Under the pieces are notes generated by a model. That model saw only the letters and a list, made by a program, of their open reading frames with translations, made no database searches and was not told where the DNA came from. From NCBI GenBank assembly GCA_024641655.1, contig JAHECR010000001.1:79738-143737 (forward strand): a stretch of DNA of 64,000 bases. The letters run 5' to 3'. Position numbers and translations under genes: made by a program. This DNA comes from Acidimicrobiaceae bacterium (GTDB taxonomy: Bacteria; Actinomycetota; Acidimicrobiia; Acidimicrobiales; UBA8592). Positions within the stretch are counted from its first letter, which is position 1. Each line of letters opens with the position of its first letter. Positions 1-64,000 of this stretch are shown in pieces.

Positions 1-146
1 CATCACAGGAGCTTCAGCTCCCCACCATCACAGGAGCTTCAGCTCCCCACCATCACAGGAGCTTCAGCTCCCCACCATCACAGGAGCTTCAGCTCCCCAC
101 CATCACAGGAGCTTCAGCTCCCCACCATCACAGGAGCTTCAGCTCC
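1..146. repeat. 25-bp tandem repeat, five full copies plus a partial one
   Basis: Five identical 25-bp units (1-125) are followed by a 21-nt partial copy (126-146). The partial copy is the 3' end of the mrp gene including its stop codon, so the unit is a duplicated gene tail plus a short spacer. Each unit holds GGAGCT-TC-AGCTCC, a 6-bp stem with a two-base loop that could act as a hairpin on either strand. The array reaches the first base of the window and may continue. It could be a real array behind the gene or an artefact of sequence collapse at a contig end; the sequence alone cannot tell. Confidence 0.9.
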
Positions 147-1270
147 TTGTGGTACCGGCGCGTCGGGGCCAGGTCGACGTCGATGGTCTCGGCCATTGCG
201 GCGAAGATGGCGCCGGCCTCGCTGTCGGGGTCGGTGGCCACCAAGGGGTTGCCCGAATCAGCACCCTCCCGCAGGGCCACCGACAGCGGCACCTGGCCGA
301 GCAACGGCACGTCGAGACGGTCGGCGAGCTCCTTGCCCCCGCCGGCGCCGAACAAGTGGTACCGCTTGCCGTCGTCACCGGTGAACCAGGACATGTTCTC
401 GATCACGCCCTTCACCTCGAGCTTGACCGTCTCGGCCATGAACGCCGCCCGTTGGGCCACCCGCTGTGCCGCCGGCTGGGGCGTCGTGACGACATAGACC
501 TCCGCGCGGGGCAGGAACTGCGCCAGCGAAAGCGAGATGTCGCCGGTGCCCGGGGGAAGATCGATGAGCACGAACTCGGGGTCGTCCCAGTAGACGTCGG
601 TGAGGAACTGCTCGAGGGCCTTGTGCAGCATCGGACCCCGCCAGATCACCGGCTGGTCCTCGCGAGCGAAGAAGCCCATGGAGATCGCTCGCACGCCGTG
701 GACCTCCGGTGGTATCAGCATCTCGTCGATGACCACCGGCGGCCGATCGATACCGAGCATGCGTGGGATCGAGAATCCCCACACATCGGCGTCGATGATC
801 GCGGTGCTGCGCCCCCGATTCGCGAGTGCAATGGCGAGATTCGCGGTCACCGACGACTTGCCGACGCCGCCCTTGCCAGAGGCGACGAGGAGCACCCGGG
901 TCTTCGAGTCGGCTCGGGCGAAGGGGATCTCACGACCCTCGGCGTGGCCGTGCGACGGCTGAGACCCGGCGGTGGACGCCGGATCTCCGTGGACGAGCGT
1001 CCGCACCGCGGCTCGCTCCTCGTCGCTCATCACCGTGAAGTCGACCGCGCTCGTGGCAACGTCCTCGATCCCAGCGATGGCTTGGCGCACGCGGGTATCG
1101 ATCTCATTGCGGAGCGGACAACCGGCGATGGTGAGCGCGATCTGCACGCTGACGTCGCGGTCGCTGATGTGGACCGCCTTGACCATGCCGAGGTCGACGA
1201 TGCTGCGGTGCAACTCGGGATCGTGCACCGGTCGCAGCGCATCGATCACCTGTTCCTGCGTGATGGCCAT
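128..1270 (-). CDS. mrp: Mrp/ApbC (NBP35-type) iron-sulfur cluster carrier ATPase
   Basis: The 380-residue protein has an N-terminal DUF59/MIP18 domain (about 5-80) and a ParA-like ATPase domain with the deviant P-loop GKGGVGKSS at 132-140 and the ENMSWF signature near residue 290. The family binds and hands over Fe-S clusters to apo-proteins in the cytosol. The CxxC pair that usually follows ENMS is absent: the stretch reads FTGDDGKRYH, so cluster binding, if retained, must use other ligands. AGGAG lies about 10 nt before the ATG. The gene is divergent from a SufR-like Fe-S regulator, which fits an Fe-S role. Its last codons are repeated in the array downstream. Confidence 0.92.
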   Translation of the reverse strand: MAITQEQVIDALRPVHDPELHRSIVDLGMVKAVHISDRDVSVQIALTIAGCPLRNEIDTRVRQAIAGIEDVATSAVDFTVMSDEERAAVRTLVHGDPASTAGSQPSHGHAEGREIPFARADSKTRVLLVASGKGGVGKSSVTANLAIALANRGRSTAIIDADVWGFSIPRMLGIDRPPVVIDEMLIPPEVHGVRAISMGFFAREDQPVIWRGPMLHKALEQFLTDVYWDDPEFVLIDLPPGTGDISLSLAQFLPRAEVYVVTTPQPAAQRVAQRAAFMAETVKLEVKGVIENMSWFTGDDGKRYHLFGAGGGKELADRLDVPLLGQVPLSVALREGADSGNPLVATDPDSEAGAIFAAMAETIDVDLAPTRRYHKELKLL

Positions 1271-1302
1271 GTTCCGGATGCTCCTGTGCGCGATGTTGCC
1301 AA

Positions 1303-1358
1303 CGGGACGGGCGAGTTTCCACTACGACGGCAGTGCAAACTCGATGTCCCGTTAGACT
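1303..1358. promoter_or_regulatory. Inverted repeat and promoter between mrp and the SufR-like gene
   Basis: Two nested arms are seen: CGGGAC (1303-1308) with GTCCCG (1346-1351), and CGAGTTT (1312-1318) with AAACTCG (1337-1343), centred on an 18-nt spacer. The right arm abuts TAGACT (1353-1358), a likely -10 for the rightward gene with a leader of about 70 nt. A dimeric regulator bound here would cover the promoter. The obvious candidate is the SufR-like product itself (inference). Confidence 0.55.
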
Positions 1359-1435
1359 ACCCATGAGCCGCCTCGATCCCCGAGGCGGGTGCCACGTTCT
1401 GGCGCCCTCTGGGCCGGGAACGTGCGGAGGACACC

Positions 1436-2164
1436 ATGGGCGCCCCAGACGTGACAGCCGAGAACATCCTCACGCCCACCGAGTTCGCGTCGGTGGTTAC
1501 CGCCATCACATCTGCGTTCGGGGACCCCACCCGCCGCGAGATCTACCTGTATGTCCACGAGCAGCCCGACGGGGTGACTGCAGCGGAGACGGCAGAGCAC
1601 TTCGCCCTGCACGCCAATGTGGCCCGGCACCACCTCGACAAGCTGGCAGGTGGGGGCTATCTCGACGTCGGCCGCAGCACCCGCGGTGGCGCGGGCCGAC
1701 CCTCGAAGGTCTACCGCTGCGCGGAGCCCCAGATCCGCATCGACTTCCCGGTGCGTCATCACGACGTGCTCGTCACACTCCTGGGGAAAGCCTTGTCGCT
1801 GCTGTCGGCCGAGCAGGCCGAGGCCATGGCCGAAGAAGTCGGGATCGAATACGGCAAGGCCATGGCGGCCTCGATGGCCGATGCCGATCAGGGCCGCTCG
1901 TTCCGCCAGAGCCTCCATGCCGTCGCCGACGCGTTGACCGCGAACGGGTTCGCAGCCCACGCCGAGAAGTTCGGTGACTCGCTCCAGATCGTGGCCGAGA
2001 ACTGTCCGTTCGGCGGCGCCGCGATCGAGCACCCGGTGATCTGCGCCGTCGATCGTGGCATGGTCAAGGGAATGTTGAGCACCCTGTACGGCCGAACGAA
2101 TCCGGCGACATCGTCGAGCCTCGCCCAAGGCGACGACGTCTGCGTCACCGCCGTCGACTTCTGA
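1436..2164 (+). CDS. SufR-like winged-helix transcriptional regulator
   Basis: The 242-residue protein has an ArsR/DeoR-type winged helix in the first 95 residues (SAFGDPTRREIYLYVHE, then ANVARHHLDKLAGGGYL) and a C-terminal sensor domain. Three cysteines fall in that domain: NCPFGG and VICAVD are spaced CX12C, and a third lies in DDVC 33 residues later. CX12C is a hallmark of the Fe-S-sensing SufR repressor family. The divergent neighbour is an Fe-S carrier. A GGAGG sits 6 nt before the ATG. An inverted repeat overlapping its promoter suggests autoregulation. The suf operon itself is not in the window, so the assignment rests on fold, cysteines and context. Confidence 0.75.
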   Translation: MGAPDVTAENILTPTEFASVVTAITSAFGDPTRREIYLYVHEQPDGVTAAETAEHFALHANVARHHLDKLAGGGYLDVGRSTRGGAGRPSKVYRCAEPQIRIDFPVRHHDVLVTLLGKALSLLSAEQAEAMAEEVGIEYGKAMAASMADADQGRSFRQSLHAVADALTANGFAAHAEKFGDSLQIVAENCPFGGAAIEHPVICAVDRGMVKGMLSTLYGRTNPATSSSLAQGDDVCVTAVDF

Positions 2165-2287
2165 CGCCCGCGCCCGGGGTTCCAGGCGGGTTGCCGACCG
2201 CAGCGCAGCGCTGGCTACCATGCCCACTCCGATGTGCGCTCCGCTTCCCCATGCTCCGACTCCCCGCTGCACTCCTGAACTGACTCA

Positions 2288-2749
2288 ATGACGCTCTACC
2301 TGGTGCGACACGCGAGCGCAGGCCCCCGGAGCGGCCGTCTTGGCGATGTCGAGCGGCCACTGGACGACAAGGGCCGAGCCCAGGCTCAGGCGATCGCGCA
2401 GTGGTTCGGCGAGCGCGGGATCGACTCGATCTACAGCAGCCCGGCACGACGCTGCGTGGAGACCGTCGAGCCGCTGGCGACGCTTCGGGCGATGTCGGTG
2501 GAGATACGCGACGAACTGATCGAAGGCACCAATGGAGCCACCCTGGCCGCCACGTTGGGTCGCCTGGCGCTCGCTGGCGTCGACGCGGTGCTGTGCAGCC
2601 ACGGCGACCTCATTCCTGCCGCGCTCGACGAGCTGGCCCACGGAGGGATTCCCCTGGCGGGCAATGGGTGCAAGAAGGGGTCGATCTGGATCCTGCACAC
2701 CAGCAACGGCCAGATCACCGAGGGTCGGTACCAGGCCGCGCCCCTCTGA
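2288..2749 (+). CDS. SixA-like histidine phosphatase
   Basis: The 153-residue protein belongs to the histidine phosphatase superfamily. It opens with the catalytic RHA motif (LVRHASAG, His at about 8) and has the second catalytic His in LCSHGD near residue 108. Size and the RHASAG start match the short SixA branch, known for phosphohistidine phosphatases, but substrates in this branch are poorly predictable. The gene stands alone and converges with the ccm operon across a hairpin. Confidence 0.8.
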   Translation: MTLYLVRHASAGPRSGRLGDVERPLDDKGRAQAQAIAQWFGERGIDSIYSSPARRCVETVEPLATLRAMSVEIRDELIEGTNGATLAATLGRLALAGVDAVLCSHGDLIPAALDELAHGGIPLAGNGCKKGSIWILHTSNGQITEGRYQAAPL

Positions 2750-2780
2750 GGCGCCGAGGACCCGGGCGAGCCGCTGCCGT

Positions 2781-2795
2781 CGAGCGAAGCGCTCG
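2781..2795. terminator. Hairpin between convergent genes
   Basis: CGAGCG-AAG-CGCTCG forms a perfect 6-bp stem with a three-base loop directly beside the stop codon of the last ccm gene and 32 nt after the SixA-like gene. No U tract is visible, so it may act as a weak or RNA-stabilising terminator for both directions. Confidence 0.5.
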
Positions 2796-3971
2796 TCAGC
2801 AGGCGAGGAGCTGGTGCAGCTGGTCGGCCTGGGCCGACAAGGCGCTCGAGCTCGCGTCGGCGCCGAGCTCGAGCAGGTCGAAAGCCTCGAGATCCGCGCA
2901 TGCGACCTCGACGTCGAGGCCCGCGTACAGCGTGGCCCTCGACACGAGCGCCTCCGCGTCGGCGGGGTTGGCAGACACGGCTCGGTCCAGGAGGTCCTGC
3001 GCGCTCTGCAACAGGCTCGGGTCCCCGCCGGAGGCCTGCGCGAGCAGCAGGCCGTATCGGCTCAAGCCGGACGCATTGTCGGGATCGACGGCCAGCACCG
3101 CACGAAACACCTTCAGCACGCTGACGACGCTGCCGAGCTTGTCGGTGCTGAGCAGGTAGTTCGCCACCTCCAGCCCGACGTCGACCGAGAGCCCCAACTC
3201 GGCGAGGGTCGGCGCCTCGCTTGCCGCGATCTGGTCGTACCGGGCCTCGCCGTAGATCACGCCGCGCAGGCCCTGTCCCGCCAGCAGGCCCTCGACCATC
3301 GGAGAAGGGCCCTCGGCCGGCAGCTGGTCGAGGACCGCAGCCGCCTCGTCGTACCGGTCGAGGTCCTTCAGCGCGATCGCTCGGAACACGATCGCGTCTG
3401 CGTACCCGGGATCGAGCTGGGTCGCTTCTGCCCATTGCCCGAGCAGCGGCGCCGCAGCGGCACCGGAGCGGTACTGCAACCACGCTCGATAGGTGATGGC
3501 CTCGACGTTGCTCGGCTGCTCCGCCAGCACCGCATCGTAGAGATCGATGGCATCGGGCCATCGGACGGGCTGACCGAACAGCTGGAGCGCCCGAGCCAGT
3601 CGACTCGACACGCTCACATCTGCGCCGCCGGTGATGGTGCCACCGTCGGCGCGGTCACCGGCAGACCTGCTGATGGCGACCCCCGCGAGGGTACCCAGCA
3701 GCGCGAGGCCGACGAGCCAGAGAAACCCCGAGCGAGGTCGGCGCCGAGGAGGAGCAGCAGCAGCGAGCGCGGCGCGTCGACCCTCGATCGAGCGCATCGC
3801 CGCAGCGGCGCGCCGGGTGTAGTCGTCCTTGAGGGCGGCGTAGTCGCCGTCGTCGATCTCACCGGCGTCGCGCTCGTCTTCGAGCGCGGCGAGGGCGCTC
3901 AGGAGGAAGTCGCGTTCGTCCTCGAGCATCTCCAGACGTGCCGGCTTGACCGAGCTCGAGTCAGGCACCAT
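2796..3971 (-). CDS. ccmI: CcmI-like TPR protein, last gene of the ccm operon
   Basis: The 391-residue protein begins with a helical segment (LEDERDFLLSALAALEDE, then GEIDDGDYAALKDDY) typical of the cytoplasmic CcmI region, has one membrane segment (about 85-105, SGFLWLVGLALLGTLAG), and carries tetratricopeptide-like repeats (about 130-390). CcmI presents apocytochrome c to the heme ligation complex. The start was set at the ATG inside the end of ccmH (ATGGTGCCTGA, 11-nt overlap), because the longer reading frame upstream lies wholly inside ccmH. Confidence 0.8.
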   Translation of the reverse strand: MVPDSSSVKPARLEMLEDERDFLLSALAALEDERDAGEIDDGDYAALKDDYTRRAAAAMRSIEGRRAALAAAAPPRRRPRSGFLWLVGLALLGTLAGVAISRSAGDRADGGTITGGADVSVSSRLARALQLFGQPVRWPDAIDLYDAVLAEQPSNVEAITYRAWLQYRSGAAAAPLLGQWAEATQLDPGYADAIVFRAIALKDLDRYDEAAAVLDQLPAEGPSPMVEGLLAGQGLRGVIYGEARYDQIAASEAPTLAELGLSVDVGLEVANYLLSTDKLGSVVSVLKVFRAVLAVDPDNASGLSRYGLLLAQASGGDPSLLQSAQDLLDRAVSANPADAEALVSRATLYAGLDVEVACADLEAFDLLELGADASSSALSAQADQLHQLLAC

Positions 3972-4482
3972 CAGCGTGACCCTCCGCACCGGTTTCCCGG
4001 TTGCGGACCTCGTCTCTTTCGCCGAGGGCCCGGGCGACGAGCGCCTCGTCGTCGGCGGTGGCCGGGGGCGGCGCTCCCATGGCCCGCCAACGACCGAAGG
4101 CGATCGCGAGTCCACCTGCGGCGAGCCCGATCACCAGAAACGGTGCGATCCAGACGACACCGACCCAGCCGCGAGTCGACGGGCTCAAATCGACGAACTC
4201 CCCGTAGCTCGCCACCATGAGTGCGACGATTTCGTCGTCGGAGCGACCCTCGTCGACGAGCCGCTTGATCTCGGCGCGCACCTCGACCGCCGCAGCGACA
4301 TTGCTGTCCGAGGCCGCCTGGCCGTCGCACTTCGGGCAGGCGATCCTCGACGCGAGGGATGCAGCACGCTCCTCGTTGGTGGCGGTGCCTCCCCCGTCGG
4401 ACGCGGCGTACACCAGCGCGACGGTCGCCACGACCGCCAGCAGGATCCACGAGAGTCGTCGGCTGGCGAAGCGATTCAACAC
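3961..4482 (-). CDS. ccmH: Cytochrome c-type biogenesis protein CcmH
   Basis: This 173-residue protein has an N-terminal membrane anchor, the redox motif ACPKCDGQ (CxxC), and a C-terminal membrane helix (VVWIAPFLVIGLAAGGLAIA). CcmH reduces the apocytochrome CXXCH disulfide outside the membrane and passes electrons with CcmG. It starts with GTG overlapping the stop of ccmG by 7 nt (GTGTTGA), indicating translational coupling. Confidence 0.9.
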   Translation of the reverse strand: MLNRFASRRLSWILLAVVATVALVYAASDGGGTATNEERAASLASRIACPKCDGQAASDSNVAAAVEVRAEIKRLVDEGRSDDEIVALMVASYGEFVDLSPSTRGWVGVVWIAPFLVIGLAAGGLAIAFGRWRAMGAPPPATADDEALVARALGERDEVRNRETGAEGHADGA

Positions 4483-5087
4483 GAGATCCGATCAGCGAGA
4501 TCCGCGTACGTGATCGCTCCCGCGAACTTCTCGACCACGATTCCGCTCGGCGCGATCACGATCGTCTCGGGCGCCGCGGTGACCCCGTAGCGCACCACCG
4601 CAGCACTGATCTCGCCGCTCACGAGCACTGGCCAGTCCCCGCCTCGAACCTCGAAGAACGTTCGCACGTTCTCGGGGGAGTCGTCGAAGGTCACGCCGAC
4701 GAGCTGTGTGGAGCACCGTCGCCCGTCGCTGGTCACCCCCTCGGTGTCGAACTCGACGAGGGCCGGGTGTTCCACGACGCACTCGGCACACCAACTGCCG
4801 AAGAAATTCAGGACCACCCAGGTCTGCTCCTCCGCCGGGACGGTGCGGTTGCGGGCGAGGACGTCCTCCAGATCGAACGACGTTCCCTGATAGGACACGC
4901 CCCGCACCGGCGGTGCCGGCGAGCCGACCACGTCGAAATTGACGCCGTTGCGCTGCACCTTGCCCGATGCCAGCAGCAAGACGAATCCGACCAGGACGAT
5001 CGCCGTCAGCGCCGCGGTGATCTGCAGGCCGCTGAGCCGACGGCCGCCGAGCCGTTCGTCGACCTCGTCGACGGCGTGCTCAGTCAT
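4476..5087 (-). CDS. ccmG: Membrane-anchored thioredoxin-like protein CcmG (TlpA/ResA type)
   Basis: The 203-residue protein has an N-terminal transmembrane helix (about 20-42) and an extracytoplasmic thioredoxin fold with active site SWCAEC and a cis-Pro region (VTAAPETIVI). It would supply reductant for apocytochrome c thiols. The ATG overlaps the ccmF stop as ATGA; residues read upstream in this frame lie inside ccmF and were excluded. Confidence 0.9.
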   Translation of the reverse strand: MTEHAVDEVDERLGGRRLSGLQITAALTAIVLVGFVLLLASGKVQRNGVNFDVVGSPAPPVRGVSYQGTSFDLEDVLARNRTVPAEEQTWVVLNFFGSWCAECVVEHPALVEFDTEGVTSDGRRCSTQLVGVTFDDSPENVRTFFEVRGGDWPVLVSGEISAAVVRYGVTAAPETIVIAPSGIVVEKFAGAITYADLADRISC

Positions 5088-7069
5088 ACCCGGGCGCCGG
5101 CCAGTTCGCCGGGATCGTCGATGTCGGTTCCCGGACCGGTTCCGTCGGGCATACCGGAGCGGTCGAGGTCGTCTCTGCGGCGAGTCGGGATCGCGGAGAG
5201 CGCGGTGCCCCAGAGCATCACCATCCCTCCGATCCACAGCCAGGCAACCATCGGCTGACGGGTCACTTTCACCACGATCGTGCCATCGGCGTCGGGGCCC
5301 TTCGTGATCGAGGTCTGGATGTCGAGGGTGAAGGTGGCCTTCGTGTCGGGAGCCGGAACGACCTGCCCGGTGGCGCCGAAGCGCTCGAGCGCTGGTGTCA
5401 GCTCGCTCCCGTCGACGAGTAAGGTGACCTCGTCGGCCGAGCGGTTCGGGTAATCGACCGTGCGTTCACCGACGTAGGTGACCTCGGTGTCGCCGACGAA
5501 GACCGTCTCGCCGAGCTCCATCGAGAACTCGGCCTGGCGCTTGTAGGCGGCGCTCGCGACCAGGCCGACGGCGAGCACGATGACCCCCAAGTGGACGATC
5601 ATGCCACCGTTGGCGCGGCCCACCAGCCCACCCCAACCCTGGCGGCGGACGGCCAACGCGAGCTGACGCAACGCCGATCCCGCAGCAAACCCGGCCAGCG
5701 TGAACCCGATCAGCGGGCTCAGGCCCCGGGCACCGACGAGCACGGCGAGCACCAACGACGCGACAGCGATCCACGCCGGCCATTCGAGGCGCCGCGCGAG
5801 CATCTCGCCGCCGGCGCGACGCCACGGCAGCACGGGGGCAACGGCCATGAGGAACAGCAGCGCCATGCCGACGGGCATCGTCATCGCCTCGAAGTAGGGC
5901 ACCCCGACGGAGACCCTCCGGTTCTGGAACGCCTCGACGAGCAAGGGGAACACGGTGCCGAGGAGGATGATGAAGGCAAATGCGGCGAACGCCAGGTTGT
6001 TCGCGAGGAAGGCCCCCTCACGCGACAGCGGGGACTCGATTCGACCCGCTGAGCGCAGCCGGTCGCCACGCCAGAAGATCAAGCCGAGCGTGACGGCCAC
6101 GATCGCTGCGAAGAAGGCCAGGATCCAGGTACCGACGTCACCAGCGGAGAACGCATGAACCGACACCACTGCTCCCGAACGGGTGAGGTAGGTGCCGAGG
6201 ATGGTGAGGGCGAACGTCGCGCAGACGAGCGACAGGTTCCAGACGCGGAGCATGCCCCGCCGCTCCTGGACGAGCACGGAGTGGAGATAGGCCGTACCGG
6301 TGAGCCACGGGAGGAACGAGGCGTTCTCCACCGGATCCCACCCCCAGTAGCCACCCCACCCGAGCACGTCGTATGCCCACCACGCGCCGAGCACGATCCC
6401 GGCGGTGAGGAAGCCCCAGGCGAACAACGTCCAGCGACGGGTCTCGATCAGCCACCCCTCACCGAGGCGACCGGTGACGAGCGCGGCGATGGCGAACGCG
6501 AACGGCACGGTGAACCCCACGTAACCGAGGTAGAGCATCGGCGGATGGAACGCGACCAACACGTGGTTTTGGAGCAACGGGTTCGGTCCCGGGCCGTCGT
6601 ATCCCGGCGCAGCGTCGATGGTCCGAAACGGGTTGGTCGGTCCGGCCATGAGCGCCATGAAGAACAGCGCCACGCCGAACATGACCACGAGCGCCCAGGC
6701 AACCAGGGGATCGGTCAGCCGGTTGCGGAACTTGTGGACGACGATGGCGAGGTAGCCCGACAGGACCAGGCCCCACAGCAGGATCGATCCCTCCAACGCC
6801 GACCACATGGTCGCGACGTTGAACAGCGGCGGGGTCCGGCTGCTGCCATGGTCGTGCACGAACAGCACGTCGAAGTCCCGGGTGATCAACGCCCGCTGCA
6901 TGGCGACCGTTGCGAGCACCATGCCGGTGAGCACGAGCCAGCCGTACCAGGCCCCTGACCGCAGCAGTCGCTCGTCACCGCGCCGGATCCCGAGGACCAA
7001 CGTGGGAATGGCGACGACACAGGCGACGAGGGCGAGCAGCACACCCCCGCCTCCGAGAATCGCGTTCAT
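5084..7069 (-). CDS. ccmF: Heme lyase CcmF
   Basis: The 661-residue, many-helix membrane protein has the tryptophan-rich WWD heme-handling motif (GGYWGWDPVENASFLPW) and the conserved extracytoplasmic histidines of CcmF/NrfE heme lyases. It would ligate heme from holo-CcmE to apocytochrome c. The start MNAILGGGG is 8 nt downstream of the ccmE stop; the 38 upstream residues fall in another ccmE frame. Confidence 0.94.
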   Translation of the reverse strand: MNAILGGGGVLLALVACVVAIPTLVLGIRRGDERLLRSGAWYGWLVLTGMVLATVAMQRALITRDFDVLFVHDHGSSRTPPLFNVATMWSALEGSILLWGLVLSGYLAIVVHKFRNRLTDPLVAWALVVMFGVALFFMALMAGPTNPFRTIDAAPGYDGPGPNPLLQNHVLVAFHPPMLYLGYVGFTVPFAFAIAALVTGRLGEGWLIETRRWTLFAWGFLTAGIVLGAWWAYDVLGWGGYWGWDPVENASFLPWLTGTAYLHSVLVQERRGMLRVWNLSLVCATFALTILGTYLTRSGAVVSVHAFSAGDVGTWILAFFAAIVAVTLGLIFWRGDRLRSAGRIESPLSREGAFLANNLAFAAFAFIILLGTVFPLLVEAFQNRRVSVGVPYFEAMTMPVGMALLFLMAVAPVLPWRRAGGEMLARRLEWPAWIAVASLVLAVLVGARGLSPLIGFTLAGFAAGSALRQLALAVRRQGWGGLVGRANGGMIVHLGVIVLAVGLVASAAYKRQAEFSMELGETVFVGDTEVTYVGERTVDYPNRSADEVTLLVDGSELTPALERFGATGQVVPAPDTKATFTLDIQTSITKGPDADGTIVVKVTRQPMVAWLWIGGMVMLWGTALSAIPTRRRDDLDRSGMPDGTGPGTDIDDPGELAGARV

Positions 7070-7077
7070 TGGTCGCC

Positions 7078-7665
7078 CTACTCGTCCCGGGCCAGCTGCC
7101 CGCGCCGCTCGGCGTCGACGAGGCGATCGTCGCGGTAGTCGTTGTCGTGCTTGACGAGGATGCGATCGGTGGAGAACCACCAACCGTCGTTGGCGCCGTC
7201 AGGAAAGCTATAGCCCGGTATCGGGAGGTCGCCGTTGACCCAATGACCTTCGAGCACCACCGGAATCGCCTTGTCGAACAGCTCCGGTGGGGTGCCCTCA
7301 CTGACGACGTCGACCTTGACCCCGTCGAAGATGACGGTGAAGGGCGTGTACTCGTTGCCGTCGAGCATCGTCGAGTCGGCGATGATCTCCTCGCTGGTCC
7401 GCGTCGGGGACCCGAGCAGCTGCAGTCGCTTGTCGCCGGCGTCGGAGCGTTCGGCAACCGCGACGTCGGCCTCGAGGAAGTTCTGCGTGTTGGTGACGAG
7501 GAACCAGACCATGGCGGCGATCGCCAGCGCGACCGCTCCCAACACCACGAGGGGTACCCACGTCGGTCGACGCCGCGGCGTGGCGTCACGCGGCGAGAGA
7601 TCGAGCGGGCCTGCGTCGGTGGTCACCGTCGAGCCGGCCGCTGTTGGTTCGGGCTGTCGATCCAT
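7078..7665 (-). CDS. ccmE: Heme chaperone CcmE
   Basis: This protein has a single N-terminal membrane helix (WVPLVVLGAVALAIAAMVWF) and an OB-fold domain ending in LVKHDNDY. That stretch contains the HxxxY motif whose His binds heme covalently, and the catalytic His is intact. The ATG at 7665 lies inside ccmD. A GTG at 7626 would make a 4-nt GTGA overlap with the ccmD stop, like most joints in this operon, and is a strong alternative (182 rather than 195 residues). Confidence 0.9.
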   Translation of the reverse strand: MDRQPEPTAAGSTVTTDAGPLDLSPRDATPRRRPTWVPLVVLGAVALAIAAMVWFLVTNTQNFLEADVAVAERSDAGDKRLQLLGSPTRTSEEIIADSTMLDGNEYTPFTVIFDGVKVDVVSEGTPPELFDKAIPVVLEGHWVNGDLPIPGYSFPDGANDGWWFSTDRILVKHDNDYRDDRLVDAERRGQLARDE

Positions 7666-7790
7666 CGACGACGCGCGGGGGGCAGCTGACGGGTCAGCGT
7701 GCGGCCGCGCGCGAGCATCCAGGCGGCGTACAGGCCGAGACCGCCGAGACCGACCGTCCAACCGGCGACGAGGTAACCGACATGGCTCAT
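7623..7790 (-). CDS. ccmD: Small membrane protein CcmD
   Basis: A 55-residue frame lies between ccmC and ccmE: it begins MSHVGYLVAGW, has one hydrophobic helix and a charged tail. The first Met overlaps the ccmC stop as ATGA, and the stop overlaps the alternative ccmE GTG. Size, single helix, the N-terminal HxGY-like motif and position all match CcmD, which holds the CcmABC-CcmE release complex together. It is easy to miss because it overlaps the longest ccmE frame by 43 nt. Confidence 0.82.
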   Translation of the reverse strand: MSHVGYLVAGWTVGLGGLGLYAAWMLARGRTLTRQLPPARRRWIDSPNQQRPARR

Positions 7791-8578
7791 CGGTCGTTGC
7801 CTCCCTCACGCGTCGGCGGCCGACCAGCGGTGGCGAAATCGCTCGCGTCAGCTTCGGCACGGCGTTCCGCCAGCGCGAGATCGACGCCGTGACGATCGAG
7901 CTCGTCTTCGAGCCAGGCGATGCGGAACCGATGGATAAGCAGCCACAGGAAGATCAACCCGAGCACGACCGTGCCGAGGAACCACGTGAACAACGTCAGG
8001 TTCTCGAGCTTGCCGTCGGTGAGGGAGGACTTCTGGTGCAGCGTCCGGTTCTCCCACCACTCGACGGAGCGATTGACGATGGGAATGTTGATCGCAGCGA
8101 CGAGTCCGATGACCGCGGCACGCTTGGCGCGCACGTCGGGATCGCCGGGCACGCGCCGGAAGGCCAGGTAGCCGACGAAGGTCAGGAACAACACGAGCGT
8201 GGTGACCAGGCGGACGTCGCCCCACTCCCACCACGTGTTCCACGTGGGCCGGCCCCAGATGCTGCCGGTGACCAACGTGAGCCCGCAGTAGACCACCCCG
8301 ACCTCCGCAGCGGCATATGCCGTGGTGTCCCACCAACGCGACCGCTTCCACAAGTAGGCGGCGCTGCCGAGCGCCGTGAGGCCGAACGCGACGTAGGAGA
8401 GCATGGCGACCGGCACGTGCACGTACAGGAGTCGCACCATGTCGCGCATCGTGTCGTCTGGCGGGCTCAGGACGAAGGCGAACACCAGCAGCACGGGGAC
8501 GCCGACGGCGATGAGCGTGCCGAGGATGCGGGTCGCTCGGGATCCGGTGCCGTCGACCACCGTGTCGGTTACGCTCAC
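7787..8578 (-). CDS. ccmC: Heme transport/handling protein CcmC
   Basis: The 263-residue protein has six predicted membrane segments and a tryptophan-rich motif (PTWNTWWEWGDVRLVT) between conserved histidines, the signature of CcmC, which loads heme on CcmE outside the membrane. It overlaps ccmB by 4 nt upstream and ccmD by 4 nt downstream. Confidence 0.93.
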   Translation of the reverse strand: MSVTDTVVDGTGSRATRILGTLIAVGVPVLLVFAFVLSPPDDTMRDMVRLLYVHVPVAMLSYVAFGLTALGSAAYLWKRSRWWDTTAYAAAEVGVVYCGLTLVTGSIWGRPTWNTWWEWGDVRLVTTLVLFLTFVGYLAFRRVPGDPDVRAKRAAVIGLVAAINIPIVNRSVEWWENRTLHQKSSLTDGKLENLTLFTWFLGTVVLGLIFLWLLIHRFRIAWLEDELDRHGVDLALAERRAEADASDFATAGRPPTREGGNDR

Positions 8579-9243
8579 GAATCCTCCAGGAGCACGCCGT
8601 AGGCGAGCATGCCGAACAGTGTGTAGATCACCGCGAAGACCCCGAGCATGCCAAGCCAGGCCCAGCCATCGGCGTCGACTCGGTCGAACGCATCACCGAA
8701 GGCTCGGGTAGCGCTGATCAGCACTGGCGCCAGTACCGGCAGCAACAGGATCGGCAGCAGCGTCTCCCGCACTCCCAGGCCGACGGCCAGGACCCCGTAG
8801 AGGGTACCTGCCGACGCAATGCCCGCGGTCGCGACCACTGCGGTGCACACGGTCAACAGCGGCCGATCGATCGAGCTGTCGAAGAGGATCACCACCGACA
8901 CCAGCAACAGCACCTCCAGCGCGAGGAGTTGCAGCGCAAGGGCCATAGCCTTGCCGAGGAAGATCGACGGCGGTTCGATCGAGCTGAGCAGCAGGCGGTG
9001 ATGGGCTCCGTCGGCGGTCTCGATACGGACGGCGCGCTGGATCGCGAGTAGCGCAACGAGCAGGACGGCGACCCAGAACAGCCCCGGCGCAGTGTCTCGC
9101 AGGGTCGTGGTGTCGGCATCGAGAGCGAACCCGAACAACACCAGGATCAGCAAGGTGAACGGCGCGATCTGGTTGGTGACGACGCGCGAACGCGCCTCGA
9201 TCAACAGGTCCTTGCGGGCAACCAGGAGGGCGTCACGCAGCAT
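8575..9243 (-). CDS. ccmB: Heme exporter subunit CcmB
   Basis: The 222-residue integral membrane protein begins MLRDALLVARKDLLIEARSR, a typical CcmB start, followed by about six hydrophobic segments. It is the permease partner of the CcmA ATPase; together they drive release of holo-CcmE. The chosen ATG overlaps the end of ccmA by 11 nt. Confidence 0.9.
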   Translation of the reverse strand: MLRDALLVARKDLLIEARSRVVTNQIAPFTLLILVLFGFALDADTTTLRDTAPGLFWVAVLLVALLAIQRAVRIETADGAHHRLLLSSIEPPSIFLGKAMALALQLLALEVLLLVSVVILFDSSIDRPLLTVCTAVVATAGIASAGTLYGVLAVGLGVRETLLPILLLPVLAPVLISATRAFGDAFDRVDADGWAWLGMLGVFAVIYTLFGMLAYGVLLEDS

Positions 9244-9928
9244 GGTCGTCCCCACCTCCGTGAGGCGATGGGACCGACTTGGGGGGCTCGTCGGCAACCA
9301 CCCGTCCGCCGGCGATCGTCACCAGACGGGGATCGAGGGCCCCGACCCGATCGAGCTCGTGCGATGCCAGGATCACGGTTGCGCCCGCGCTCGATGCCTG
9401 CCGTATCAGCGCGTCGACGAGGGCGCGACCGTCGCGGTCGAGCGCAGCGTGGGGTTCGTCGAGCAGCCAAAGCTCGGGGCGGCGCACCAGCAGGGTCGCC
9501 AGGGCACACCGCCGCCGCTGGCCTGCCGACAGCCGCAGAACGGGCACGTCGCGAAGGCGGCCGTCGAGGCCCAGGTGCACGAGGGCGCCCTGCACCTCTG
9601 CTGGGTCCGCCCCCACCGCTCGCGCCCAGAAGGCCACGTTCTCGGCGACGGTCAGGTCGTCGTAGAGGCCGGTGCTGTGACCAAGGAGGCCCACGTGGGC
9701 CCGGACGGCACGGTGATCACGTCTCAAGTCGTGCCCGAGCACTATGGCGTCGCCGTCTTCGATGCGCAACAACCCGGCGCAGAGCCGCAGCAACGTCGTC
9801 TTCCCGGCACCGTTGGGGCCCTGGAGCAGGACGACCTCGCCCGGGTCGACGCGCAAAGTGACCCCGGCGAGTGCCGGGAAGCGCCCGGTGAGCGCGACCA
9901 CGTCGGTGAGATGAACGGCAGGGTGCAT
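9233..9928 (-). CDS. ccmA: CcmA, ABC ATPase of the heme exporter
   Basis: This 231-residue ABC ATPase has Walker A GPNGAGKTT, the short signature LSAGQRRR, Walker B LWLLDEP and the switch His in ILASHE. It is the first gene of a nine-gene run transcribed leftward. The start MHPAVHLTDVV gives a normal family length. No Shine-Dalgarno is visible. Confidence 0.92.
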   Translation of the reverse strand: MHPAVHLTDVVALTGRFPALAGVTLRVDPGEVVLLQGPNGAGKTTLLRLCAGLLRIEDGDAIVLGHDLRRDHRAVRAHVGLLGHSTGLYDDLTVAENVAFWARAVGADPAEVQGALVHLGLDGRLRDVPVLRLSAGQRRRCALATLLVRRPELWLLDEPHAALDRDGRALVDALIRQASSAGATVILASHELDRVGALDPRLVTIAGGRVVADEPPKSVPSPHGGGDDHAA

Positions 9929-10122
9929 GAGGAGAGGGATTCCACGACGAGCACCCAAGGGTGTCTCGGCGTTGTGGGATCGAGTCGACCGGCGCACGCT
10001 GTGGCGCTGTCGCCATCGTGGCGCCCGCCGGTGTCGGCCTCGGCGAGGCTAGTGGGGTGTGGCACGTGTTGGCCATGTGGCGGCAGTCGTCGGTGCGCTC
10101 CAAACGGCGCCCGCGCCGCCGA

Positions 10123-10128
10123 TACTGT
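10123..10128 (+). promoter_or_regulatory. Leaderless -10 element TACTGT before the sortase
   Basis: TACTGT ends 7 nt before the ATG at 10136, placing transcription start at or next to the A of the start codon. Confidence 0.6.
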
Positions 10129-10135
10129 CATCGTC

Positions 10136-11323
10136 ATGCTGCTGTCGCGCATCCTCACCGCCGTCGGGCGCACGTTCATCACCATCGGGGTGTTGATGTT
10201 GCTGTTCGTGGCATACCAGCTGTGGGGCACCGGCATTCTCACCGCGCAGGCCCAATCGGGCCTGCGCAGCGACTTCCAAGAGTTGCTGTCACTGGCCCGC
10301 GAAGGCGATCTGGTGCAACAGGCCGCTCCCCTGCCCACCCCGACGCCCGCCCCCGACGTCGCCGTTCCCGCGCCGACCACGGACCCGGCGGTGGTGGCCG
10401 CCGAAGAGGCCGCCAGGCAGGCTGCAGTGGCGAAGCTCGCGGCCCTGCTGTGGCAGCCACCGGGTGAGGTGGTGGCCCGACTCCGGATTCCCGCCATCGG
10501 CGTCGATGAACAGGTGGTCGAAGGGGTGGGTACGAACGAGCTCCGCAAGGGGCCCGGGCACTACGGCTCCACTCCCCTGCCGGGCATGGCCGGCAACGCG
10601 TCGATCGCCGGGCACCGCACCACCTGGGGGGCACCCTTCAACCGCATCAACGAGCTCCGACCCGGTGACGAGATTTCCGTCGAGACCCTGCAGGGCCTCT
10701 TCACCTATCGCGTGCTCGAGCAGGACTCGGGCAACGGGTTCTTCGTCGTGCCTCCCAACCGGGTGGACGTCCTCGACCAGGACTTCGCCGAGACCCCCAA
10801 CCGACTGACGCTCACCGCGTGCCACCCCAAGTACACCGCGCGCCAACGCATCATCGTGGTGGCCGAGCTCGTCGGCGAGCCTGCCGCCTACATCGCCCGC
10901 CCCGGCGACGCGGCCAGCGGCAGCTCGGGACTCGCTTCCGAAGACGTGGGCGAGGACGACCCCTCCACCGTGGCGCCCACTGCCGGCACCGACGACGGTG
11001 CAGGCACGGTCACCCCCACGACGGTGCCCGGTGACCCGACCCCGGCCGACGAACCGACGCCGGAGCCAGCGGCGACGGTCTCCGCCGACGACCACGGCGC
11101 CGAGGTACCGGCCGAGGACTTCGGCGAAGGCCTCAATGGCGACAAGGGTGCCGTGTGGCCCACCATCGCTTGGGGGTTCGCCGCCGCAGCGATCTGGCTG
11201 GCCGCAGCATTCATCGGGCGCCGCTGGCGCAAATGGCCCGCGTATGCCATCGGGGTCGCGCCCTTCGCCCTGGTGTTGTTCATCTGCTTCGTCCACCTCG
11301 ATCGGGCCCTGCCGAGCTACTGA
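10136..11323 (+). CDS. Sortase, class E-like, with long C-terminal extension
   Basis: The 395-residue protein has an N-terminal membrane helix, a Pro/Thr/Ala-rich linker, and a sortase core (about 115-250). The catalytic His lies in IAGHRTTW, the Cys in LTLTACHPK and the Arg in TARQR. An acidic Thr/Pro-rich stretch (about 255-330) and two further membrane helices (WPTIAWGFAAAAIWLAAAF; AYAIGVAPFALVLFICFV) follow. The LTACHP context fits class E enzymes of high-GC Gram-positives, which anchor proteins bearing LAXTG-type signals. No sorted substrate is seen in the window. The ATG was chosen by the leaderless promoter. Confidence 0.85.
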   Translation: MLLSRILTAVGRTFITIGVLMLLFVAYQLWGTGILTAQAQSGLRSDFQELLSLAREGDLVQQAAPLPTPTPAPDVAVPAPTTDPAVVAAEEAARQAAVAKLAALLWQPPGEVVARLRIPAIGVDEQVVEGVGTNELRKGPGHYGSTPLPGMAGNASIAGHRTTWGAPFNRINELRPGDEISVETLQGLFTYRVLEQDSGNGFFVVPPNRVDVLDQDFAETPNRLTLTACHPKYTARQRIIVVAELVGEPAAYIARPGDAASGSSGLASEDVGEDDPSTVAPTAGTDDGAGTVTPTTVPGDPTPADEPTPEPAATVSADDHGAEVPAEDFGEGLNGDKGAVWPTIAWGFAAAAIWLAAAFIGRRWRKWPAYAIGVAPFALVLFICFVHLDRALPSY

Positions 11324-11363
11324 TCACCGCTCTCGCGACCCCGAGGCCGGGCGCGGCGGCCGG

Positions 11364-11369
11364 TAGCGT
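11364..11369 (+). promoter_or_regulatory. Leaderless -10 element TAGCGT
   Basis: TAGCGT ends 8 nt before the ATG at 11378 and favours that ATG over an in-frame TTG nine bases upstream. Confidence 0.55.
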
Positions 11370-11377
11370 TGCCTGCC

Positions 11378-11929
11378 ATGACCCGCTCGCCGGCCCTCGC
11401 CCTCGCTGCCCTGGCGCTCGCCGCCCTCGTCGGCTGCAGTACCAGTGGGTCCGAGACCGACCAGCCGGCCGCGGGCATCGTGACCCCCACGGCTGCCGCG
11501 TCCGGCGCTCCGAAGGCCACGCCGGTCCCGGAGGGCACGCCGGTCGGTGCCCTGTACACCCTGGCCACCGGTGACTGTTTCAACACGTACCAGAACTACC
11601 CCGACGCCAGCGGAGCCAGCGTCGATCTCACGACGCGGGTTCCCTGTGACCAGCCGCACGATGCCGAGGTGTTCGTCGAGTTGACCCACCCCGCTGCCGC
11701 CGGCGTCCCTTATCCCGGGCGAGGCGAACTCGCCCGCTGGGGCACGGCCGAGTGCTACGCGCGTTTCCACGATTTCGTGGGCGTCGACTACGAGCTGTCG
11801 GCGCTCGAGATCGGCGTCGTGGTCCCCGAGGAACCCAACTGGTTGGCGGGGCCGTACCGCACCGCCGAGTGCTACCTCTGGTCGCGCAGCGGCAAGCTCA
11901 CGGGTCCGATGCAGGGAAGTAACCTGTGA
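11378..11929 (+). CDS. Septum-formation-family lipoprotein
   Basis: The 183-residue protein has a lipoprotein signal (hydrophobic run ending LVGC, Cys about 20), a Thr/Ala-rich linker and a domain with paired cysteines (GDCFNTY, VPCDQPHDAEVF, AECYARF, AECYLW). The PCDQPHDAEVF pattern is characteristic of the actinobacterial septum-formation family (PF13845). It would sit on the outer face of the membrane; its biochemical role is unknown. Confidence 0.75.
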   Translation: MTRSPALALAALALAALVGCSTSGSETDQPAAGIVTPTAAASGAPKATPVPEGTPVGALYTLATGDCFNTYQNYPDASGASVDLTTRVPCDQPHDAEVFVELTHPAAAGVPYPGRGELARWGTAECYARFHDFVGVDYELSALEIGVVVPEEPNWLAGPYRTAECYLWSRSGKLTGPMQGSNL

Positions 11930-12059
11930 GAGGAGCCGGTTCGGACCCGCCCCGACATCGACCGGCTCACGCGAACCGAGGCCACGAGACGCTCCGAGAC
12001 GGGCCGGCGAATCGTCCACACTTGGGCTGCCGGCGATGCAATGAACGAAGATTGACCCC

Positions 12060-12317
12060 ATGACAGACGCCGTGATCCTCCAACGCCGGCGCGTCGCCGT
12101 GTTGGTCTCGATCGCCAAACGCATCGGCTATTCGTTGTGGGGCGTCTCGGTAGTGCTGTTCTTCGTCCTGTTCTTCACCGACTTCGACGGGCCCCTGGTC
12201 CCGGTCGTCGTCGCGACGTTGATCGCCGGGTGCGCGCTGTTGCTGCCGGCGATCGTGCTGGGCTATGCGGTTCGCGCCGCCGACCGCGAGGACCGGGAGC
12301 AGGGGCGCACGCCGTGA
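12060..12317 (+). CDS. Small two-helix membrane protein of unknown function
   Basis: The 85-residue product has a basic N-terminus, two hydrophobic helices (about 26-42 and 50-73) and a charged tail (RAADREDREQGRTP). Orthology is not recognised. It lies between a lipoprotein gene and a convergent Nudix gene. Confidence 0.6.
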   Translation: MTDAVILQRRRVAVLVSIAKRIGYSLWGVSVVLFFVLFFTDFDGPLVPVVVATLIAGCALLLPAIVLGYAVRAADREDREQGRTP

Positions 12318-12344
12318 CCACGGTGTCGTGACCGGGGGTCGGCG

Positions 12345-12851
12345 CTACGGTCGCCAACCACCGATCGGAGTGATGTCGATCGGCTCGTCGGGAAGATCGC
12401 CGGCCACGATCGGAGGCAGGAATTCGCGGAGGCGATCAGGGAGCGTCCGGACGTCGGACGCGAGCAGCTCTTCCACGGTCCACCACCTTCCGTCCTCGAA
12501 CGCCGCTGCCTCGAGTGCCTCGAGGCCCTGGGGATTCCAGGCATCGGCGCGGTCGATCCACGCGACATGGATGCGATCGAACGACTTGAAGTGGTACATG
12601 GCGAAGTCGAATTCCACGTACTGCGTCCAGATCAGCGGCCCGACCTCGACATCGGAGAAGCCACACTCCTCGTAGAGCTCACGCGCCGCAGCATGGGCGC
12701 TGCTCTCGCCGAGCTCCATGCCCCCGCCGGGGATCTCCCACCAGCTGCCCTGGAATGGACGCAGCGGGTCGCTGCCGTTCATGAGGAACACTCGACCGTC
12801 GCGTGAGACCGGCACGACACGTGCGGCTTGTCGAACGAAATCCCCGAACAT
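12345..12851 (-). CDS. Nudix hydrolase
   Basis: The 168-residue protein contains a complete Nudix box, GX5EX7REX2EEXG (GGMELGESSAHAAARELYEE, residues about 43-62). Family members cleave nucleoside diphosphates linked to another group; the substrate is not predictable here. The start at MFGDFVRQ was chosen because TACGAT lies 8 nt upstream. Confidence 0.85.
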   Translation of the reverse strand: MFGDFVRQAARVVPVSRDGRVFLMNGSDPLRPFQGSWWEIPGGGMELGESSAHAAARELYEECGFSDVEVGPLIWTQYVEFDFAMYHFKSFDRIHVAWIDRADAWNPQGLEALEAAAFEDGRWWTVEELLASDVRTLPDRLREFLPPIVAGDLPDEPIDITPIGGWRP

Positions 12852-12859
12852 GGAGGGCC

Positions 12860-12865
12860 ATCGTA
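12860..12865 (-). promoter_or_regulatory. Leaderless -10 element TACGAT (Nudix gene)
   Basis: On the minus strand TACGAT ends 8 nt before the ATG at 12851. Confidence 0.5.
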
Positions 12866-12912
12866 GAGCGCTGGACATCGTTGGGAAGACTCGACGCCGC
12901 CCGGCGACGCGC

Positions 12913-13704
12913 TCAACGTCGGCGCTGGGGAACGACAACGGGGCCACCCGGTGTCTCGATCACGGTGACGTCTGCGCCGTAGACGATGCCGAGGAGCTCC
13001 GGGCCCAGCGCCTCCGCGGGCGGACCGAGCGCCACGAGGCGCCCCCCGGCAAGCAGGGCCAACCGGTCGGCGAACTGCGCTGCCAGCGTGAGGTCGTGCA
13101 TGGTCATCACCACCGTCAGGCCGTGTTCGCGTCGAAGCCCGTCGATCAGCTCGAGCACGTCCTGCTGATGACCGAGGTCGAGCGAGGCCGTCGGCTCGTC
13201 GAGCAGCAGGATCGAGGTGTTCTGCGCCAGGGCGCGTCCGATCACGGCGCGCTGGCGTTCGCCGCCGGAGAGCGCACCCAGCGGTCGCGCCGCGAACTCG
13301 GCGAGACCCAGGCGCTCCACGACGGCCGCGGCGACCCGCTCGTCGCCGACGGTGACCGCAAGACGTCGCCCGAGGTGGGGGGTTCGCCCGAGCAGGACGT
13401 AGTCGTACACCCGCATCTGCTCCGGGAGCACCGGATTCTGAGGCACCAGCGCGATCGCGCGGGCCTGGTCACGCCGGCCCATGCCGGAGACGGCCACGCC
13501 GTCGACATCGACCGAGCCGTCGTGGGCCTGCAGCCCAGCGAGGACCCGGAGCAGGGTGGTCTTCCCCGCGCCGTTGGGTCCCGCGACGCCCAACCACTCC
13601 CCCGGCTCGACGGCCAGGGACACGGCGTCGACCACGACGCGCCCACCCAGGCGCACCGAGACAGCGTCGACCGCGATGCCTCGCGCAGCTGTCGCGGAGG
13701 TCAC
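12913..13704 (-). CDS. btuD: BtuD-type ABC ATPase of a B12 importer
   Basis: The 263-residue ATPase has Walker A GPNGAGKTT, signature LSGGERQR and Walker B ILLLDEP, and groups with the FecE/BtuD branch that powers metal-chelate and vitamin B12 uptake. A GTG at 13704 overlaps the permease stop by 4 nt and is preferred over an ATG 30 bases upstream. It is the last gene of a three-gene operon preceded by a cobalamin riboswitch, which identifies the substrate as a corrinoid. Confidence 0.85.
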   Translation of the reverse strand: MTSATAARGIAVDAVSVRLGGRVVVDAVSLAVEPGEWLGVAGPNGAGKTTLLRVLAGLQAHDGSVDVDGVAVSGMGRRDQARAIALVPQNPVLPEQMRVYDYVLLGRTPHLGRRLAVTVGDERVAAAVVERLGLAEFAARPLGALSGGERQRAVIGRALAQNTSILLLDEPTASLDLGHQQDVLELIDGLRREHGLTVVMTMHDLTLAAQFADRLALLAGGRLVALGPPAEALGPELLGIVYGADVTVIETPGGPVVVPQRRR

Positions 13705-14831
13705 GACAGCGGACCCCGGGCTCGCAGGATCCACAGGAAGAACGGCGCGCCGATGAACGCGGTGAGCACCCCGATCGGGAGCTCGGCCGGTGACGCGACC
13801 ATCCGCGCCAGCAGATCCATCGCTGCCAGGAACGCTGCCCCGAACAGCAGCGACAAACCGAGCACGGCGCGATTCGACGAGCCCACGACCGAGCGCACCG
13901 CATGGGGCACGACCAGGCCGATGAACCCGATCAGACCGCTCACCGCGACCGCGGCCGCTGCCGCGAGCGACGCCGCGATGAGCACGACCAGTCGGATGCG
14001 CTCGGGGTGCAACCCGAGGGACCGGGCCTCGTCGTCACCGACGGCCAGCACGTCGAGCATGGGCGCGAACCACAGCAACGTGACGACGGTGATCACGGCG
14101 TAGGGCGTCGCGAGGTAGACCTCGCTCCATCCGCTCGTGGTCAGGCTCCCCAGGATCCAGGAATACACCTCGCGCAACGACTGGCTCTCGCGTTGTTGCA
14201 CATAGGTCTGCAACGCCGTGAAGAAGCTCGCGACTGCGATGCCTGCGAGCAAGAGGTTTGCGGTGCCCGCCGCACGTCCTGCGGCACCGGCGAGCAGGTA
14301 CGTGCAGGCCACGGCGACGAGCGCCCCGGCGAACGCCAACATCGGGATGGCGTCGAAGACACCGACGCCATCGCCGACGCCGCTGACCAAGGCGACCGTG
14401 GCCCCGAGCCCTGCCCCCGCGGCGACGCCCAACAGATAGGGGTCGACGAGCGGGTTGCGGAAGACTCCTTGGTACGACGCTCCCGCCACCGACAGGAGAC
14501 CGCCCACGATCAGGCCCAGAACGACCCGGGGCAGTCGAATCTTCCACACGATGTTGGCGTCGAGGGTGTCGAGACCCGAATGCACCGAAACACCGGGGAC
14601 GTGGTCGAGGATCTCGAGGGCGACGCGCCCAATGGGCAACGCGACGGGACCGAACGCCATCCCGACCCCCGCCGCGAGGAGCACTGCGAGAACGCCCACT
14701 GCCACCCACCGGGGTCGCATCGCGGCGCGAGCCGGCATGTCGGAGTCGGGGGGATCGCCACAGAGGGTCCAGCGGTCGTCGACCGCGTCGGTGACCGCTC
14801 GACCGGGCACAGCGCGCGGCGTCGTGGTCAT
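13701..14831 (-). CDS. btuC: BtuC-type permease of a B12 importer
   Basis: The 376-residue FecCD-family permease has about ten membrane segments and family motifs (RLPRVVLGLIVGGLLSVAGA, then QGVFRNPLVDPYLLG). Two copies form the transmembrane channel. The ATG overlaps the stop of the substrate-binding protein as ATGA. About 60 hydrophilic N-terminal residues precede the first helix, longer than usual. Confidence 0.88.
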   Translation of the reverse strand: MTTTPRAVPGRAVTDAVDDRWTLCGDPPDSDMPARAAMRPRWVAVGVLAVLLAAGVGMAFGPVALPIGRVALEILDHVPGVSVHSGLDTLDANIVWKIRLPRVVLGLIVGGLLSVAGASYQGVFRNPLVDPYLLGVAAGAGLGATVALVSGVGDGVGVFDAIPMLAFAGALVAVACTYLLAGAAGRAAGTANLLLAGIAVASFFTALQTYVQQRESQSLREVYSWILGSLTTSGWSEVYLATPYAVITVVTLLWFAPMLDVLAVGDDEARSLGLHPERIRLVVLIAASLAAAAAVAVSGLIGFIGLVVPHAVRSVVGSSNRAVLGLSLLFGAAFLAAMDLLARMVASPAELPIGVLTAFIGAPFFLWILRARGPLS

Positions 14832-15796
14832 GATCGCTGCGACCACTCCTGGAACGCCGCGGCCACCGCTTCGATCAGGTCGCCGACGCGTGGACCCCAA
14901 CGCGAGGCCACATCGGTGTCGAGCTCGACGACGAAACCCGATCGGACAGCCGTGAGGTCGGACCAGCCGGGTCGGGCAGCAACGGTCTCTGCGCTCTCGC
15001 CGTAGAGCACGTCACCGAGGAAAATGAGATCGGGATCGGCATCGAGGATGTACTCGGCCGAGAGCTGCGGGAAGCCGCCGCCGGTGTCATCGGCGGCGTC
15101 GGAGATGTTGTCGACGCCGAAGAGCGCGTAGACCTGCCCGATGAACGTTGCCGACGTCGCACTCCAGAGGTCGTAGCTGATCTCGTGGTAGATGCTCGGC
15201 GCAGGGTCGAGTTCGGGGGTGGCGGCGACCGCGGCTCGGATCCGTTCCCGGGTCGATGCCACGAGCGCCGCCGCCTCGTCGGCGTGGCCGGTGGCGGCAC
15301 CGGTCTGTGCGATCTGCTCGTAGGCGTGTTCGAGCGACATCCCCGTGCCGTGCATGATGACCGGGATACCGAGCGCGGTGAGGCCGTCGACGACCTCGGT
15401 GGGGTCGAAACTCAAGAACACCAGGTCCGGGTCGAGCGCAGCGATGGCCTCGATGTTGGGGGTGTACGACGACAGGTCGGTCACGGGCGCCTCGGCCGGA
15501 TACGTCGACTGGCTGTCGACGGCGATCACCTGATCGCCGGCGCCGATCGCGAAGAGGATCTCCGTCGAGACCGTCGACAGCGAGACCACGCGTTCGGGCC
15601 TGGCGTCGACGGTGACCGCACCGTTGTCGGCGGCGATCTCCACGGGGAAGCTGCTCTCCGCCACCTCCATGGTCGGCTCGGGCGCCCGGGTGCTCGGTGG
15701 TGCGCCGCTCACGACCGGCGGGCTGGACTCGGAGCCGCAGCCGGCGATGGCCGCGACGAGCGCGAGGAACAGGAGCAGGCGAATCGATCGGGTCAC
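14828..15796 (-). CDS. btuF: BtuF-type corrinoid-binding lipoprotein
   Basis: The 322-residue protein has a lipoprotein signal (LVAAIAGC) and a class III periplasmic-binding fold (RPERVVSLSTVSTEILFAIG; NIEAIAALDPDLVFLS; WSDLTAVRSG). Class III binders serve siderophores, heme or B12; the upstream cobalamin riboswitch points to B12. It starts with GTG, 8 nt after a strong AAGGAGG, and that Shine-Dalgarno is the probable target of riboswitch control. Confidence 0.87.
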   Translation of the reverse strand: MTRSIRLLLFLALVAAIAGCGSESSPPVVSGAPPSTRAPEPTMEVAESSFPVEIAADNGAVTVDARPERVVSLSTVSTEILFAIGAGDQVIAVDSQSTYPAEAPVTDLSSYTPNIEAIAALDPDLVFLSFDPTEVVDGLTALGIPVIMHGTGMSLEHAYEQIAQTGAATGHADEAAALVASTRERIRAAVAATPELDPAPSIYHEISYDLWSATSATFIGQVYALFGVDNISDAADDTGGGFPQLSAEYILDADPDLIFLGDVLYGESAETVAARPGWSDLTAVRSGFVVELDTDVASRWGPRVGDLIEAVAAAFQEWSQRS

Positions 15797-15879
15797 GGGA
15801 AGTCCTCCTTCGGTCGAGGCGTTCTTCGTGCTCGTCGACCCGGAGCGCACTCCTGGTGATCGAACCCGACCTTCCTCGA

Positions 15880-16008
15880 GGTGGTTCGTTTCACTGGAAC
15901 GGTCTCGACCGGACTCGTCCTCACCGTTCGACGAGTCGACCGGGAGGCTTCACCGTTGCGGGACAGCGCCGGAATCTCACCGGACTTCGGAACCGAACCA
16001 GTGCCCGG
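15880..16008 (-). promoter_or_regulatory. Cobalamin (B12) riboswitch
   Basis: On the minus strand the leader contains CCGGTGAGATTCCGGCGCTG, then TCCCGCAACGGTGAAGC, a close match to the conserved B12-box core of cobalamin aptamers. GAGTCCGGTCGAGACCG further on resembles the second conserved arm. CACTGG at the 5' side (15998-16003) can pair with CCAGTG at the 3' side (15892-15897) to close the aptamer. The 80 nt between the aptamer and btuF hold further short hairpins (GGAG-TGCG-CTCC; GGTCGA with TCGACC) next to the AAGGAGG ribosome site, so control is probably at translation, switching uptake off when B12 is plentiful. Confidence 0.9.
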
Positions 16009-16009
16009 G

Positions 16010-16015
16010 AGTATA
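16010..16015 (-). promoter_or_regulatory. -10 element TATACT of the btu transcript
   Basis: TATACT on the minus strand ends 7 nt before the closing helix of the riboswitch, placing the RNA 5' end at about 16003. The remaining stretch up to 16156 shows no gene. Confidence 0.6.
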
Positions 16016-16156
16016 GGACCCCCTGTCGCCGCGAGGGCCGGAATCGGGCCCACCGCGCCGCGCGCAACGCCACCGTCGCGTCGTTGGGGACCGGGCCTCT
16101 AGGTACCGAGCGGTGGCGCGGGAGGCCGAAGGCCCCTCGACGAACCGCGCCGCAGA

Positions 16157-16939
16157 CTACAAGATCTGGCTGAGAAAGAGCTTCGTGCGCTCTTCACGCG
16201 GTGTCTGGAAGAAGTGCTCGGGGGTGCCCACCTCGACGATCTGACCGTCGGCCATGAACACGACCCGATCGGCGACCTCGCGTGCGAAGTTCATCTCGTG
16301 GGTGACGCAGATCATCGTCATGCCCTCTCGAGCGAGGTCCTTCATGGTGTCGAGGACCTCGTTGATCATTTCGGGGTCGAGCGCAGAGGTCGGCTCGTCG
16401 AAGAGCATCACCTTGGGGGTCATGGCCAGTGAGCGGGCGATGGCGACGCGCTGCTGCTGCCCTCCCGAGAGCTGACCCGGATACTTCTTGGCCTGCTCAG
16501 GGATGCGCACCCGCTCGAGCAATTCCATGCCGAGTGTTTCGGCTTTGGCCTTGGGCATCTTGCGGACGTTGCGCGGCGCAAGGGTGACGTTGTCGAGAAC
16601 GGTGAGGTGGGGGAACAGGTTGAACTGTTGGAACACCATCCCGGTCTCCCGGCGGATCTCTTGGATGTTGCGCACGTCGTTGGACAACTCGACGCCGTCG
16701 ACCAGGATGCGACCGGAGTCGTGCTCCTCGAGCCGATTGATGCAGCGGATCATCGTCGACTTGCCCGAGCCCGACGGGCCGATGACTACGACCACTTCCT
16801 GACGGCCCACGCGCAGGTTGACGTCGTCGAGGGCGTGGAACTCGCCGAAGTACTTGTGGACGCCGTCCATCTCGATCATGACGTCGCCGGCAATCTTCGT
16901 CGCGTCTGCGAAAACGGCCTCGTCGGTGGTCTCGCTCAT
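16157..16939 (-). CDS. aapP: AapP-type ATPase of a general amino-acid importer
   Basis: The 260-residue ATPase has Walker [10 protein letters not shown], the Q-loop in [18 protein letters not shown], signature LSGGQQQR, Walker B VMLFDEP and switch His VTHE, typical of the GlnQ/AapP polar amino-acid group. It overlaps the permease upstream by 4 nt and is last in the aapJ-Q-M-P order. Confidence 0.9.
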
Positions 16940-18174
16940 CGGGTTCCGACCCCCAGTTTCTTCTCGAGTCGTTGGCTCTCTCGGCTCATCGTGTATGACA
17001 CAGTCCAGAACAACAAGGCGCCGATGGTGAGGGTTTCACCGATCAGACCCTGACCGCGGAAGTCCGGTTGCTGTGTGATCGCCGGTGTCACGCTCAGCAG
17101 CTCGAACAGGCCCATCGCGACGCCAGCCAGCGCGGTGTCCTTGAACAACGAGATGAGCTGACCGATCTGGGCAGGGATCACGTTGCGTAGCGCCTGCGGC
17201 AGGATGACCAGTCCCATCTGACGCGGCGGCGAGAGCCCGAGCGCTTTCGCTGCTTCGAACTGTCCCTTCGGGACCGACTGGAGTCCGCCGCGGACGATCT
17301 CGGCCATGTACGACGCCGTGAACAACGTGAACACGATGATGGCGCGGGTGGGTGTCGACGGCTTCATCGATGCCGGAACGAAGAACCCCAAGGCGACGTT
17401 GGCGAACAGGAGCAGCACGAACAGGGGCGCGCCTCGGACGACCTCGATGTATAGCGTCGAGATGATGCGCACCAGCGGCAGGGAGGACCGGCGGCCCAGT
17501 GCGAGGAGCACACCGAGCGGGTAACAGAGAAGGATCGAGCAGAACGCGAGGAACAGGTTCAGCAGGAACCCTCCCCACTCGTCGAAACCCACCGCGGTCA
17601 CGACATAGAAGTAGAACGCGAGGGGAACCGCGGCCAGGAGGGTCAGCAGGCCGGCGTTCTGCAGCGGCGTGAGTTCATGACGGCCGAGGATCGGGCCGAC
17701 CAGGCGCCCGGCGACGGCCGCCACCACAGCCAGCGCGACGGTGACCGTGGGACCTGCGGTCTCGGTCAACGCCAGCAACAAGATCACGACGATGGCCGGG
17801 ATCCAGAACCGCTCGACCAGGTCGAGCACCCGACGTCGCGAGAGGCGGGTCTCGTCGGCCGCCGCCCGGCCGGCGCGAACCTGACGCGCATGCACCATGC
17901 CGGCCACGAGGCCACCCCAGGCAGCGAGACCGATCACGACCGCCGAGAGGCGCTCCATCTCTTCTGCGGGATACCGCCCGATCATCAACAGCCGCAGGTT
18001 CACCCGGACGATGTCCCAGCGACCCGTCCAACCCACGAACCTCACGGTCTTGTAGAGAACCACGCCCGCCACGACGGCTGACACCACGGTGACGATGCTG
18101 TCGAGGACCGAACGGAACAGGTTCCGACGGAGCCAGACGAGAGCGGTGTTGCGCGGAGCCACAGGCGCGCTCAT
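16936..18174 (-). CDS. aapM: AapM-type permease of a general amino-acid importer
   Basis: The 412-residue permease has a long N-terminal hydrophobic half and a C-terminal transport domain with the EAA-like motif [15 protein letters not shown]. The long form (about 400 residues, not 220) is typical of Aap/Bzt systems. It would pair with AapQ in the membrane. ATGA overlap with aapQ; 4-nt overlap with aapP. Confidence 0.88.
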
Positions 18175-19340
18175 CGTTCCACCAGCGCAAACCGTCGGTT
18201 CGCGATGTTGACCAACAGCGAGGTGACCAGCGAGATCGACACGTAGATGCTCAGCGCGATGGCGAACGCTGGAACCGCGGGCGATCCGTTACCGACCGTT
18301 GTCTGAGTGACCAAGGTCAGGTCGTAGTAGCCGATCCCCGCACCGAGGGAGGAGTTCTTGATCAGGTTGAGGTACTGGTTGCCGACCGGGGGAATGGCGA
18401 TGCGGAAGGCCTGCGGTAGCACCACGAACCACATGCGTTGGAAGCCGCTGAGGGCCAGGGCGTCGGCGGCTTCGCCCTGTCCTTTGGGCACGGCTTGGAT
18501 CGAGCCTCGCACGATCTCCGCTATGTGGCTGGCGGTGTAGACCACGAGGGCGAAGAACAGGGCGAAGAACGAGGGATCGACGCGAATGCCGCCTACGGCG
18601 CTTCGCCCCTCGACGCTGGGTGCGGTGGCGCCGTACCCGAATGCCACCCAGCCGATGACGAGGACGCCGACGAGAACACCGCCGCCCCACAAACCCGTGC
18701 GCGCTGCCACACCGGTGCGGTCGAAGACGCCACGCCGCCAGCGGGCCACCAGGTACGCCGCCACGACAGCGATGAGTCCCAGAACCACGAGACCCCGCCC
18801 GGAACCCTCGAACCACAACAGGTTGATCCCACGGTTCGACACCACGAGGAGCCCCAGGGGCGTCCAAGCGTTCTCGACGCGAGGAAAGACTCCGAGCACG
18901 AGCGCGAGTTGACCGAAGACCACGAACAACAGCAGCGGGATGTTGCGCACCGCTTCGACGTACACCGCTGCAAGCTTGGCCACGAGCCAGTTGCTGCTCA
19001 GGCGGCCGACGCCGACCAGAGTGCCGAGAATGGTGGCGGCGACGATGCCTGCCACCGCTATGCGCAACGTGTTGAGGAAGCCTTCCCGGATGGCATCGCG
19101 CACCGGTGCGTTCTGGGACAGTTCGTTGCCCGTGATCTCGAACGACGCCGGGTTGTCCAGGAAGTCGAAGTTCGTCGAGATGCCCTGGTTGCTGGCGTTG
19201 GTGCGGTAGTTGCCGTAGAGCCAGAGCACCGCGCCCACGGCAACCGCGACCACGGCGATCTGGAACAGCCACTGCAGCACGCGAACGTCGCGCCAGAACG
19301 GGACACGGATGTCACCCGGCGTCTGGCTCACCGATGTCAT
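18171..19340 (-). CDS. aapQ: AapQ-type permease of a general amino-acid importer
   Basis: The 389-residue permease has the AapQ/BztB N-terminal region (GNYRTNASNQGISTNFDFLD) and the transport-domain motif GEAADALALSGFQRMWFVV. It is separated from the binding-protein gene by 90 nt containing a strong hairpin, and coupled to aapM downstream. Confidence 0.88.
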   Translation of the reverse strand: MTSVSQTPGDIRVPFWRDVRVLQWLFQIAVVAVAVGAVLWLYGNYRTNASNQGISTNFDFLDNPASFEITGNELSQNAPVRDAIREGFLNTLRIAVAGIVAATILGTLVGVGRLSSNWLVAKLAAVYVEAVRNIPLLLFVVFGQLALVLGVFPRVENAWTPLGLLVVSNRGINLLWFEGSGRGLVVLGLIAVVAAYLVARWRRGVFDRTGVAARTGLWGGGVLVGVLVIGWVAFGYGATAPSVEGRSAVGGIRVDPSFFALFFALVVYTASHIAEIVRGSIQAVPKGQGEAADALALSGFQRMWFVVLPQAFRIAIPPVGNQYLNLIKNSSLGAGIGYYDLTLVTQTTVGNGSPAVPAFAIALSIYVSISLVTSLLVNIANRRFALVER

Positions 19341-19367
19341 GATGCGCGGCCCTCGGGCGCACGGGGT

Positions 19368-19391
19368 TGACCGGCCGTTGCCGGCCGGTCA
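19368..19391 (-). terminator. Intra-operon hairpin between aapJ and aapQ
   Basis: TGACCGGCCG, loop TTGC, then CGGCCGGTCA form a perfect 10-bp GC-rich stem in the 90-nt gap. A hairpin placed behind a binding-protein gene and before its permeases commonly protects the upstream mRNA or partly terminates transcription, so that binding protein exceeds permease. That role is inferred. Confidence 0.65.
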
Positions 19392-19430
19392 GCCCCCATC
19401 AACTCGATCATCAGGGACACGCAGTTCCGA

Positions 19431-20546
19431 TCAGCGGTACGGCGGCGCGTACAACAGGCCCCCATCGATCCACAGTGCGTTGACGCCTCGCTCGAGGCCG
19501 AGTGGAGCGAGGTGCCGGTCGAAGATCTCACCGTAGTTCCCAACCTGGGAGATCACCTTGGAGGCGAAGTCGGTCGGCAGCCCAAGGCCGGGGTCGAAGG
19601 TGGTGTTGGTGCCCTCGTTGTCGAACTCGAGGCCGAGGAACTTCCGGATGTTCACGTCGTCGGTGTCGGCGAAGCTCCCGATGTTCGACGAGGTGATCCC
19701 CCACTCCTCGGCCTGGATGGTGGCCAGGACCGCCCAGTTGACCGCCTGAGCAAGCTCGCTGTCGCCGTCGGCCACTGCAGGTGCAAGGGGCTCCTTCGAG
19801 AAGACCTCGGGCAGGATCATCAAGGCGTCGGGCCCGTCAGGGTAGGCCGAGCGCAAGCTCGTGAGCTGGCTCGTGTCCGAGGACCAACCGTCGCACTGGC
19901 CGGCGACGAACGCCTCCTGCAGCAGATCGGTGTCGGCGAAGGACCGGACCTCCCAGTCGAGACCCAGGCGCGTCGCTTCTCCCGCGGCATTGCCCTCGGT
20001 CGTCGTGCCCTGCGTCACACACACGATGACGCCGTCCATGTCCGCGATGCTGGCGAAGCCGCTGTCGGAGGTGACCATCATGCCCTGGCCGTCATAGAAG
20101 TTCGGCTGCAGGAAGGTCGCGCTCTCACCGCCGTCGCGCCCCGCTGTCCAGGTCGTGTTGCGGACGAGGACGTCGATCTCGCCGGACTGCAGGGCCGTGA
20201 ACCGGTCAGCGGTCTCGAGGTCGACGTGCGTCACCTTGGTGGCGTCGCCGAGGATCGCTGCGGCGATGACTCGGCAGAAATCGGAGTCGAACCCGATATG
20301 GTCGCCGTTGTCGTCGAGGACCGCGAAGCCCGGCAGCGCGTCACGAGTGCCGCACTTGAGCGTGCCGGCAGCCTGGATCTGGGCGATCCTGCCGCCGGTC
20401 TGGGCGCCGCTCCCGCCGTCGTCGGTGGCTCCGCTGTCGTCGGCGGCGCTGTCGTCGTCACCGCAGGCAGCAGCCAGCAGCGTGAAGGCGAACAGTACGG
20501 CCAGCAGCCGCAGCAGTTTCGTCGAAGGTCTCGTGGTCTGGGTCAT
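19431..20546 (-). CDS. aapJ: AapJ-type amino-acid-binding lipoprotein
   Basis: The 371-residue protein has a lipoprotein signal (FTLLAAAC), an Asp/Ser/Gly-rich linker and a binding domain (LKCGTRDALPGFAVLDDNG; DRFTALQSGEIDVLVRNTTW; NFYDGQGMMV) typical of AapJ/BztA. It would capture a range of L-amino acids for AapQMP. The ATG follows AAGGAGA by 7 nt. Confidence 0.92.
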   Translation of the reverse strand: MTQTTRPSTKLLRLLAVLFAFTLLAAACGDDDSAADDSGATDDGGSGAQTGGRIAQIQAAGTLKCGTRDALPGFAVLDDNGDHIGFDSDFCRVIAAAILGDATKVTHVDLETADRFTALQSGEIDVLVRNTTWTAGRDGGESATFLQPNFYDGQGMMVTSDSGFASIADMDGVIVCVTQGTTTEGNAAGEATRLGLDWEVRSFADTDLLQEAFVAGQCDGWSSDTSQLTSLRSAYPDGPDALMILPEVFSKEPLAPAVADGDSELAQAVNWAVLATIQAEEWGITSSNIGSFADTDDVNIRKFLGLEFDNEGTNTTFDPGLGLPTDFASKVISQVGNYGEIFDRHLAPLGLERGVNALWIDGGLLYAPPYR

Positions 20547-20602
20547 GTCTCTCTCCTTCTTGGCTGGCCGGCTTCCCCGTACCCGACAGCAACGTGGTCG
20601 CG

Positions 20603-20608
20603 ACCCTA
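20603..20608 (-). promoter_or_regulatory. Possible -10 TAGGGT of the aap operon
   Basis: TAGGGT on the minus strand lies about 56 nt before aapJ, giving a leader of roughly 50 nt that carries the Shine-Dalgarno. No riboswitch-like structure is evident in this leader. Confidence 0.35.
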
Positions 20609-20676
20609 TGGGGACCGGACCCGACCGTGCAAGAACAGCGCCCGCGACCAAGCCGCCCGGCCGACACACGAAGCGG

Positions 20677-20682
20677 TACCGT
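20677..20682 (+). promoter_or_regulatory. Leaderless -10 element TACCGT (serB)
   Basis: TACCGT ends 7 nt before the GTG at 20690. The GGAGG inside the gap is too close to the start codon to act as a ribosome site. Confidence 0.55.
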
Positions 20683-20689
20683 GGAGGCC

Positions 20690-21877
20690 GTGAGCGACCA
20701 GCGCACCGTCCTCGTCAGGGTCAGTGGGCCCGACGAACCGGGCATCTCGGCGGGGCTGTTCAGCGTGCTGGCCGAATTGGGGGCCGTGGTGCTCGACGTC
20801 GAGCAAGTCGTGGTTCGCCGGCGGCTCACCCTCGACGTGCTGATCGGCGTCCCCACCGACGACGACGACGCGCTCAAGGACCTCCTCCTCTTCGGGTTCA
20901 AGCGCCAGCTGACGATCGACATCGAAGACGTCGAGGACACGCCGACCGAGTACCGGACACCTCACGTGGTCACGGTCATCGGCCCGGAGCTGACTCCGTC
21001 CGAGCTGAAGGCCGCTGCCGACGCCATCGCCGACGGCAACGGAAACATCGATCGGATCGTCCGTCTTAGCCGATACCCGGTGATGAGTTACGAGTTCTCG
21101 ATCTCCGACGGCGACGCCGACGTGATCCGCCGCAATCTGCTGGCCGCAGCCGCGGCGAACCCGGGCATGGATCTGGCCATCCAACGCCAGGGCCTGAGCC
21201 GGCGCGCGAAGCGACTCGTGATCCTCGACGTGGACTCCACGCTCATCCAGGACGAGGTCATCGACCTCCTCGCGGAGCAGGCCGGGTGCGGACCCGAGGT
21301 CGCGGCGGTGACCGAGGCGGCGATGGCGGGCGAGCTCGACTTCGCCGCGTCGGTGCGGGCGAGGGTCGCGCTGCTCGAAGGGCTCGACGAGGTCGCCCTG
21401 GAACGAGCCTGGCGCCAGTTGCGACTCACGCCGGGGGCACGCACCTTCTGCCGAACCCTGCAGCGGCTCGGGTACACGACCGCCCTCGTCAGCGGCGGGT
21501 TCAGCGTGTTCACCGAGCGGCTCCGCCGCGACCTCGGGATCGCCTACGCGCGAGCCAACGAGCTCGAGATCATCGACGGGCGACTGACCGGCCGGCTGGT
21601 CGGGCCGATCGTCGACCGCGCCGCGAAAGCCCGGTTCCTGCACGAGGTTGCCGAGGCGGAAGGGGTTCCGATCCAGCAGACCGTCGCCATCGGCGACGGC
21701 GCGAACGACCTCGACATGCTCGCCGAGGCCGGCCTCGGCATCGCGTTCAACGCCAAGCCGGTCGTACGCGACGCTGCCGACACGAGCCTGCGGGTTCCCT
21801 ATCTCGATGCCATCTTGTTCCTGCTAGGCGTGAGTCGCGAGGAGATCGAGGCGGCAGACGCCCATCTCGATACCTGA
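20690..21877 (+). CDS. serB: Phosphoserine phosphatase SerB with ACT domains
   Basis: The 395-residue protein has one or two N-terminal ACT-type domains (about 5-165; VSGPDEPGISAGLFSVL) and a HAD phosphatase domain with the nucleophile motif DVDSTLIQDEVIDLLA, the SGGFSVFTERL motif and GDGANDLDML. It performs the last step of serine synthesis; ACT domains usually bind serine as feedback signal. The GTG start was chosen by the leaderless promoter. Confidence 0.93.
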   Translation: MSDQRTVLVRVSGPDEPGISAGLFSVLAELGAVVLDVEQVVVRRRLTLDVLIGVPTDDDDALKDLLLFGFKRQLTIDIEDVEDTPTEYRTPHVVTVIGPELTPSELKAAADAIADGNGNIDRIVRLSRYPVMSYEFSISDGDADVIRRNLLAAAAANPGMDLAIQRQGLSRRAKRLVILDVDSTLIQDEVIDLLAEQAGCGPEVAAVTEAAMAGELDFAASVRARVALLEGLDEVALERAWRQLRLTPGARTFCRTLQRLGYTTALVSGGFSVFTERLRRDLGIAYARANELEIIDGRLTGRLVGPIVDRAAKARFLHEVAEAEGVPIQQTVAIGDGANDLDMLAEAGLGIAFNAKPVVRDAADTSLRVPYLDAILFLLGVSREEIEAADAHLDT

Positions 21878-21946
21878 CCCCGGCGCGACGGCAGTTCCGG
21901 CGATATGGTCCGAAAGGCTCAGGTCGAATGCCCCAGAGCCGATGGG

Positions 21947-23878
21947 ATGGCCATGGCTGGCACCACCAGTGCAACGCGTCCCCTGCCCGACACCACCCCC
22001 GCGGCCGATCTGCGCGGCGATGGCAGCACGTCGTCGACGGCGACGTGGGAAAGGATCCGAGCGCGGGTCGAACGGCAGCTCGCACAGATCGAGCTCCATG
22101 CCCACCACGTGCTCGAGACCGGACGCGCGCCGGAGGACTCGACGCCGGCGATCGACGCAGCACGATCACTCACGAACGGGTTTCGTCAGCTCGATCTCCC
22201 GGCCCCCGCGGCGCTGGCGCGCCGAGCCACCGACCTGCTCACGCGTGCCCCTGCGAACGTCCAGACCGCGATCGAGCTTGCGTCGCTCACCGACGACGTC
22301 CGGGATCTCATCGCAATTGCCATCGCCGAGGTGACGACCACCGATGGCGAAGGGCTGGTCCTCGTCGTCGGGCCGTCCACCGTGCAGGTCGACACGACGA
22401 GCTGGATGTTGGCTCGTCGTGGTCACCGGATCGTTCACGATGCGAGCGCGTTGCCCACCCTCGGCGAACCACCCGCGGCGATCCTGGTGTACCTCGGGCC
22501 CACGGCCGATGCCGCGAATGTCGCGCGGGCGGCGCGCCTCGCGTACCCGGACGCAGCGGTGGTCGGTCTCCACGACGCCGCGAATGTGGAGATCGTCGCG
22601 GTCGTCGCCTCCTCGCTGCACGCCCTCGTTGCGCTCGACGAGACGCCTGCGGCGATCGGTCTCGAGGTCGACCGAGCCATCGCGCTGCGCCGGGCGCAGT
22701 ACACGATCGTCGTCTCGGGCGATGCCGACGACCTCCGCGGCCGCATCAGCACCGCCACCGTGGAGCCCGCTCCCGACGGACTCGACGAACTGCTTCACAG
22801 CCTGCAGCGACCGACGACGGCCTTCGTGATCGACGACCAGTTCGATACCGTCGGGGTCCTCCACCTGGCGTCGACCATCCGCGCCGTTCCCCGAACGCGC
22901 ACCACCCCGATCGTCTCGCTGGGGCGGCACTCCCGAGCCGAGCGCGGCCGCCTCGCCGGGTACGACGTGATCTGTGCCAAGCCACTCGAAGAGTGGCTTC
23001 CCATGGTCCTCGAACGGCTCCGCACCGCCGCTGCCGCTGCGTTCACGGCATCGACTGCCTCTGGGCGAGGCATCCACGCCTGGGGCGCGGCCCAGCTCCT
23101 GATCGATCGCGCCCTGGTCGGGGCGCTCCGAATGTCCTCGCCCGTGTCGCTGGCACTCGTCAAGGTCCCAGGTGACCTGCCCGCAGCGATACGCGCCACA
23201 CTCGAGGAAACTCTCGAGGTCGAGTTCCGACGCAACGACATCGTCGGCGCACGCGGCGACGGGGAGTACGTCGTCGCCCTCCAGGGCGCGCCGCGGCACA
23301 TTGCCCTCCAACGCCTCACCGAAGTCGCCACCCGGCTCCACTTCGACGAGCACCACTGCCGGATCGGTATCGCCCAGCTCCCCCAGGACGGACGGTCCGC
23401 GACCGAGCTGCTCATCGCCGCCGACAGCGTCGCCGAGCGGGCGCGTCAGGCCGACGGACCAGCGGTGACGGGTAGCAACTGGAGGCCCGAGAACGAGACC
23501 GTCGCCGACGTGCTGATCGTCGATCCCGACGAGATCCTCACGAGCGTGATGCGGGTCGCCCTGGAGACCCGCGGCCTGAAGGCCGAGTCCCTGCACAACG
23601 GTCACGACGCCTACGAGCGCCTGTTCGGTCTTACGACTGCGTCGCTCCCGCGCGTCATCGTCCTGGAAACGGACACGCCGGGCATCGACGGCCTTCAACT
23701 CCTCGAGCACCTCCGCCGCGCCTCGCTGCTCGGTAGGGTCCGCGTCCTCCTGCTCACGTCGCGCTCGCGTGAGGCCGATGTCCGCAGGGCGCTCGAGCTA
23801 GGGGCCGACGACGTGGTCAGCAAACCGTTCCTGACCTCGCTGTTCGTGCACCGCGTGACCCGGATGGCGACGGCATGA
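21947..23878 (+). CDS. Multidomain regulator with degenerate Hpt, GGDEF-like and receiver domains
   Basis: The protein of about 643 residues appears to contain: an Hpt-like helical bundle (30-95) whose His position is Arg73 (ARSLTNGFRQLDL); two receiver-like regions (about 108-215 and 265-345); a GGDEF-like domain (about 365-490) with GDGEY at 437-441 in place of GGDEF; and a C-terminal receiver (about 518-640). The last receiver keeps the acidic pair and the Lys (VSKPF), but the phospho-acceptor Asp is Glu574 (VLETDTPG). It is therefore unlikely to run a normal phosphorelay or make c-di-GMP and may be a scaffold or sensor. It is coupled by ATGA to a HEAT protein. Alternative starts are ATG at 21905, which overlaps a TATGGT -10 element, and ATG at 21953. 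Confidence 0.8.
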   Translation: MAMAGTTSATRPLPDTTPAADLRGDGSTSSTATWERIRARVERQLAQIELHAHHVLETGRAPEDSTPAIDAARSLTNGFRQLDLPAPAALARRATDLLTRAPANVQTAIELASLTDDVRDLIAIAIAEVTTTDGEGLVLVVGPSTVQVDTTSWMLARRGHRIVHDASALPTLGEPPAAILVYLGPTADAANVARAARLAYPDAAVVGLHDAANVEIVAVVASSLHALVALDETPAAIGLEVDRAIALRRAQYTIVVSGDADDLRGRISTATVEPAPDGLDELLHSLQRPTTAFVIDDQFDTVGVLHLASTIRAVPRTRTTPIVSLGRHSRAERGRLAGYDVICAKPLEEWLPMVLERLRTAAAAAFTASTASGRGIHAWGAAQLLIDRALVGALRMSSPVSLALVKVPGDLPAAIRATLEETLEVEFRRNDIVGARGDGEYVVALQGAPRHIALQRLTEVATRLHFDEHHCRIGIAQLPQDGRSATELLIAADSVAERARQADGPAVTGSNWRPENETVADVLIVDPDEILTSVMRVALETRGLKAESLHNGHDAYERLFGLTTASLPRVIVLETDTPGIDGLQLLEHLRRASLLGRVRVLLLTSRSREADVRRALELGADDVVSKPFLTSLFVHRVTRMATA

Positions 23879-24981
23879 CCGCGACGTCGCTGCGGATCGC
23901 CGCCGTCGCCTTCGGCTGCCTCTGCACCATGTACCTCGTCGGCGGCGCGCTCATCGACGCGCTCCGCCGCTCGCGGACCATCCGTATCGCGCGAGCCCAC
24001 GGCTCGATTGCCACAGTGCTGCTCGCCGCAGACGAGGAAGCGGAGGAGGCGGCCATGGGCCTGCCCCGACTCCGTCGCCACGACCTCATCAGCCTGCTCG
24101 TCGACCTGACCGTCGAACTCGACGGCGACGCGAAGAAGCGCCTGCGCCAGCTCGTGTCCGCGAGTGGACTCTCGGGTCGCATCCGTCGCATGGGGCGAAG
24201 CCGGACCTGGCGCACGAGGACGCAGGGGGCGCGGCTCGCATCGATGCTGGGCGACGGAGATCTGCAACGCAGCCTCCTCGGAGATCGCCACGTCAGCGTC
24301 CGGGCGGCAACCGCGGAGACGCTCGATCGCCAGGCGGCGAGCGAGAACATCGACCTGCTCCTCGACCTGCTCGACGATCCCAACCCCTCGGTTCGGTTCG
24401 CCGCCCAACAGGCGCTCCTGGCCGCAGACGGCAGGATCGTCGAAGCCCTCGCCGGCTACCTTGGCGACAGCGATCGCCCGGGCACCCTCTGGGCGCTCGA
24501 GGTCGCGGCGAACACCCCGCACGAGCGCCTCACGGAGGTGCTCGAGCGCCACGCGAGCAGCGAGGACCCGGCACGTCGAAGGGCGGCCACGGCAGCCATC
24601 TCCCGCGCCTTCCCCGACCCGGTCCCGCTGCTCGTCGAGCAACTCCAGCACGCCGACGCCGCGGTGCGAGCCGCGGCGGTGGAGGCGGTCGGCCGGCTGA
24701 CCATCCACAGCCTCGCGGCGCGCCTCGGGACGATGTTGTCGGACACCGCGTGGCCAGTCCGGCGCGCCGCGGGCCGAGCGCTCATCGACCTGGGCCCGCT
24801 CGGGGAGATGGTGCTGCGCCATCACCTCCACGACAACGACCGCTACGCACGCGACATGGCTCGGCTGACGCTCATCGCTGCGTCGGCGATGCCCGCGTCG
24901 CATGACTTCGACGTCGATGCATTCCTGCCCGACGACGCGGGCACCGACGCCGCGAGGGCCGCAGCCGGAATCGTGCCATGA
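23875..24981 (+). CDS. HEAT-repeat membrane protein
   Basis: The 368-residue protein has one N-terminal membrane helix (about 7-27), a basic linker, and HEAT-type helical repeats from about 120 to 345 (VSVRAATAETLDR; PSVRFAAQQALLA; AAVRAAAVEAVGRL; WPVRRAAGRALIDLG). Such repeats mediate protein-protein contact. Its place between the degenerate regulator and a glycosyltransferase, coupled to each by 4-nt overlaps, suggests it links signal input to the polymer synthase (inference). Confidence 0.85.
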   Translation: MTATSLRIAAVAFGCLCTMYLVGGALIDALRRSRTIRIARAHGSIATVLLAADEEAEEAAMGLPRLRRHDLISLLVDLTVELDGDAKKRLRQLVSASGLSGRIRRMGRSRTWRTRTQGARLASMLGDGDLQRSLLGDRHVSVRAATAETLDRQAASENIDLLLDLLDDPNPSVRFAAQQALLAADGRIVEALAGYLGDSDRPGTLWALEVAANTPHERLTEVLERHASSEDPARRRAATAAISRAFPDPVPLLVEQLQHADAAVRAAAVEAVGRLTIHSLAARLGTMLSDTAWPVRRAAGRALIDLGPLGEMVLRHHLHDNDRYARDMARLTLIAASAMPASHDFDVDAFLPDDAGTDAARAAAGIVP

Positions 24982-26405
24982 CCGCCGTCAGCTCGTACTT
25001 CGTACCGCTCGTCGTGGCCGTGCTCACGATCATCATCGCGGCGCAACTCCTCCTGTACGTCGCGGCGTCCGTCGAGCTGCGCCGGATCCGCCGGCGCGAC
25101 CGCCACCGTCTCTGGCGGCGCATCCTGAGCTCGCCGCTGTCACCGAGCGTCTCGGTTCTCGTGCCCGCTTACAACGAATCGGTGGCGATCGTCGAGTCCG
25201 TGCGCGGACTCCTCGCGCTCACCTACCCCAATCTCGAGATCGTCGTGGTCAACGACGGATCGAGCGACGACACCATGGACGTCCTCATCGAGGCATTCGA
25301 GCTCACCCCGGTCCCTCCCGTGTTCCGACGCTCGCTCGACACCCAGCCCATCGAGCAAATCCTGCGGTCCAGCGCGGAAACCCGCCTGATCATCGTGGAC
25401 AAGGAGAACGGCGGGAAGGCCGATGCGCTCAACGCGGCGATGAACGTCGCGAGCGGCGATCTCGTCTGCGCCATCGATGCCGACACCCTGGTGAACGCCG
25501 ACGCACTCCAGCTGCTCGTCCCACCCTTCCTCGAGGACCCCGAGGTGGTCGCGGTGGGCGGAACCATCCGCCTCGTGAACGACGCCAACCCCACCCCGGG
25601 CATGGTCAGCAAGGTGCATGCGCCGCGCAGGTGGTTGGTCGGCGCCCAGGCGGTCGAATACACCAGAGCGTTCCTGATCGGCCGGCTCGCGTGGAACCCG
25701 CTCGGAGGCAACCTGATCATCAGCGGCGCATTCGGCCTATTCCGGCGAGACGCCGTGATCGACGTCGGCGGATATGCGCACGGGTCGGTCGGTGAGGACA
25801 TGGAGCTCATCGTCCGGTTGCGCCGGCGGGCCTACGAGGATCGCGGGCGGGCCCGCATCGTCTTCAGCCCCGACCCGGTCGCATGGACCGAGGCGCCGGA
25901 ATCGGCGAGGACCCTCGCTCGTCAACGCAACCGGTGGTATCGCGGCCTGCTCGACGTGCTGGTCCGGCACCGCACCATGATCGGTCGACCGCAGTACGGG
26001 ACCGCCGGCCTCCTGGCCCTCCCCTACTTCGTACTCGTGGAGGCACTCGCGCCGGTACTCGAACTGATCGGCATCACCCTCACCCTCGTCGGGCTGGGCA
26101 CCGGGCTCATCGGTCCGGAGAGCCTCGGGCCGATCGCTGCGGCCTATCTCATCGGCATCTCCGCGACCATGCTCGTGTTGTTGTTCGACGATCTCGTGTT
26201 CGGCTCGTACTCGGGTACCCCGGACCGCCTCCGGCTCGTCGCGTACGCCCTGTTCGAGCAGCTCCTCTTCCGTCCCGCCACGGTCGTCTGGCGGGTATGG
26301 GGGCTGTGGCTGTTCCTGCGGGGTCGCAAGGAGTGGGGTGCGCAGGAGCGGCGCGGCTTCGCCAGGCCGGCGAGCCCGAGCGACGCGGCGTCCGCAGCGG
26401 CCTGA
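24978..26405 (+). CDS. Processive family-2 glycosyltransferase (PgaC/IcaA-like)
   Basis: The 475-residue enzyme has an N-terminal membrane helix, a GT-A domain (VSVLVPAYNES; nucleotide-binding DADT; VGEDMEL; QRNRW, the QxxRW motif of processive beta-glycosyltransferases) and three or four C-terminal membrane helices. This layout makes and exports polysaccharides such as poly-N-acetylglucosamine, cellulose or hyaluronan-like polymers; the sugar is not determined. No separate deacetylase or export protein is seen nearby. Confidence 0.88.
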   Translation: MTAVSSYFVPLVVAVLTIIIAAQLLLYVAASVELRRIRRRDRHRLWRRILSSPLSPSVSVLVPAYNESVAIVESVRGLLALTYPNLEIVVVNDGSSDDTMDVLIEAFELTPVPPVFRRSLDTQPIEQILRSSAETRLIIVDKENGGKADALNAAMNVASGDLVCAIDADTLVNADALQLLVPPFLEDPEVVAVGGTIRLVNDANPTPGMVSKVHAPRRWLVGAQAVEYTRAFLIGRLAWNPLGGNLIISGAFGLFRRDAVIDVGGYAHGSVGEDMELIVRLRRRAYEDRGRARIVFSPDPVAWTEAPESARTLARQRNRWYRGLLDVLVRHRTMIGRPQYGTAGLLALPYFVLVEALAPVLELIGITLTLVGLGTGLIGPESLGPIAAAYLIGISATMLVLLFDDLVFGSYSGTPDRLRLVAYALFEQLLFRPATVVWRVWGLWLFLRGRKEWGAQERRGFARPASPSDAASAAA

Positions 26406-26415
26406 GGGAGTGCCG

Positions 26416-26919
26416 TCAGCGCGCGGCTTGCTCCAAGTCGAGAAGGAAACGCTTCGCGTCGAGACCACCGGCGAACCCGGTGAGGCTGCCGTCGGCGCCG
26501 ATGACCCGATGGCACGGCAGCACGATCGAGAGCGGGTTGCGCCCGTTCGCCGAGCCGATCGCGCGGGCCGCACCCGGACGCCCGACCCGAAGGGCATGCT
26601 CGGCATAGGTACTCGTCGAGCCGTACGCGATGTCGGTCAGCGCCATCCAGACCGAGCGCTGGAATGAGCTACCCACCGGGTCGAGGGGGAGCGCAAAGGC
26701 GCGCCGGGTCCGAGCGAAGTACTCGTCGAGCTGCGTCCGGGTGGCGTCGACGACGGTGCCGGGGGGTGCTGCGTCGCTCAGGTCGAGGCGCACCCGACCG
26801 ATCGGCTCTTCGGGCCACAGCACCGCCCGCAGCCCCACCTGCGAGGCGACAATCGTGAGGGGTCCGAGCGGGCTCTCGTAGGTGCCGACTCGGAGGCGCT
26901 GGTCGGGCATCGTCGTCAT
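26416..26919 (-). CDS. ogt: Methylated-DNA--protein-cysteine methyltransferase
   Basis: The 167-residue protein has the suicide-Cys motif LPCHRVIGADGSLTGFAGG and the preceding helix-turn-helix region (RAIGSANGRNPL). It removes O6-alkyl groups from guanine. The ATG overlaps the stop of the Ada-AlkA gene as ATGA, so both repair proteins are made from one message. Confidence 0.93.
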   Translation of the reverse strand: MTTMPDQRLRVGTYESPLGPLTIVASQVGLRAVLWPEEPIGRVRLDLSDAAPPGTVVDATRTQLDEYFARTRRAFALPLDPVGSSFQRSVWMALTDIAYGSTSTYAEHALRVGRPGAARAIGSANGRNPLSIVLPCHRVIGADGSLTGFAGGLDAKRFLLDLEQAAR

Positions 26920-28415
26920 TCCTGTCCCTTCTGGGGTGGAGTCAGAGGCGGCGAGGCGGAAGCGGAGGCCCAGAGGTGATGGGCAAGGTAGCTGCGCCAC
27001 GGCGACCAGGACGGCGACCGATCGGCGAGGGCTTTCGCCGAATCGGCCAGATCCCAGCGCGCCGCAGCAGCCCCGATCACGTGGTCGCGCTCAGGCAGGA
27101 CGTCGGGATCCCCGACCGCTCGGAGCGCGACGATGTCTGCGGTCCAGCGCCCAATGCCCGCAAGCGCGCTAAGCCGGGCCCGGAGCTCGTGGCGGTCCAC
27201 GCCGCGATCGATGCGCAGCCCGGTCGCGCACGCCGTCGAGAGTGCCCGCAGGGCGTCGGCGCGGGCCTCCGTGAGGCCGACGACGCCCAGATCGGCCTCC
27301 GCCAGGGTCTGCGGTCGAGGGAAGAGCCGGCGACCCGGCGGAGCACCACCCAACGGGTCGCCACACGCCTGAACCAGCCGAGCAGCCAGCGTCACCGCGG
27401 TGCGGACGTGCACCTGCTGGGAAACCACCGCGAGCACGGCGGCCTCGAATCCGTCGACCGCGCCCGGCACGCGCATGCCCGGGCGCAGTGTCACGAGCGG
27501 GCGAAGTTCGCCGTGTCCCGCGAGCGCCTCCTGCACGATGCGAGGGTCGGCGTCGAGGTCGAGCAGTTGGCGGCAACGGGCGACGGCCGTCCCGAGATCG
27601 GCGATCTGTTCGAGCCAGAGCTCGCACGAGACGTGGTCGTCGAGCACCTCGAGGCGCACCGAGCCGCCGCCATTGGGCAGGCGGAGGGTGCGACGCAGCA
27701 CGGAAGGACCGTCCACGGGTTCGCTCCACCAGACGCCGGGAACGGCGTGCAGCCGATGCCACCGGACGAGCTGGTCGGCATCGAGCGGGCGGCGGAAGGG
27801 CAGGCGCACCCGCACCAGCCCCGGCGTGGCCGAGGTGGGTGTTGCGACCTGGCGCAAGGCCGTCGGGGAGGTCCCGAACACGTCGCGCACGGTGTCGTTG
27901 AATTGTCGGATGCTCGAGAATCCGGCGGCGAACGCGACCTCGGCAAAGGGCAACGACGTCGTCTCGATGAGGGTGCGTGCCGTGTTGGCCCGGTGGGCCC
28001 GAGCGATGGCGAGGGGACCTGCGCCGATCTCCGACAGCAGGAGTCGATGCAGGTGGCGGCCGCTCACTCCCAGCTCAGCGGCCAGACCGGTGACCCCGGC
28101 CCGATCCACGAGTCCATCGCCGATCAGACGCATCGCCCGACCGACGAGATCCGAGCGCAAATTCCATTCGGGCGAGGCGGGGGTCGCATCGGGCCGGCAG
28201 CGCTTGCACGCCCGGAAGCCGGCGCGCTGCGCGGCTGCCGGTGTGGAGAAGTACGCGACGTTCGCGCGCTTGGGACGAACTGGGGTCGGACACGATGGTC
28301 GGCAGTAGATCCCGGTCGTGCGTACGCCGACGATGAACCACCCGTCGAAGCGGTCGTCGCGACTCTCGATCGCGGCGTAGCAGCGCTCCTCGTGTGCGGG
28401 CAGTTCCCATGCCAT
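26916..28415 (-). CDS. Ada-type regulator fused to AlkA 3-methyladenine DNA glycosylase
   Basis: The 499-residue fusion has, in order: an Ada zinc domain (YCRPSC and ACKRC, CX3C plus CX2C; the first Cys is the methyl-phosphotriester acceptor in Ada), an AraC-type helix-turn-helix (about 85-185), an AlkA N-terminal domain, and a HhH-GPD glycosylase domain with ALAGIGRWTADIVALRA and the catalytic Asp in LPERDHVIG. It would sense methyl damage, activate its own operon and excise alkylated bases. The start at MAWELPAHEERCY gives standard spacing to the Ada domain; longer in-frame starts add an unmatched 28 residues. Confidence 0.93.
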   Translation of the reverse strand: MAWELPAHEERCYAAIESRDDRFDGWFIVGVRTTGIYCRPSCPTPVRPKRANVAYFSTPAAAQRAGFRACKRCRPDATPASPEWNLRSDLVGRAMRLIGDGLVDRAGVTGLAAELGVSGRHLHRLLLSEIGAGPLAIARAHRANTARTLIETTSLPFAEVAFAAGFSSIRQFNDTVRDVFGTSPTALRQVATPTSATPGLVRVRLPFRRPLDADQLVRWHRLHAVPGVWWSEPVDGPSVLRRTLRLPNGGGSVRLEVLDDHVSCELWLEQIADLGTAVARCRQLLDLDADPRIVQEALAGHGELRPLVTLRPGMRVPGAVDGFEAAVLAVVSQQVHVRTAVTLAARLVQACGDPLGGAPPGRRLFPRPQTLAEADLGVVGLTEARADALRALSTACATGLRIDRGVDRHELRARLSALAGIGRWTADIVALRAVGDPDVLPERDHVIGAAAARWDLADSAKALADRSPSWSPWRSYLAHHLWASASASPPLTPPQKGQE

Positions 28416-28535
28416 GACGGCATCGTGACCCGCCAGAACCCGGATTGCTAGCGGGAATCGGACATCTCGGTGGCCGTCGGGCCGGCGCCGCACTGACAAC
28501 GGACACTCGGCCTCGACGTGCCAACCCGCGCTGAG

Positions 28536-28781
28536 TCAGCGGCGGACAGCCCTCGCGGTCTCACGTTGGGTCCGAGCGACGAGCTCCGCACTGACGAGAT
28601 CGATCTCACCGTCGGCCCAGCCGTACCCGCAGGCTCGACACCGATGGCGCACCGTCCTGGCCACGTGGTCGATCGCTCCAAGGGAGAGTTCACCGCTCCC
28701 ACACAGCGGGCAGGCGGGGCGGGCGTTCGCCCGTGCCTTTCGCGGCCCGGCCGACGCACTGCGTCGCATGAAGCGCCCCAT
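28536..28781 (-). CDS. Small zinc-ribbon protein
   Basis: The 81-residue protein has CPLCGS (about 24) and CRACGYGW (about 48), a two-knuckle zinc ribbon, flanked by basic segments. AAGGAGG lies 9 nt before the ATG, good support for real translation. Function is unknown; a nucleic-acid or protein-binding role is plausible from fold only. The 281 nt to the next gene (28782-29062) shows no further coding signal. Confidence 0.7.
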   Translation of the reverse strand: MGRFMRRSASAGPRKARANARPACPLCGSGELSLGAIDHVARTVRHRCRACGYGWADGEIDLVSAELVARTQRETARAVRR

Positions 28782-29050
28782 GAGCTCGACCTCCTTCCGC
28801 TCGTTCGCCCGAGTCCTTCGGGACGGATCCCGACCTGTGCCATGGTGTCACCATTCGTGACCGGCACCACGGGCCGAACGAACCTCTCGCGGAGCGTGCC
28901 GTTCACTGGGTATTCGGGACTGCCCCGGGAGCCGACTGGGCGCTCGACGGCCACCGAGCGTGCTGGTGATGCTGCCGCGGGACCCACGTTGCTCGCGTAG
29001 GACCGCCGCGCCCGAGACGACCGGTCCCCGCGCCGGCCCGTGTGCTGGGC

Positions 29051-29056
29051 TAGAAC
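29051..29056 (+). promoter_or_regulatory. Leaderless -10-like element TAGAAC
   Basis: TAGAAC ends 6 nt before the GTG at 29063. Confidence 0.45.
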
Positions 29057-29062
29057 GCCGTC

Positions 29063-29590
29063 GTGACCTTCATGCCCATCGTCGGGACGCTCGTCTACCT
29101 GCTCGACCGTGTCAACGGCGCCGTGCTGATGATCCGACGCGACGCGCGACCCGACGACGACCACTTCGGCAAGGTCAACGGGCTCGGAGGAAAGCTCGAG
29201 ATCGACGAGGACGTCGCAACGAGCCTTCGACGCGAGGTGAACGAGGAGGCCGGCGTGGCACTGACCTCGGTCACCTTGCGCGGCACCCTGACCTGGTCGA
29301 ACTTCGGACCCCGGCGAGAGCAGTGGCTCGGCTTCGTGTTCCTCGCCGACGGCTGGGTGGGTACGCCGTTGTCGTCGAACGCCGAGGGAACACTCGAATG
29401 GATCCGACTCGACCGGCTCCTGGCAGCCTGCGACGAGGACCCCGACGTGCGCCGACGGGCCGAACTCCCCATGTGGGAAGGCGACCGGCACTTCGTGCCC
29501 CTCGTCTTCGACGACGACCCTCGCCAGTTCCACGGCACGATGCCCTATGACGGCGACACGCCCGTCGGCTGGACCTTCGAACGTCTCTGA
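29063..29590 (+). CDS. Nudix hydrolase, MutT/MTH1-like
   Basis: The 175-residue protein has a complete Nudix box (GGKLEIDEDVATSLRREVNE then EAG, about 43-65) and the preceding KVNGLGGKLE stretch common in 8-oxo-dGTP diphosphatases of the MTH1 type. It may sanitise oxidised nucleotides. It starts with GTG by the leaderless pattern and stands alone. Confidence 0.85.
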   Translation: MTFMPIVGTLVYLLDRVNGAVLMIRRDARPDDDHFGKVNGLGGKLEIDEDVATSLRREVNEEAGVALTSVTLRGTLTWSNFGPRREQWLGFVFLADGWVGTPLSSNAEGTLEWIRLDRLLAACDEDPDVRRRAELPMWEGDRHFVPLVFDDDPRQFHGTMPYDGDTPVGWTFERL

Positions 29591-29607
29591 CCAGCCGTCG
29601 GCTCGGT

Positions 29608-30486
29608 TCAGGACCGACCGGCGCCGATCAGCACGTCACGCAACGCGGCAACGGCGGGATCGGTCGCGGCGTTGTCGCGCACGGCCACGACCAGCCGTCT
29701 GCGAGTGAGCACCCGCGCCCGTCGCAACGGCCCGTCACCGGCCTCCGCCTGTGCCGTCGGCAGGACGGTCCACCCCAAACCGAGCTTGACCATTTCGCGC
29801 AGAACTTCGGGCTGATGGGACTCGGCGACGACCTCCACGGGCGCACCGGCCACTCGCAGTGCTTCGGCGATGACGGCACGGGTGTGGGACCCGTCGGGGA
29901 ACAGCACCCACGGTCCCCATGACGCGGGGGGTCCGGCGCGTCGGCCATCGGGCCGGTAGATCGCGAGATCCTCGTCGAGTAACGGGGTGATCTCGACACC
30001 GGTGACCGCCGACGCGGGCGCGACGGCAACCACGAGGTCGACCACGCCAGAGGCGAGGTCGTCGAACAGCGGCCCGGAGGGCTGGACCGTCAGGCGGAGG
30101 GCCAGGTCCCGATGCGCGTCGCGGAACCGATGCAGGTGGCCGGGGAAATGGTGCACTGCGGCAGCGTCGATCATGCCGATCCGCAAGGTGCCGACGTCGG
30201 CGGCGCGGACCCGATCGGCCCACCGGGTGAGGTCACCGGTCAGCGCCACCACCTGACGGGCGTGGGCGAGGACCGGCGTCGCAACCGGTCGCAACACCCG
30301 GCGCCGGCCCTCGCGGTCGAACACCGAAACCCCGACACGCCGTTCGAGCTCGGCGAGGCCCTGGGAGAGTGCCGATGGACTCACTCCCAGCTCTGCAGCG
30401 GCGGCGGCCCACGTCGGGGCGTCGGCGACGGCCACCAGGTACTCGAGTTGACGAATCGAGAGGTCGGGAAGGGCGGGCACCTTCAT
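29608..30486 (-). CDS. LysR-family transcriptional regulator
   Basis: The 292-residue protein has a LysR winged helix at the N-terminus (LSIRQLEYLVAVADAPTWAA; SPSALSQGLAELERRVG) and a periplasmic-binding-like effector domain. The ATG was chosen just before the conserved helix; upstream residues lie in another gene's space. It is divergent from inositol-3-phosphate synthase with only 64 nt between the starts, so it probably controls that gene. Confidence 0.9.
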   Translation of the reverse strand: MKVPALPDLSIRQLEYLVAVADAPTWAAAAAELGVSPSALSQGLAELERRVGVSVFDREGRRRVLRPVATPVLAHARQVVALTGDLTRWADRVRAADVGTLRIGMIDAAAVHHFPGHLHRFRDAHRDLALRLTVQPSGPLFDDLASGVVDLVVAVAPASAVTGVEITPLLDEDLAIYRPDGRRAGPPASWGPWVLFPDGSHTRAVIAEALRVAGAPVEVVAESHQPEVLREMVKLGLGWTVLPTAQAEAGDGPLRRARVLTRRRLVVAVRDNAATDPAVAALRDVLIGAGRS

Positions 30487-30537
30487 CACAATAGTTCGGA
30501 CTTTCTTCACCTTTGGAGCGCAGCGTTCGATCACGCT

Positions 30538-30543
30538 TATGCT
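30538..30543 (+). promoter_or_regulatory. Leaderless -10 element TATGCT (ino1)
   Basis: TATGCT ends 7 nt before the ATG at 30551. The 64-nt divergent space is less GC-rich than its surroundings and would hold the LysR operator. Confidence 0.6.
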
Positions 30544-30550
30544 TCGGACC

Positions 30551-31852
30551 ATGACTGCTCGAACCATCGCCCCAGCCACGGGTCGCCTCGGGGTTCTCAC
30601 CCCCGGAATGGGCGCCGTGGCCTCCACCTTCATCGCCGGTGTCATCGCCGCCCGCAAGGGACTGAAGCCACCGATCGGATCCGTGTCGCAGATGGCCAAC
30701 ATCCGTCTCGGCACCCGCGAAGAGGGTCGAAACCCACTCATCCGCGAGTTCGTTCCCCTCGCCGACCTCAACGATCTCGTGTTCGGCGGATGGGATCCGC
30801 TGTCGGCGAACGTCCTGGAGGCCGCGGAGACCGCCGGCGTCCTCGACAGCACTGATCTGGCCTCGATCTCCAACGAACTCGAGGCCATCGTCCCGATGGA
30901 CGCCGTGTTCGATCGCCGCTGGGTCTCCAAGCTCGACGGTGTGCGCGTCAAGAAGATCGAGTCGAAGTGGGACCAGGCAATGGCCCTCATCGACGACATC
31001 GCACGCTTCAAGGCCGAGAACGACTGTGACCGCCTCGTGATGGTCTGGTGCGGATCCACAGAGGCCTACCAGGAACCGTCGGACTGTCACGCCACCGTTG
31101 CGTCGTTCGAGCAGGGCCTCAGGGACAACGACGCGAACATCTCCCCCAGCCAGATCTATGCCTACGCGGCGCTCCAGTCCGATGTTCCCTACGCCAATGG
31201 CGCTCCGAACCTCACCGTCGATCTCGACTGCATGATCGAGCTCTCGAAGTCTCGCGGGGTACCGATCGCCGGCAAGGACTTCAAGACGGGACAGACCTTG
31301 ATGAAGACGATGCTCGCCCCGGGTTTCAAAGCCCGCATGCTGGGGCTGCGCGGCTGGTACTCCACCAACATCCTGGGCAACCGAGACGGTGAGGTCCTCG
31401 ACGACCCCGAGAACTTCAAGTCGAAAGAGGTCTCCAAGCTCGGCGTGCTCGACGCGATCCTCCAGCCCGAGGTCTACCCCGACCTCTACGGCAACATCGA
31501 CCACGTGGTGCGGATCAACTACTACCCCCCGCGCGGCGACAACAAGGAGGGCTGGGACGCCATCGACATCTTCGGGTGGCTCGGCTATCCGATGCAGATC
31601 AAGGTCGACTTCATGTGCCGTGACTCGATCCTCGCCGCCCCGATCGTGCTCGACCTGGCGCTGTTCATGGACCTCGCGGCCAGAGCCGGTGCGTCCGGCG
31701 TCCAGGAGTGGCTGAGCTTCTACCTGAAGGCGCCGCAGGCTGCCGGAGCCACGCCGGCCGAACACGATCTGTTCATCCAGCAGACCAAGCTGAAGAACAC
31801 GCTGCGCGAGTGGATGGGCGAGCAGCCCGTCACCCACAGCGAAGCGGGCTGA
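30551..31852 (+). CDS. ino1: Inositol-3-phosphate synthase
   Basis: The 433-residue NAD-dependent enzyme converts glucose-6-phosphate to inositol-3-phosphate. It has the N-terminal NAD motif LTPGMGAVAS, GSVSQMANIRLG, and the active-site stretch AGKDFKTGQTLMKTMLAPG. It is longer than the roughly 360-residue mycobacterial Ino1 and resembles the form found in several other bacterial phyla. Inositol feeds phosphatidylinositol and mycothiol in actinobacteria. It is divergent from a LysR gene. Confidence 0.92.
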   Translation: MTARTIAPATGRLGVLTPGMGAVASTFIAGVIAARKGLKPPIGSVSQMANIRLGTREEGRNPLIREFVPLADLNDLVFGGWDPLSANVLEAAETAGVLDSTDLASISNELEAIVPMDAVFDRRWVSKLDGVRVKKIESKWDQAMALIDDIARFKAENDCDRLVMVWCGSTEAYQEPSDCHATVASFEQGLRDNDANISPSQIYAYAALQSDVPYANGAPNLTVDLDCMIELSKSRGVPIAGKDFKTGQTLMKTMLAPGFKARMLGLRGWYSTNILGNRDGEVLDDPENFKSKEVSKLGVLDAILQPEVYPDLYGNIDHVVRINYYPPRGDNKEGWDAIDIFGWLGYPMQIKVDFMCRDSILAAPIVLDLALFMDLAARAGASGVQEWLSFYLKAPQAAGATPAEHDLFIQQTKLKNTLREWMGEQPVTHSEAG

Positions 31853-31871
31853 GCTGCCCGAGCCCAGCCGT

Positions 31872-31877
31872 TAGCGT
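31872..31877 (+). promoter_or_regulatory. Leaderless -10 element TAGCGT
   Basis: TAGCGT ends 6 nt before the ATG at 31884, within the 31-nt gap after ino1. Confidence 0.55.
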
Positions 31878-31883
31878 TGGGGC

Positions 31884-32567
31884 ATGGCCACCGAGCATCC
31901 CCAACCGTTCTTCGACGCACCGGCGGGCGCCTGTCGTCTCGTCCTGGTGCGCCACGGGCAATCGATTCCCTACCGCGAGGGGTCGCCATTCCCGCTCGTC
32001 GGCGGGCACGGCGACCCTGAGCTGTCTCCTCGGGGTCGCTGGCAGGCCGAGCGGGTAGCCGAGCGTCTCGCCGAGGAGCCCATCGACGCCATCTACGTGA
32101 GCACGCTCACCCGCACCCATCAGACCGCTGCGCCGCTCGCGGCCCGGTTCGGGATGACCCCGGTCGTCGAGCCCGATCTGCGTGAGATCTATCTCGGCGA
32201 GTTCGAGGGCGGCCGCATACGCCAGGCCACCGCCGAAGGCCATCCGGCGATCGCACGGATGCAAGAGACCGGCGAATGGGGGCACATCCCCGGAGCGGAG
32301 TCCAACGAACAGCTCCGGTCCCGGACCGTCGCCGCCATCGAGCGGATTCGGGCGCAACACCGCGACGAGATGGTCGTCGCCGTGGCTCACGGAGGGGTGA
32401 TCGGCGCACTCCTGGGTCACGCAGCGCAGGTGCATCCGCGCACCTTCGGCGGCACCCGCAACGGAGCGCTCGCGTACCTGTACCTCACTGAGGAGCGTTG
32501 GCACATCCGCAGCTTCAACGACGCGAGCCACGTCGGCCCGCTCGACGCCGATCTCGATCCCCGCTGA
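31884..32567 (+). CDS. Histidine phosphatase family protein
   Basis: The 227-residue protein has LVLVRHGQS (catalytic His about 24), the ELSPRGRWQAERVAERL region, Glu in LREIYLGEFEGG and the second His in VAVAHGGVIG. It belongs to the phosphoglycerate-mutase-like phosphatases; substrate unknown. Position after ino1 would suit a sugar-phosphate or inositol-phosphate substrate, but that is speculation. Confidence 0.85.
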   Translation: MATEHPQPFFDAPAGACRLVLVRHGQSIPYREGSPFPLVGGHGDPELSPRGRWQAERVAERLAEEPIDAIYVSTLTRTHQTAAPLAARFGMTPVVEPDLREIYLGEFEGGRIRQATAEGHPAIARMQETGEWGHIPGAESNEQLRSRTVAAIERIRAQHRDEMVVAVAHGGVIGALLGHAAQVHPRTFGGTRNGALAYLYLTEERWHIRSFNDASHVGPLDADLDPR

Positions 32568-32578
32568 CGGCCGGCGCA

Positions 32579-32594
32579 CCGACCGCCTGGTCGG
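32579..32594. terminator. Hairpin between convergent genes
   Basis: CCGACC-GCCT-GGTCGG is a perfect 6-bp stem in the 31-nt gap between convergent genes. The same stem recurs at 44253-44268. Confidence 0.5.
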
Positions 32595-32598
32595 GGCA

Positions 32599-33474
32599 CT
32601 AGCCGAGGCCGAGCAACCGCGCCGGCGTGGTCGCCACCATCATCGCGAGGGTCTCCTCGGCGATGCCCTCGGCCCAAAGCGCCTCGAGGAACTCCTGTAG
32701 CCCTTCGGCCGGGCGCGGCACCGCGGTGGTCCAGCCGTAGTCGGTCGACAACACGACCCGGTCGGCGCCGATCTCGTCGATGGTCTCGGCCATCGCCCGT
32801 GGCGACCGCCCCAGGACCCCCATCACGTCCTGGCAGGCAAGCGCGGTCAGCTCGATTGTGGCCCCCAGATCGGCGAGCTCGCGACACTGGGCCGCATCGA
32901 GTCCCGGACCGGCCAGCTCCTCTCCCGCGTGGGTGACGACGACCTTCTGGCGCCTGGCGAACGCGCGCACGACCGCGTAGTGCTCCGCAGCAGTGGTGTG
33001 TCCCGTGGCCAGGACCGCGTCACATGCCCTCACCAATGCGGCGATCTCGTTGACGGCTTCGACGACGGCGCCACCGTCATCGATCACGCCGATGCCGGGC
33101 CCGTCGTCGTGACGGTGCCTGCCCCGTTTTGCGAAGTCCTCCACGCTGTGCACGGTGGGGAGCCAGACGATCTTCGCCCCCATACCGAGGGCCGCCTCGA
33201 CACCGTCCACGTTGAGGCCCCCCGACGGGTAGTCGGTGCACACGCCCCCGAAGACGCGTAGCCCCCGCACCATCTCCTCGAGGTTCGCTGCGAGCTGGGG
33301 CGAGGCGAAGCTGTGCGACTTGAGCACGATCGCCTTGTGCCCGCTCTCGGCTGCCTGTTGCGCGGCCTCGAGCCCACTGACGCTGTGGCCGTGACCGACC
33401 TCGAGCGTGCCCCCGATCGTGTCGGGTCCGAAGTGGCAGTGCAGGTCGATGGCGTCGGCGATGCGCAGGCTCAT
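32599..33474 (-). CDS. DUF6282 amidohydrolase-like protein
   Basis: The 291-residue protein starts with the metal-binding motif DLHCHFGPD and has further candidate ligands in LKSHSF, ATGHTTAAEH, VVTHAGEE and STDYGW, arranged as in amidohydrolase-type TIM barrels. The pattern matches the DUF6282 family, for which no reaction is established. A TAGCGT element about 28 nt upstream is a possible promoter. Confidence 0.75.
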   Translation of the reverse strand: MSLRIADAIDLHCHFGPDTIGGTLEVGHGHSVSGLEAAQQAAESGHKAIVLKSHSFASPQLAANLEEMVRGLRVFGGVCTDYPSGGLNVDGVEAALGMGAKIVWLPTVHSVEDFAKRGRHRHDDGPGIGVIDDGGAVVEAVNEIAALVRACDAVLATGHTTAAEHYAVVRAFARRQKVVVTHAGEELAGPGLDAAQCRELADLGATIELTALACQDVMGVLGRSPRAMAETIDEIGADRVVLSTDYGWTTAVPRPAEGLQEFLEALWAEGIAEETLAMMVATTPARLLGLG

Positions 33475-33608
33475 GAGGCGGCCCCCGGGTCGGAATCAGG
33501 CCACGCTAGTACCCCGACCGGCAGCGGTCGCCGGGGTGCGCCGCGGGGACGCCCGCAACCGGGGTCCGACAACGCTGCAAGTGGTGCCGGTCAAGGTACG
33601 ACAACCTC

Positions 33609-34739
33609 CTAGGCGCGTTCGGCCCGCAGGACCACGAACTTCGGGTCGGCAGCGACGACGGTCACAGCGCTCCGACCGAAGAGCCGGTTGAGCTTGGTGT
33701 GATACCCGAGATGGCGGTTGCCCACCACCCAGAGGTGACCGCCCGACCGCAGCGCGCGGTGCGACTCGGTGAACATCTGCCAGGCAACCGCGTCGCCGAC
33801 GGCGTGGTCTTCGTGGAAGGGCGGGTTGTTGACGACGAGGTCGACCGAACCCGCCGGGAGGTCGCCGATGCCGTCGGCGACCTGGAATCGACAACGGGCG
33901 ATGTCGACGCCACTCGCGCCCGCCGTTGCTTCAGCAGACGCGATCGCGGCGTAGGAGACGTCGCGGAAGTGGACGACGCTGTCGCGGTTGGCGAGCGCGA
34001 GCGCCGTTCCCAGGACTCCGTTGCCGCACCCCAGATCGACGGCGACGGCCGCCGCTGACGCCCCGGGCTGCTGCTCGAGGAGCAGGCGGGTGCCGATGTC
34101 GAGCCGGTCGTGAGCGAACACGCTCGCGTGACTCACGACCTCGATCCCACCGTCGACGACGAAGCGGACCGGGTACGGCGACGGTCCGGGCTCGAGCGAC
34201 GGATCGAGCTCCGCGAAGACGAGCCGCGCCTTCTTCCAGGCGAGCGAGGTCCGGGTCGCCCCGATGATGCCATCGACGGCGGCGAGGGTCGATCGGTGCA
34301 CATGACGGCTCATCGCGCCGGCAACCACCGTGGCCCCGGGAGCAAGCAGCGGCCGGAGCACATGGAGTTGGTGCTCCAGCGACGCGAGCGTACGCGGGAG
34401 CTTGATCACCACGACGTCGATGCCACCGTCGGGCGGCGTCGTGCTCGCGACGAACGGAACCTCGGAGCGGTGGCGCCCGTTGCGTTCGAGGTTCGCCGCA
34501 AGACCGCGGTGCGTGAGCTCGGAATCGGCCCAGACCTCGGGCCGCTTGTCGGCCAGCGCCACGGCCAGCGCTCCGAACGCGTCATTCACCAACACCCAGC
34601 GGCGGCCCTCGGGAGGGTGTTCAGCGAGGTGCCCGAGCAGGTATTCGTCCGCGGCATCCCAGGCGCGCAGCGTCGACTTCGCCCGCGCCGGATGACGCTC
34701 GAGCACGAAACCGCCCTGCGGTACCACCATTGCACTCAC
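33609..34739 (-). CDS. RsmC/RlmG-type rRNA guanine-N2 methyltransferase
   Basis: The 376-residue protein has two tandem methyltransferase-like halves, the N-terminal one degenerate and the C-terminal one active-looking, with VDLGCGNGVLG for SAM binding and NNPPFHEDHAVGD (NPPF) for N2-guanine catalysis. RsmC modifies 16S G1207 and RlmG 23S G1835; the sequence does not settle which. GTG at 34739 was chosen by the leaderless pattern; ATG at 34730 is an alternative. Confidence 0.85.
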   Translation of the reverse strand: MSAMVVPQGGFVLERHPARAKSTLRAWDAADEYLLGHLAEHPPEGRRWVLVNDAFGALAVALADKRPEVWADSELTHRGLAANLERNGRHRSEVPFVASTTPPDGGIDVVVIKLPRTLASLEHQLHVLRPLLAPGATVVAGAMSRHVHRSTLAAVDGIIGATRTSLAWKKARLVFAELDPSLEPGPSPYPVRFVVDGGIEVVSHASVFAHDRLDIGTRLLLEQQPGASAAAVAVDLGCGNGVLGTALALANRDSVVHFRDVSYAAIASAEATAGASGVDIARCRFQVADGIGDLPAGSVDLVVNNPPFHEDHAVGDAVAWQMFTESHRALRSGGHLWVVGNRHLGYHTKLNRLFGRSAVTVVAADPKFVVLRAERA

Positions 34740-34745
34740 CCGGCG

Positions 34746-34751
34746 AACCTA
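34746..34751 (-). promoter_or_regulatory. Leaderless -10 element TAGGTT (RNA methyltransferase)
   Basis: TAGGTT on the minus strand ends 6 nt before the GTG at 34739. Confidence 0.5.
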
Positions 34752-34846
34752 CCGGTGTCGGGTCCGAATCGAGACCACCTTCACTGCGGCGTCGTTCGAT
34801 CCGGGGCGTTTCGCGGTTCGAGCACGCATGCATGCCGACGGCGGGG

Positions 34847-34852
34847 TAGAAC
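34847..34852 (+). promoter_or_regulatory. Leaderless -10-like element TAGAAC (yaaA)
   Basis: TAGAAC ends 7 nt before the GTG at 34860. Confidence 0.45.
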
Positions 34853-34859
34853 TGAAGGC

Positions 34860-35642
34860 GTGCTGATCGTCGTCTCCCCCGCCAAGTCGTTGGACTTCGA
34901 GTCTCCTCTGCCGACCAAGAAACACAGCGAGCCCACCCTGCTCGAGCGCAGCAGCCAGCTGATCGAGGTGCTCCGCGGGCTGAGCCCCGACGAGATCGGT
35001 GACCTGATGTCGATCTCGCCGAACCTCGCGGAGCTGAACTTCGAACGATTCCAGGACTGGAACCCGCCGTTCAGCCCCGCCAATGCCCGGCCGGCGATCT
35101 TGGCGTTCAGTGGTGACACCTATATCGGGCTCGACGCCGCGCACCGCTTCGACGAGCGCGACTTCACCCACGCCCAGAAGACGCTGCGCATCCTCTCGGG
35201 CCTCTACGGGGTCCTCCGACCCCTCGACCTGATCCAGCCCTATCGCCTCGAGATGGGCAGCAAGCTGCGCACGTCGCACGGCGACACCTTGTACGAATTC
35301 TGGGGTGACACGATCACCGAACGCGTCAACGCCGACCTCGCCGCGAGCCCGGGTGCCCGGGTGTTGGTCAATTGCGCGTCGAACGAGTACTTCGATGCAA
35401 TCGACCCGGCGGGCATCGAGGGAACGATCGTCACCCCGGTCTTCTACGACCGCAAACCCGGTGGCGACTACCGCATGGTCAGCTTCTTCGCGAAGCGGGC
35501 GCGCGGCTCGATGGCGTCGTGGATCATCGGCAACCGGATCAAGTCCGCCGGCGCGCTGCGGGACTTCGATCAGGACGGTTACGAGTACTCCGCCGAGCGA
35601 TCGGCGAGCGAGCGACCCGTGTTCCTGCGCACGACTCCCTGA
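34860..35642 (+). CDS. yaaA: Peroxide stress protein YaaA (UPF0246)
   Basis: The 260-residue protein has the family hallmarks VVSPAKSLDFE at the N-terminus, FSGDTYIGLDA, LYGVLRPLDLIQPYRLEMG and FFAKRARGSMASWII. In E. coli YaaA lowers intracellular free iron under peroxide stress. The GTG start gives full family length; the frame extends upstream only through the antisense of the neighbouring methyltransferase. Confidence 0.92.
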   Translation: MLIVVSPAKSLDFESPLPTKKHSEPTLLERSSQLIEVLRGLSPDEIGDLMSISPNLAELNFERFQDWNPPFSPANARPAILAFSGDTYIGLDAAHRFDERDFTHAQKTLRILSGLYGVLRPLDLIQPYRLEMGSKLRTSHGDTLYEFWGDTITERVNADLAASPGARVLVNCASNEYFDAIDPAGIEGTIVTPVFYDRKPGGDYRMVSFFAKRARGSMASWIIGNRIKSAGALRDFDQDGYEYSAERSASERPVFLRTTP

Positions 35643-35675
35643 CCGACCCGGGCTGCTGACCGGCCCGGCGGCCGC

Positions 35676-37427
35676 TCACCACGAGCCGCCGCCACCTCCA
35701 CCACCACCGCCGCCCACTCCGCCGCTTCCCCCACCGCTGCCGCTGCTCGACGGCGCGGTGAACGTCTTGGTCGTGGACTGCGACAGCACCGGAGCCAGCG
35801 ACACGAAGCGCACGTCTGACCCTGATGCGGCCACCGACGACCCGGGTTCGCTCGCGGCCCGCTCGACGGCGTTCTCCCAGTGATCGAGCTCGTCGAGACT
35901 GACAGCCCAGGCGGTGTACTGGCGCAACAGCCCCATCCTTGCCGCCGACTCGGCGTGTCGCGCCTCGGAGTTGGCGATGAACCGACGGAACGACTCGACC
36001 TGCAACCACCGCGCCGAGCCCGCGGGCGTGCGGACCCAAAGCTCCCAGGAACCGACGAGCCCCGCGATGCCGCCGCCGGCGCTCAGCGCGCCCACCACGA
36101 CGAGCGGGAGCCAGATCCCACCGGTGCGATTCCCCATCGCCGCGCCGATCGCCACGCCGGCGACACCCAGCAGCGCCCCGATCGCGCCGAGCCAGCGGGC
36201 CTTGGTCCGGCGGCGATCGCCGTCGGGGTCCCAGAGCCCGCTCGTGGCGCGCCACCCGTCGAGATCTTCCCGAAGATGACCCCACGCCGCTGCGAATCCC
36301 TCGTCGAAGGCGCCCAGCTCGATGGACTGCGCACCGGCGAAGAAGTCGTCGAGTCGCTTCCGCACCACTGCGTTCGGCTCGGCTGTTCCCCGTCGCAGCA
36401 CGAGATCGCTGCCCTGGTCGTCGAGGACGACTTCCTCGCGGATGGCGCACTCGATGAGCCAGGCGATCTGGTGGCGCGGAAGCACTCGCTCGGCGTGGAT
36501 GATGCCGCCCATGGCCGAGCTCAGGCCTTGCGGCGCCGCGAACTCGATCGTGGCCATCTCGGCCAGCTCGGCGTGGTCGATGAGGTGCGCTGGGACCGTC
36601 TCGCCCGCTGCAGGCCCGAACGCGGCATCGGCGGCGCCACCCTGCCAGGCCTGCTCGCGCCCGAGCGTACGCAGCTGCCGCGAGGTGGCCGCTGCGGCGA
36701 GGAGCGCTCCGCCCAGGGCAACCGCGCCCGGTTCGAGCCAGCCCGTGCCAGGGTCGGGGGCCGCGCCGTCGGGCTCCACGAGCGCGGCGGTCGGTAGCGC
36801 AGCACCGAACAGGCCGCCGGAGATCGTGACGCCCTCACCGGCTCCGAGCCCCTCGACGTCGACGACGAGATGGCCCGGTTCGACCTGCCGCACGACACAC
36901 CCACCGACATCGCCGATGTTGCCCTGGTCGCAGCCGAGGTCGACGAACGCGTGACCCGCGGTGACGTGGATCTCGGCCCGGTTGACCGGCACGTCCCAGC
37001 CGGTCCCCACCGCATCCCAGGCGAAGGCACCGCCTTCGACGAGCGTGTCGATGGCGTACTCGATGCGGTAGCGATGCCGATTCGAGACCGTCTGGTTCGG
37101 ATCGCCGATGCGCAACGTGACGCCAGCGGTCGTCGCGATGACCTGCACCTGCTCGGGTGCAGTCGGTGACGATACGTCGAAGCGCTCGTCCGCCGGGACA
37201 TCGGGGATCTTGCGCTCGATCCCGTGGTGGGGGCCCGCCCCGAAGTCGTAGTCGATGACCTCCACGACCCTGGCCTCGCCCTCCCCGGCGAGCTCGGCGT
37301 GCAGCCAGTAGGTCGCGATCCGCTCGGTGTCACCGACGAGGGCGCCGATGATCGCGACGCCGCCGATCGTGAGCGCGGCTCCACCGAGGAGCGCGACGTC
37401 GAGACGCCGGCGCGTCACTACCTGCAT
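35676..37427 (-). CDS. DUF2207 membrane protein with glycine-rich tail
   Basis: The 583-residue protein has an N-terminal signal/anchor (about 10-30), an extracytoplasmic beta-rich domain (about 35-200, beginning VVEVIDYDFGAGPHHGIERK, typical of DUF2207), a membrane segment near 240, a cytoplasmic region, two further helices (about 420-475) and a tail of Ser and Gly ending GGGGSW. DUF2207 proteins are widespread membrane proteins of unknown function, and the Gly-rich tail is a family habit. Confidence 0.8.
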   Translation of the reverse strand: MQVVTRRRLDVALLGGAALTIGGVAIIGALVGDTERIATYWLHAELAGEGEARVVEVIDYDFGAGPHHGIERKIPDVPADERFDVSSPTAPEQVQVIATTAGVTLRIGDPNQTVSNRHRYRIEYAIDTLVEGGAFAWDAVGTGWDVPVNRAEIHVTAGHAFVDLGCDQGNIGDVGGCVVRQVEPGHLVVDVEGLGAGEGVTISGGLFGAALPTAALVEPDGAAPDPGTGWLEPGAVALGGALLAAAATSRQLRTLGREQAWQGGAADAAFGPAAGETVPAHLIDHAELAEMATIEFAAPQGLSSAMGGIIHAERVLPRHQIAWLIECAIREEVVLDDQGSDLVLRRGTAEPNAVVRKRLDDFFAGAQSIELGAFDEGFAAAWGHLREDLDGWRATSGLWDPDGDRRRTKARWLGAIGALLGVAGVAIGAAMGNRTGGIWLPLVVVGALSAGGGIAGLVGSWELWVRTPAGSARWLQVESFRRFIANSEARHAESAARMGLLRQYTAWAVSLDELDHWENAVERAASEPGSSVAASGSDVRFVSLAPVLSQSTTKTFTAPSSSGSGGGSGGVGGGGGGGGGGSW

Positions 37428-37469
37428 ACGGGTGATTGTCCCACGACGACGGGAGCGCTCCGGGTTTGG

Positions 37470-38957
37470 TCAGTCGTTGGTGGGGAATCCGAGATTGACG
37501 GTGCTCGTCGCCGGATCGGGCCAACGCGTCGTGATCACCTTCGGCCGGGTGTAGAATCGCACCCCTTCGGGGCCGTACATGGCGATGTCACCGAACAGCG
37601 AGCTCTTCCAACCGCCGAAGGAGTGGTAGCCGACCGGGACCGGCACGGGGACGTTGATGCCGACCATGCCCGCGTCGGCGTCCTCCTGGAATCGACGTGC
37701 CGCCCCCCCGTCCCGGGTGAAGATGGCCGTGCCGTTGCCCCACCGGTTGTCGCTGATCAGCTTCACCGCCTCCGTGTAGCTGGCGCAGCGAACGATCGAC
37801 AGAACCGGCCCGAAGATCTCGTCGCGGTAACAGTCCATGTCGGTCGTGACCCGATCGATGAGCGAGGTGCCGAGGAAGAAGCCGGCGCCCTCGAAGGCCA
37901 TCTCATTGCCGTCGACCACGATCGTCGCGCCCTGGCGACGGGCCGAGTCGATGTAGCCGGCGACGCGGTCACGGTGCTCACGGGTGACCAGGGGACCCAT
38001 CTCCGAGGCCGGGTCCATGCCGTCACCGATGACCAGCTTCTCCATCCGGAGTTTGATGGCATCGATCAGCGGATCGGCCACCTCTCCCACGGCGGCGACG
38101 ACCGAGATCGCCATGCAGCGCTCGCCGGCGGAACCATAGGCTGCCGAGACCGCGGCGTCGGCGGCGAGGTCGATGTCGGCATCGGGCAACACCACCATGT
38201 GGTTCTTGGCGCCACCGAGGGCCTGGATGCGCTTGCCGTGCGAGGTCCCGGTCTCGTAGACGTACTTCGCGATGGGCGTGGAGCCGACGAAGCTGACCGC
38301 CTTCACGTCAGGATGCTCGAGCAGTCGGTCGACGGCCACCTTGTCGCCATTGACCAGGTTGACGACGCCGGGCGGGAAGCCGGCTTCGTGGAACAGCTCC
38401 ACGATGCGCCGCGGAACCGAAGGATCGCGTTCGGAGGGCTTGAGGACGAAGGTGTTCCCTGCCGCCACGGCGTTGGGTGCCATCCACAGCGGGATCATCG
38501 CTGGGAAGTTGAACGGCGTGATGCCGGCCACGACACCGAGTGGGCGCCGCACCGTGGTGACGTCGATGCCGGTCGACGCCTGTTCGTTGACACTGCCTTT
38601 GAGATGATCGGCGATGTCACACGCGAACTCGATGTTTTCGATGCCTCGCTGGATCTCACCGAGCGAGTCGCTGAAGACCTTGCCGTGCTCGGAGGTTAGC
38701 AACTCGGCGAGCTCCTCCTGTGCGGCGACGACCAGGTTCCGGAACTCGAACATCAGCTTCGTGCGGCGAGCGATACTCATCGACCGCCACCCGTCGTAGG
38801 CGGCCTGCGCGGCAGCAACGGCCGCGTCGACCTCGTCGACGGCGGCCAGCGCGACCTCCTTGGTCTGAAGGCCCGTCGCCGGGTTGAAGACGGCGTTCAC
38901 TCGACCGGACGAGCCGACGACGACCTCGCCGTTGATGATGTGATCGATGCGTTGCAT
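37470..38957 (-). CDS. mmsA: CoA-acylating methylmalonate-semialdehyde dehydrogenase
   Basis: The 495-residue aldehyde dehydrogenase has TPFNFPAMIPLWM and KPSERDPSVP, features of the CoA-acylating MmsA branch, and the catalytic Cys in SAGERCMAIS. It oxidises methylmalonate semialdehyde or malonate semialdehyde to propionyl- or acetyl-CoA in valine, inositol and beta-alanine breakdown. GGAGC lies 8-9 nt before the ATG. An aminotransferase gene lies upstream on the same strand, suggesting a beta-amino-acid route. Confidence 0.92.
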   Translation of the reverse strand: MQRIDHIINGEVVVGSSGRVNAVFNPATGLQTKEVALAAVDEVDAAVAAAQAAYDGWRSMSIARRTKLMFEFRNLVVAAQEELAELLTSEHGKVFSDSLGEIQRGIENIEFACDIADHLKGSVNEQASTGIDVTTVRRPLGVVAGITPFNFPAMIPLWMAPNAVAAGNTFVLKPSERDPSVPRRIVELFHEAGFPPGVVNLVNGDKVAVDRLLEHPDVKAVSFVGSTPIAKYVYETGTSHGKRIQALGGAKNHMVVLPDADIDLAADAAVSAAYGSAGERCMAISVVAAVGEVADPLIDAIKLRMEKLVIGDGMDPASEMGPLVTREHRDRVAGYIDSARRQGATIVVDGNEMAFEGAGFFLGTSLIDRVTTDMDCYRDEIFGPVLSIVRCASYTEAVKLISDNRWGNGTAIFTRDGGAARRFQEDADAGMVGINVPVPVPVGYHSFGGWKSSLFGDIAMYGPEGVRFYTRPKVITTRWPDPATSTVNLGFPTND

Positions 38958-39049
38958 GAGAAGTGCTCCAGAGTGCGTAGGTCAGGTACGTAGGTCTGTG
39001 CGCGGGCGCCGGGTGGGCGTTCCGCTCCGGGTCGGGAACCCGTTTGTGG

Positions 39050-40342
39050 TCATGACAGTGAGCCAATGGCGTCGATGAGCAGGTCGAGACCTTCGTCGAG
39101 CTCGGCTCGGGTGACGTTCAGCATCGGGGTGATGCGAATGACGTTGCCGTAGAGGCCGCCTTTGCCAATCAGCAGTCCCCGCTGTTTCGTGGCCTCGAGG
39201 AGCTCGAGCGTGCGCGAGGCGTCGGGGTCGATGCTGTCGGGTTGACAGATCTCGATGGCCTGCATCAGGCCCTTCCCCCGCAGCTCGGCGATCCACGCGG
39301 TGGCCTCGACGGTTGGGCCGAGACGCTCGGTGAGGCGGCGTCCCATGTGCAACGCGTTCCCCTGCAGGTCGTGCGTCTGGACCTCGCGCAGGGTCGCCAA
39401 GCCGGCCGCAGCCGACAACGGATTCCCCCCGAAGGTCGAAAACGACGTGACCTTGATGGCCTCCATCAGTTCGGCGCGCGCAACGATGCCGGCGAGGGTG
39501 ATGCCGTTGCCGACCCCCTTCGCGAAGGTCAGCATGTCGGGAACGATGCCGTGCGCCTGATAGCCCCAGAAGTGCTCGCCGGTGCGGCCCCAGCCGGTCT
39601 GCACCTCGTCGCTCACGAAGAGGATCCCCCGGTTGGCGAGGCTCTTGTGCAAAGCCCCGAAGAAGCCGTCGGGAGGCGTCGCGAAGCCGCCGACACCCTG
39701 GATCGGTTCGGCGATCAGGCAGCTGAAGCCGTTCCCGCCGCTGGTCATGTCGAGCAGTTGGTCGAGGTCGGCGACGCAGGCTTCGGTGTACGCGTCGTCG
39801 TCGAGCGAACGAAACGGGCTACGGAGCCGGTAGCCGCCCTGGACGAACGACACGTCGAGCCCGGAAAGACTCGTTGCGCTCCATCCGGCGTGGGAGGTGA
39901 TGGCCTGGGTGGTGAAGGACCGTCCGTGGTAGCTGTTGCGCATCGCCAGGACCTGGTTGCTCTGCCGATGGCTCGTCGCCAACAACAACGCGGTGTCGTT
40001 GGCCTCGGTGCCGCTCGTGGTGAAGAAGACGCGGGCATCGGGGATTCCCGACACCGCGGCGATCTCCTCGGCTAGCTCGATCATGGGCTCGCTGAGGTAC
40101 AGCGTCGAGGTGTGCATGACCTTCGCGGCCTGCGCCTGTACCGCAGCGACCACCGCCGGGTTGGCGTGACCGATCATCGTGGTCAGTACGCCGCCGAAGA
40201 AGTCGAGGTACCGGCGACCGTCGAGGTCGAACACGTAGCTGCCCTCGCCCCGATCGATCGCGACGGGCTCGCCGTAGAACGGCGACAGATAGGAGGGCAG
40301 GACTGCCCGGTAGCGGCGATGGAGGTCCGCGGCGCGCGTCAC
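39050..40342 (-). CDS. Class III aminotransferase (AGXT2-like, probably for beta-amino acids)
   Basis: The 430-residue PLP enzyme has FFTTSGTEANDTALLLA, SYHGRSFTTQAIT, AEPIQGVGGF, the cofactor Asp in FVSDEVQTGWGRTGEHFWG and the Schiff-base Lys in TFAKGVGNGI. It is closest in appearance to alanine-glyoxylate/3-aminoisobutyrate-pyruvate aminotransferases. Next to mmsA it would turn beta-alanine or 3-aminoisobutyrate into the semialdehyde (inference). GTG at 40342 was chosen because TAGGTT lies 7 nt upstream and the protein then has normal length. Confidence 0.85.
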   Translation of the reverse strand: MTRAADLHRRYRAVLPSYLSPFYGEPVAIDRGEGSYVFDLDGRRYLDFFGGVLTTMIGHANPAVVAAVQAQAAKVMHTSTLYLSEPMIELAEEIAAVSGIPDARVFFTTSGTEANDTALLLATSHRQSNQVLAMRNSYHGRSFTTQAITSHAGWSATSLSGLDVSFVQGGYRLRSPFRSLDDDAYTEACVADLDQLLDMTSGGNGFSCLIAEPIQGVGGFATPPDGFFGALHKSLANRGILFVSDEVQTGWGRTGEHFWGYQAHGIVPDMLTFAKGVGNGITLAGIVARAELMEAIKVTSFSTFGGNPLSAAAGLATLREVQTHDLQGNALHMGRRLTERLGPTVEATAWIAELRGKGLMQAIEICQPDSIDPDASRTLELLEATKQRGLLIGKGGLYGNVIRITPMLNVTRAELDEGLDLLIDAIGSLS

Positions 40343-40349
40343 GATCTCG

Positions 40350-40355
40350 AACCTA
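40350..40355 (-). promoter_or_regulatory. Leaderless -10 element TAGGTT (aminotransferase)
   Basis: TAGGTT on the minus strand ends 7 nt before the GTG at 40342. Confidence 0.5.
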
Positions 40356-40485
40356 CCGCCGAGATGCCCCTCGACGCCCACCTTCACCCCGGTTGTTCGC
40401 CACAGGCGGGCGAATGAGCGACCAGGACCCGCACAGGACGCCGCCGACCGGCGCCTCGCTCCCCTCACACCGCTCGGGTGCAAGC

Positions 40486-41484
40486 TCAGGTCAAGGTGCC
40501 CGCCCGCACGAGGTCGTGCTCGTCGACGCTCACGCTGCATCGCCGCAAGCCGAAGGAGACCAGACCTGAGGAGTGCTCACGGTTGCGACAGCTCACCTCC
40601 ACCCCGACGACGCCGGCAGAAACCCCGAACTGGGCCGCGGAACGCCCCCACTCGTCGGGCACTGCTGCTCGCTGCCACTGCGCACTGGAGTTGCACCCCA
40701 GGCGCACGGCCGACACGATGCAGGCGCCACCGCCGCGCTCGCCGAAGAGCCACGCGACCATCTCGGTCTCGAGGCCCGCGCCGGCCACCTCGCTGACCCG
40801 ACCGGCGACGATCGAGAACGTGACCTTGGCCGACGCCAGGCGACCGAGGTCGGCGAGCAGGTCGCCAGGGCTCACCACGATCTGCCCGTCCGCCGAGCGC
40901 GGGTCGAGGTGGACCGCCAGCGACCCGCCCGGCCAGCGGGCCCAACTGCCCGGCGTTGCGGCGACGCCCAGGTCGACCTCCACGGCAGCGTCGGCGAGAT
41001 CGACGACGAGCTCGGTGCCCGTCGCCGACGAGACGGACAAGCGTCCTGCTGCCACAACTGCAGCCTGGTACCGCTCCACACGCGACGCGTCCTCGGCCGT
41101 CAGTGCCAGATCCGAGGTTGGGCCGGGATGCTCGGGGGCGATGGTGACGCCACGTGTCCCGCTGGCGCGGATCTCGGCGAGCTCAGGCGCGCCGAGCAGA
41201 CCGGTCGGGGTGCAGTCGGCCACGAACCCGGCCTCGACCAGACCTGCCAGCACTCCGGGATGTTCGACCAGTGCGAGCAGCTCGCCGTCGACCTCGGGCA
41301 TCACCATGTCGACCACGTCCACGCCGAGATGCCGCAACGCCATCAGGGCCGTGGCGACGACGTCGGGTCGGCTCGACGCCGATCGGGCGACGACCGCGGC
41401 CTCGCCCCGCCGGAGCTCGCAGGCGGCGAACCGCTCGGCGAACCCCTCGACCCACCGCCAATCGGGAGCCCTGTCCGTGCCCAC
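40486..41484 (-). CDS. NicX/aminopeptidase-like protein
   Basis: The 332-residue protein has the layout of the 2,5-dihydroxypyridine dioxygenase (NicX)/M29 aminopeptidase-like group: an alpha/beta N-terminal half (VVATALMALRHLGVDVVDMV), ASRVERYQAAVVAAGRLSV followed by SATGTELVVDL, then WARWPGGSLAVH and DGQIVVSPGD. Metal ligands could not be fixed with confidence, so neither ring cleavage nor peptidase activity should be assumed. GTG at 41484 follows GGAGG by 8 nt. Confidence 0.65.
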   Translation of the reverse strand: MGTDRAPDWRWVEGFAERFAACELRRGEAAVVARSASSRPDVVATALMALRHLGVDVVDMVMPEVDGELLALVEHPGVLAGLVEAGFVADCTPTGLLGAPELAEIRASGTRGVTIAPEHPGPTSDLALTAEDASRVERYQAAVVAAGRLSVSSATGTELVVDLADAAVEVDLGVAATPGSWARWPGGSLAVHLDPRSADGQIVVSPGDLLADLGRLASAKVTFSIVAGRVSEVAGAGLETEMVAWLFGERGGGACIVSAVRLGCNSSAQWQRAAVPDEWGRSAAQFGVSAGVVGVEVSCRNREHSSGLVSFGLRRCSVSVDEHDLVRAGTLT

Positions 41485-41594
41485 GCACCCCACCTCCGGC
41501 GTCCGAGCGTAGTCCCCACCCTTGCCCGGAACCGCCACCGGCCACGGCCACGGAGCGGCGTCGGTGCCGCGGTGGGTGTGGGAAGCTCGTGGAC

Positions 41595-42581
41595 ATGACC
41601 CCCGAAGAGCACGAACCCCGCATCGCCGTGTACCTCGACTACGAGAACCTCGCGATCGGCGCCCGCGAGAATCTCGGCGCGCCGTTCGACTTCGCGAACG
41701 TCGCCGACGCCCTCGCCGAACGCGGCCGAGTCCTCAGCCGACGCGCGTACGCCGACTGGTCGTACTTCGACGAGGACCGGCGCATGCTCACTCGCCACCA
41801 GGTCGAGCTCATCGACATCCCCCAGAAGATGGGCGGCAGCCGGAAGAACGCGGCCGACATCAAACTGGCGATCGACGCCATCGAGCTGGCGCTCGACCGC
41901 TCCTACATCTCCACGTTCGTCATCTGCACCGGTGACTCGGATCTGACGCCGCTCGTCCAGAAGCTTCGCGAACACGATCGCCGCGTGATCGGCGTCGGGG
42001 TGCGCGCCTCGACCTCCAAGCTGCTCCCACCGGCGTGCGACGAATTCCTGTTCTACGACAACCTCGTGAGCTCCCCCGACGACACCGTGGCCGATCGAAC
42101 CGACGATGCCCCCCGCGACACCTCGGTGGTCATCAGCACGTTGGCCGGCCTCGAGGCGAGCTCGGGGAGCGTTCGGGCATCGACCTTGAAACGCGCGATC
42201 CTGCGCAAGGACCCGACGTTCAGTGAGACCGACCTCGGGTATCGCGGCTTTCTCGCCCTGCTCGCCGCGCTCGAGGAAGACGGCCTGCTGACCCTCGAGG
42301 GCACCGGCGGTGATCCCGAGGTCTCCCTAGCGGGCGCGAGCGCGCTCGACAACGCCGATGCATTACTCCAACGCGTCGTCGCCGACGCCGGGCAGATACC
42401 GCTCACGGGCCTGAAAGACGCCATGCGCAAGGTCGATCCCGACTTCTCCGAGCAGCGTCTCGGGTTCCGCAATTTCGGCAGTTTCGTGCACGCTGCCGAG
42501 GCGCGACGGCTCGTGCAGATCTCCGGCAAGGCCGACGAACGGCTCGTCAAAGCGGCCCGAGCCGGACGCCGCCGCCGCTGA
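41595..42581 (+). CDS. NYN-domain protein with two OST-HTH/LOTUS domains
   Basis: The 328-residue protein has a PIN-like NYN domain (about 8-155) with the acidic motifs VYLDYENL, NAADIKLAIDA and CTGDSDLTPLV expected of a metal-dependent RNase. Two LOTUS-type winged helices follow (about 180-240: GSVRASTLKRAILRKDPTFS; about 258-315: GQIPLTGLKDAMRKVDPDFS). The family is thought to cleave or bind RNA. A GTG two codons upstream is an alternative start. Confidence 0.88.
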   Translation: MTPEEHEPRIAVYLDYENLAIGARENLGAPFDFANVADALAERGRVLSRRAYADWSYFDEDRRMLTRHQVELIDIPQKMGGSRKNAADIKLAIDAIELALDRSYISTFVICTGDSDLTPLVQKLREHDRRVIGVGVRASTSKLLPPACDEFLFYDNLVSSPDDTVADRTDDAPRDTSVVISTLAGLEASSGSVRASTLKRAILRKDPTFSETDLGYRGFLALLAALEEDGLLTLEGTGGDPEVSLAGASALDNADALLQRVVADAGQIPLTGLKDAMRKVDPDFSEQRLGFRNFGSFVHAAEARRLVQISGKADERLVKAARAGRRRR

Positions 42582-42696
42582 GCCGAGGCGGGTCCCCGCG
42601 CCTCGCAGGTGCAGCGTCGACGGGATCGATCCCACCACAGCCCGGCTGCTACCTTCGAGCCGTCGACCCGCGCACCGCTTGCCCCCGGAGTCTGTG

Positions 42697-44247
42697 ATGA
42701 CCATCGTGCACTCGAGCCCCATCCCGCCGATTGAGCTTCCGGTCCGGCCGATCACCGCGCACGTCCTGCGCCGGGTGCACGACGTTCCCGACCGGCTGGC
42801 GATCATCGATGTTCCGTCGGGGCGATCCCTGACGTTCGCCCAGCTGGCCGATTCCATCCACCGATTCGCCGGCGGTCTCGTCGAGCGGGGGTTCACGCCC
42901 GGTAGCACTTTGGCGCTGATCGCACCGAACCTGCCCGAGTACCCCGTCGTGTTCCACGGCGTCGCAGTGGCCGGTGGCACGATCACCACCGTCAACCCCA
43001 CCTACAACGCCGAGGAGATCCGCTTCCAGCTGCTCGACGCAGCGGTGAGCAAGATCGTCACGGTGCCCGACGCCGTACCGGCCGCACTCGAGGCGATGGA
43101 GGGCACGGCGGTGACCGACCTCATCGTCATCGGCGACCACCCCGACGCAGTTCCCTACTCCACCCTGGTCGCGGCCGACCCGATCGAACAGGTGCCGATC
43201 GACCCGAAGACCCAGGTGGTCGTGCTGCCGTACTCGTCGGGCACGACGGGCCTGCCCAAGGGCGTCATGTTGACGCACTTCAACCTGGTCACCAACGTGC
43301 TGCAGACCGACGCGCTGATCCACTACAGCGATCACTCGGTCGGCCTCACCGTCCTGCCGTTCTTCCACATCTACGGCATGCAGGTGCTGATGAATGGCCT
43401 GCTCTCGAACGGCTGCACCGCTGTCAGCATGCCCCGTTTCGAGCTCGCCGCCGCCTTGCAGGCAATCCAGGACCACAAGATCACCCACTTCTGCGCCGTG
43501 CCGCCCATGGTGCTGGCGCTCGCGAAACAGCCGATCGTCAGCAACTACGACCTGTCCTCACTCGAGGTGGTCGTCTCGGGCGCGGCGCCGCTCGGCGCCG
43601 AACTCGCAGCCGAAGCAACGGCGCGGATCGGATGCCAGGTGGTCCAGGCCTATGGGATGACCGAGATGAGCCCGGTGAGCCACGTCACCCCGCCAGGCAC
43701 CTACCGGGCCGGATCGGTCGGCATCACCGTCCCGAACGCCGAGATCCGCATCGTCGACGAGGAAGGGGTCGATCAGCCTGTCGACGGCGTCGGGGAGCTC
43801 TGGGTGCGGGGACCGATGAACATGCTCGGGTACCTGAACAACCCCGAGGCGACGGCAGCCACCATCGACAGCGACGGTTGGCTCCACACCGGCGACGTGG
43901 CGAGGATCGATGACCACGACCACGTCTACATCGTCGACCGGGTCAAGGAGCTCATCAAGTACAAGGGCTTCCAGGTCGCGCCCGCGGAGCTCGAGGCGCT
44001 GCTCATCACCCATCCGGCGGTCGCCGACGTGGCCGTCGTGGGCATCGACGACGTCGAGGCCGGCGAGCTGCCCAAGGCGTTCGTCACGTTGAAGCCTGGC
44101 CAAGCGGTGAGTGCCCAGGAGCTGATGGACTTCGTCAAGCCCCACGTCGCCACCTACAAGCAGATCCGCCTCGTCGAGTTCATCGACGAGATCCCCAAGT
44201 CGGCGAGCGGCAAGATCCTTCGTCGGCTCCTCCGCAACCGCGGCTGA
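42697..44247 (+). CDS. 4-coumarate/fatty-acyl-CoA ligase family enzyme
   Basis: The 516-residue adenylate-forming enzyme has YSSGTTGLPKGVMLTH (P-loop), VQAYGMTEMSPVSH, the hinge DRVKELIKYKGFQVAPAELE and the catalytic Lys in PKSASGKILRR. The overall pattern is 4-coumarate-CoA-ligase-like; the acid substrate is unknown. CGGAG lies about 6 nt before the chosen ATG; TACCTT about 42 nt upstream is a possible -10. Confidence 0.85.
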   Translation: MTIVHSSPIPPIELPVRPITAHVLRRVHDVPDRLAIIDVPSGRSLTFAQLADSIHRFAGGLVERGFTPGSTLALIAPNLPEYPVVFHGVAVAGGTITTVNPTYNAEEIRFQLLDAAVSKIVTVPDAVPAALEAMEGTAVTDLIVIGDHPDAVPYSTLVAADPIEQVPIDPKTQVVVLPYSSGTTGLPKGVMLTHFNLVTNVLQTDALIHYSDHSVGLTVLPFFHIYGMQVLMNGLLSNGCTAVSMPRFELAAALQAIQDHKITHFCAVPPMVLALAKQPIVSNYDLSSLEVVVSGAAPLGAELAAEATARIGCQVVQAYGMTEMSPVSHVTPPGTYRAGSVGITVPNAEIRIVDEEGVDQPVDGVGELWVRGPMNMLGYLNNPEATAATIDSDGWLHTGDVARIDDHDHVYIVDRVKELIKYKGFQVAPAELEALLITHPAVADVAVVGIDDVEAGELPKAFVTLKPGQAVSAQELMDFVKPHVATYKQIRLVEFIDEIPKSASGKILRRLLRNRG

Positions 44248-44252
44248 CGTCG

Positions 44253-44268
44253 CCGACCCCGTGGTCGG
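44253..44268. terminator. Hairpin between convergent acyl-CoA ligase and prfC genes
   Basis: CCGACC-CCGT-GGTCGG, a perfect 6-bp stem filling the 22-nt gap, with the same arms as the hairpin at 32579-32594. Confidence 0.5.
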
Positions 44269-44269
44269 G

Positions 44270-45853
44270 TCAGCCCGCGGTCTCGACGACGCGTTCCAGG
44301 AGCCACTCGGGGTTGTCGGCCACGGTGCGGCTGAGACGACCCGTCGAGTCGAACAGGGCGAACAACGTCCCGTCGAGCGAACCGAGCACGCGGGTGCCCC
44401 GCAGTTGGCGCACCTCTGCGGCGGTCTCGGCGTCGGTGCGGCGGGCAACCACCCAGGAGGTCGGCGTCAGCTCGACCTTCGCCCCGAACTCGAACTCGAG
44501 CCGGTGGGCGAACACCTCGAACTGCATCTGACCGACAGCGCCGAGCACCGGCGAGGCCGTCGGCGCGTCGAGGTCACGGAGCACCTGCACCACCCCCTCC
44601 TCGTCGAGCTGATCGAGGCCCTTGCGGAACTGCTTGGACTTCGACACGTCGAGCGGGCGCGCACTCCAGAACAGCTCGGGCTCGAAGCGCGGGATCGGGG
44701 GGAACGCGACCTTGGGACCGTCGTAGAGGGTGTCGCCGATGCGCAGGTCGGACGCATTGACCAGTCCGAGCACGTCACCGGGATAGCCCTCGTCGACGGT
44801 GTCGCGCTCGGCGCCGAACATCGACGTGGCGAACTTCGTGCTGAAGGGCTTTCCCAGACGTTCGTGGGTGACCTGCATACCTCGCTCGAAATATCCCGAG
44901 TTGATCCGCATGAACGCCACCCGGTCGCGATGGGAGGGGTCCATGTTGGCCTGGACCTTGAAGACGAAGGCAGAGAACGGATCATCGAGCGCGCGGTACG
45001 ACCCGTCGCGGGTCTCACGCGGCGACGGGGACGGCGCGAGGTCGATCACGGCGTCGAGAAGGTGGCGCACGCCGAAGTTCGTGAGCGCGGAGCCGACGAA
45101 CAACGGGCTCGTCTCCCCCGCCAGGAACGTCTTGGGATCGTGGGTCGCTCCGATCTCGTCGAGCAGTGCCACCTCCTCAGCAGCGTGGTGCCAAGCGTCG
45201 CCTTCGTCGGTCGCGGCGCTCTCGGGCGTCACGATCTCCTCGGGCGCTGCCGTCGCGCCGCGGCTGGTGCGGGTGAAACGCACGAAGTCGCCGCTCCGGC
45301 GATCGATCACGCCCCGGAAGTCGCCGCCGGGCCCCACCGGCCAAGTGATCGGTGTCGTGCGCAGGCCGATCAAGTCCTCGATCTGGTCCATGAGTTCGAG
45401 CCCGTCGCGACCGGGGCGGTCCCACTTGTTGATGAACGTGAGCACCGGCATGTCACGCGCCTTGCACACCTCGAACAGCTTGAGGGTCTGGGCCTCGATG
45501 CCCTTGGCGGCGTCGAGGACCATGACCGCGGCATCGACTGCGGCCAGCACGCGATAGGTGTCCTCGGAGAAGTCGCGGTGACCGGGGGTGTCGAGCAGAT
45601 TGACGACATGGTCGCGGTACTCGAACTGCATCACTGCGCTCGCGATGGAGATGCCACGATCCTGCTCCATAACCATCCAGTCCGACCGCGCCCCGCGGCG
45701 TCCGCCGCGCGCTTTGACGGCACCGGCCTGGGCGACCTGGCCTGCGTAGAGGAGGAACTTCTCCGTCAATGTGGTCTTGCCGGCGTCGGGGTGGCTGATG
45801 ATGGCGAAGGTGCGGCGGCGCTGGGCCTCGGCGATGATGGTGTCGACACTCAT
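44270..45853 (-). CDS. prfC: Peptide chain release factor 3
   Basis: The 527-residue translation GTPase has G1 SHPDAGKTTL, G3 DTPGH and G4 NKWD, the RGISIASAVMQF switch region and the RF3-specific C-terminal domain (QMQFEVFAHRLEFEFG). RF3 recycles RF1 and RF2 from the ribosome after termination. It stands alone; a long frame on the opposite strand is an antisense artefact of codon bias. Confidence 0.95.
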   Translation of the reverse strand: MSVDTIIAEAQRRRTFAIISHPDAGKTTLTEKFLLYAGQVAQAGAVKARGGRRGARSDWMVMEQDRGISIASAVMQFEYRDHVVNLLDTPGHRDFSEDTYRVLAAVDAAVMVLDAAKGIEAQTLKLFEVCKARDMPVLTFINKWDRPGRDGLELMDQIEDLIGLRTTPITWPVGPGGDFRGVIDRRSGDFVRFTRTSRGATAAPEEIVTPESAATDEGDAWHHAAEEVALLDEIGATHDPKTFLAGETSPLFVGSALTNFGVRHLLDAVIDLAPSPSPRETRDGSYRALDDPFSAFVFKVQANMDPSHRDRVAFMRINSGYFERGMQVTHERLGKPFSTKFATSMFGAERDTVDEGYPGDVLGLVNASDLRIGDTLYDGPKVAFPPIPRFEPELFWSARPLDVSKSKQFRKGLDQLDEEGVVQVLRDLDAPTASPVLGAVGQMQFEVFAHRLEFEFGAKVELTPTSWVVARRTDAETAAEVRQLRGTRVLGSLDGTLFALFDSTGRLSRTVADNPEWLLERVVETAG

Positions 45854-46159
45854 GTCGTGCGGGGTCTCCGGCGCTGGCGCGTGTGGTCGGGATCTGTGCT
45901 CCCTTCACCGCGGTGCGCGCCGAGAAAGCCAGTATCAGGCTACTCGCGGGCACCGGTGGGCCCGTCGGCCTGTTGTGGGCCGCAACCGGCCCCGGTGCGG
46001 TACCTTCGCCGGAGCGAACCTCGCCTCTCGACGACGGATCGACGCCGGCCAATCCCCTCCGGTCGGCGTCGATACCGTCTTGACGATCGGTACGAAACGG
46101 GAAGCCCGGGGATCCTGCCAAAATCGCTATTTGCGACCCGCGCCACTACCGTGACCGCG
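45854..46159. other. Intergenic region between prfC and the acetyltransferase gene
   Basis: This 306-nt divergent region has no coding signal. On the minus strand TAGCCT followed by GATACTGG near 45930-45945 may be the prfC promoter. The last 50 nt before the acetyltransferase are less GC-rich and carry its leaderless -10. No RNA gene was recognised. Confidence 0.4.
46147..46152 (+). promoter_or_regulatory. Leaderless -10 element TACCGT (acetyltransferase)
   Basis: TACCGT ends 7 nt before the ATG at 46160. Confidence 0.55.
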
Positions 46160-46624
46160 ATGGCAGCCGCCAGCACCACGCTGATGACCACCTCCTTGCA
46201 TAGCCCGACGGCGCGCAAGTTGATGGAGGACCTCGACGCCGAGCTGGTGACCCTGTACCCCGATCATCCGTATCCGCCGCCGTTCGGCGATGCCGAGGCC
46301 GGGGGCATCGGCTCGGTTCTGATCGCCTACCAGGACCGGCGCCCCGTGGGATGCGGCGCCGTGCGCCGCCTCGATACCGACACCGCGGAGCTGTTGCGCA
46401 TGTATGTGCTCCCCTCGGCGCGCGGCCAGGGGCTGGGCAAGATGCTCCTGGAGTCGCTCGAGGAGGAAGCCCGGGCACTGGACGTGCAGCGCATCGTGCT
46501 CGAAGCCGGTGACCGGCAACGCGACGCGCTCGGGCTCTATCGCTCCTCGGGCTACAAGCCCATCCCCGCTTGGGTCGGCGAGCCGAATCCCCATTCGATC
46601 TTCATGGAGAAACCGGTCCCCTGA
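46160..46624 (+). CDS. GNAT-family N-acetyltransferase
   Basis: The 154-residue protein has the acetyl-CoA-binding motif RGQGLGKMLLESLEEEA, preceded by LLRMYVLPSA and followed by LGLYRSSGYKPI, a standard GNAT fold. The substrate is unknown. The ATG is set by the promoter spacing; the frame upstream is antisense to prfC. Confidence 0.85.
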   Translation: MAAASTTLMTTSLHSPTARKLMEDLDAELVTLYPDHPYPPPFGDAEAGGIGSVLIAYQDRRPVGCGAVRRLDTDTAELLRMYVLPSARGQGLGKMLLESLEEEARALDVQRIVLEAGDRQRDALGLYRSSGYKPIPAWVGEPNPHSIFMEKPVP

Positions 46625-46661
46625 CGGTCGCCCGCACTCCCGGGACCCGAGGGTCGCCGAA

Positions 46662-47453
46662 TCAGCGCTCGGGCGGGCCGAGGTAGGTCTCCTCGTCGAG
46701 CGGCGACGGTACAACCGCCAGCCCGGCATCGAGCCAGGAGACCATGCCACCGATGAGGTCCGTGGCGCGCCCGAACCCGAGATCCACCAAGGTGGCCGCC
46801 GCCAGCGATGAGCTGTAGCCCTCGTTGCACACCACGACAAGCCGCTGGTCGAACGAATCGAACACGGGGTTCGAGTAGCCCGACGCGGGATCGACGCGCC
46901 ACTCCAGGACCGTGCGAGGAACGCTCACCGAGGGGTTGATCACGCCATGGCGCGCCCGGTCCTCGGGGATCCTGATGTCGACCACCGTGGCTCTCCCTCG
47001 GTCGAGCAGCGCGCGTAGCTCGAGAGCGGAAACCCGCTCGAGACGGCGGCGAGCGTCGGCGACGACATCGTGCACGGTTCGGCGATCAGCGCGTCTCCAC
47101 ACCGAGCCCTCGCCCCCGCCGACCACGGGAGTGAACCCGGTCACGCCGAGATGTGCCGAGAGCGCGTCTGCGGGGAGGGCGAGGACCAGCGTCCCGCCGG
47201 GCACCAGGTGGGCGGCACAGTTGTGGATGACGAGTCGCTGGGCGGCCGTGTTCAACACCGAGACATCACGACCCAGGATGATGTGCCCGAACCGGCCGTC
47301 GAGCTGCGAACGCACGAAGTTCTGCGCCGAGATCTCCTCGACGGCGAACTCGTCGCTCGCCACGCCCCCGACGAGCAGCGTCCTCGCAGCTTCGCTGGTG
47401 ACGGGGCCTGCCGACGGTCCCTCGTCATGCCCGTACGATTCGAAGGGGGTCAT
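46662..47453 (-). CDS. Rhodanese-domain protein with methyltransferase-like N-terminal half
   Basis: The 263-residue protein has an N-terminal region (about 25-115; GHIILGRDVSVLNTAAQRLV, HLVPGGTLVLALP) that resembles the C-terminal half of a class I methyltransferase, without a recognisable SAM-binding glycine motif. A rhodanese domain (about 135-250) follows, with active-site Cys in VVVCNEGYSSSLAAATL and the CDC25-like ending. It may transfer sulfur or sense it; the N-terminal part could be a decayed or truncated enzyme. Confidence 0.75.
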   Translation of the reverse strand: MTPFESYGHDEGPSAGPVTSEAARTLLVGGVASDEFAVEEISAQNFVRSQLDGRFGHIILGRDVSVLNTAAQRLVIHNCAAHLVPGGTLVLALPADALSAHLGVTGFTPVVGGGEGSVWRRADRRTVHDVVADARRRLERVSALELRALLDRGRATVVDIRIPEDRARHGVINPSVSVPRTVLEWRVDPASGYSNPVFDSFDQRLVVVCNEGYSSSLAAATLVDLGFGRATDLIGGMVSWLDAGLAVVPSPLDEETYLGPPER

Positions 47454-47745
47454 GGGTCCGATTCTCGCGCCGGGGGCCCCCTCGCGCCGCTCCCGGTCGC
47501 AGTTCGGGCGCCGGCTGCCGGTCGCGCCGTTGTCTTCCCGAAGGGCCGATCGGATCAGGGCGCTGGTCCTACTCCCTCTTCCCCGCTAGTCGCGGCTTCG
47601 GTACGGTCGGGTCACGGGCCTGGTTCCAACGCCCCGAGGGATCGGCCACGGCCGGAACCTGCGGGGCTACCGCTGAGGGTCGGCGGCGGCGGCCGCCGGC
47701 CCGACAGCACGTGATCGCCTCGACCGGTCGGATATCGCGTGCCCT

Positions 47746-48990
47746 TCAGAGGCGGAGCAGCGCCGGCAGCATGGCCTGGAACTTCGCACGGGTCTCGGCC
47801 AGCTCCGAGGCTGGGTCGCTGTCGGCCACGACACCGACGCCGGCCATCAGTCGAGCGGTTCCACCGTCGATCTGCGCCGAGCGAATGCCGACGGCGAAGG
47901 CACCGTTGCCGGCGGCGTCAACCCAACCGACGGGCCCGGCGTAGCGGCCACGGTCAAGCCGTTCGACCTCGTTGATCACTCGCAGGGCATCGGACTGGGG
48001 TGCGCCTCCCACCGCAGGGGTGGGGTGGAGCGCAGCGACGAGCTCGAGGACCGACGCGACGGGACGGGAGAGGCGCCCCTCGACCCGGGTCCCGAGGTGG
48101 TGCACGTTCGGTAACGAAACGATCGTGGGCTCGGGTTCGGCATCGACGTAGGAGCAGAACGGCAGCAATTCCTCGAGCAGCCAGTCGATGGTGATCCGGT
48201 GCTCCCACCGGTCCTTGGACGACCGCAACAGCGACGCGCTCGCCTCGGCATCGGCCTCGGGAGCGGAGGCTCGGGCGACGGTGCCTGCAAGCGGATGGGC
48301 GCGCACAACCTCACCCTCGCGGGCGACGAGGAGCTCGGGCGACGCCCCGACGAATCCCTCGATGGCGAACACCATGGCTGCGGGATGGGTCCCCACGAGT
48401 CGCGCCACGATCTCGGTGACGGGAAACGGCCGGTTCGCGATGATCACCAGCTCACGAGCCAGCACCGCCTTGGTGAGCTCACCTGAACGAATGCGGTCGC
48501 GTACCGGCGTCAGGATCTGGTCGCGCCACTCCTCGGCGGGGATGGTCGATGTCACGGTGGCTGTGCTCGGCTCCGGCGTCCTCGAACGTGCCAGCATTGC
48601 GTCGATCTCGGCACCGATCGCGCCGAGATCGACCGCATCGCCATCCCCCAGGACGGTCAACCAGCTCCGGGCGCCGTCGGTTCCGACGAGCAGCCGGGGG
48701 ACGACCAGCTCGCCTGGGCGCGCCGCGTCGAACGGCATCGCGACGAAGGCGGTCACTCCAAGCGGGGCTCGCGCCACCGTGGATGCCTCGGCCCGGTCTT
48801 CGCCCTGCCCGAGCGCGGCGAGGACGCCCTGCGCGCCACGGGCACCGCCGACCGTCCGGTCCAGCGCGATCCGCTTCGCCACATCGACACCGGCCAGGAC
48901 GAATCCGCCACTCGACCAGAGCAGCCCGCTGGCCGCGCCCAGGCGAACGGGGTCGACGCCGAGGTCAACGAAACGGGTGGTCGCCTGCAC
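47746..48990 (-). CDS. menF: Isochorismate synthase
   Basis: The 414-residue chorismate-binding enzyme has KAVLARELVI, RAHPLAGTVARA, the SKDRWEHR stretch, LHPTPAVGGAPQ and the catalytic Glu region YAGPVGWVDAAGNGAFAVGIR. It makes isochorismate for menaquinone (MenF) or a siderophore (EntC); no other gene of either pathway is in the window, so the symbol is tentative. It starts with GTG by the leaderless pattern. The 292 nt upstream of the rhodanese gene start (47454-47745) shows nothing recognisable. Confidence 0.88.
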   Translation of the reverse strand: MQATTRFVDLGVDPVRLGAASGLLWSSGGFVLAGVDVAKRIALDRTVGGARGAQGVLAALGQGEDRAEASTVARAPLGVTAFVAMPFDAARPGELVVPRLLVGTDGARSWLTVLGDGDAVDLGAIGAEIDAMLARSRTPEPSTATVTSTIPAEEWRDQILTPVRDRIRSGELTKAVLARELVIIANRPFPVTEIVARLVGTHPAAMVFAIEGFVGASPELLVAREGEVVRAHPLAGTVARASAPEADAEASASLLRSSKDRWEHRITIDWLLEELLPFCSYVDAEPEPTIVSLPNVHHLGTRVEGRLSRPVASVLELVAALHPTPAVGGAPQSDALRVINEVERLDRGRYAGPVGWVDAAGNGAFAVGIRSAQIDGGTARLMAGVGVVADSDPASELAETRAKFQAMLPALLRL

Positions 48991-48997
48991 AAGCGGC

Positions 48998-49003
48998 AGG
49001 CTA
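48998..49003 (-). promoter_or_regulatory. Leaderless -10 element TAGCCT (isochorismate synthase)
   Basis: TAGCCT on the minus strand ends 7 nt before the GTG at 48990. Confidence 0.55.
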
Positions 49004-49094
49004 GTGACTGGTCACCACGATGCCGGAGTCCACCGCCCGCCGATGCACACTGGACCGAAGAAACCCTCGAGATTCCGGCACGGAGTCGCTCCCC

Positions 49095-49544
49095 ATGGCT
49101 ATGCACCGATCGATCGAAACCGAGATTCCCGCCCCACCGGCACGGGTCTTCGCGGCGCTCCAGTCCCTGCAGGCCTACCCCGAGTGGCTCGACCTCGTGG
49201 CTGCCGTCGAGCCAGCGGACGCGGCTGCCGACGACACCGACGACGCCTGGTGGGTCACCCTTCGCGCCAAGGTCGGACCCTTCTCCCGCTCGAAACGTCT
49301 CCGCATGATGCGCAGCGTCTCGGACGAACCCTCCCATCTTCGATTCGAACGCCACGAGACCGACGGGCGCGAGCACGCGTCATGGACCTTCGATGTGAGC
49401 ATCGCGGCACGTGGGGACGACGCGCACAGCCTCGTGTCGGTCGACCTGCGCTACGAAGGTGGGCTGTGGAGCACGCCGCTGGAGGCTGTCCTCGGGTCAC
49501 AGGTCGACGCGGCGGTGCCGAAGCTGCGGCGGTTCGTGTCCTGA
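49095..49544 (+). CDS. SRPBCC (START-like) family protein
   Basis: The 149-residue protein begins MHRSIETEIPAPPARVFAAL and continues YPEWLDLVAAVE, the typical first strand and helix of the polyketide-cyclase/START fold, which binds a hydrophobic ligand. Function is unknown. CGGAG lies about 9 nt before the ATG. Confidence 0.8.
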   Translation: MAMHRSIETEIPAPPARVFAALQSLQAYPEWLDLVAAVEPADAAADDTDDAWWVTLRAKVGPFSRSKRLRMMRSVSDEPSHLRFERHETDGREHASWTFDVSIAARGDDAHSLVSVDLRYEGGLWSTPLEAVLGSQVDAAVPKLRRFVS

Positions 49545-49554
49545 AACGCTCGGC

Positions 49555-50757
49555 TCAGCGCACCCCGACGTAGCGCGCCCTGGGACGGAACCGCACCGGC
49601 TTCTCCGACAACTCCTCGATGCCATGGGCGATCCAGCCGGCGGTGCGGGCTACGGCGAACGCGGCCTCGCCCGCGTCGGGGGTCATGTCACCCAGGTACG
49701 TGAGCGCTCCGAGCGCGAGGTCGATGTTGGGGATGGCGTTGCCCCGGCTCCCGACCAGGTCGCGAACCTGGTGGAGGTGAGCCAGACGAGCGTCATTGGA
49801 CCATGCGGCACTCACCCGGCGCATGAGTGCGCCGTACCGGGGATCCTCGTTGCGGTAGATCGCATGCCCGAATCCCGGCACCTGGTCGGCGACGCGTTGG
49901 GCTGCCCCTATGGCGGCCCCGGCATCGCCGAGGCGTTCGACGTCCGCGAGCAGGCGATGTACGAGCCCGCTCGCCGCGCCGTGCAACGGCCCCCCGAAGA
50001 CCCCGAGGCCCGCAGCCACGACCGAGTAGGGATCGGCCCGGACCGACGCCGCGATCCGGGCGCCGAAGGTCGACGTGGCGAGCCCGTGATCGACGGCGAG
50101 TCCCAGAGCCGCGTCGAGCGCGGCGACCCGCGCTGCGGTTGCCGGCTGGCCGCTGAGCCGGGGCCACAGCCGGTTGGCAATCGAGGTTCCCTCCCCCACC
50201 GGCCCGAGCAACGGCAGGCCTTCGACCATCCCGGCGACGAGCGAACGGGTGACCGCATGGACGCCGAGCGGCTCGGTCTCGTAACGCATCGGGTCCGTGC
50301 CCGAGACCACCGACACCGACACCCGCAATCGGTCGATGAGCGGTGTCGCCGCTGGCATCGCCGCCTGGACTGCGGCGAGACTCCTGGCGAGCACGGGTTC
50401 GACGGTCCAAGAGCGCGGGGCCTCGAGCGCGCCATCGACCCCCGCCCACAACCATTCGGCGATGTCCTCGAAGTGCATCCCGTCATCTACCATCGTCACG
50501 AGGTCCCGGCCGCGGATCTGCACTCCCGCGTCGCTCACGTTCGTCAGTGCGGTGCTGATGACCGTGTCGAGCTCGCCTTCCGACGGCCTGCGGCGGTTGC
50601 GTCGGAAGGCCTCGATCTCCTCGGGGTCGAACAGCGACGTGCGGCCGTCCATCGAGACGTTGCGATGCAGCACCCCCCGGCTGACGTACGCGTACAACGT
50701 GGCCCGTTTGACGCCGAGACGAGCAGCCGCCTCTGCAGCGGTGAGCTCCTGTGCCAT
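49555..50757 (-). CDS. Citrate synthase with N-terminal DNA-binding (MerR/excisionase-type) domain
   Basis: The 400-residue protein starts with a helix-turn-helix (AAEAAARLGVKRATLYAYVS, then GRTSLFDPEEIEAFRR; about 5-55), followed by a short-form citrate synthase with catalytic His in GGPLHGAASG and PGFGHAIYR and the Asp in IPNIDLALGA. HTH-citrate synthase fusions are known in actinobacteria; whether they act as enzyme, regulator or both is unsettled. A second citrate synthase is divergent across an AT-rich region with repeated sites. GGAGGG precedes the ATG; longer frames upstream run through that control region. Confidence 0.87.
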   Translation of the reverse strand: MAQELTAAEAAARLGVKRATLYAYVSRGVLHRNVSMDGRTSLFDPEEIEAFRRNRRRPSEGELDTVISTALTNVSDAGVQIRGRDLVTMVDDGMHFEDIAEWLWAGVDGALEAPRSWTVEPVLARSLAAVQAAMPAATPLIDRLRVSVSVVSGTDPMRYETEPLGVHAVTRSLVAGMVEGLPLLGPVGEGTSIANRLWPRLSGQPATAARVAALDAALGLAVDHGLATSTFGARIAASVRADPYSVVAAGLGVFGGPLHGAASGLVHRLLADVERLGDAGAAIGAAQRVADQVPGFGHAIYRNEDPRYGALMRRVSAAWSNDARLAHLHQVRDLVGSRGNAIPNIDLALGALTYLGDMTPDAGEAAFAVARTAGWIAHGIEELSEKPVRFRPRARYVGVR

Positions 50758-50794
50758 GTTCCCTCCGTCGCACAGTGACCGGTCGATGGACACG

Positions 50795-50831
50795 ATCAAC
50801 ATTGACTTGATCAATATTGTCAACATAGATC
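50795..50831. promoter_or_regulatory. AT-rich control region between the two citrate synthase genes
   Basis: Three direct repeats of RTCAAYATWG occur: ATCAACATTG (50795-50804), ATCAATATTG (50810-50819) and GTCAACATAG (50819-50828). They overlap a rightward promoter with TTGACT (50802-50807), an 18-nt spacer and TAGATC (50826-50831). CACAGTGA is also repeated on both sides (50771-50778 and 50840-50847). The stretch is strikingly AT-rich for this genome. The HTH domain of the leftward gene is the likely ligand (inference). Confidence 0.6.
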
Positions 50832-50902
50832 CACTCGTGCACAGTGAGAAGCATCCGAACCCTGGACACTGCGGCAGCGCCCAGCGCGTCGCTGGAGGCA
50901 CC

Positions 50903-52126
50903 ATGACCCCGTCTGCGCACACCTCGCCCGCTCCGAGCACGCCGGCCGCTGCGGGCACGGCGGCCTCCTCGGCTGCCGGCGCGGCCACGACCAGCCTGCC
51001 GCCGACCATCGCTCCCCCCGGACTCAAAGGTCTCGTCGTTGCCGACACCGCGGTCGGCGATGTCCGCGGCGAGGAGGGGTTCTTCCATTACGGCGCCTAT
51101 GACGCCACCGAGGTGGCCGCGGCTCGCTCGTTCGAGGCCACCGCCCACCTGCTTCTGCATGGCGATCTGCCCAACAGGCTCGGCGAGTCGGCGTTCCGGG
51201 CGGAGTTGGCCGAGCGCCGTCGGCTCACGCCGGCCGTCGCCACGTTGGCCGACCACTTCGCCGACGCCGGTCACGGTCCGCTCGCCACGCTGCGCGGGCT
51301 GTTCTCGGTCGCGGTGGATCCGACGCCCTCGCTCGATCTCGACGACGACGCTCGCAGGGAGGCTGTCCTGGCCGCGATCGGCGCTACACCGACGGTGTTG
51401 GCCGCAGTCCACCGGCGCCAGAACGGCCTCACCCCCCTCGCCCCGGACCCGGCGCTCGGCCACGCCGCCGACTACCTCCGAATGGTCACCGGGGCCACCC
51501 CCGATGCCCAGACGGCTCGTGCCGTGGAGACCTACCTCTCCCTCACTGCCGACCACGGGTTCAATGCGTCGACGTTCGCTGCGCGGGTCATCACCTCGAC
51601 CGGTGCCGATGTCGGAGGCGCCTTCGCCGGCGCCGCCGCCGCCCTCTCGGGTCCCCTCCACGGCGGTGCCCCCAGCCGGGTGCTCGACATGGTCGATGCG
51701 ATCGGGGACCCGCGCGACACCGAGCGGTGGGCTCGCGCCACGCTCGACGCGGGCGACAAGATCATGGGGTTCGGTCATGCCGTGTACCGAGCAGACGATC
51801 CGCGCAGCACCCTGCTCCGCCAGACCGCGATCGGCATCGGCGGCGAGCTCGTCGATCGGGCCCTCGACATCGAAGCACGGATGCTGCGCGTCCTTCGCGC
51901 CTGGAAGCCGGGGACGGTGATCGTCACGAACGTCGAGTTCTATGCCGCCGTCGTCTTGCACCTCGCGGGCATTCCCCAGACGATGTTCACCCCCACCTTC
52001 ACGACCAGCCGGGTCGTCGGATGGGGAGCACACATCCTCGAGCAGGCCGCCAACAACAAGATCATGCGTCCCAGCGCGCGCTACGTCGGTCCGACGCCAC
52101 CGCGCCCGGTGCCCGCCGCCGCCTGA
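50903..52126 (+). CDS. Citrate synthase paralogue (citrate/2-methylcitrate synthase)
   Basis: The 407-residue protein has an Ala/Ser/Pro-rich N-terminus of about 35 residues, then a citrate synthase domain with catalytic His in SGPLHGGAPSR and MGFGHAVYRADDPR. The position of the usual catalytic Asp reads NVEFYAAVVL, i.e. Glu, a variant also found in other actinobacterial members (recollection, not checked). GGAGG lies 6 nt before the ATG. It is divergent from the HTH-fused synthase. Confidence 0.88.
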   Translation: MTPSAHTSPAPSTPAAAGTAASSAAGAATTSLPPTIAPPGLKGLVVADTAVGDVRGEEGFFHYGAYDATEVAAARSFEATAHLLLHGDLPNRLGESAFRAELAERRRLTPAVATLADHFADAGHGPLATLRGLFSVAVDPTPSLDLDDDARREAVLAAIGATPTVLAAVHRRQNGLTPLAPDPALGHAADYLRMVTGATPDAQTARAVETYLSLTADHGFNASTFAARVITSTGADVGGAFAGAAAALSGPLHGGAPSRVLDMVDAIGDPRDTERWARATLDAGDKIMGFGHAVYRADDPRSTLLRQTAIGIGGELVDRALDIEARMLRVLRAWKPGTVIVTNVEFYAAVVLHLAGIPQTMFTPTFTTSRVVGWGAHILEQAANNKIMRPSARYVGPTPPRPVPAAA

Positions 52127-52158
52127 CGGCCCCACCTGTTCTGTGCTCAACTCGCGCC

Positions 52159-52572
<414 letters not shown>

Positions 52573-52573
52573 G

Positions 52574-53278
52574 TTGGGAGCCCTGATCGTGATGGCGATG
52601 GAAGCCGAAGCCGCACCCGTGCGCGCCGCGCTCGGCCTCGTCGGTGGCGGTGACCTGCTCCACCCCGCGTTCCCCGCTCGGATCTGGACGGGGAGCAACG
52701 TGAGCCTCGCGGTGAACGGACGCGATCCACGCTTCGCGGTCGACAGCATCGCCAGCCAGCCAGCGGTCACCACCACGCTGCACGCGATCGAACGGACCTC
52801 GCCGTCGATCGTCATCTCGGCGGGCACTGCAGGGGGATTCGCCTCGCGAGGGGGCGCCATCGCGACGGTGTATCTCGCCGACCGCTGCGTGTATCACGAC
52901 CGCCGCGTCGATCTCGCGACCTTCGACCGCTACGGCGACGGGGACTACCCCGTGGCCCGACTCGGGGACGTCGCCGAGCGGCTCGGGCTGCCGACGGGAA
53001 CGGTCTCGACCGGCAACGCGCTCGATGCCCCCGCGGTCGACCGCGCCAAGATGGACGCGAGCGCGGCGGTCGCCAAGGACATGGAGGCTGCAGCCGTCGC
53101 GTGGGTGTGCGAACGGCTGAACGTGCCGTTCACCGCACTCAAGGCGATCACCGACCTCGTCGACACCGTGCATCCGACCCGCGACCAGTTCATGGCCAAC
53201 CTGGGCGCCGCCACCGCCGCACTCGCCCGCACGATCCCCGAGCTGATCGCGGCGCTCGAGCATCGACCGGGACGCTGA
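52574..53278 (+). CDS. 5'-methylthioadenosine/S-adenosylhomocysteine nucleosidase-like protein
   Basis: The 234-residue protein has ALIVMAMEAEAAPV, VISAGTAGGF and the ribose/base-binding stretch AVAKDMEAAAVAWVCERL with KAITDLVD, matching the PNP/MTAN family. It would cleave adenine from methylthioadenosine or SAH, but purine specificity is not certain. It starts with TTG one base after the previous stop; GTG at 52589 and ATG at 52592 would cut into the first beta strand. Confidence 0.8.
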   Translation: MGALIVMAMEAEAAPVRAALGLVGGGDLLHPAFPARIWTGSNVSLAVNGRDPRFAVDSIASQPAVTTTLHAIERTSPSIVISAGTAGGFASRGGAIATVYLADRCVYHDRRVDLATFDRYGDGDYPVARLGDVAERLGLPTGTVSTGNALDAPAVDRAKMDASAAVAKDMEAAAVAWVCERLNVPFTALKAITDLVDTVHPTRDQFMANLGAATAALARTIPELIAALEHRPGR

Positions 53279-53523
53279 AGCTCGGCGAGGCGCGAACCTC
53301 GATCGTCGTCTCGCCACGACAGGAATCAGACGATGCGAAATCGGACCACCCGGGTCGGGCGGGCAGATGGTGGCGTCGGCGCCGAACTCGGACAAGGAGA
53401 TCTTCCCGTTGGCAGTGCCTGCGGCGACCTCGGCCGAGAAGAGCGCTTCACGGAGCAACGACGTGCCGGCGTCGATCCGCAGGTGAGCGTGCCTGGCTGC
53501 TTCGTCGGACGCACCGAACCGGC

Positions 53524-53529
53524 TAGCGT
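53524..53529 (+). promoter_or_regulatory. Leaderless -10 element TAGCGT (DsbA-like selenoprotein candidate)
   Basis: TAGCGT ends 6 nt before the ATG at 53536. The same element and spacing occur before the phosphatase gene at 31884, so the gene has a normal promoter at its full-length start. Confidence 0.6.
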
Positions 53530-53535
53530 CGCAGC

Positions 53536-54147
53536 ATGGACATTGAATTCTGGATCGACCCCATTTGACCGTGGTGCTGGGTGACGGCCCGTTGGGTCGT
53601 CGACGAAGTCATGCCTGCCCGTGATATCGACGTCACGTGGCAGCCCATCAGCCTGCTGTTCAAGAACGAGCCTGCGGATCCCGATCGCCGCGCACCGGTG
53701 ACGTTCACCCACAACCTGTTGCGGGTACTCGAATCGGTGCGCGAAGCCGAGGGCGAGCTGGCGGTGCAGCAGGTGTACTGGGAGTTCGGCCGTCGGATCC
53801 ACCACGACAAGAACCGGTCGTTCACCGCGACCGAGGCGCTCGCAGCAGTCGGTTTCGACACTGCGCACGCCGCCGCGTTCGACGACGAGAGTCGCGACGT
53901 CGAGATCCGGCGACGGATGGACCGCGGCATCGCGCTGGCGGGCAACGACGTCGGCACGCCGATCATCGCGGTCGACGACGAGGACGGGAACCGGGTGGCA
54001 CTGTTCGGCCCGGTCATCACCCGGGTCCCCTCCACCGAGCTGAGCCTGCGCCTGTGGGACGGGTTCGTCTTCATGGCCACCGTCCCAGGGTTCTGGGAGC
54101 TCAAGCGCAGCCGGACCGAGCGGCCCGAGCTCGGCGAGCGGCCATGA
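53536..54147 (+). CDS. DsbA-family (Rv2466c-like) oxidoreductase, candidate selenoprotein with UGA codon
   Basis: From the ATG at 53536 the frame reads MDIEFWIDPI, then TGA (53566-53568), then PWCWVTARW, and stays open to 54147. The family (mycothiol-dependent Rv2466c-type DsbA proteins) has CPWC at this place, so UGA stands exactly at the first active-site Cys, giving UPWC if read as selenocysteine (203 residues). The rest is intact: helical insertion, cis-Pro loop DVGTPIIAV, FGPVITRVPS, PGFWELKR. A hairpin at SECIS distance follows. The stop overlaps the next gene as ATGA. Reading from the internal GTG at 53581 would lose the active site. A point nonsense mutation or a sequencing error is the alternative; selA, selB, selC and selD are not in the window. 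Confidence 0.72.
53583..53601 (+). promoter_or_regulatory. Candidate bacterial SECIS hairpin
   Basis: GACGGCCC-GTT-GGGTCGTC forms eight consecutive pairs (one G-U) with a three-base loop. The loop begins 22 nt after the UGA and its first base is G. Both distance and loop fit the loose consensus for bacterial SECIS elements (loop about 16-37 nt downstream, G among its first two bases). GC-rich coding DNA forms hairpins often, so this is supportive only. Confidence 0.5.
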
Positions 54148-55406
54148 CCGATCGGTCGCGGCCGCTCGCGGCCACGGCCGACAACACCCGCTGGTGGCTG
54201 CTGACCGGCGTCTCGCTGGTGTATTTCAGCTTCGGCCTCGTCATCGGGGCCACAGCCGCGCTCGTTCCCACGATCCGAGCCGACCTCGGTTTGACCCGGG
54301 GCGAGATGGGCCTCGTACTCGGCGTGTGGCAGCTGGTGTACCTCGGCGCCGCGGTGCCCGCCGGCAAGCTCATCGATCGAGTCGGCCTGCGCCTGGGTGT
54401 CGCCGGCGCGGCGTTGTTCATCTTCGCGTCCGGCACCCTCCGCGCGGCCAGCGGCGGCTTGCCGAGCCTGCTCGTATCGGTGGGGTTGTTCGGCGTCGGC
54501 GGCCCGCTCGTGTCGATCGGAGCGCCCAAGCTCGTGTCGGTGTGGTTCGGCGAACGCGAGCGCCGCACCGCGGTCGGGATCTACGGCGCAGCGCCGCCGA
54601 TCGGGATGACCGTCGCGCTCGCGCTCGCCAACGGTGTCGTCTCACCGATCGTCGGCGATTCCTGGCGGGTCACCCTGGTCGTCTTCTCCACGGTTGCGTT
54701 GGCAGCCGGCGTCTTCTGGTTCGTGGTTTCTGGCATCGCACCAAACCGACACGCGGCGCTCGACGAAGCCGCCCCCGCCCTGTCGAGCCGGGAACTCCTG
54801 CGGCTCCCGGTCGTTCGGGTCGTCCTCGTCCTGGCGCTCGGGGGCTTCCTCTTCAGCCACGCGTTGTCGAACTGGCTCGTCGAGATCCTCGAGGACGCCG
54901 GTAGATCCTCGGCCGCTGCGGGCTACTGGGCCGCGATCCCGACGTTCGTCGGCATCTTCGCCACAGTCGCCGTTCCCCGGCTCGCGACCCCTTCACGTCG
55001 AGTTGGGCTCTTCTCGGCGACCTTTCTGCTCGGCGCGGTCGGCGTCGTGTTCCTGACCACGACGACCGCGGCACTCCTGGCACCGGCCCTGGTGGCTGCG
55101 GGCATCAGCCGCACCACGATCATGCCCCTGGCCATGCTCATCTTGATGGACAGCGAGCGAGTGGGCTCGCGCAACATGGCAGCGGCCGGCGCGCTGTTCT
55201 TCACCGCCGGCGAGATCGGAGGCATGTCGGGGCCGGCGCTGACGGGATGGCTGGCGCAGGTCACCGGCGGCTTCGGCATCCCGATTGCCGTATTGGCCGC
55301 GACGATGGCGGCGATGGCAGCACTCGTCTGGACCCTTCCCGCTGCTTCCCACCGCTCGTCCACGGTGGCAGCAGCCGCCGCCGCGACCCGCGCGACACTG
55401 GTGTGA
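54144..55406 (+). CDS. Major facilitator superfamily transporter
   Basis: The 420-residue protein has twelve likely membrane segments and MFS loop motifs ([38 protein letters not shown]). It looks like the CynX/NimT-type anion or drug exporter branch; the substrate is unknown. The ATG overlaps the stop of the DsbA-like gene (ATGA), so the two are translationally coupled. Confidence 0.85.
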
Positions 55407-56230
55407 TGTTCGAGCCGCTCCACGACGAACCCGACCGCCGCGAAGGCGACCACCGCCACGTCCTCGTGCGCGGGGGGCAGGTGCTCGTGCGGGTGGAACA
55501 CACGAGCGTGCGCTCGCTCACCACCGACGAAGCACGCTCGCTGCTCGGCGACGAACCCGGCGAGGTGGTGCTTGGTCGCCTCGACGGCGTCACCTACTGG
55601 GTCTCGTCTCTGCCCGATCACATCGAGTTCGACGACCGGCACCACCTCGAGGGGCTGCGCGGCCTGCACGGTCGCCTGGCCGATCACGAATGGAACATTG
55701 GCGGACGAGCGACACAGATCCTCGACTGGTACCGCGACAACCAGTTCTGCGGACGTTGCGGCGGTCCGATGTCGCGGGCGTCGGGAGAACGGGCGATGCG
55801 TTGTCCCGTCGACGGGCACACCGCGTACCCCCGCCTGTCGCCGGCCATCATCGTCCTCGTCGAGCGCGAGGACGGCCGTGCCCTCCTCGGGCGCAGCGGC
55901 CGGTGGGACACGCCGATGTACAGCACCCTCGCTGGTTTCGTCGAGCCCGGCGAGACGCTCGAGGAGGCGGTCCAGCGCGAGGTGTTCGAGGAGGTCGGCG
56001 TGCGCGTCGGTGACATCGGCTACGTCGCGAGTCAGCCGTGGCCGTTCCCGAACTCACTCATGCTGGGCTTCACGGCCCGCTGGGTCAGCGGCGACATCCG
56101 CGTCGACGGCGTCGAGATCGCGGACGCCCAGTGGTTCGCACCTGACGACCTGCCCTCGATCCCGGGCAAGCTCTCGATCGCGCGCCGCCTGATCGACGGC
56201 TGGATCAGCCGCCGGGGCACCCGACCCTGA
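55406..56230 (+). CDS. nudC: NudC-type NAD(H) diphosphatase
   Basis: The 274-residue Nudix enzyme has a zinc-ribbon region (FCGRCGGPM ... [12 protein letters not shown]), the Nudix box [20 protein letters not shown] and the diagnostic [14 protein letters not shown]. It cleaves NAD(H) and can remove NAD caps from RNA 5' ends. The fourth zinc Cys is replaced (CPVD where CxxC is usual), so metal binding may use Asp or His. ATG overlaps the MFS stop (TGATG). Confidence 0.92.
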
Positions 56231-56339
56231 AATCGCGCTGCGCACCCCGGGCTGAGCGGGCTCCCGTCGGCAATGCGGCGATCGGTCGACCTCGCTGACG
56301 CCTACGATGCTGCCGTCCACGACCGAAGGAACGCGCACC

Positions 56340-57299
56340 ATGGCTTTCGAGCCCATCGACCTCGATTCGGTGCTCGACGCCGAGCACCGAATCGCGCTGG
56401 CGGCGCTGCCGGGCGATCTGTTCGATCTGACCGACATTGCCGCGTTCCGCCGCCGGCTCGACGCTCTGACGGCCGTCACACCGCTGCCTGACGGCGTCAC
56501 GGTCGAGGACGCGTTCGTGCCCGGCCGATTCCCGGACGACCCGGAGGTCCGCGTCCGCCTCTATCGCCCTGTGGACCTCGCCCCGCAATCCCCGGCGATC
56601 CTGTGGCTCCACGGAGGTGGCATGGTGAGCGGCACGCTGGAGTCGACCGATCTCGACTGCGCGGCGCGGGCGGCACGACTCCGGAGCCTCGTCGTGTCCG
56701 TCGAGTATCGGCTGGCGCCCGAGCATCCTTTTCCGGCGCCGGTCGACGACTCGTATGCGGCGCTCACCTGGATCGCCGCGCACGCGACCGAGCTCGGTGT
56801 CGACCCCAGCAGGATCGCCATCGGGGGTCAATCCGCCGGGGGTGGCCTCGCTGCAGGCACGGCGCTGCTCGCACGCGACTCCGGCGGACCGGCACTCTGC
56901 TTCCAGGTGCTCGTCTACCCCATGGTCGACCACCGCAACATCACGCCCAGCAGTCACGCGATCGTCGACCCACGGGCGTGGTGCCGCAGTGCCAACCTCA
57001 TCGCGTGGGAGGCGTACCTCGGCGACGTCACCGAGGTCTCGCCCTACGCATCACCCGCCCTTGCCGCTGACCTCGCGGGTCTCCCACCGGCATACGTGAA
57101 CGTCGGGACCTTCGACCTGTTCCTCGACGAGAACATCGCGTATGCCCGGTCCCTGCTGGCTGCAGGGGTCCCAACCGAGCTCCACGTCTACCCCGGAGCG
57201 TTCCACGCCTCGCCGACCTTCGTTCCCGGAGCTGCGTTGTCGCGACGGTGGCGCTCCGACGAGCGCGTCGCCCTCGAAGCCGTACTGCACCCGGAGTGA
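56340..57299 (+). CDS. Alpha/beta hydrolase of the hormone-sensitive-lipase family
   Basis: The 319-residue esterase has the oxyanion motif LHGGGMVSG, nucleophile Ser in GGQSAGGGLA, Asp in FDLFLDEN and His in PGAFHAS. It hydrolyses carboxylic esters of unknown identity. GAAGGA lies 9 nt before the ATG; TACGAT about 31 nt upstream may be the -10. Confidence 0.88.
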   Translation: MAFEPIDLDSVLDAEHRIALAALPGDLFDLTDIAAFRRRLDALTAVTPLPDGVTVEDAFVPGRFPDDPEVRVRLYRPVDLAPQSPAILWLHGGGMVSGTLESTDLDCAARAARLRSLVVSVEYRLAPEHPFPAPVDDSYAALTWIAAHATELGVDPSRIAIGGQSAGGGLAAGTALLARDSGGPALCFQVLVYPMVDHRNITPSSHAIVDPRAWCRSANLIAWEAYLGDVTEVSPYASPALAADLAGLPPAYVNVGTFDLFLDENIAYARSLLAAGVPTELHVYPGAFHASPTFVPGAALSRRWRSDERVALEAVLHPE

Positions 57300-57301
57300 C
57301 C

Positions 57302-58249
57302 ATGGACGTCCGCATCTTCACCGAACCCCAGCAGGGCGCCGGCTACCACCGGCTGGCAACGTTGGCCATCACCGCAGAGCGACTGGGCTTCTCCGGGTTC
57401 TTCGTCAGCGACCACTACCTCGCCATGAACGACACGCCCCGACTCGGACCGACCGACGCACTCACGACGTTGGCGGGCCTGGCGCGCGACACGTCGACGA
57501 TCCGCCTCGGCACCCTCGTGTGTTCGTCGACGTTCCGGTGGCCGGGTCCGCTCGCAGTTGCCGCCACCGAGATCGACCACATGAGCAACGGCCGCCTCGA
57601 GCTCGGGTTGGGGAGCGGCTGGTTCGAGGCCGAACACATCGCCCACGGCATCCCGTTTCCGGAGGTCGGGGTGCGCTTCGACCGGCTCGAGGAACAGCTC
57701 GAGATCCTCCGACGTTTCTGGTCGACGCCCGAAGGTGAGCGGTTCGACTTCGTCGGCACCCACTTCACGTTGCGGAACTGCCCAGCGCTTCCCAAACCGG
57801 CTCAGCCGAACGGCGTGCCCCTCATCATCGGCGGGCGCGGAGCGCGGCGCACACCATCGTTCGCCGCGCGGTTCGGCGCCGAGTACAACCTCGGTTTCAG
57901 TCAGCCCTCGGCCTTCGCCGTCCAACGCGAACGGGTCAGCCGTGCCTGTGAGACGATCGGACGCGACCCTGGAGACCTCACATACTCCATCGCCCAGGTC
58001 GTCTGCGTGGGAGCCGACGCCGCCGAGGTCGACCGACGCGCCGCCGCCATCGGCCGCACGCCCGAAGAACTGCGCCGGAACGGCATCGCGGGCACGCCGG
58101 CGGAGGCACTCGAGCGTCTCGCGGCTTTCGCGCACGAAGGCGTGGAGCGGGTCTACCTCCAGGTCCTCGACGACGACGACCTCGACCATGTCGAGCTCCT
58201 CGCGACTGACGTCATGCCCATCGCAGAGACCATGCCGTCCGGTACCTGA
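57302..58249 (+). CDS. LLM-class F420-dependent oxidoreductase
   Basis: The 315-residue TIM-barrel protein has AERLGFSGFFVSDHYLAM, TIRLGTLVCSSTFRWPGPLA, NGRLELGLGSGWFEAEH and PLIIGGRGARRT, typical of the luciferase-like F420 subgroup. It would transfer hydride between F420 and an unknown substrate. It starts 2 nt after the esterase stop, so the two form an operon. Confidence 0.88.
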   Translation: MDVRIFTEPQQGAGYHRLATLAITAERLGFSGFFVSDHYLAMNDTPRLGPTDALTTLAGLARDTSTIRLGTLVCSSTFRWPGPLAVAATEIDHMSNGRLELGLGSGWFEAEHIAHGIPFPEVGVRFDRLEEQLEILRRFWSTPEGERFDFVGTHFTLRNCPALPKPAQPNGVPLIIGGRGARRTPSFAARFGAEYNLGFSQPSAFAVQRERVSRACETIGRDPGDLTYSIAQVVCVGADAAEVDRRAAAIGRTPEELRRNGIAGTPAEALERLAAFAHEGVERVYLQVLDDDDLDHVELLATDVMPIAETMPSGT

Positions 58250-58275
58250 CGCCGGCCACTGCCGGGAACCAGCGC

Positions 58276-59187
58276 ATGCCCAGCGGTCGTCGTAGGACCG
58301 TGATCTCGCACCTCCACGACCGCCCGCGCCGACCCGAGGCGCGCACCGCGCTAGCCGTGGCAGTGACTGCGGCACTATCGCTCATGGTCTTGCTCACTGC
58401 CTGCGGCGACGACACCACCACTGCCACCGACACCCCGTCGGGCACTGACGGTACCGACGGTGTCGTCGACCCCGACGCGCTGGAGGCGTTGAGCGCGGCG
58501 CGCGCACGGTGGTCGCAGGCCGGGCCAGCGGACTACGGATTCACCGCCACTCGATCCTGCGAGTGCACCGACGAGGCAGCCGGCCCCCTGCGGGTCCACG
58601 TGGTCGATACGGTCGCTATCTCGACCACCTACGTGGGGACCCCGACCAACGCTGGGCCGGGCAGCGTCGAGGACGTCTTCGACGACATCGAGGCGTCGAT
58701 CGAACGCGGCGAGCAGGTGGGCGTCGCCTATGACGTCGCCAGTGGCTTCCCGGCGCGTGTCCGGCTCGACCTCGAATCGATCCCCGCCGATGGCGGGCTC
58801 GACCTCACGCTGCGCGATCTCGTCTCCTACGACGAACTGCGCGCCGAGCTCGCCGACGCCAGAGCGGTGTGGGCGGCAGGAGCAACCCGTAGCTACGACC
58901 TGACCTACCGGATGTTGTGCTTCTGCCCCGAGATCGTGGTGTCGCTCGAGGTTCGAGACGGCACACTCGTCGACCGCACGATCGAGGGGGCTCCGACCAC
59001 CGACCTCATCGACGGCGTCGAGGACCTCTTCTCCCAGGTCGAAGCGGCGATCAACAGCGCGGCGTTCGCCATCGAAGTCACCTATGAGCCCGCGTACGGG
59101 TACCCCGCGCGGCTCTACGTGGACCCGGAGGAACAGCTCCTCGACGAGGAGCACGGGGTCGAGATCGTGTCGTTCGAGCTGCGCTGA
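58276..59187 (+). CDS. Lipoprotein with two DUF6174-like domains
   Basis: The 303-residue protein has a lipoprotein signal (ALSLMVLLTAC) and two similar halves: about 75-180 (DYGFTATRSCECTDEAAGPL; GFPARVRLD) and about 195-303 (SYDLTYRMLCFCPEIVVSLE; GYPARLYVD). The CxC pair followed by a short strand is typical of DUF6174, usually present once. Function unknown; it would be on the outer face of the membrane. Confidence 0.75.
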   Translation: MPSGRRRTVISHLHDRPRRPEARTALAVAVTAALSLMVLLTACGDDTTTATDTPSGTDGTDGVVDPDALEALSAARARWSQAGPADYGFTATRSCECTDEAAGPLRVHVVDTVAISTTYVGTPTNAGPGSVEDVFDDIEASIERGEQVGVAYDVASGFPARVRLDLESIPADGGLDLTLRDLVSYDELRAELADARAVWAAGATRSYDLTYRMLCFCPEIVVSLEVRDGTLVDRTIEGAPTTDLIDGVEDLFSQVEAAINSAAFAIEVTYEPAYGYPARLYVDPEEQLLDEEHGVEIVSFELR

Positions 59188-59223
59188 ACGACTCCGGCCG
59201 CTACCGTCGTGTCGAGGACCACT

Positions 59224-59628
59224 GTGCACGACGAACCCGATACCCCATCCCGGCCACTCGTCGGGGCGCTGCGCAAAGCCGCCGGATCGCTCCGCGGCGC
59301 CGCGTCGGGCGCGGTTGCCTTCGTCGCCGACAAGCGGTTCGATCGCACGCCCGCGGGCAAAGCCCGCAAGGCCGCCGAGGCGGGAGCCTCGACCTTCCAC
59401 ATTCGGCTCGATCTCGACGACATCGCCCATCGCGGTGGTGGTCATCACACGCGCGAGCCCGAGCTCGATGATGCCATCGGCAGCATCGAGCTCGAGGGCT
59501 GGGTGCTCGATCAGATCCAGTATGTGACCGAGACCGACGAACACGAGGACACCGACGGGGAGGGAACGCTGCACCGCCGCGTCGTCCAGCGCACGTCGGC
59601 GGTATTGCTCTTCCGGCGCGCCGGCTGA
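59224..59628 (+). CDS. Hypothetical protein
   Basis: The 134-residue product has a basic N-terminal part (VGALRKAAGSLRGAAS ... GKARKAAEAG) and an alpha/beta C-terminal part (FHIRLDLDDIAHR; SIELEGWVLDQIQYVTETDE; VVQRTSAVLLFRRAG). No family is recognised. TACCGT at 59202-59207 is a likely -10, giving a leader of about 10 nt to GTG 59224; GTG 59209 is too close to it. Confidence 0.6.
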   Translation: MHDEPDTPSRPLVGALRKAAGSLRGAASGAVAFVADKRFDRTPAGKARKAAEAGASTFHIRLDLDDIAHRGGGHHTREPELDDAIGSIELEGWVLDQIQYVTETDEHEDTDGEGTLHRRVVQRTSAVLLFRRAG

Positions 59629-59670
59629 GGTTGGCCTTCGCAACCGGGAGCCCTTGGGCCGGCCGACCTC

Positions 59671-60384
59671 TCAGCCGGTCAGATCGATCAACGCCTCGTG
59701 CTCAACGACGGCCACGGGGACACCATCAGCGGCAATCGTGACGTCGACGAGCGCTCGCCGGCCCCTCCCGGAGGCATACCGGTCGACGAGGATGGCCTCG
59801 ACGTGGATGCGGGCTCCGACGGCCGCGATTGCCCGGTGATAGATGCGGCTGCGGGTGTGGATCCAGGGGCCGTCGACGAGGTTGGCGAGGAAGATCCGGT
59901 TGGCGAGCGCGATCCACGTCGCCGGATGGGCGATGGCTCGCGCGCTGAAGTCGACGAGGTCGTCACCGACCCGTAGCCCGTAGTCGGCATAGGCCTCGAC
60001 GAGCTCGGTATCCACCGGTCCGAGCCGGGTTCCGGCGCGTGCCGGCCGCCCTCCGGCTCTCCTCCAGGCCTCGAAGGTGGCCCGTTCGACACCCGCGACC
60101 CGAGCCGTGACGACCGCTCGATCCGAGCCTGGCTCAGCGGCGCAGTCCACGACGTCGCCGGCGAACACAGGCTCGCGGAAGCGGACCTCCCCCCCACCGG
60201 AGCGCAACCAGTCGTCTCCCCACGCGACCCACACGGGATGGGCGAGGTAGGCGTAGACCGAAGTCCCCGCGATGACCGCCGACGGGTATCCCGCCGCGAT
60301 GGCGCCGGCGTCGGTGTGGATGGGGTTCTCGGCATGCTCGGTGAGGTTGACCGCCGTGGTCGACCAGGGTTCGAACTCGCTCAA
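59671..60384 (-). CDS. Hot-dog-fold (MaoC-like/thioesterase) protein
   Basis: The 237-residue protein has ENPIHTDAGAIAAGYPSAVI with AGTSVYAYLAHP, the hydratase-type motif of MaoC-like proteins, and a second hot-dog half near the C-terminus (RIYHRAIAAVGARIHVEAIL; HEALIDL). It probably acts on an acyl-CoA. The TTG at 60384 is preceded by GAGGAG at good distance; GTG at 60408 is an alternative. Confidence 0.7.
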   Translation of the reverse strand: MSEFEPWSTTAVNLTEHAENPIHTDAGAIAAGYPSAVIAGTSVYAYLAHPVWVAWGDDWLRSGGGEVRFREPVFAGDVVDCAAEPGSDRAVVTARVAGVERATFEAWRRAGGRPARAGTRLGPVDTELVEAYADYGLRVGDDLVDFSARAIAHPATWIALANRIFLANLVDGPWIHTRSRIYHRAIAAVGARIHVEAILVDRYASGRGRRALVDVTIAADGVPVAVVEHEALIDLTG

Positions 60385-60503
60385 GCCGTGCTCCTCGGTC
60401 GGTTCCACCCATCTTCGCCGCGCCTGTGGCCGGGCGCCCACCGGGCGGCGCCCCGCAGTCGCGCGCTGGCTTCTGGTCCGACCCGTCGCTCCTGGTGGTG
60501 CCG

Positions 60504-60509
60504 TAGCCT
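60504..60509 (+). promoter_or_regulatory. Leaderless -10 element TAGCCT (DUF1697 gene)
   Basis: TAGCCT ends 8 nt before the ATG at 60518; an in-frame ATG at 60512 is too close. Confidence 0.55.
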
Positions 60510-60517
60510 CGATGACC

Positions 60518-61063
60518 ATGGCACGGTTCGTCGCCTTCCTCCGAGGCATCAACGTCGGGGGCCATCGAGTCACCAACGAAGAGCTCGCCACCGTGTTCGC
60601 CGAGCTCGGGCTCGTGGACGCGCGTCCGTTCCTCGCAAGCGGCAACGTGGTGTTCGACGCGCCCGGGGCCGAAAGCGGCTCGGGCGACGCGATCGGGGCG
60701 CACCTCGAGCACGGTCTCGGCGATGCGCTCGGCTACGCGGTGCCGACGTTCCTGCGAAGCGCCGAGCATCTCCGTGCGCTTGCATCCATGAAGCCATTCC
60801 CGCCCGACGCGCTCGAAGGGCACGGCAAACCTCAGGTGATCTTCCTCCGGCGGCCGGTGACCCCTTCGGGACAGGTGGCCCTGGCCGCCCTCACACCCAC
60901 CGACGACCTCGTCGTCGTCGACGGGGCCGAGCTGCACTGGCTGCCGGTCGCCGGCGTCGGCGACACCTCCCTCGACTTGTCGGCCCTGGCGGGGGTTGTC
61001 GGTCCGCACACGGTGCGTACCCGCAATACGGTCGATCGCATCGCCGCCAAGTTCTTCGCCTGA
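60518..61063 (+). CDS. DUF1697 family protein
   Basis: The 181-residue protein begins MARFVAFLRGINVGGHR and continues FLASGNVVFDA and TRNTVDRIAAKF, the complete signature of DUF1697, a common bacterial family of unknown function. Confidence 0.88.
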   Translation: MARFVAFLRGINVGGHRVTNEELATVFAELGLVDARPFLASGNVVFDAPGAESGSGDAIGAHLEHGLGDALGYAVPTFLRSAEHLRALASMKPFPPDALEGHGKPQVIFLRRPVTPSGQVALAALTPTDDLVVVDGAELHWLPVAGVGDTSLDLSALAGVVGPHTVRTRNTVDRIAAKFFA

Positions 61064-61130
61064 TCTGATGCACGTGATCGACGCGCCGGTGGTCGGGCCC
61101 GGCGTCGGCAGACCGGTCGAAGACGACGAA

Positions 61131-61152
61131 CGCCCGGCCGAACGGCCGGGCG
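61131..61152 (+). terminator. Strong GC hairpin after the DUF1697 gene
   Basis: CGCCCGGCC-GAAC-GGCCGGGCG is a perfect 9-bp stem with a tetraloop, 68 nt after the stop codon. No U tract follows. Confidence 0.65.
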
Positions 61153-61389
61153 AGTGAATGAAGCCACATTAGCACATGCAGAGTTTCGTTGTCGGGTGAT
61201 CGGCGCCGATCTCACGCGATTTCGGATGTTTTCTTCAGCATGGCGATTGCTGATCCCTCTTCGCGTTCTTCATTACCACTCTGAGTGTGCATCATTCGCT
61301 CAAGGCGATGATGAGAACAATACCGTAACTGGAATACAGATGGCAGGGAGCTGCGGGGGTCGAGGCGTCGACGGGCCCTGCCCGGCTCC
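61153..61389. other. AT-richer intergenic stretch
   Basis: About 180 nt (61160-61345) are clearly less GC-rich than all flanking genes and hold no convincing frame on either strand. CGGGC-CCT-GCCCG (61372-61384) is a short hairpin that may end transcription of the leftward acyl-CoA synthetase. Whether the AT-richer part is a remnant, an RNA gene or an attachment region cannot be told. Confidence 0.4.
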
Positions 61390-62925
61390 TCAGTTCACCT
61401 GCCGGTCGAACCCTTCCCAATACGGGGCTCGCAGCTTGAACTTCTGGAGCTTGCCCGTAGCCGTGCGGGCCAGCTCGTCGCGGAACTCGACGCTGGTGGG
61501 ACACTTGTAGTGGGCGAGCTTGCTGCGGCAGTGCTCGATGACGGCACGTTCGTCGGTGGTCGACCCCGCAACCAGGACCACGAGCGCCTTCACCGTCTCG
61601 CCCCACTTCTCGTGCGGGACCCCGATGACCGCGACCTCCTGCACCTCCGGAAGCGAGAAGATCGCGTCCTCCACCTCGATCGAGCTGATGTTCTCGCCGC
61701 CGGAGATGATCACGTCCTTCTTGCGGTCCGTTATGGCGAGGTAACCGTCGCCGTCGACCACGCCGCCGTCGCCGGTGTGGAACCACCCCCCGGCTAGCGC
61801 CTCGGCGGAAGCCTCGGGGTTCTCCCAGTACGACTTCAGGATGTGGTTCCCACGCGCCAGGACCTCCCCGTGCGCGGAGACATCGAGGTCGATCCCCAAC
61901 GCGGGCACTCCCGCACGACCGAGACGAGCTGCTCGCTCGCTGGGGTCGAGGCCATCCCACTCGGCGCGCGTGCGGTTGATCGTGAGCAGTGGAGCCGTCT
62001 CGGTGAGGCCGTAGATCTGGATGAACTCCCAGCCCAGCTCGGTCTCGATCCGCTCGATCGTCTTGGTGGGCGGCGGCGCTCCTGCCACGACCATGCGAAC
62101 CCGATCCCGACCGGGAATCTCCCCGTCCCACGTTGCCGCAGCTTCCAGCACGGCGGCAGCGACCGCCGGGGCACCGCACATGAGCGTGACCCCGTGTTCG
62201 TCGACCCGCCGCAGGATCTCGGCGCCGTCGACCTTGCGCAGCACCACGTTCTTCGCCCCCATCGCCATGACGGAATACAACATGCCCCACCCGTCGCAAT
62301 GGAACATCGGGAGGGTGTGGAGGTAGACGTCCCGATCGTTCACCCCCGTGTGCCAGCCGAAGGTCGTGGCATTGATCCATCGGGCGCGGTGGGTCTGCTC
62401 GACGCCTTTCGGCCGCGCCGTGGTACCCGACGTGTAGTTGATCGACGCGGTCGCGTCCTCGTCGGGGGTCCAAGGCGCGGGGGTGCCGTCGTGACCGAAC
62501 CAGTCGGCATCGCTGTCGGGCCCGACCACCCACTTGTGTCGAACCGGCACGTCGCCGAGGGCGCCTGCGATCTCGGGATCGATGAGCAGGGCGTCCGCGC
62601 CCGAGTGCTCCACGATGTAAGCGACCTCATCGCGGCTGAGCCTGAAGTTGATCGGCACGAAGACCCGCCCATTGCCGCTCACGCCGTAGAACATCGTCAG
62701 CAGGCGCGCAGAGTTGTGGCTCACCATGGCCACCCGGGCGCCCATGGGGAGCCCGAGCCGGTCCATCGCGACCCCGATGCGCCGCTGGTAGCCACCAAGC
62801 TCGCGGAAAGTCAGCTCCCCGAGGCTCGTTGCCGGTTGGTGGGGTTCGTCGACCACCGCCACCCGATCCGGGTACACCGCAACCCCGCGGGCCAGGAAAT
62901 CGTTGACCGTCAATGGAACCTTCAC
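61390..62925 (-). CDS. Acyl-CoA synthetase (FadD-like)
   Basis: The 511-residue adenylate-forming enzyme has NYTSGTTARPKGVEQTH (P-loop), IQIYGLTETAPLLTINR, DRKKDVIISGGENISSIEVE and the catalytic Lys in ARTATGKLQKF. The pattern fits medium- or long-chain acyl-CoA synthetases of the AMP-binding family. It starts with GTG. A CoA-transferase gene lies upstream on the same strand, 67 nt away. Confidence 0.88.
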   Translation of the reverse strand: MKVPLTVNDFLARGVAVYPDRVAVVDEPHQPATSLGELTFRELGGYQRRIGVAMDRLGLPMGARVAMVSHNSARLLTMFYGVSGNGRVFVPINFRLSRDEVAYIVEHSGADALLIDPEIAGALGDVPVRHKWVVGPDSDADWFGHDGTPAPWTPDEDATASINYTSGTTARPKGVEQTHRARWINATTFGWHTGVNDRDVYLHTLPMFHCDGWGMLYSVMAMGAKNVVLRKVDGAEILRRVDEHGVTLMCGAPAVAAAVLEAAATWDGEIPGRDRVRMVVAGAPPPTKTIERIETELGWEFIQIYGLTETAPLLTINRTRAEWDGLDPSERAARLGRAGVPALGIDLDVSAHGEVLARGNHILKSYWENPEASAEALAGGWFHTGDGGVVDGDGYLAITDRKKDVIISGGENISSIEVEDAIFSLPEVQEVAVIGVPHEKWGETVKALVVLVAGSTTDERAVIEHCRSKLAHYKCPTSVEFRDELARTATGKLQKFKLRAPYWEGFDRQVN

Positions 62926-62992
62926 CGCGATCCCCCTTCGTCTGTCTGGCGTCCAGCGCCGGCGAATCTAGTCGGTGCCTAGCGACGAGCCG

Positions 62993-64000
62993 TCAAATCT
63001 CGCGTGCCCGGAGCACGCGACGGGCCTCGAGCGAGGCGATGCGTTCGGCGTCGTAACCGATCTCCCCGAGGATCTCATGGTTGTGCTGTCCGAGCGTCGG
63101 CGCCAGGAGTTCCATCGGTTCGGGATAGTCGGAGAACCGCAGCGGATCACCGGGAATGTGGACCTCGCCGAGCAACGGATCGGGTACCTTGCGGATCGCC
63201 CCCCGTGACTCGAAGTACGGATGACCGATCGCTTCGAACGGAGCGAGCACGAGCGCGTTGGGCACCCGGTTCGCGTCGAGCACCTCGATCACGTCCTGGT
63301 CGGTGGCGAAACCGGTCATCCACTCGTCGATCATGTCGTTGAGGACGTCACGGTTGGCGGCGCGCGCGTTGAGGTCGGCGAACCGTGGATCATCGACCAG
63401 CTCGGGCCGTCCCATTGCCTGGGCAAGGCGAGGCCACTGCCCGTCCATGGCCTGGATCGCGATCCAACCGTCGGGTCCCTTGTAGGAGCCGAGCGGCGTG
63501 TTGACCGTCGATCGGTGACCGTGGCGCTTCGGCTTCCATCGCAGCCCCGTCAGCGACGGCCCTTGGACGGCCATCTCGTGGGTATGGAACAAGCAGTCCA
63601 CCATGGCGATGTCGATGAACTGGCCCCGGCCGGTGCGCTCACGATGGAACAGGGCGTAGCCGATCGCCGTCGCGGCATGGACCCCGGCCATGACATCGGC
63701 GGTGGAGCTGCCGGTGGCCATCGGGGGCCCGTCGGGCGCGCCCGTCATGTACATCTGTCCGCTGACCGCCTGGGCGATGATGTCGAACGCCGGGCGATCC
63801 GACCAGGCACTGTCTCGCCCGAAGCCCGAGATCGCCGCCATCACCAAGCGCGGATTGCGTTCGCTGAGCTGAGGCCAGTCGAACCCGCGACGGGCCAGAA
63901 CGCCGGGCCCGTAGTTCTCCACGAACACATCGGCGCCGTCGATGAGCTCGTTGATGATGGCCTGCGCTTCGGGATCGTCGAAGTCGAGACAGAGGCTGCG
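62993..64000 (-). CDS. Family III CoA-transferase (CaiB/BaiF type), 5' end outside the window
   Basis: At least 335 residues are visible, reading without break to the window edge (LDFDDPEAQAIINELIDGAD precedes VFVENYGPGVLARRG). The family motifs NPRLVMAAISGFG, GRGQFIDIAMVDC (catalytic Asp) and PLGSYKGPDGWIAIQA are present. It would move CoA between acyl groups; the substrate is unknown. The N-terminus lies beyond position 64000. Confidence 0.9.
   Translation of the reverse strand, partial: RSLCLDFDDPEAQAIINELIDGADVFVENYGPGVLARRGFDWPQLSERNPRLVMAAISGFGRDSAWSDRPAFDIIAQAVSGQMYMTGAPDGPPMATGSSTADVMAGVHAATAIGYALFHRERTGRGQFIDIAMVDCLFHTHEMAVQGPSLTGLRWKPKRHGHRSTVNTPLGSYKGPDGWIAIQAMDGQWPRLAQAMGRPELVDDPRFADLNARAANRDVLNDMIDEWMTGFATDQDVIEVLDANRVPNALVLAPFEAIGHPYFESRGAIRKVPDPLLGEVHIPGDPLRFSDYPEPMELLAPTLGQHNHEILGEIGYDAERIASLEARRVLRAREI

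Follow-up and report, generated by a model that had tools for sequence, protein, structure and literature searches.

The 64,000-nucleotide stretch of Acidimicrobiaceae DNA analysed here (hereafter, the window) contains a gene whose eleventh codon is UGA, and the question is whether this codon ends translation or is read as selenocysteine (Sec). On the forward strand, the frame from an ATG at 53536 to a TGA stop ending at 54147 is open except for this single TGA at 53566–53568. A first-pass annotation had described the frame as intact on both sides of the TGA and had placed the TGA at the first Cys of a CPWC motif; frame reading, a match to PF22234 and alignments with PDB sequences all agreed with this description. 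Dozens of related genomes keep both the UGA and a hairpin that follows it, and from these sequence data we conclude that the gene very probably encodes a genuine selenoprotein.

The reading frame and the encoded protein

Read through the UGA, the gene (53536–54147, forward strand) would encode a full-length selenoprotein of 203 residues with a UPWC motif and an Rv2466c-like/DsbA-like thioredoxin fold, as indicated by the frame, profile matches and a structural model. The UGA (53566–53568, forward strand) would specify Sec as residue 11, at the nucleophile position of CPWC. The second, resolving Cys of the motif, Cys14 (53575–53577, forward strand), is present in all 64 distinct UGA genes described below, encoded by TGC in 47 and TGT in 17. 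Pro142 (53959–53961, forward strand) follows Thr141 at the cis-Pro position of thioredoxin-fold proteins; we take it to be in the cis state, and G140-T141-P142 is invariant in 22 aligned proteins. It had also been pointed out that an ordinary gene caller would start at the GTG at 53581–53583 (forward strand) and lose the active site, and the table-11 open reading frame after the TGA, of 188 residues, indeed begins there. No evident Shine-Dalgarno sequence precedes the window ATG, while inspection by eye found an AGGAG-like stretch in many relatives; a leaderless start of the window gene is possible, and relatives do not share it as a general feature.

With codon 11 given as Cys, the protein matched PF22234 (Rv2466c-like) with an E-value of 4.1e-40 and 138.3 bits (cut-off 27) and PF01323 (DSBA) with 31.4 bits (cut-off 25.6); the latter match, together with UxxC, corresponds to the definition of DsbA-like form 1. 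NCBIfam had no fitting model for it (best E 0.033). Four distinct PDB sequences of the Rv2466c type (4ZIL, 4NXI, 5XUR and 4WKW) matched with E-values from 7.1e-37 to 3e-34, and in both PDB alignments inspected codon 11 lay under the first Cys of CPWC. An AlphaFold model of the full-length protein, built from 22 aligned proteins, had a mean pLDDT of 92.8. In Foldseek, the ten best PDB matches of this model comprised eight Rv2466c chains and two chains from M. leprae (4WKW), the best being 4ZIL (E 1.9e-15, TM 0.83, rmsd 2.1, for the predicted model). DR2335, FrnE and GST kappa were the next neighbours, far behind Rv2466c, and DsbA was also behind. The same genome has a second Rv2466c-like paralog, of the Cys type (CPWC, 27–33% identity), on another contig (L137, C89:16077-16676).

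Codon 11 in related genes

Of 345 genomes of the class that were searched, 186 contained relatives, and a contig scan added 37 named loci. The titles of 32 scan loci gave Acidimicrobiia, Acidimicrobiales or Acidimicrobiaceae, and those of the remaining five were Actinomycetes bacterium (L049 and L057), Candidatus Aldehydirespirator (L056), Actinomycetota bacterium (L069) and bacterium (L074). The genes of two genomes from the same order as the window, G324 and G227, were identical in DNA to L062 and L070 (both Acidimicrobiia). Codon 11 was read in 87 loci (L019–L105), which comprised the 30 best matches of the class search, 20 hand-picked further down and the 37 from the scan. It was TGA in 67, TGC in 14 and TGT in 5, one locus (L080) being too short. 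The earlier proposal to check homologues for Cys or UGA at this codon was thereby answered: all 86 readable loci have one or the other, and TAA or TAG occurred in none of them, rows with TAG or TAA (e.g., G344, G087, G423, G433, G512, G537 and G527) having been left out of the codon-11 reading. The 67 TGA versus 19 Cys codons do not represent a frequency, because the loci were not sampled at random and further rows of the class search, mostly without a stop, were left out. With three exact duplicates removed, 64 UGA genes remained distinct, alongside the 19 Cys genes (14 TGC and 5 TGT).

Among the matches listed, 34 genomes of the class had a best match of at least 54% identity with one internal TGA, and in all 34 this TGA was codon 11. 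These UGA genomes, out of 345 in the class and again among the matches listed, belong to 14 genera under 9 family codes. Two further candidates, G217 and G260, contain an internal TGA elsewhere; their codon 11 is TGC, and they were rejected.

We also searched 396 genomes of the phylum, 358 of them outside the class. A relative with an E-value of 1e-15 or better was found in 69 of the 358, and no UGA at codon 11 was seen among the relatives found in these genomes by protein search; the five out-of-class rows with a TGA (G679, G472, G391, G531 and G398) all had Cys at codon 11. A search of the 396 genomes with a 15-base DNA pattern matched 117 and was too loose, and the protein search was used instead. 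A plasmid collection yielded 33 records, all below 60% identity, and five among the matches listed were annotated as DsbA family protein. Viral contigs gave 57 candidate stretches, of which none qualified.

Predicted function and gene neighborhood

Our best guess, by analogy with characterized relatives, is that the protein is a Sec (UPWC) version of Rv2466c, a mycothiol-dependent oxidoreductase, and would act as a mycothiol-driven selenoreductase. It shares with Rv2466c/Mrx2 (PF22234; 4ZIL, 4NXI and 5XUR) the family model, the fold, the place of the active site, Pro-Trp-Cys and Thr-Pro, whereas it has UGA (Sec) for the first Cys, is 34–38% identical and is known here from its sequence and predicted fold. 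For Rv2466c, the available portion of one report describes attack by Cys19, competition by Cys22 through a disulfide and reduction of the enzyme by mycothiol (PMC11841060); Sec11 would stand for Cys19 and Cys14 for Cys22. The product would then belong to the thioredoxin-fold reductases of the Rv2466c (Mrx2) type, with a selenolate serving as its attacking group. Sec11 would attack the oxidized substrate, Cys14 or mycothiol would resolve the selenenyl intermediate, and mycothiol would regenerate the enzyme. This cycle, the substrate and the dependence on mycothiol are inferred from the analogy. As a more tentative proposal, which we rate at somewhat less than an even chance, the clade may represent the first class of selenoenzymes that use mycothiol: a Sec Mrx2 that forms a selenenyl-mycothiol intermediate, acquired a single time in Acidimicrobiia and retained across many families.

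The protein could instead be a selenoprotein that acts independently of mycothiol, as a DsbA-like oxidase, isomerase or peroxide/xenobiotic reductase unlike Mrx2, and we consider this unlikely but worth weighing. The modest identity to Rv2466c would fit such a role, and the host's MshC-like gene scored about 407–408 bits, below the cut-off of 485 (its CysS score is 331, lower than its MshC score). On the other hand, MshD was over its cut-off (200.9 versus 163.1 bits, positions 91–291 of 294 matched), and Rv2466c is the closest family and fold, ahead of DR2335, FrnE, DsbA and GST kappa.

The neighborhood in relatives also bears on a possible different electron partner. In 24 loci (including L021, L059, L068 and L085), 23 of them distinct as L062 repeats L021, the UGA gene has upstream of it, on its own strand, a gene for an FrhB/FdhB-like F420 hydrogenase beta subunit (PF04432, and PF04422 in L021); this gene is absent at the window. 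The match ends 15–194 bases before the UGA gene in 23 of the 24 loci, the exception being L023, with a partial match 652 bases away. Given this gene, it is possible that the electron source is other than mycothiol, and the 23 distinct loci count in favor of a mycothiol-independent enzyme.

The first-pass annotation had noted a coupled downstream gene. An MFS transporter gene (54144–55406, forward strand, PF07690) does overlap the gene end at 54144; as a conserved partner, however, it failed, since it was found in only 1 of 67 loci (L019–L085, flanks of 3 kb or less), namely the window itself, and it is best seen as a local neighbor. A nucleosidase neighbor of the window likewise occurred in 1 of these 67 loci. 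Elsewhere in the window, two open reading frames with citrate synthase domains lie on opposite strands (49555–51048, reverse; 50297–52126, forward), and a helix-turn-helix domain (PF12728) precedes one of them.

A conserved hairpin downstream of the UGA

A putative bacterial SECIS hairpin lies at 53583–53601 on the forward strand, with an 8-bp stem formed by GACGGCCC (53583–53590) and GGGTCGTC (53594–53601) and a GTT loop (53591–53593) that begins with G; 22 bases separate the UGA from this G. The first-pass annotation had listed an 8-bp hairpin, its loop beginning with G, 22 nt past the UGA. The structure is present and is kept as RNA in the 64 genes, but its form in the single sequence is unremarkable. 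The same 8 pairs arose in 2497 of 20000 random synonymous draws, so the window hairpin alone is not beyond chance, and 40% of 3000 draws had a folding energy as low. Folding energy, ordinary in comparison with random synonymous draws, was therefore rejected as evidence for a SECIS, and the hairpin counts as evidence because it is conserved across 64 distinct genes and not by its single-sequence fold.

This conservation is strongest at silent sites. The stretch GTG ACG GCC CGT TGG GTC GTC hardly varies among the 64 distinct UGA genes. Entropy per codon was 0.00 for Val16, 0.32 for Thr17, 0.12 for Ala18, 0.39 for Val21 and 0.27 for Val22, all below the minimum of 0.56 (mean 1.47) for 72 scorable comparison codons of 4-fold or higher degeneracy outside codons 13–23. 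Arg19, which contributes the closing pair and part of the loop, had an ordinary entropy of 1.17. Cys genes could be scored in the hairpin only at codons 17 and 19, where entropy was 1.80 and 1.75. Over codons 16–23, UGA genes had a pS of 0.149, compared with 0.64 for Cys genes. These data support selection on the hairpin at silent sites in UGA genes.

Pairing was likewise maintained: among 40 distinct rows, 97.8% of cells were paired when stem columns 18–25 were set against 29–36, compared with 15.6–60.6% in slid versions. One stem pair, columns 21 and 33, occurs as GC, AU, UA or GU, which is a compensatory change. Covariation was 0.054 versus 0.036 in shuffled alignments, with 1 of 500 shuffles as high, whereas the number of pairs with two-sided changes did not reach significance (61 of 500 shuffles gave as many); the two-sided changes rest on one pair in two sequences (L048 and L086). 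L053 breaks the 21–33 pair, and six genes with AGG break the closing pair. The loop begins with G in 64 of 64 UGA genes (GTT in 44, GGT in 20). One Cys gene (L094, TGC, of genome G027) keeps 21 of the 21 frozen bases, compared with at most 17 in the other 18 Cys genes, and its hairpin is likely a relic of a recent change from Sec to Cys.

Reading through the UGA

If the UGA were a true stop, the gene would consist of a ten-codon leader followed by re-initiation at the GTG at 53581 and would yield a truncated protein without its active site. Codon 16 is indeed a possible start in all 64 UGA genes (GTG in 62, ATG in 2), and it is where the table-11 frame begins; its constancy is nevertheless accounted for by the stem, to which its third base belongs. 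Moreover, the truncated form would have neither the first strand nor UPWC, and codons 12–15, between the UGA and the GTG, would be untranslated. In the 64 UGA genes these codons have a pS of 0.64, with all silent changes falling at Pro12 and Cys14, and a pN of 0, while codons 2–10 before the UGA have a pN/pS of 0.21. Codons 12–15 thus vary silently and never in amino acid, which argues that they are translated and that both sides of the UGA belong to one protein. We regard re-initiation, the strongest rival to read-through, as very unlikely.

Sec machinery in the host and the class

It had been proposed that the genome be searched for selA, selB, selC and selD, and selA, selB, selD and tRNA-Sec were all found in it. 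The genome is a draft of 3.9 Mb in 121 contigs, listed as 92.78% complete with 5.72% contamination. selB (303 bits, over the cut-off) is on contig C50 and adjoins selA (386 bits); selD (371 bits) is on C113 (L010), and tRNA-Sec (63.5 bits, anticodon tca) is on C4. The GC content of the stretches with these genes (0.698–0.702) is in keeping with that of the window, which is 0.687 overall and ranges from 0.651 to 0.715 in 2-kb steps. The selD gene has its own in-frame UGA, within the motif HGAGUGCK; SelD is a different protein in the same genome and provides internal evidence that the Sec machinery is used. The machinery genes and the conservation of the UGA and hairpin are observed; binding of SelB and Sec insertion at the window gene are inferred from them, in that the UGA at 53566–53568 would be decoded as Sec by SelB and tRNA-Sec, aided by the hairpin at 53583–53601.

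Another reading is that a suppressor or near-cognate tRNA inserts Cys, Trp or Arg instead of Sec. Cys does work at codon 11 in relatives, and tRNA-Sec-like tRNAs are charged with other amino acids in some bacteria. However, the genome has the canonical selA-selB-selD-tRNA-Sec set, the window gene and the gene before it end in ordinary TGA stops, and the UGA in the host SelD is at a known Sec site, the UxxK entry in the available part of a recent compilation (PMC13188914). Insertion of a residue other than Sec is highly improbable.

The chance of a pseudogene or sequencing error, in which one nonsense change would have struck a Cys gene that is decaying or was misread, is negligible: the frame does carry a stop, and one draft genome alone would be insufficient to exclude such a change, but codon 11 is TGA in 67 of 86 readable loci and never TAA or TAG, constraint at the protein level is evident before and after the UGA, and the silent sites of the hairpin are frozen.

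Across the class, selA was over the cut-off in 33 of 34 UGA genomes and in 195 of 311 others (Fisher p 6.6e-6, uncorrected for kinship; calls were made by E-value for rows without listed bits). tRNA-Sec was found in 31 of the 34. With the thresholds used, G292 had no selA match and G324, G232 and G302 had no tRNA-Sec match, each having the other marker. The Cys form does not imply loss of the Sec machinery, because 11 of 16 genomes from which this form was read keep selA. The idea that the UGA gene is what maintains the Sec trait in the class was rejected in view of these genomes and of the 195 of 311 with selA and no UGA copy. In ten genomes of one family code (G272, G274, G082, G319, G268, G144, G189, G292, G176 and G327), tRNA-Sec and the UGA gene share a contig and are 7.3–11.8 kb apart.

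Evolutionary history

In a tree of 83 proteins, the 64 UGA genes and nine Cys genes formed one clade with support of 100/98, and ten Cys genes fell outside. The tree needs five state changes; its well-supported branches alone force only two, and several deep forks are weakly supported. The simplest reading of these sequences is that the Sec form was gained once in Acidimicrobiia and was lost to Cys about four times. Its ancestor would have been a Cys form close to the root of an Acidimicrobiia clade, with some four later reversions to Cys.

Taken jointly, the best explanation is that the UGA is Sec, inserted by way of SelB, tRNA-Sec and the hairpin, in a selenolate reductase of the Mrx2 type whose Sec form was gained once and lost about four times; we give this reading a probability of roughly 0.93.

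Relation to known selenoproteins

DsbA-like selenoproteins with UxxC have long been known, and any novelty is therefore at the level of the subfamily. In the available portions of the reports, they appear in the 2005 Sargasso Sea data as COG2761 (PMC1088965), in a 2006 survey of bacterial genomes (PMC1794560), in the 2008 Global Ocean Sampling study as DsbA 1 and 2 with UxxC and DsbA 3 with UxxV (PMC2398784) and in a 2016 bacterial survey with 45 sequences in 41 organisms (PMC5029168). Tables of 2022 and 2026 place the DsbA-like selenoprotein as PF01323 (PMC9312934 and PMC13188914, as far as available). The window protein resembles DsbA-like form 1 in having Sec first in UxxC and in passing the PF01323 cut-off; in the portions available, PF01323 or COG2761 is the only placement given for the published entries. 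Some of the DsbA-like records already published, of which AACY01178397 and NIP15863.1 are examples, may belong to our clade.

The first-pass annotation had considered a UPWC member of the Rv2466c family little described. The broad group of DsbA-like UxxC selenoproteins is well established, but we found no Sec form of the Rv2466c subfamily. No paper joining Rv2466c or mycothiol enzymes to Sec was found in a search of mostly open papers, and a prior description is possible; "mycothiol" and "FrnE" are absent from the main text of PMC13188914 and PMC9312934, as available. The hairpin resembles the bacterial SECIS in being a stem-loop immediately past the UGA whose small apical loop contains a G, as given in the available part of PMC1088965, whereas the putative SECIS of the window has a 3-base loop and a sequence near-fixed in 64 genes. 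SelA and SelB have been noted, in the available text of one study, in sponge-symbiont bins of various phyla (PMC5649159).

Implications

Ordinary calling of open reading frames starts this gene past its active site and would thereby hide a clade of selenoenzymes, here mostly from metagenome-assembled genomes. If our reading is true, it would join selenium to the mycothiol redox system and would provide a near-fixed, easily searched SECIS. Natural Sec/Cys pairs, including the hairpin-keeping Cys gene of G027, would then make it possible to gauge the benefit of selenium to an Mrx2-type enzyme.
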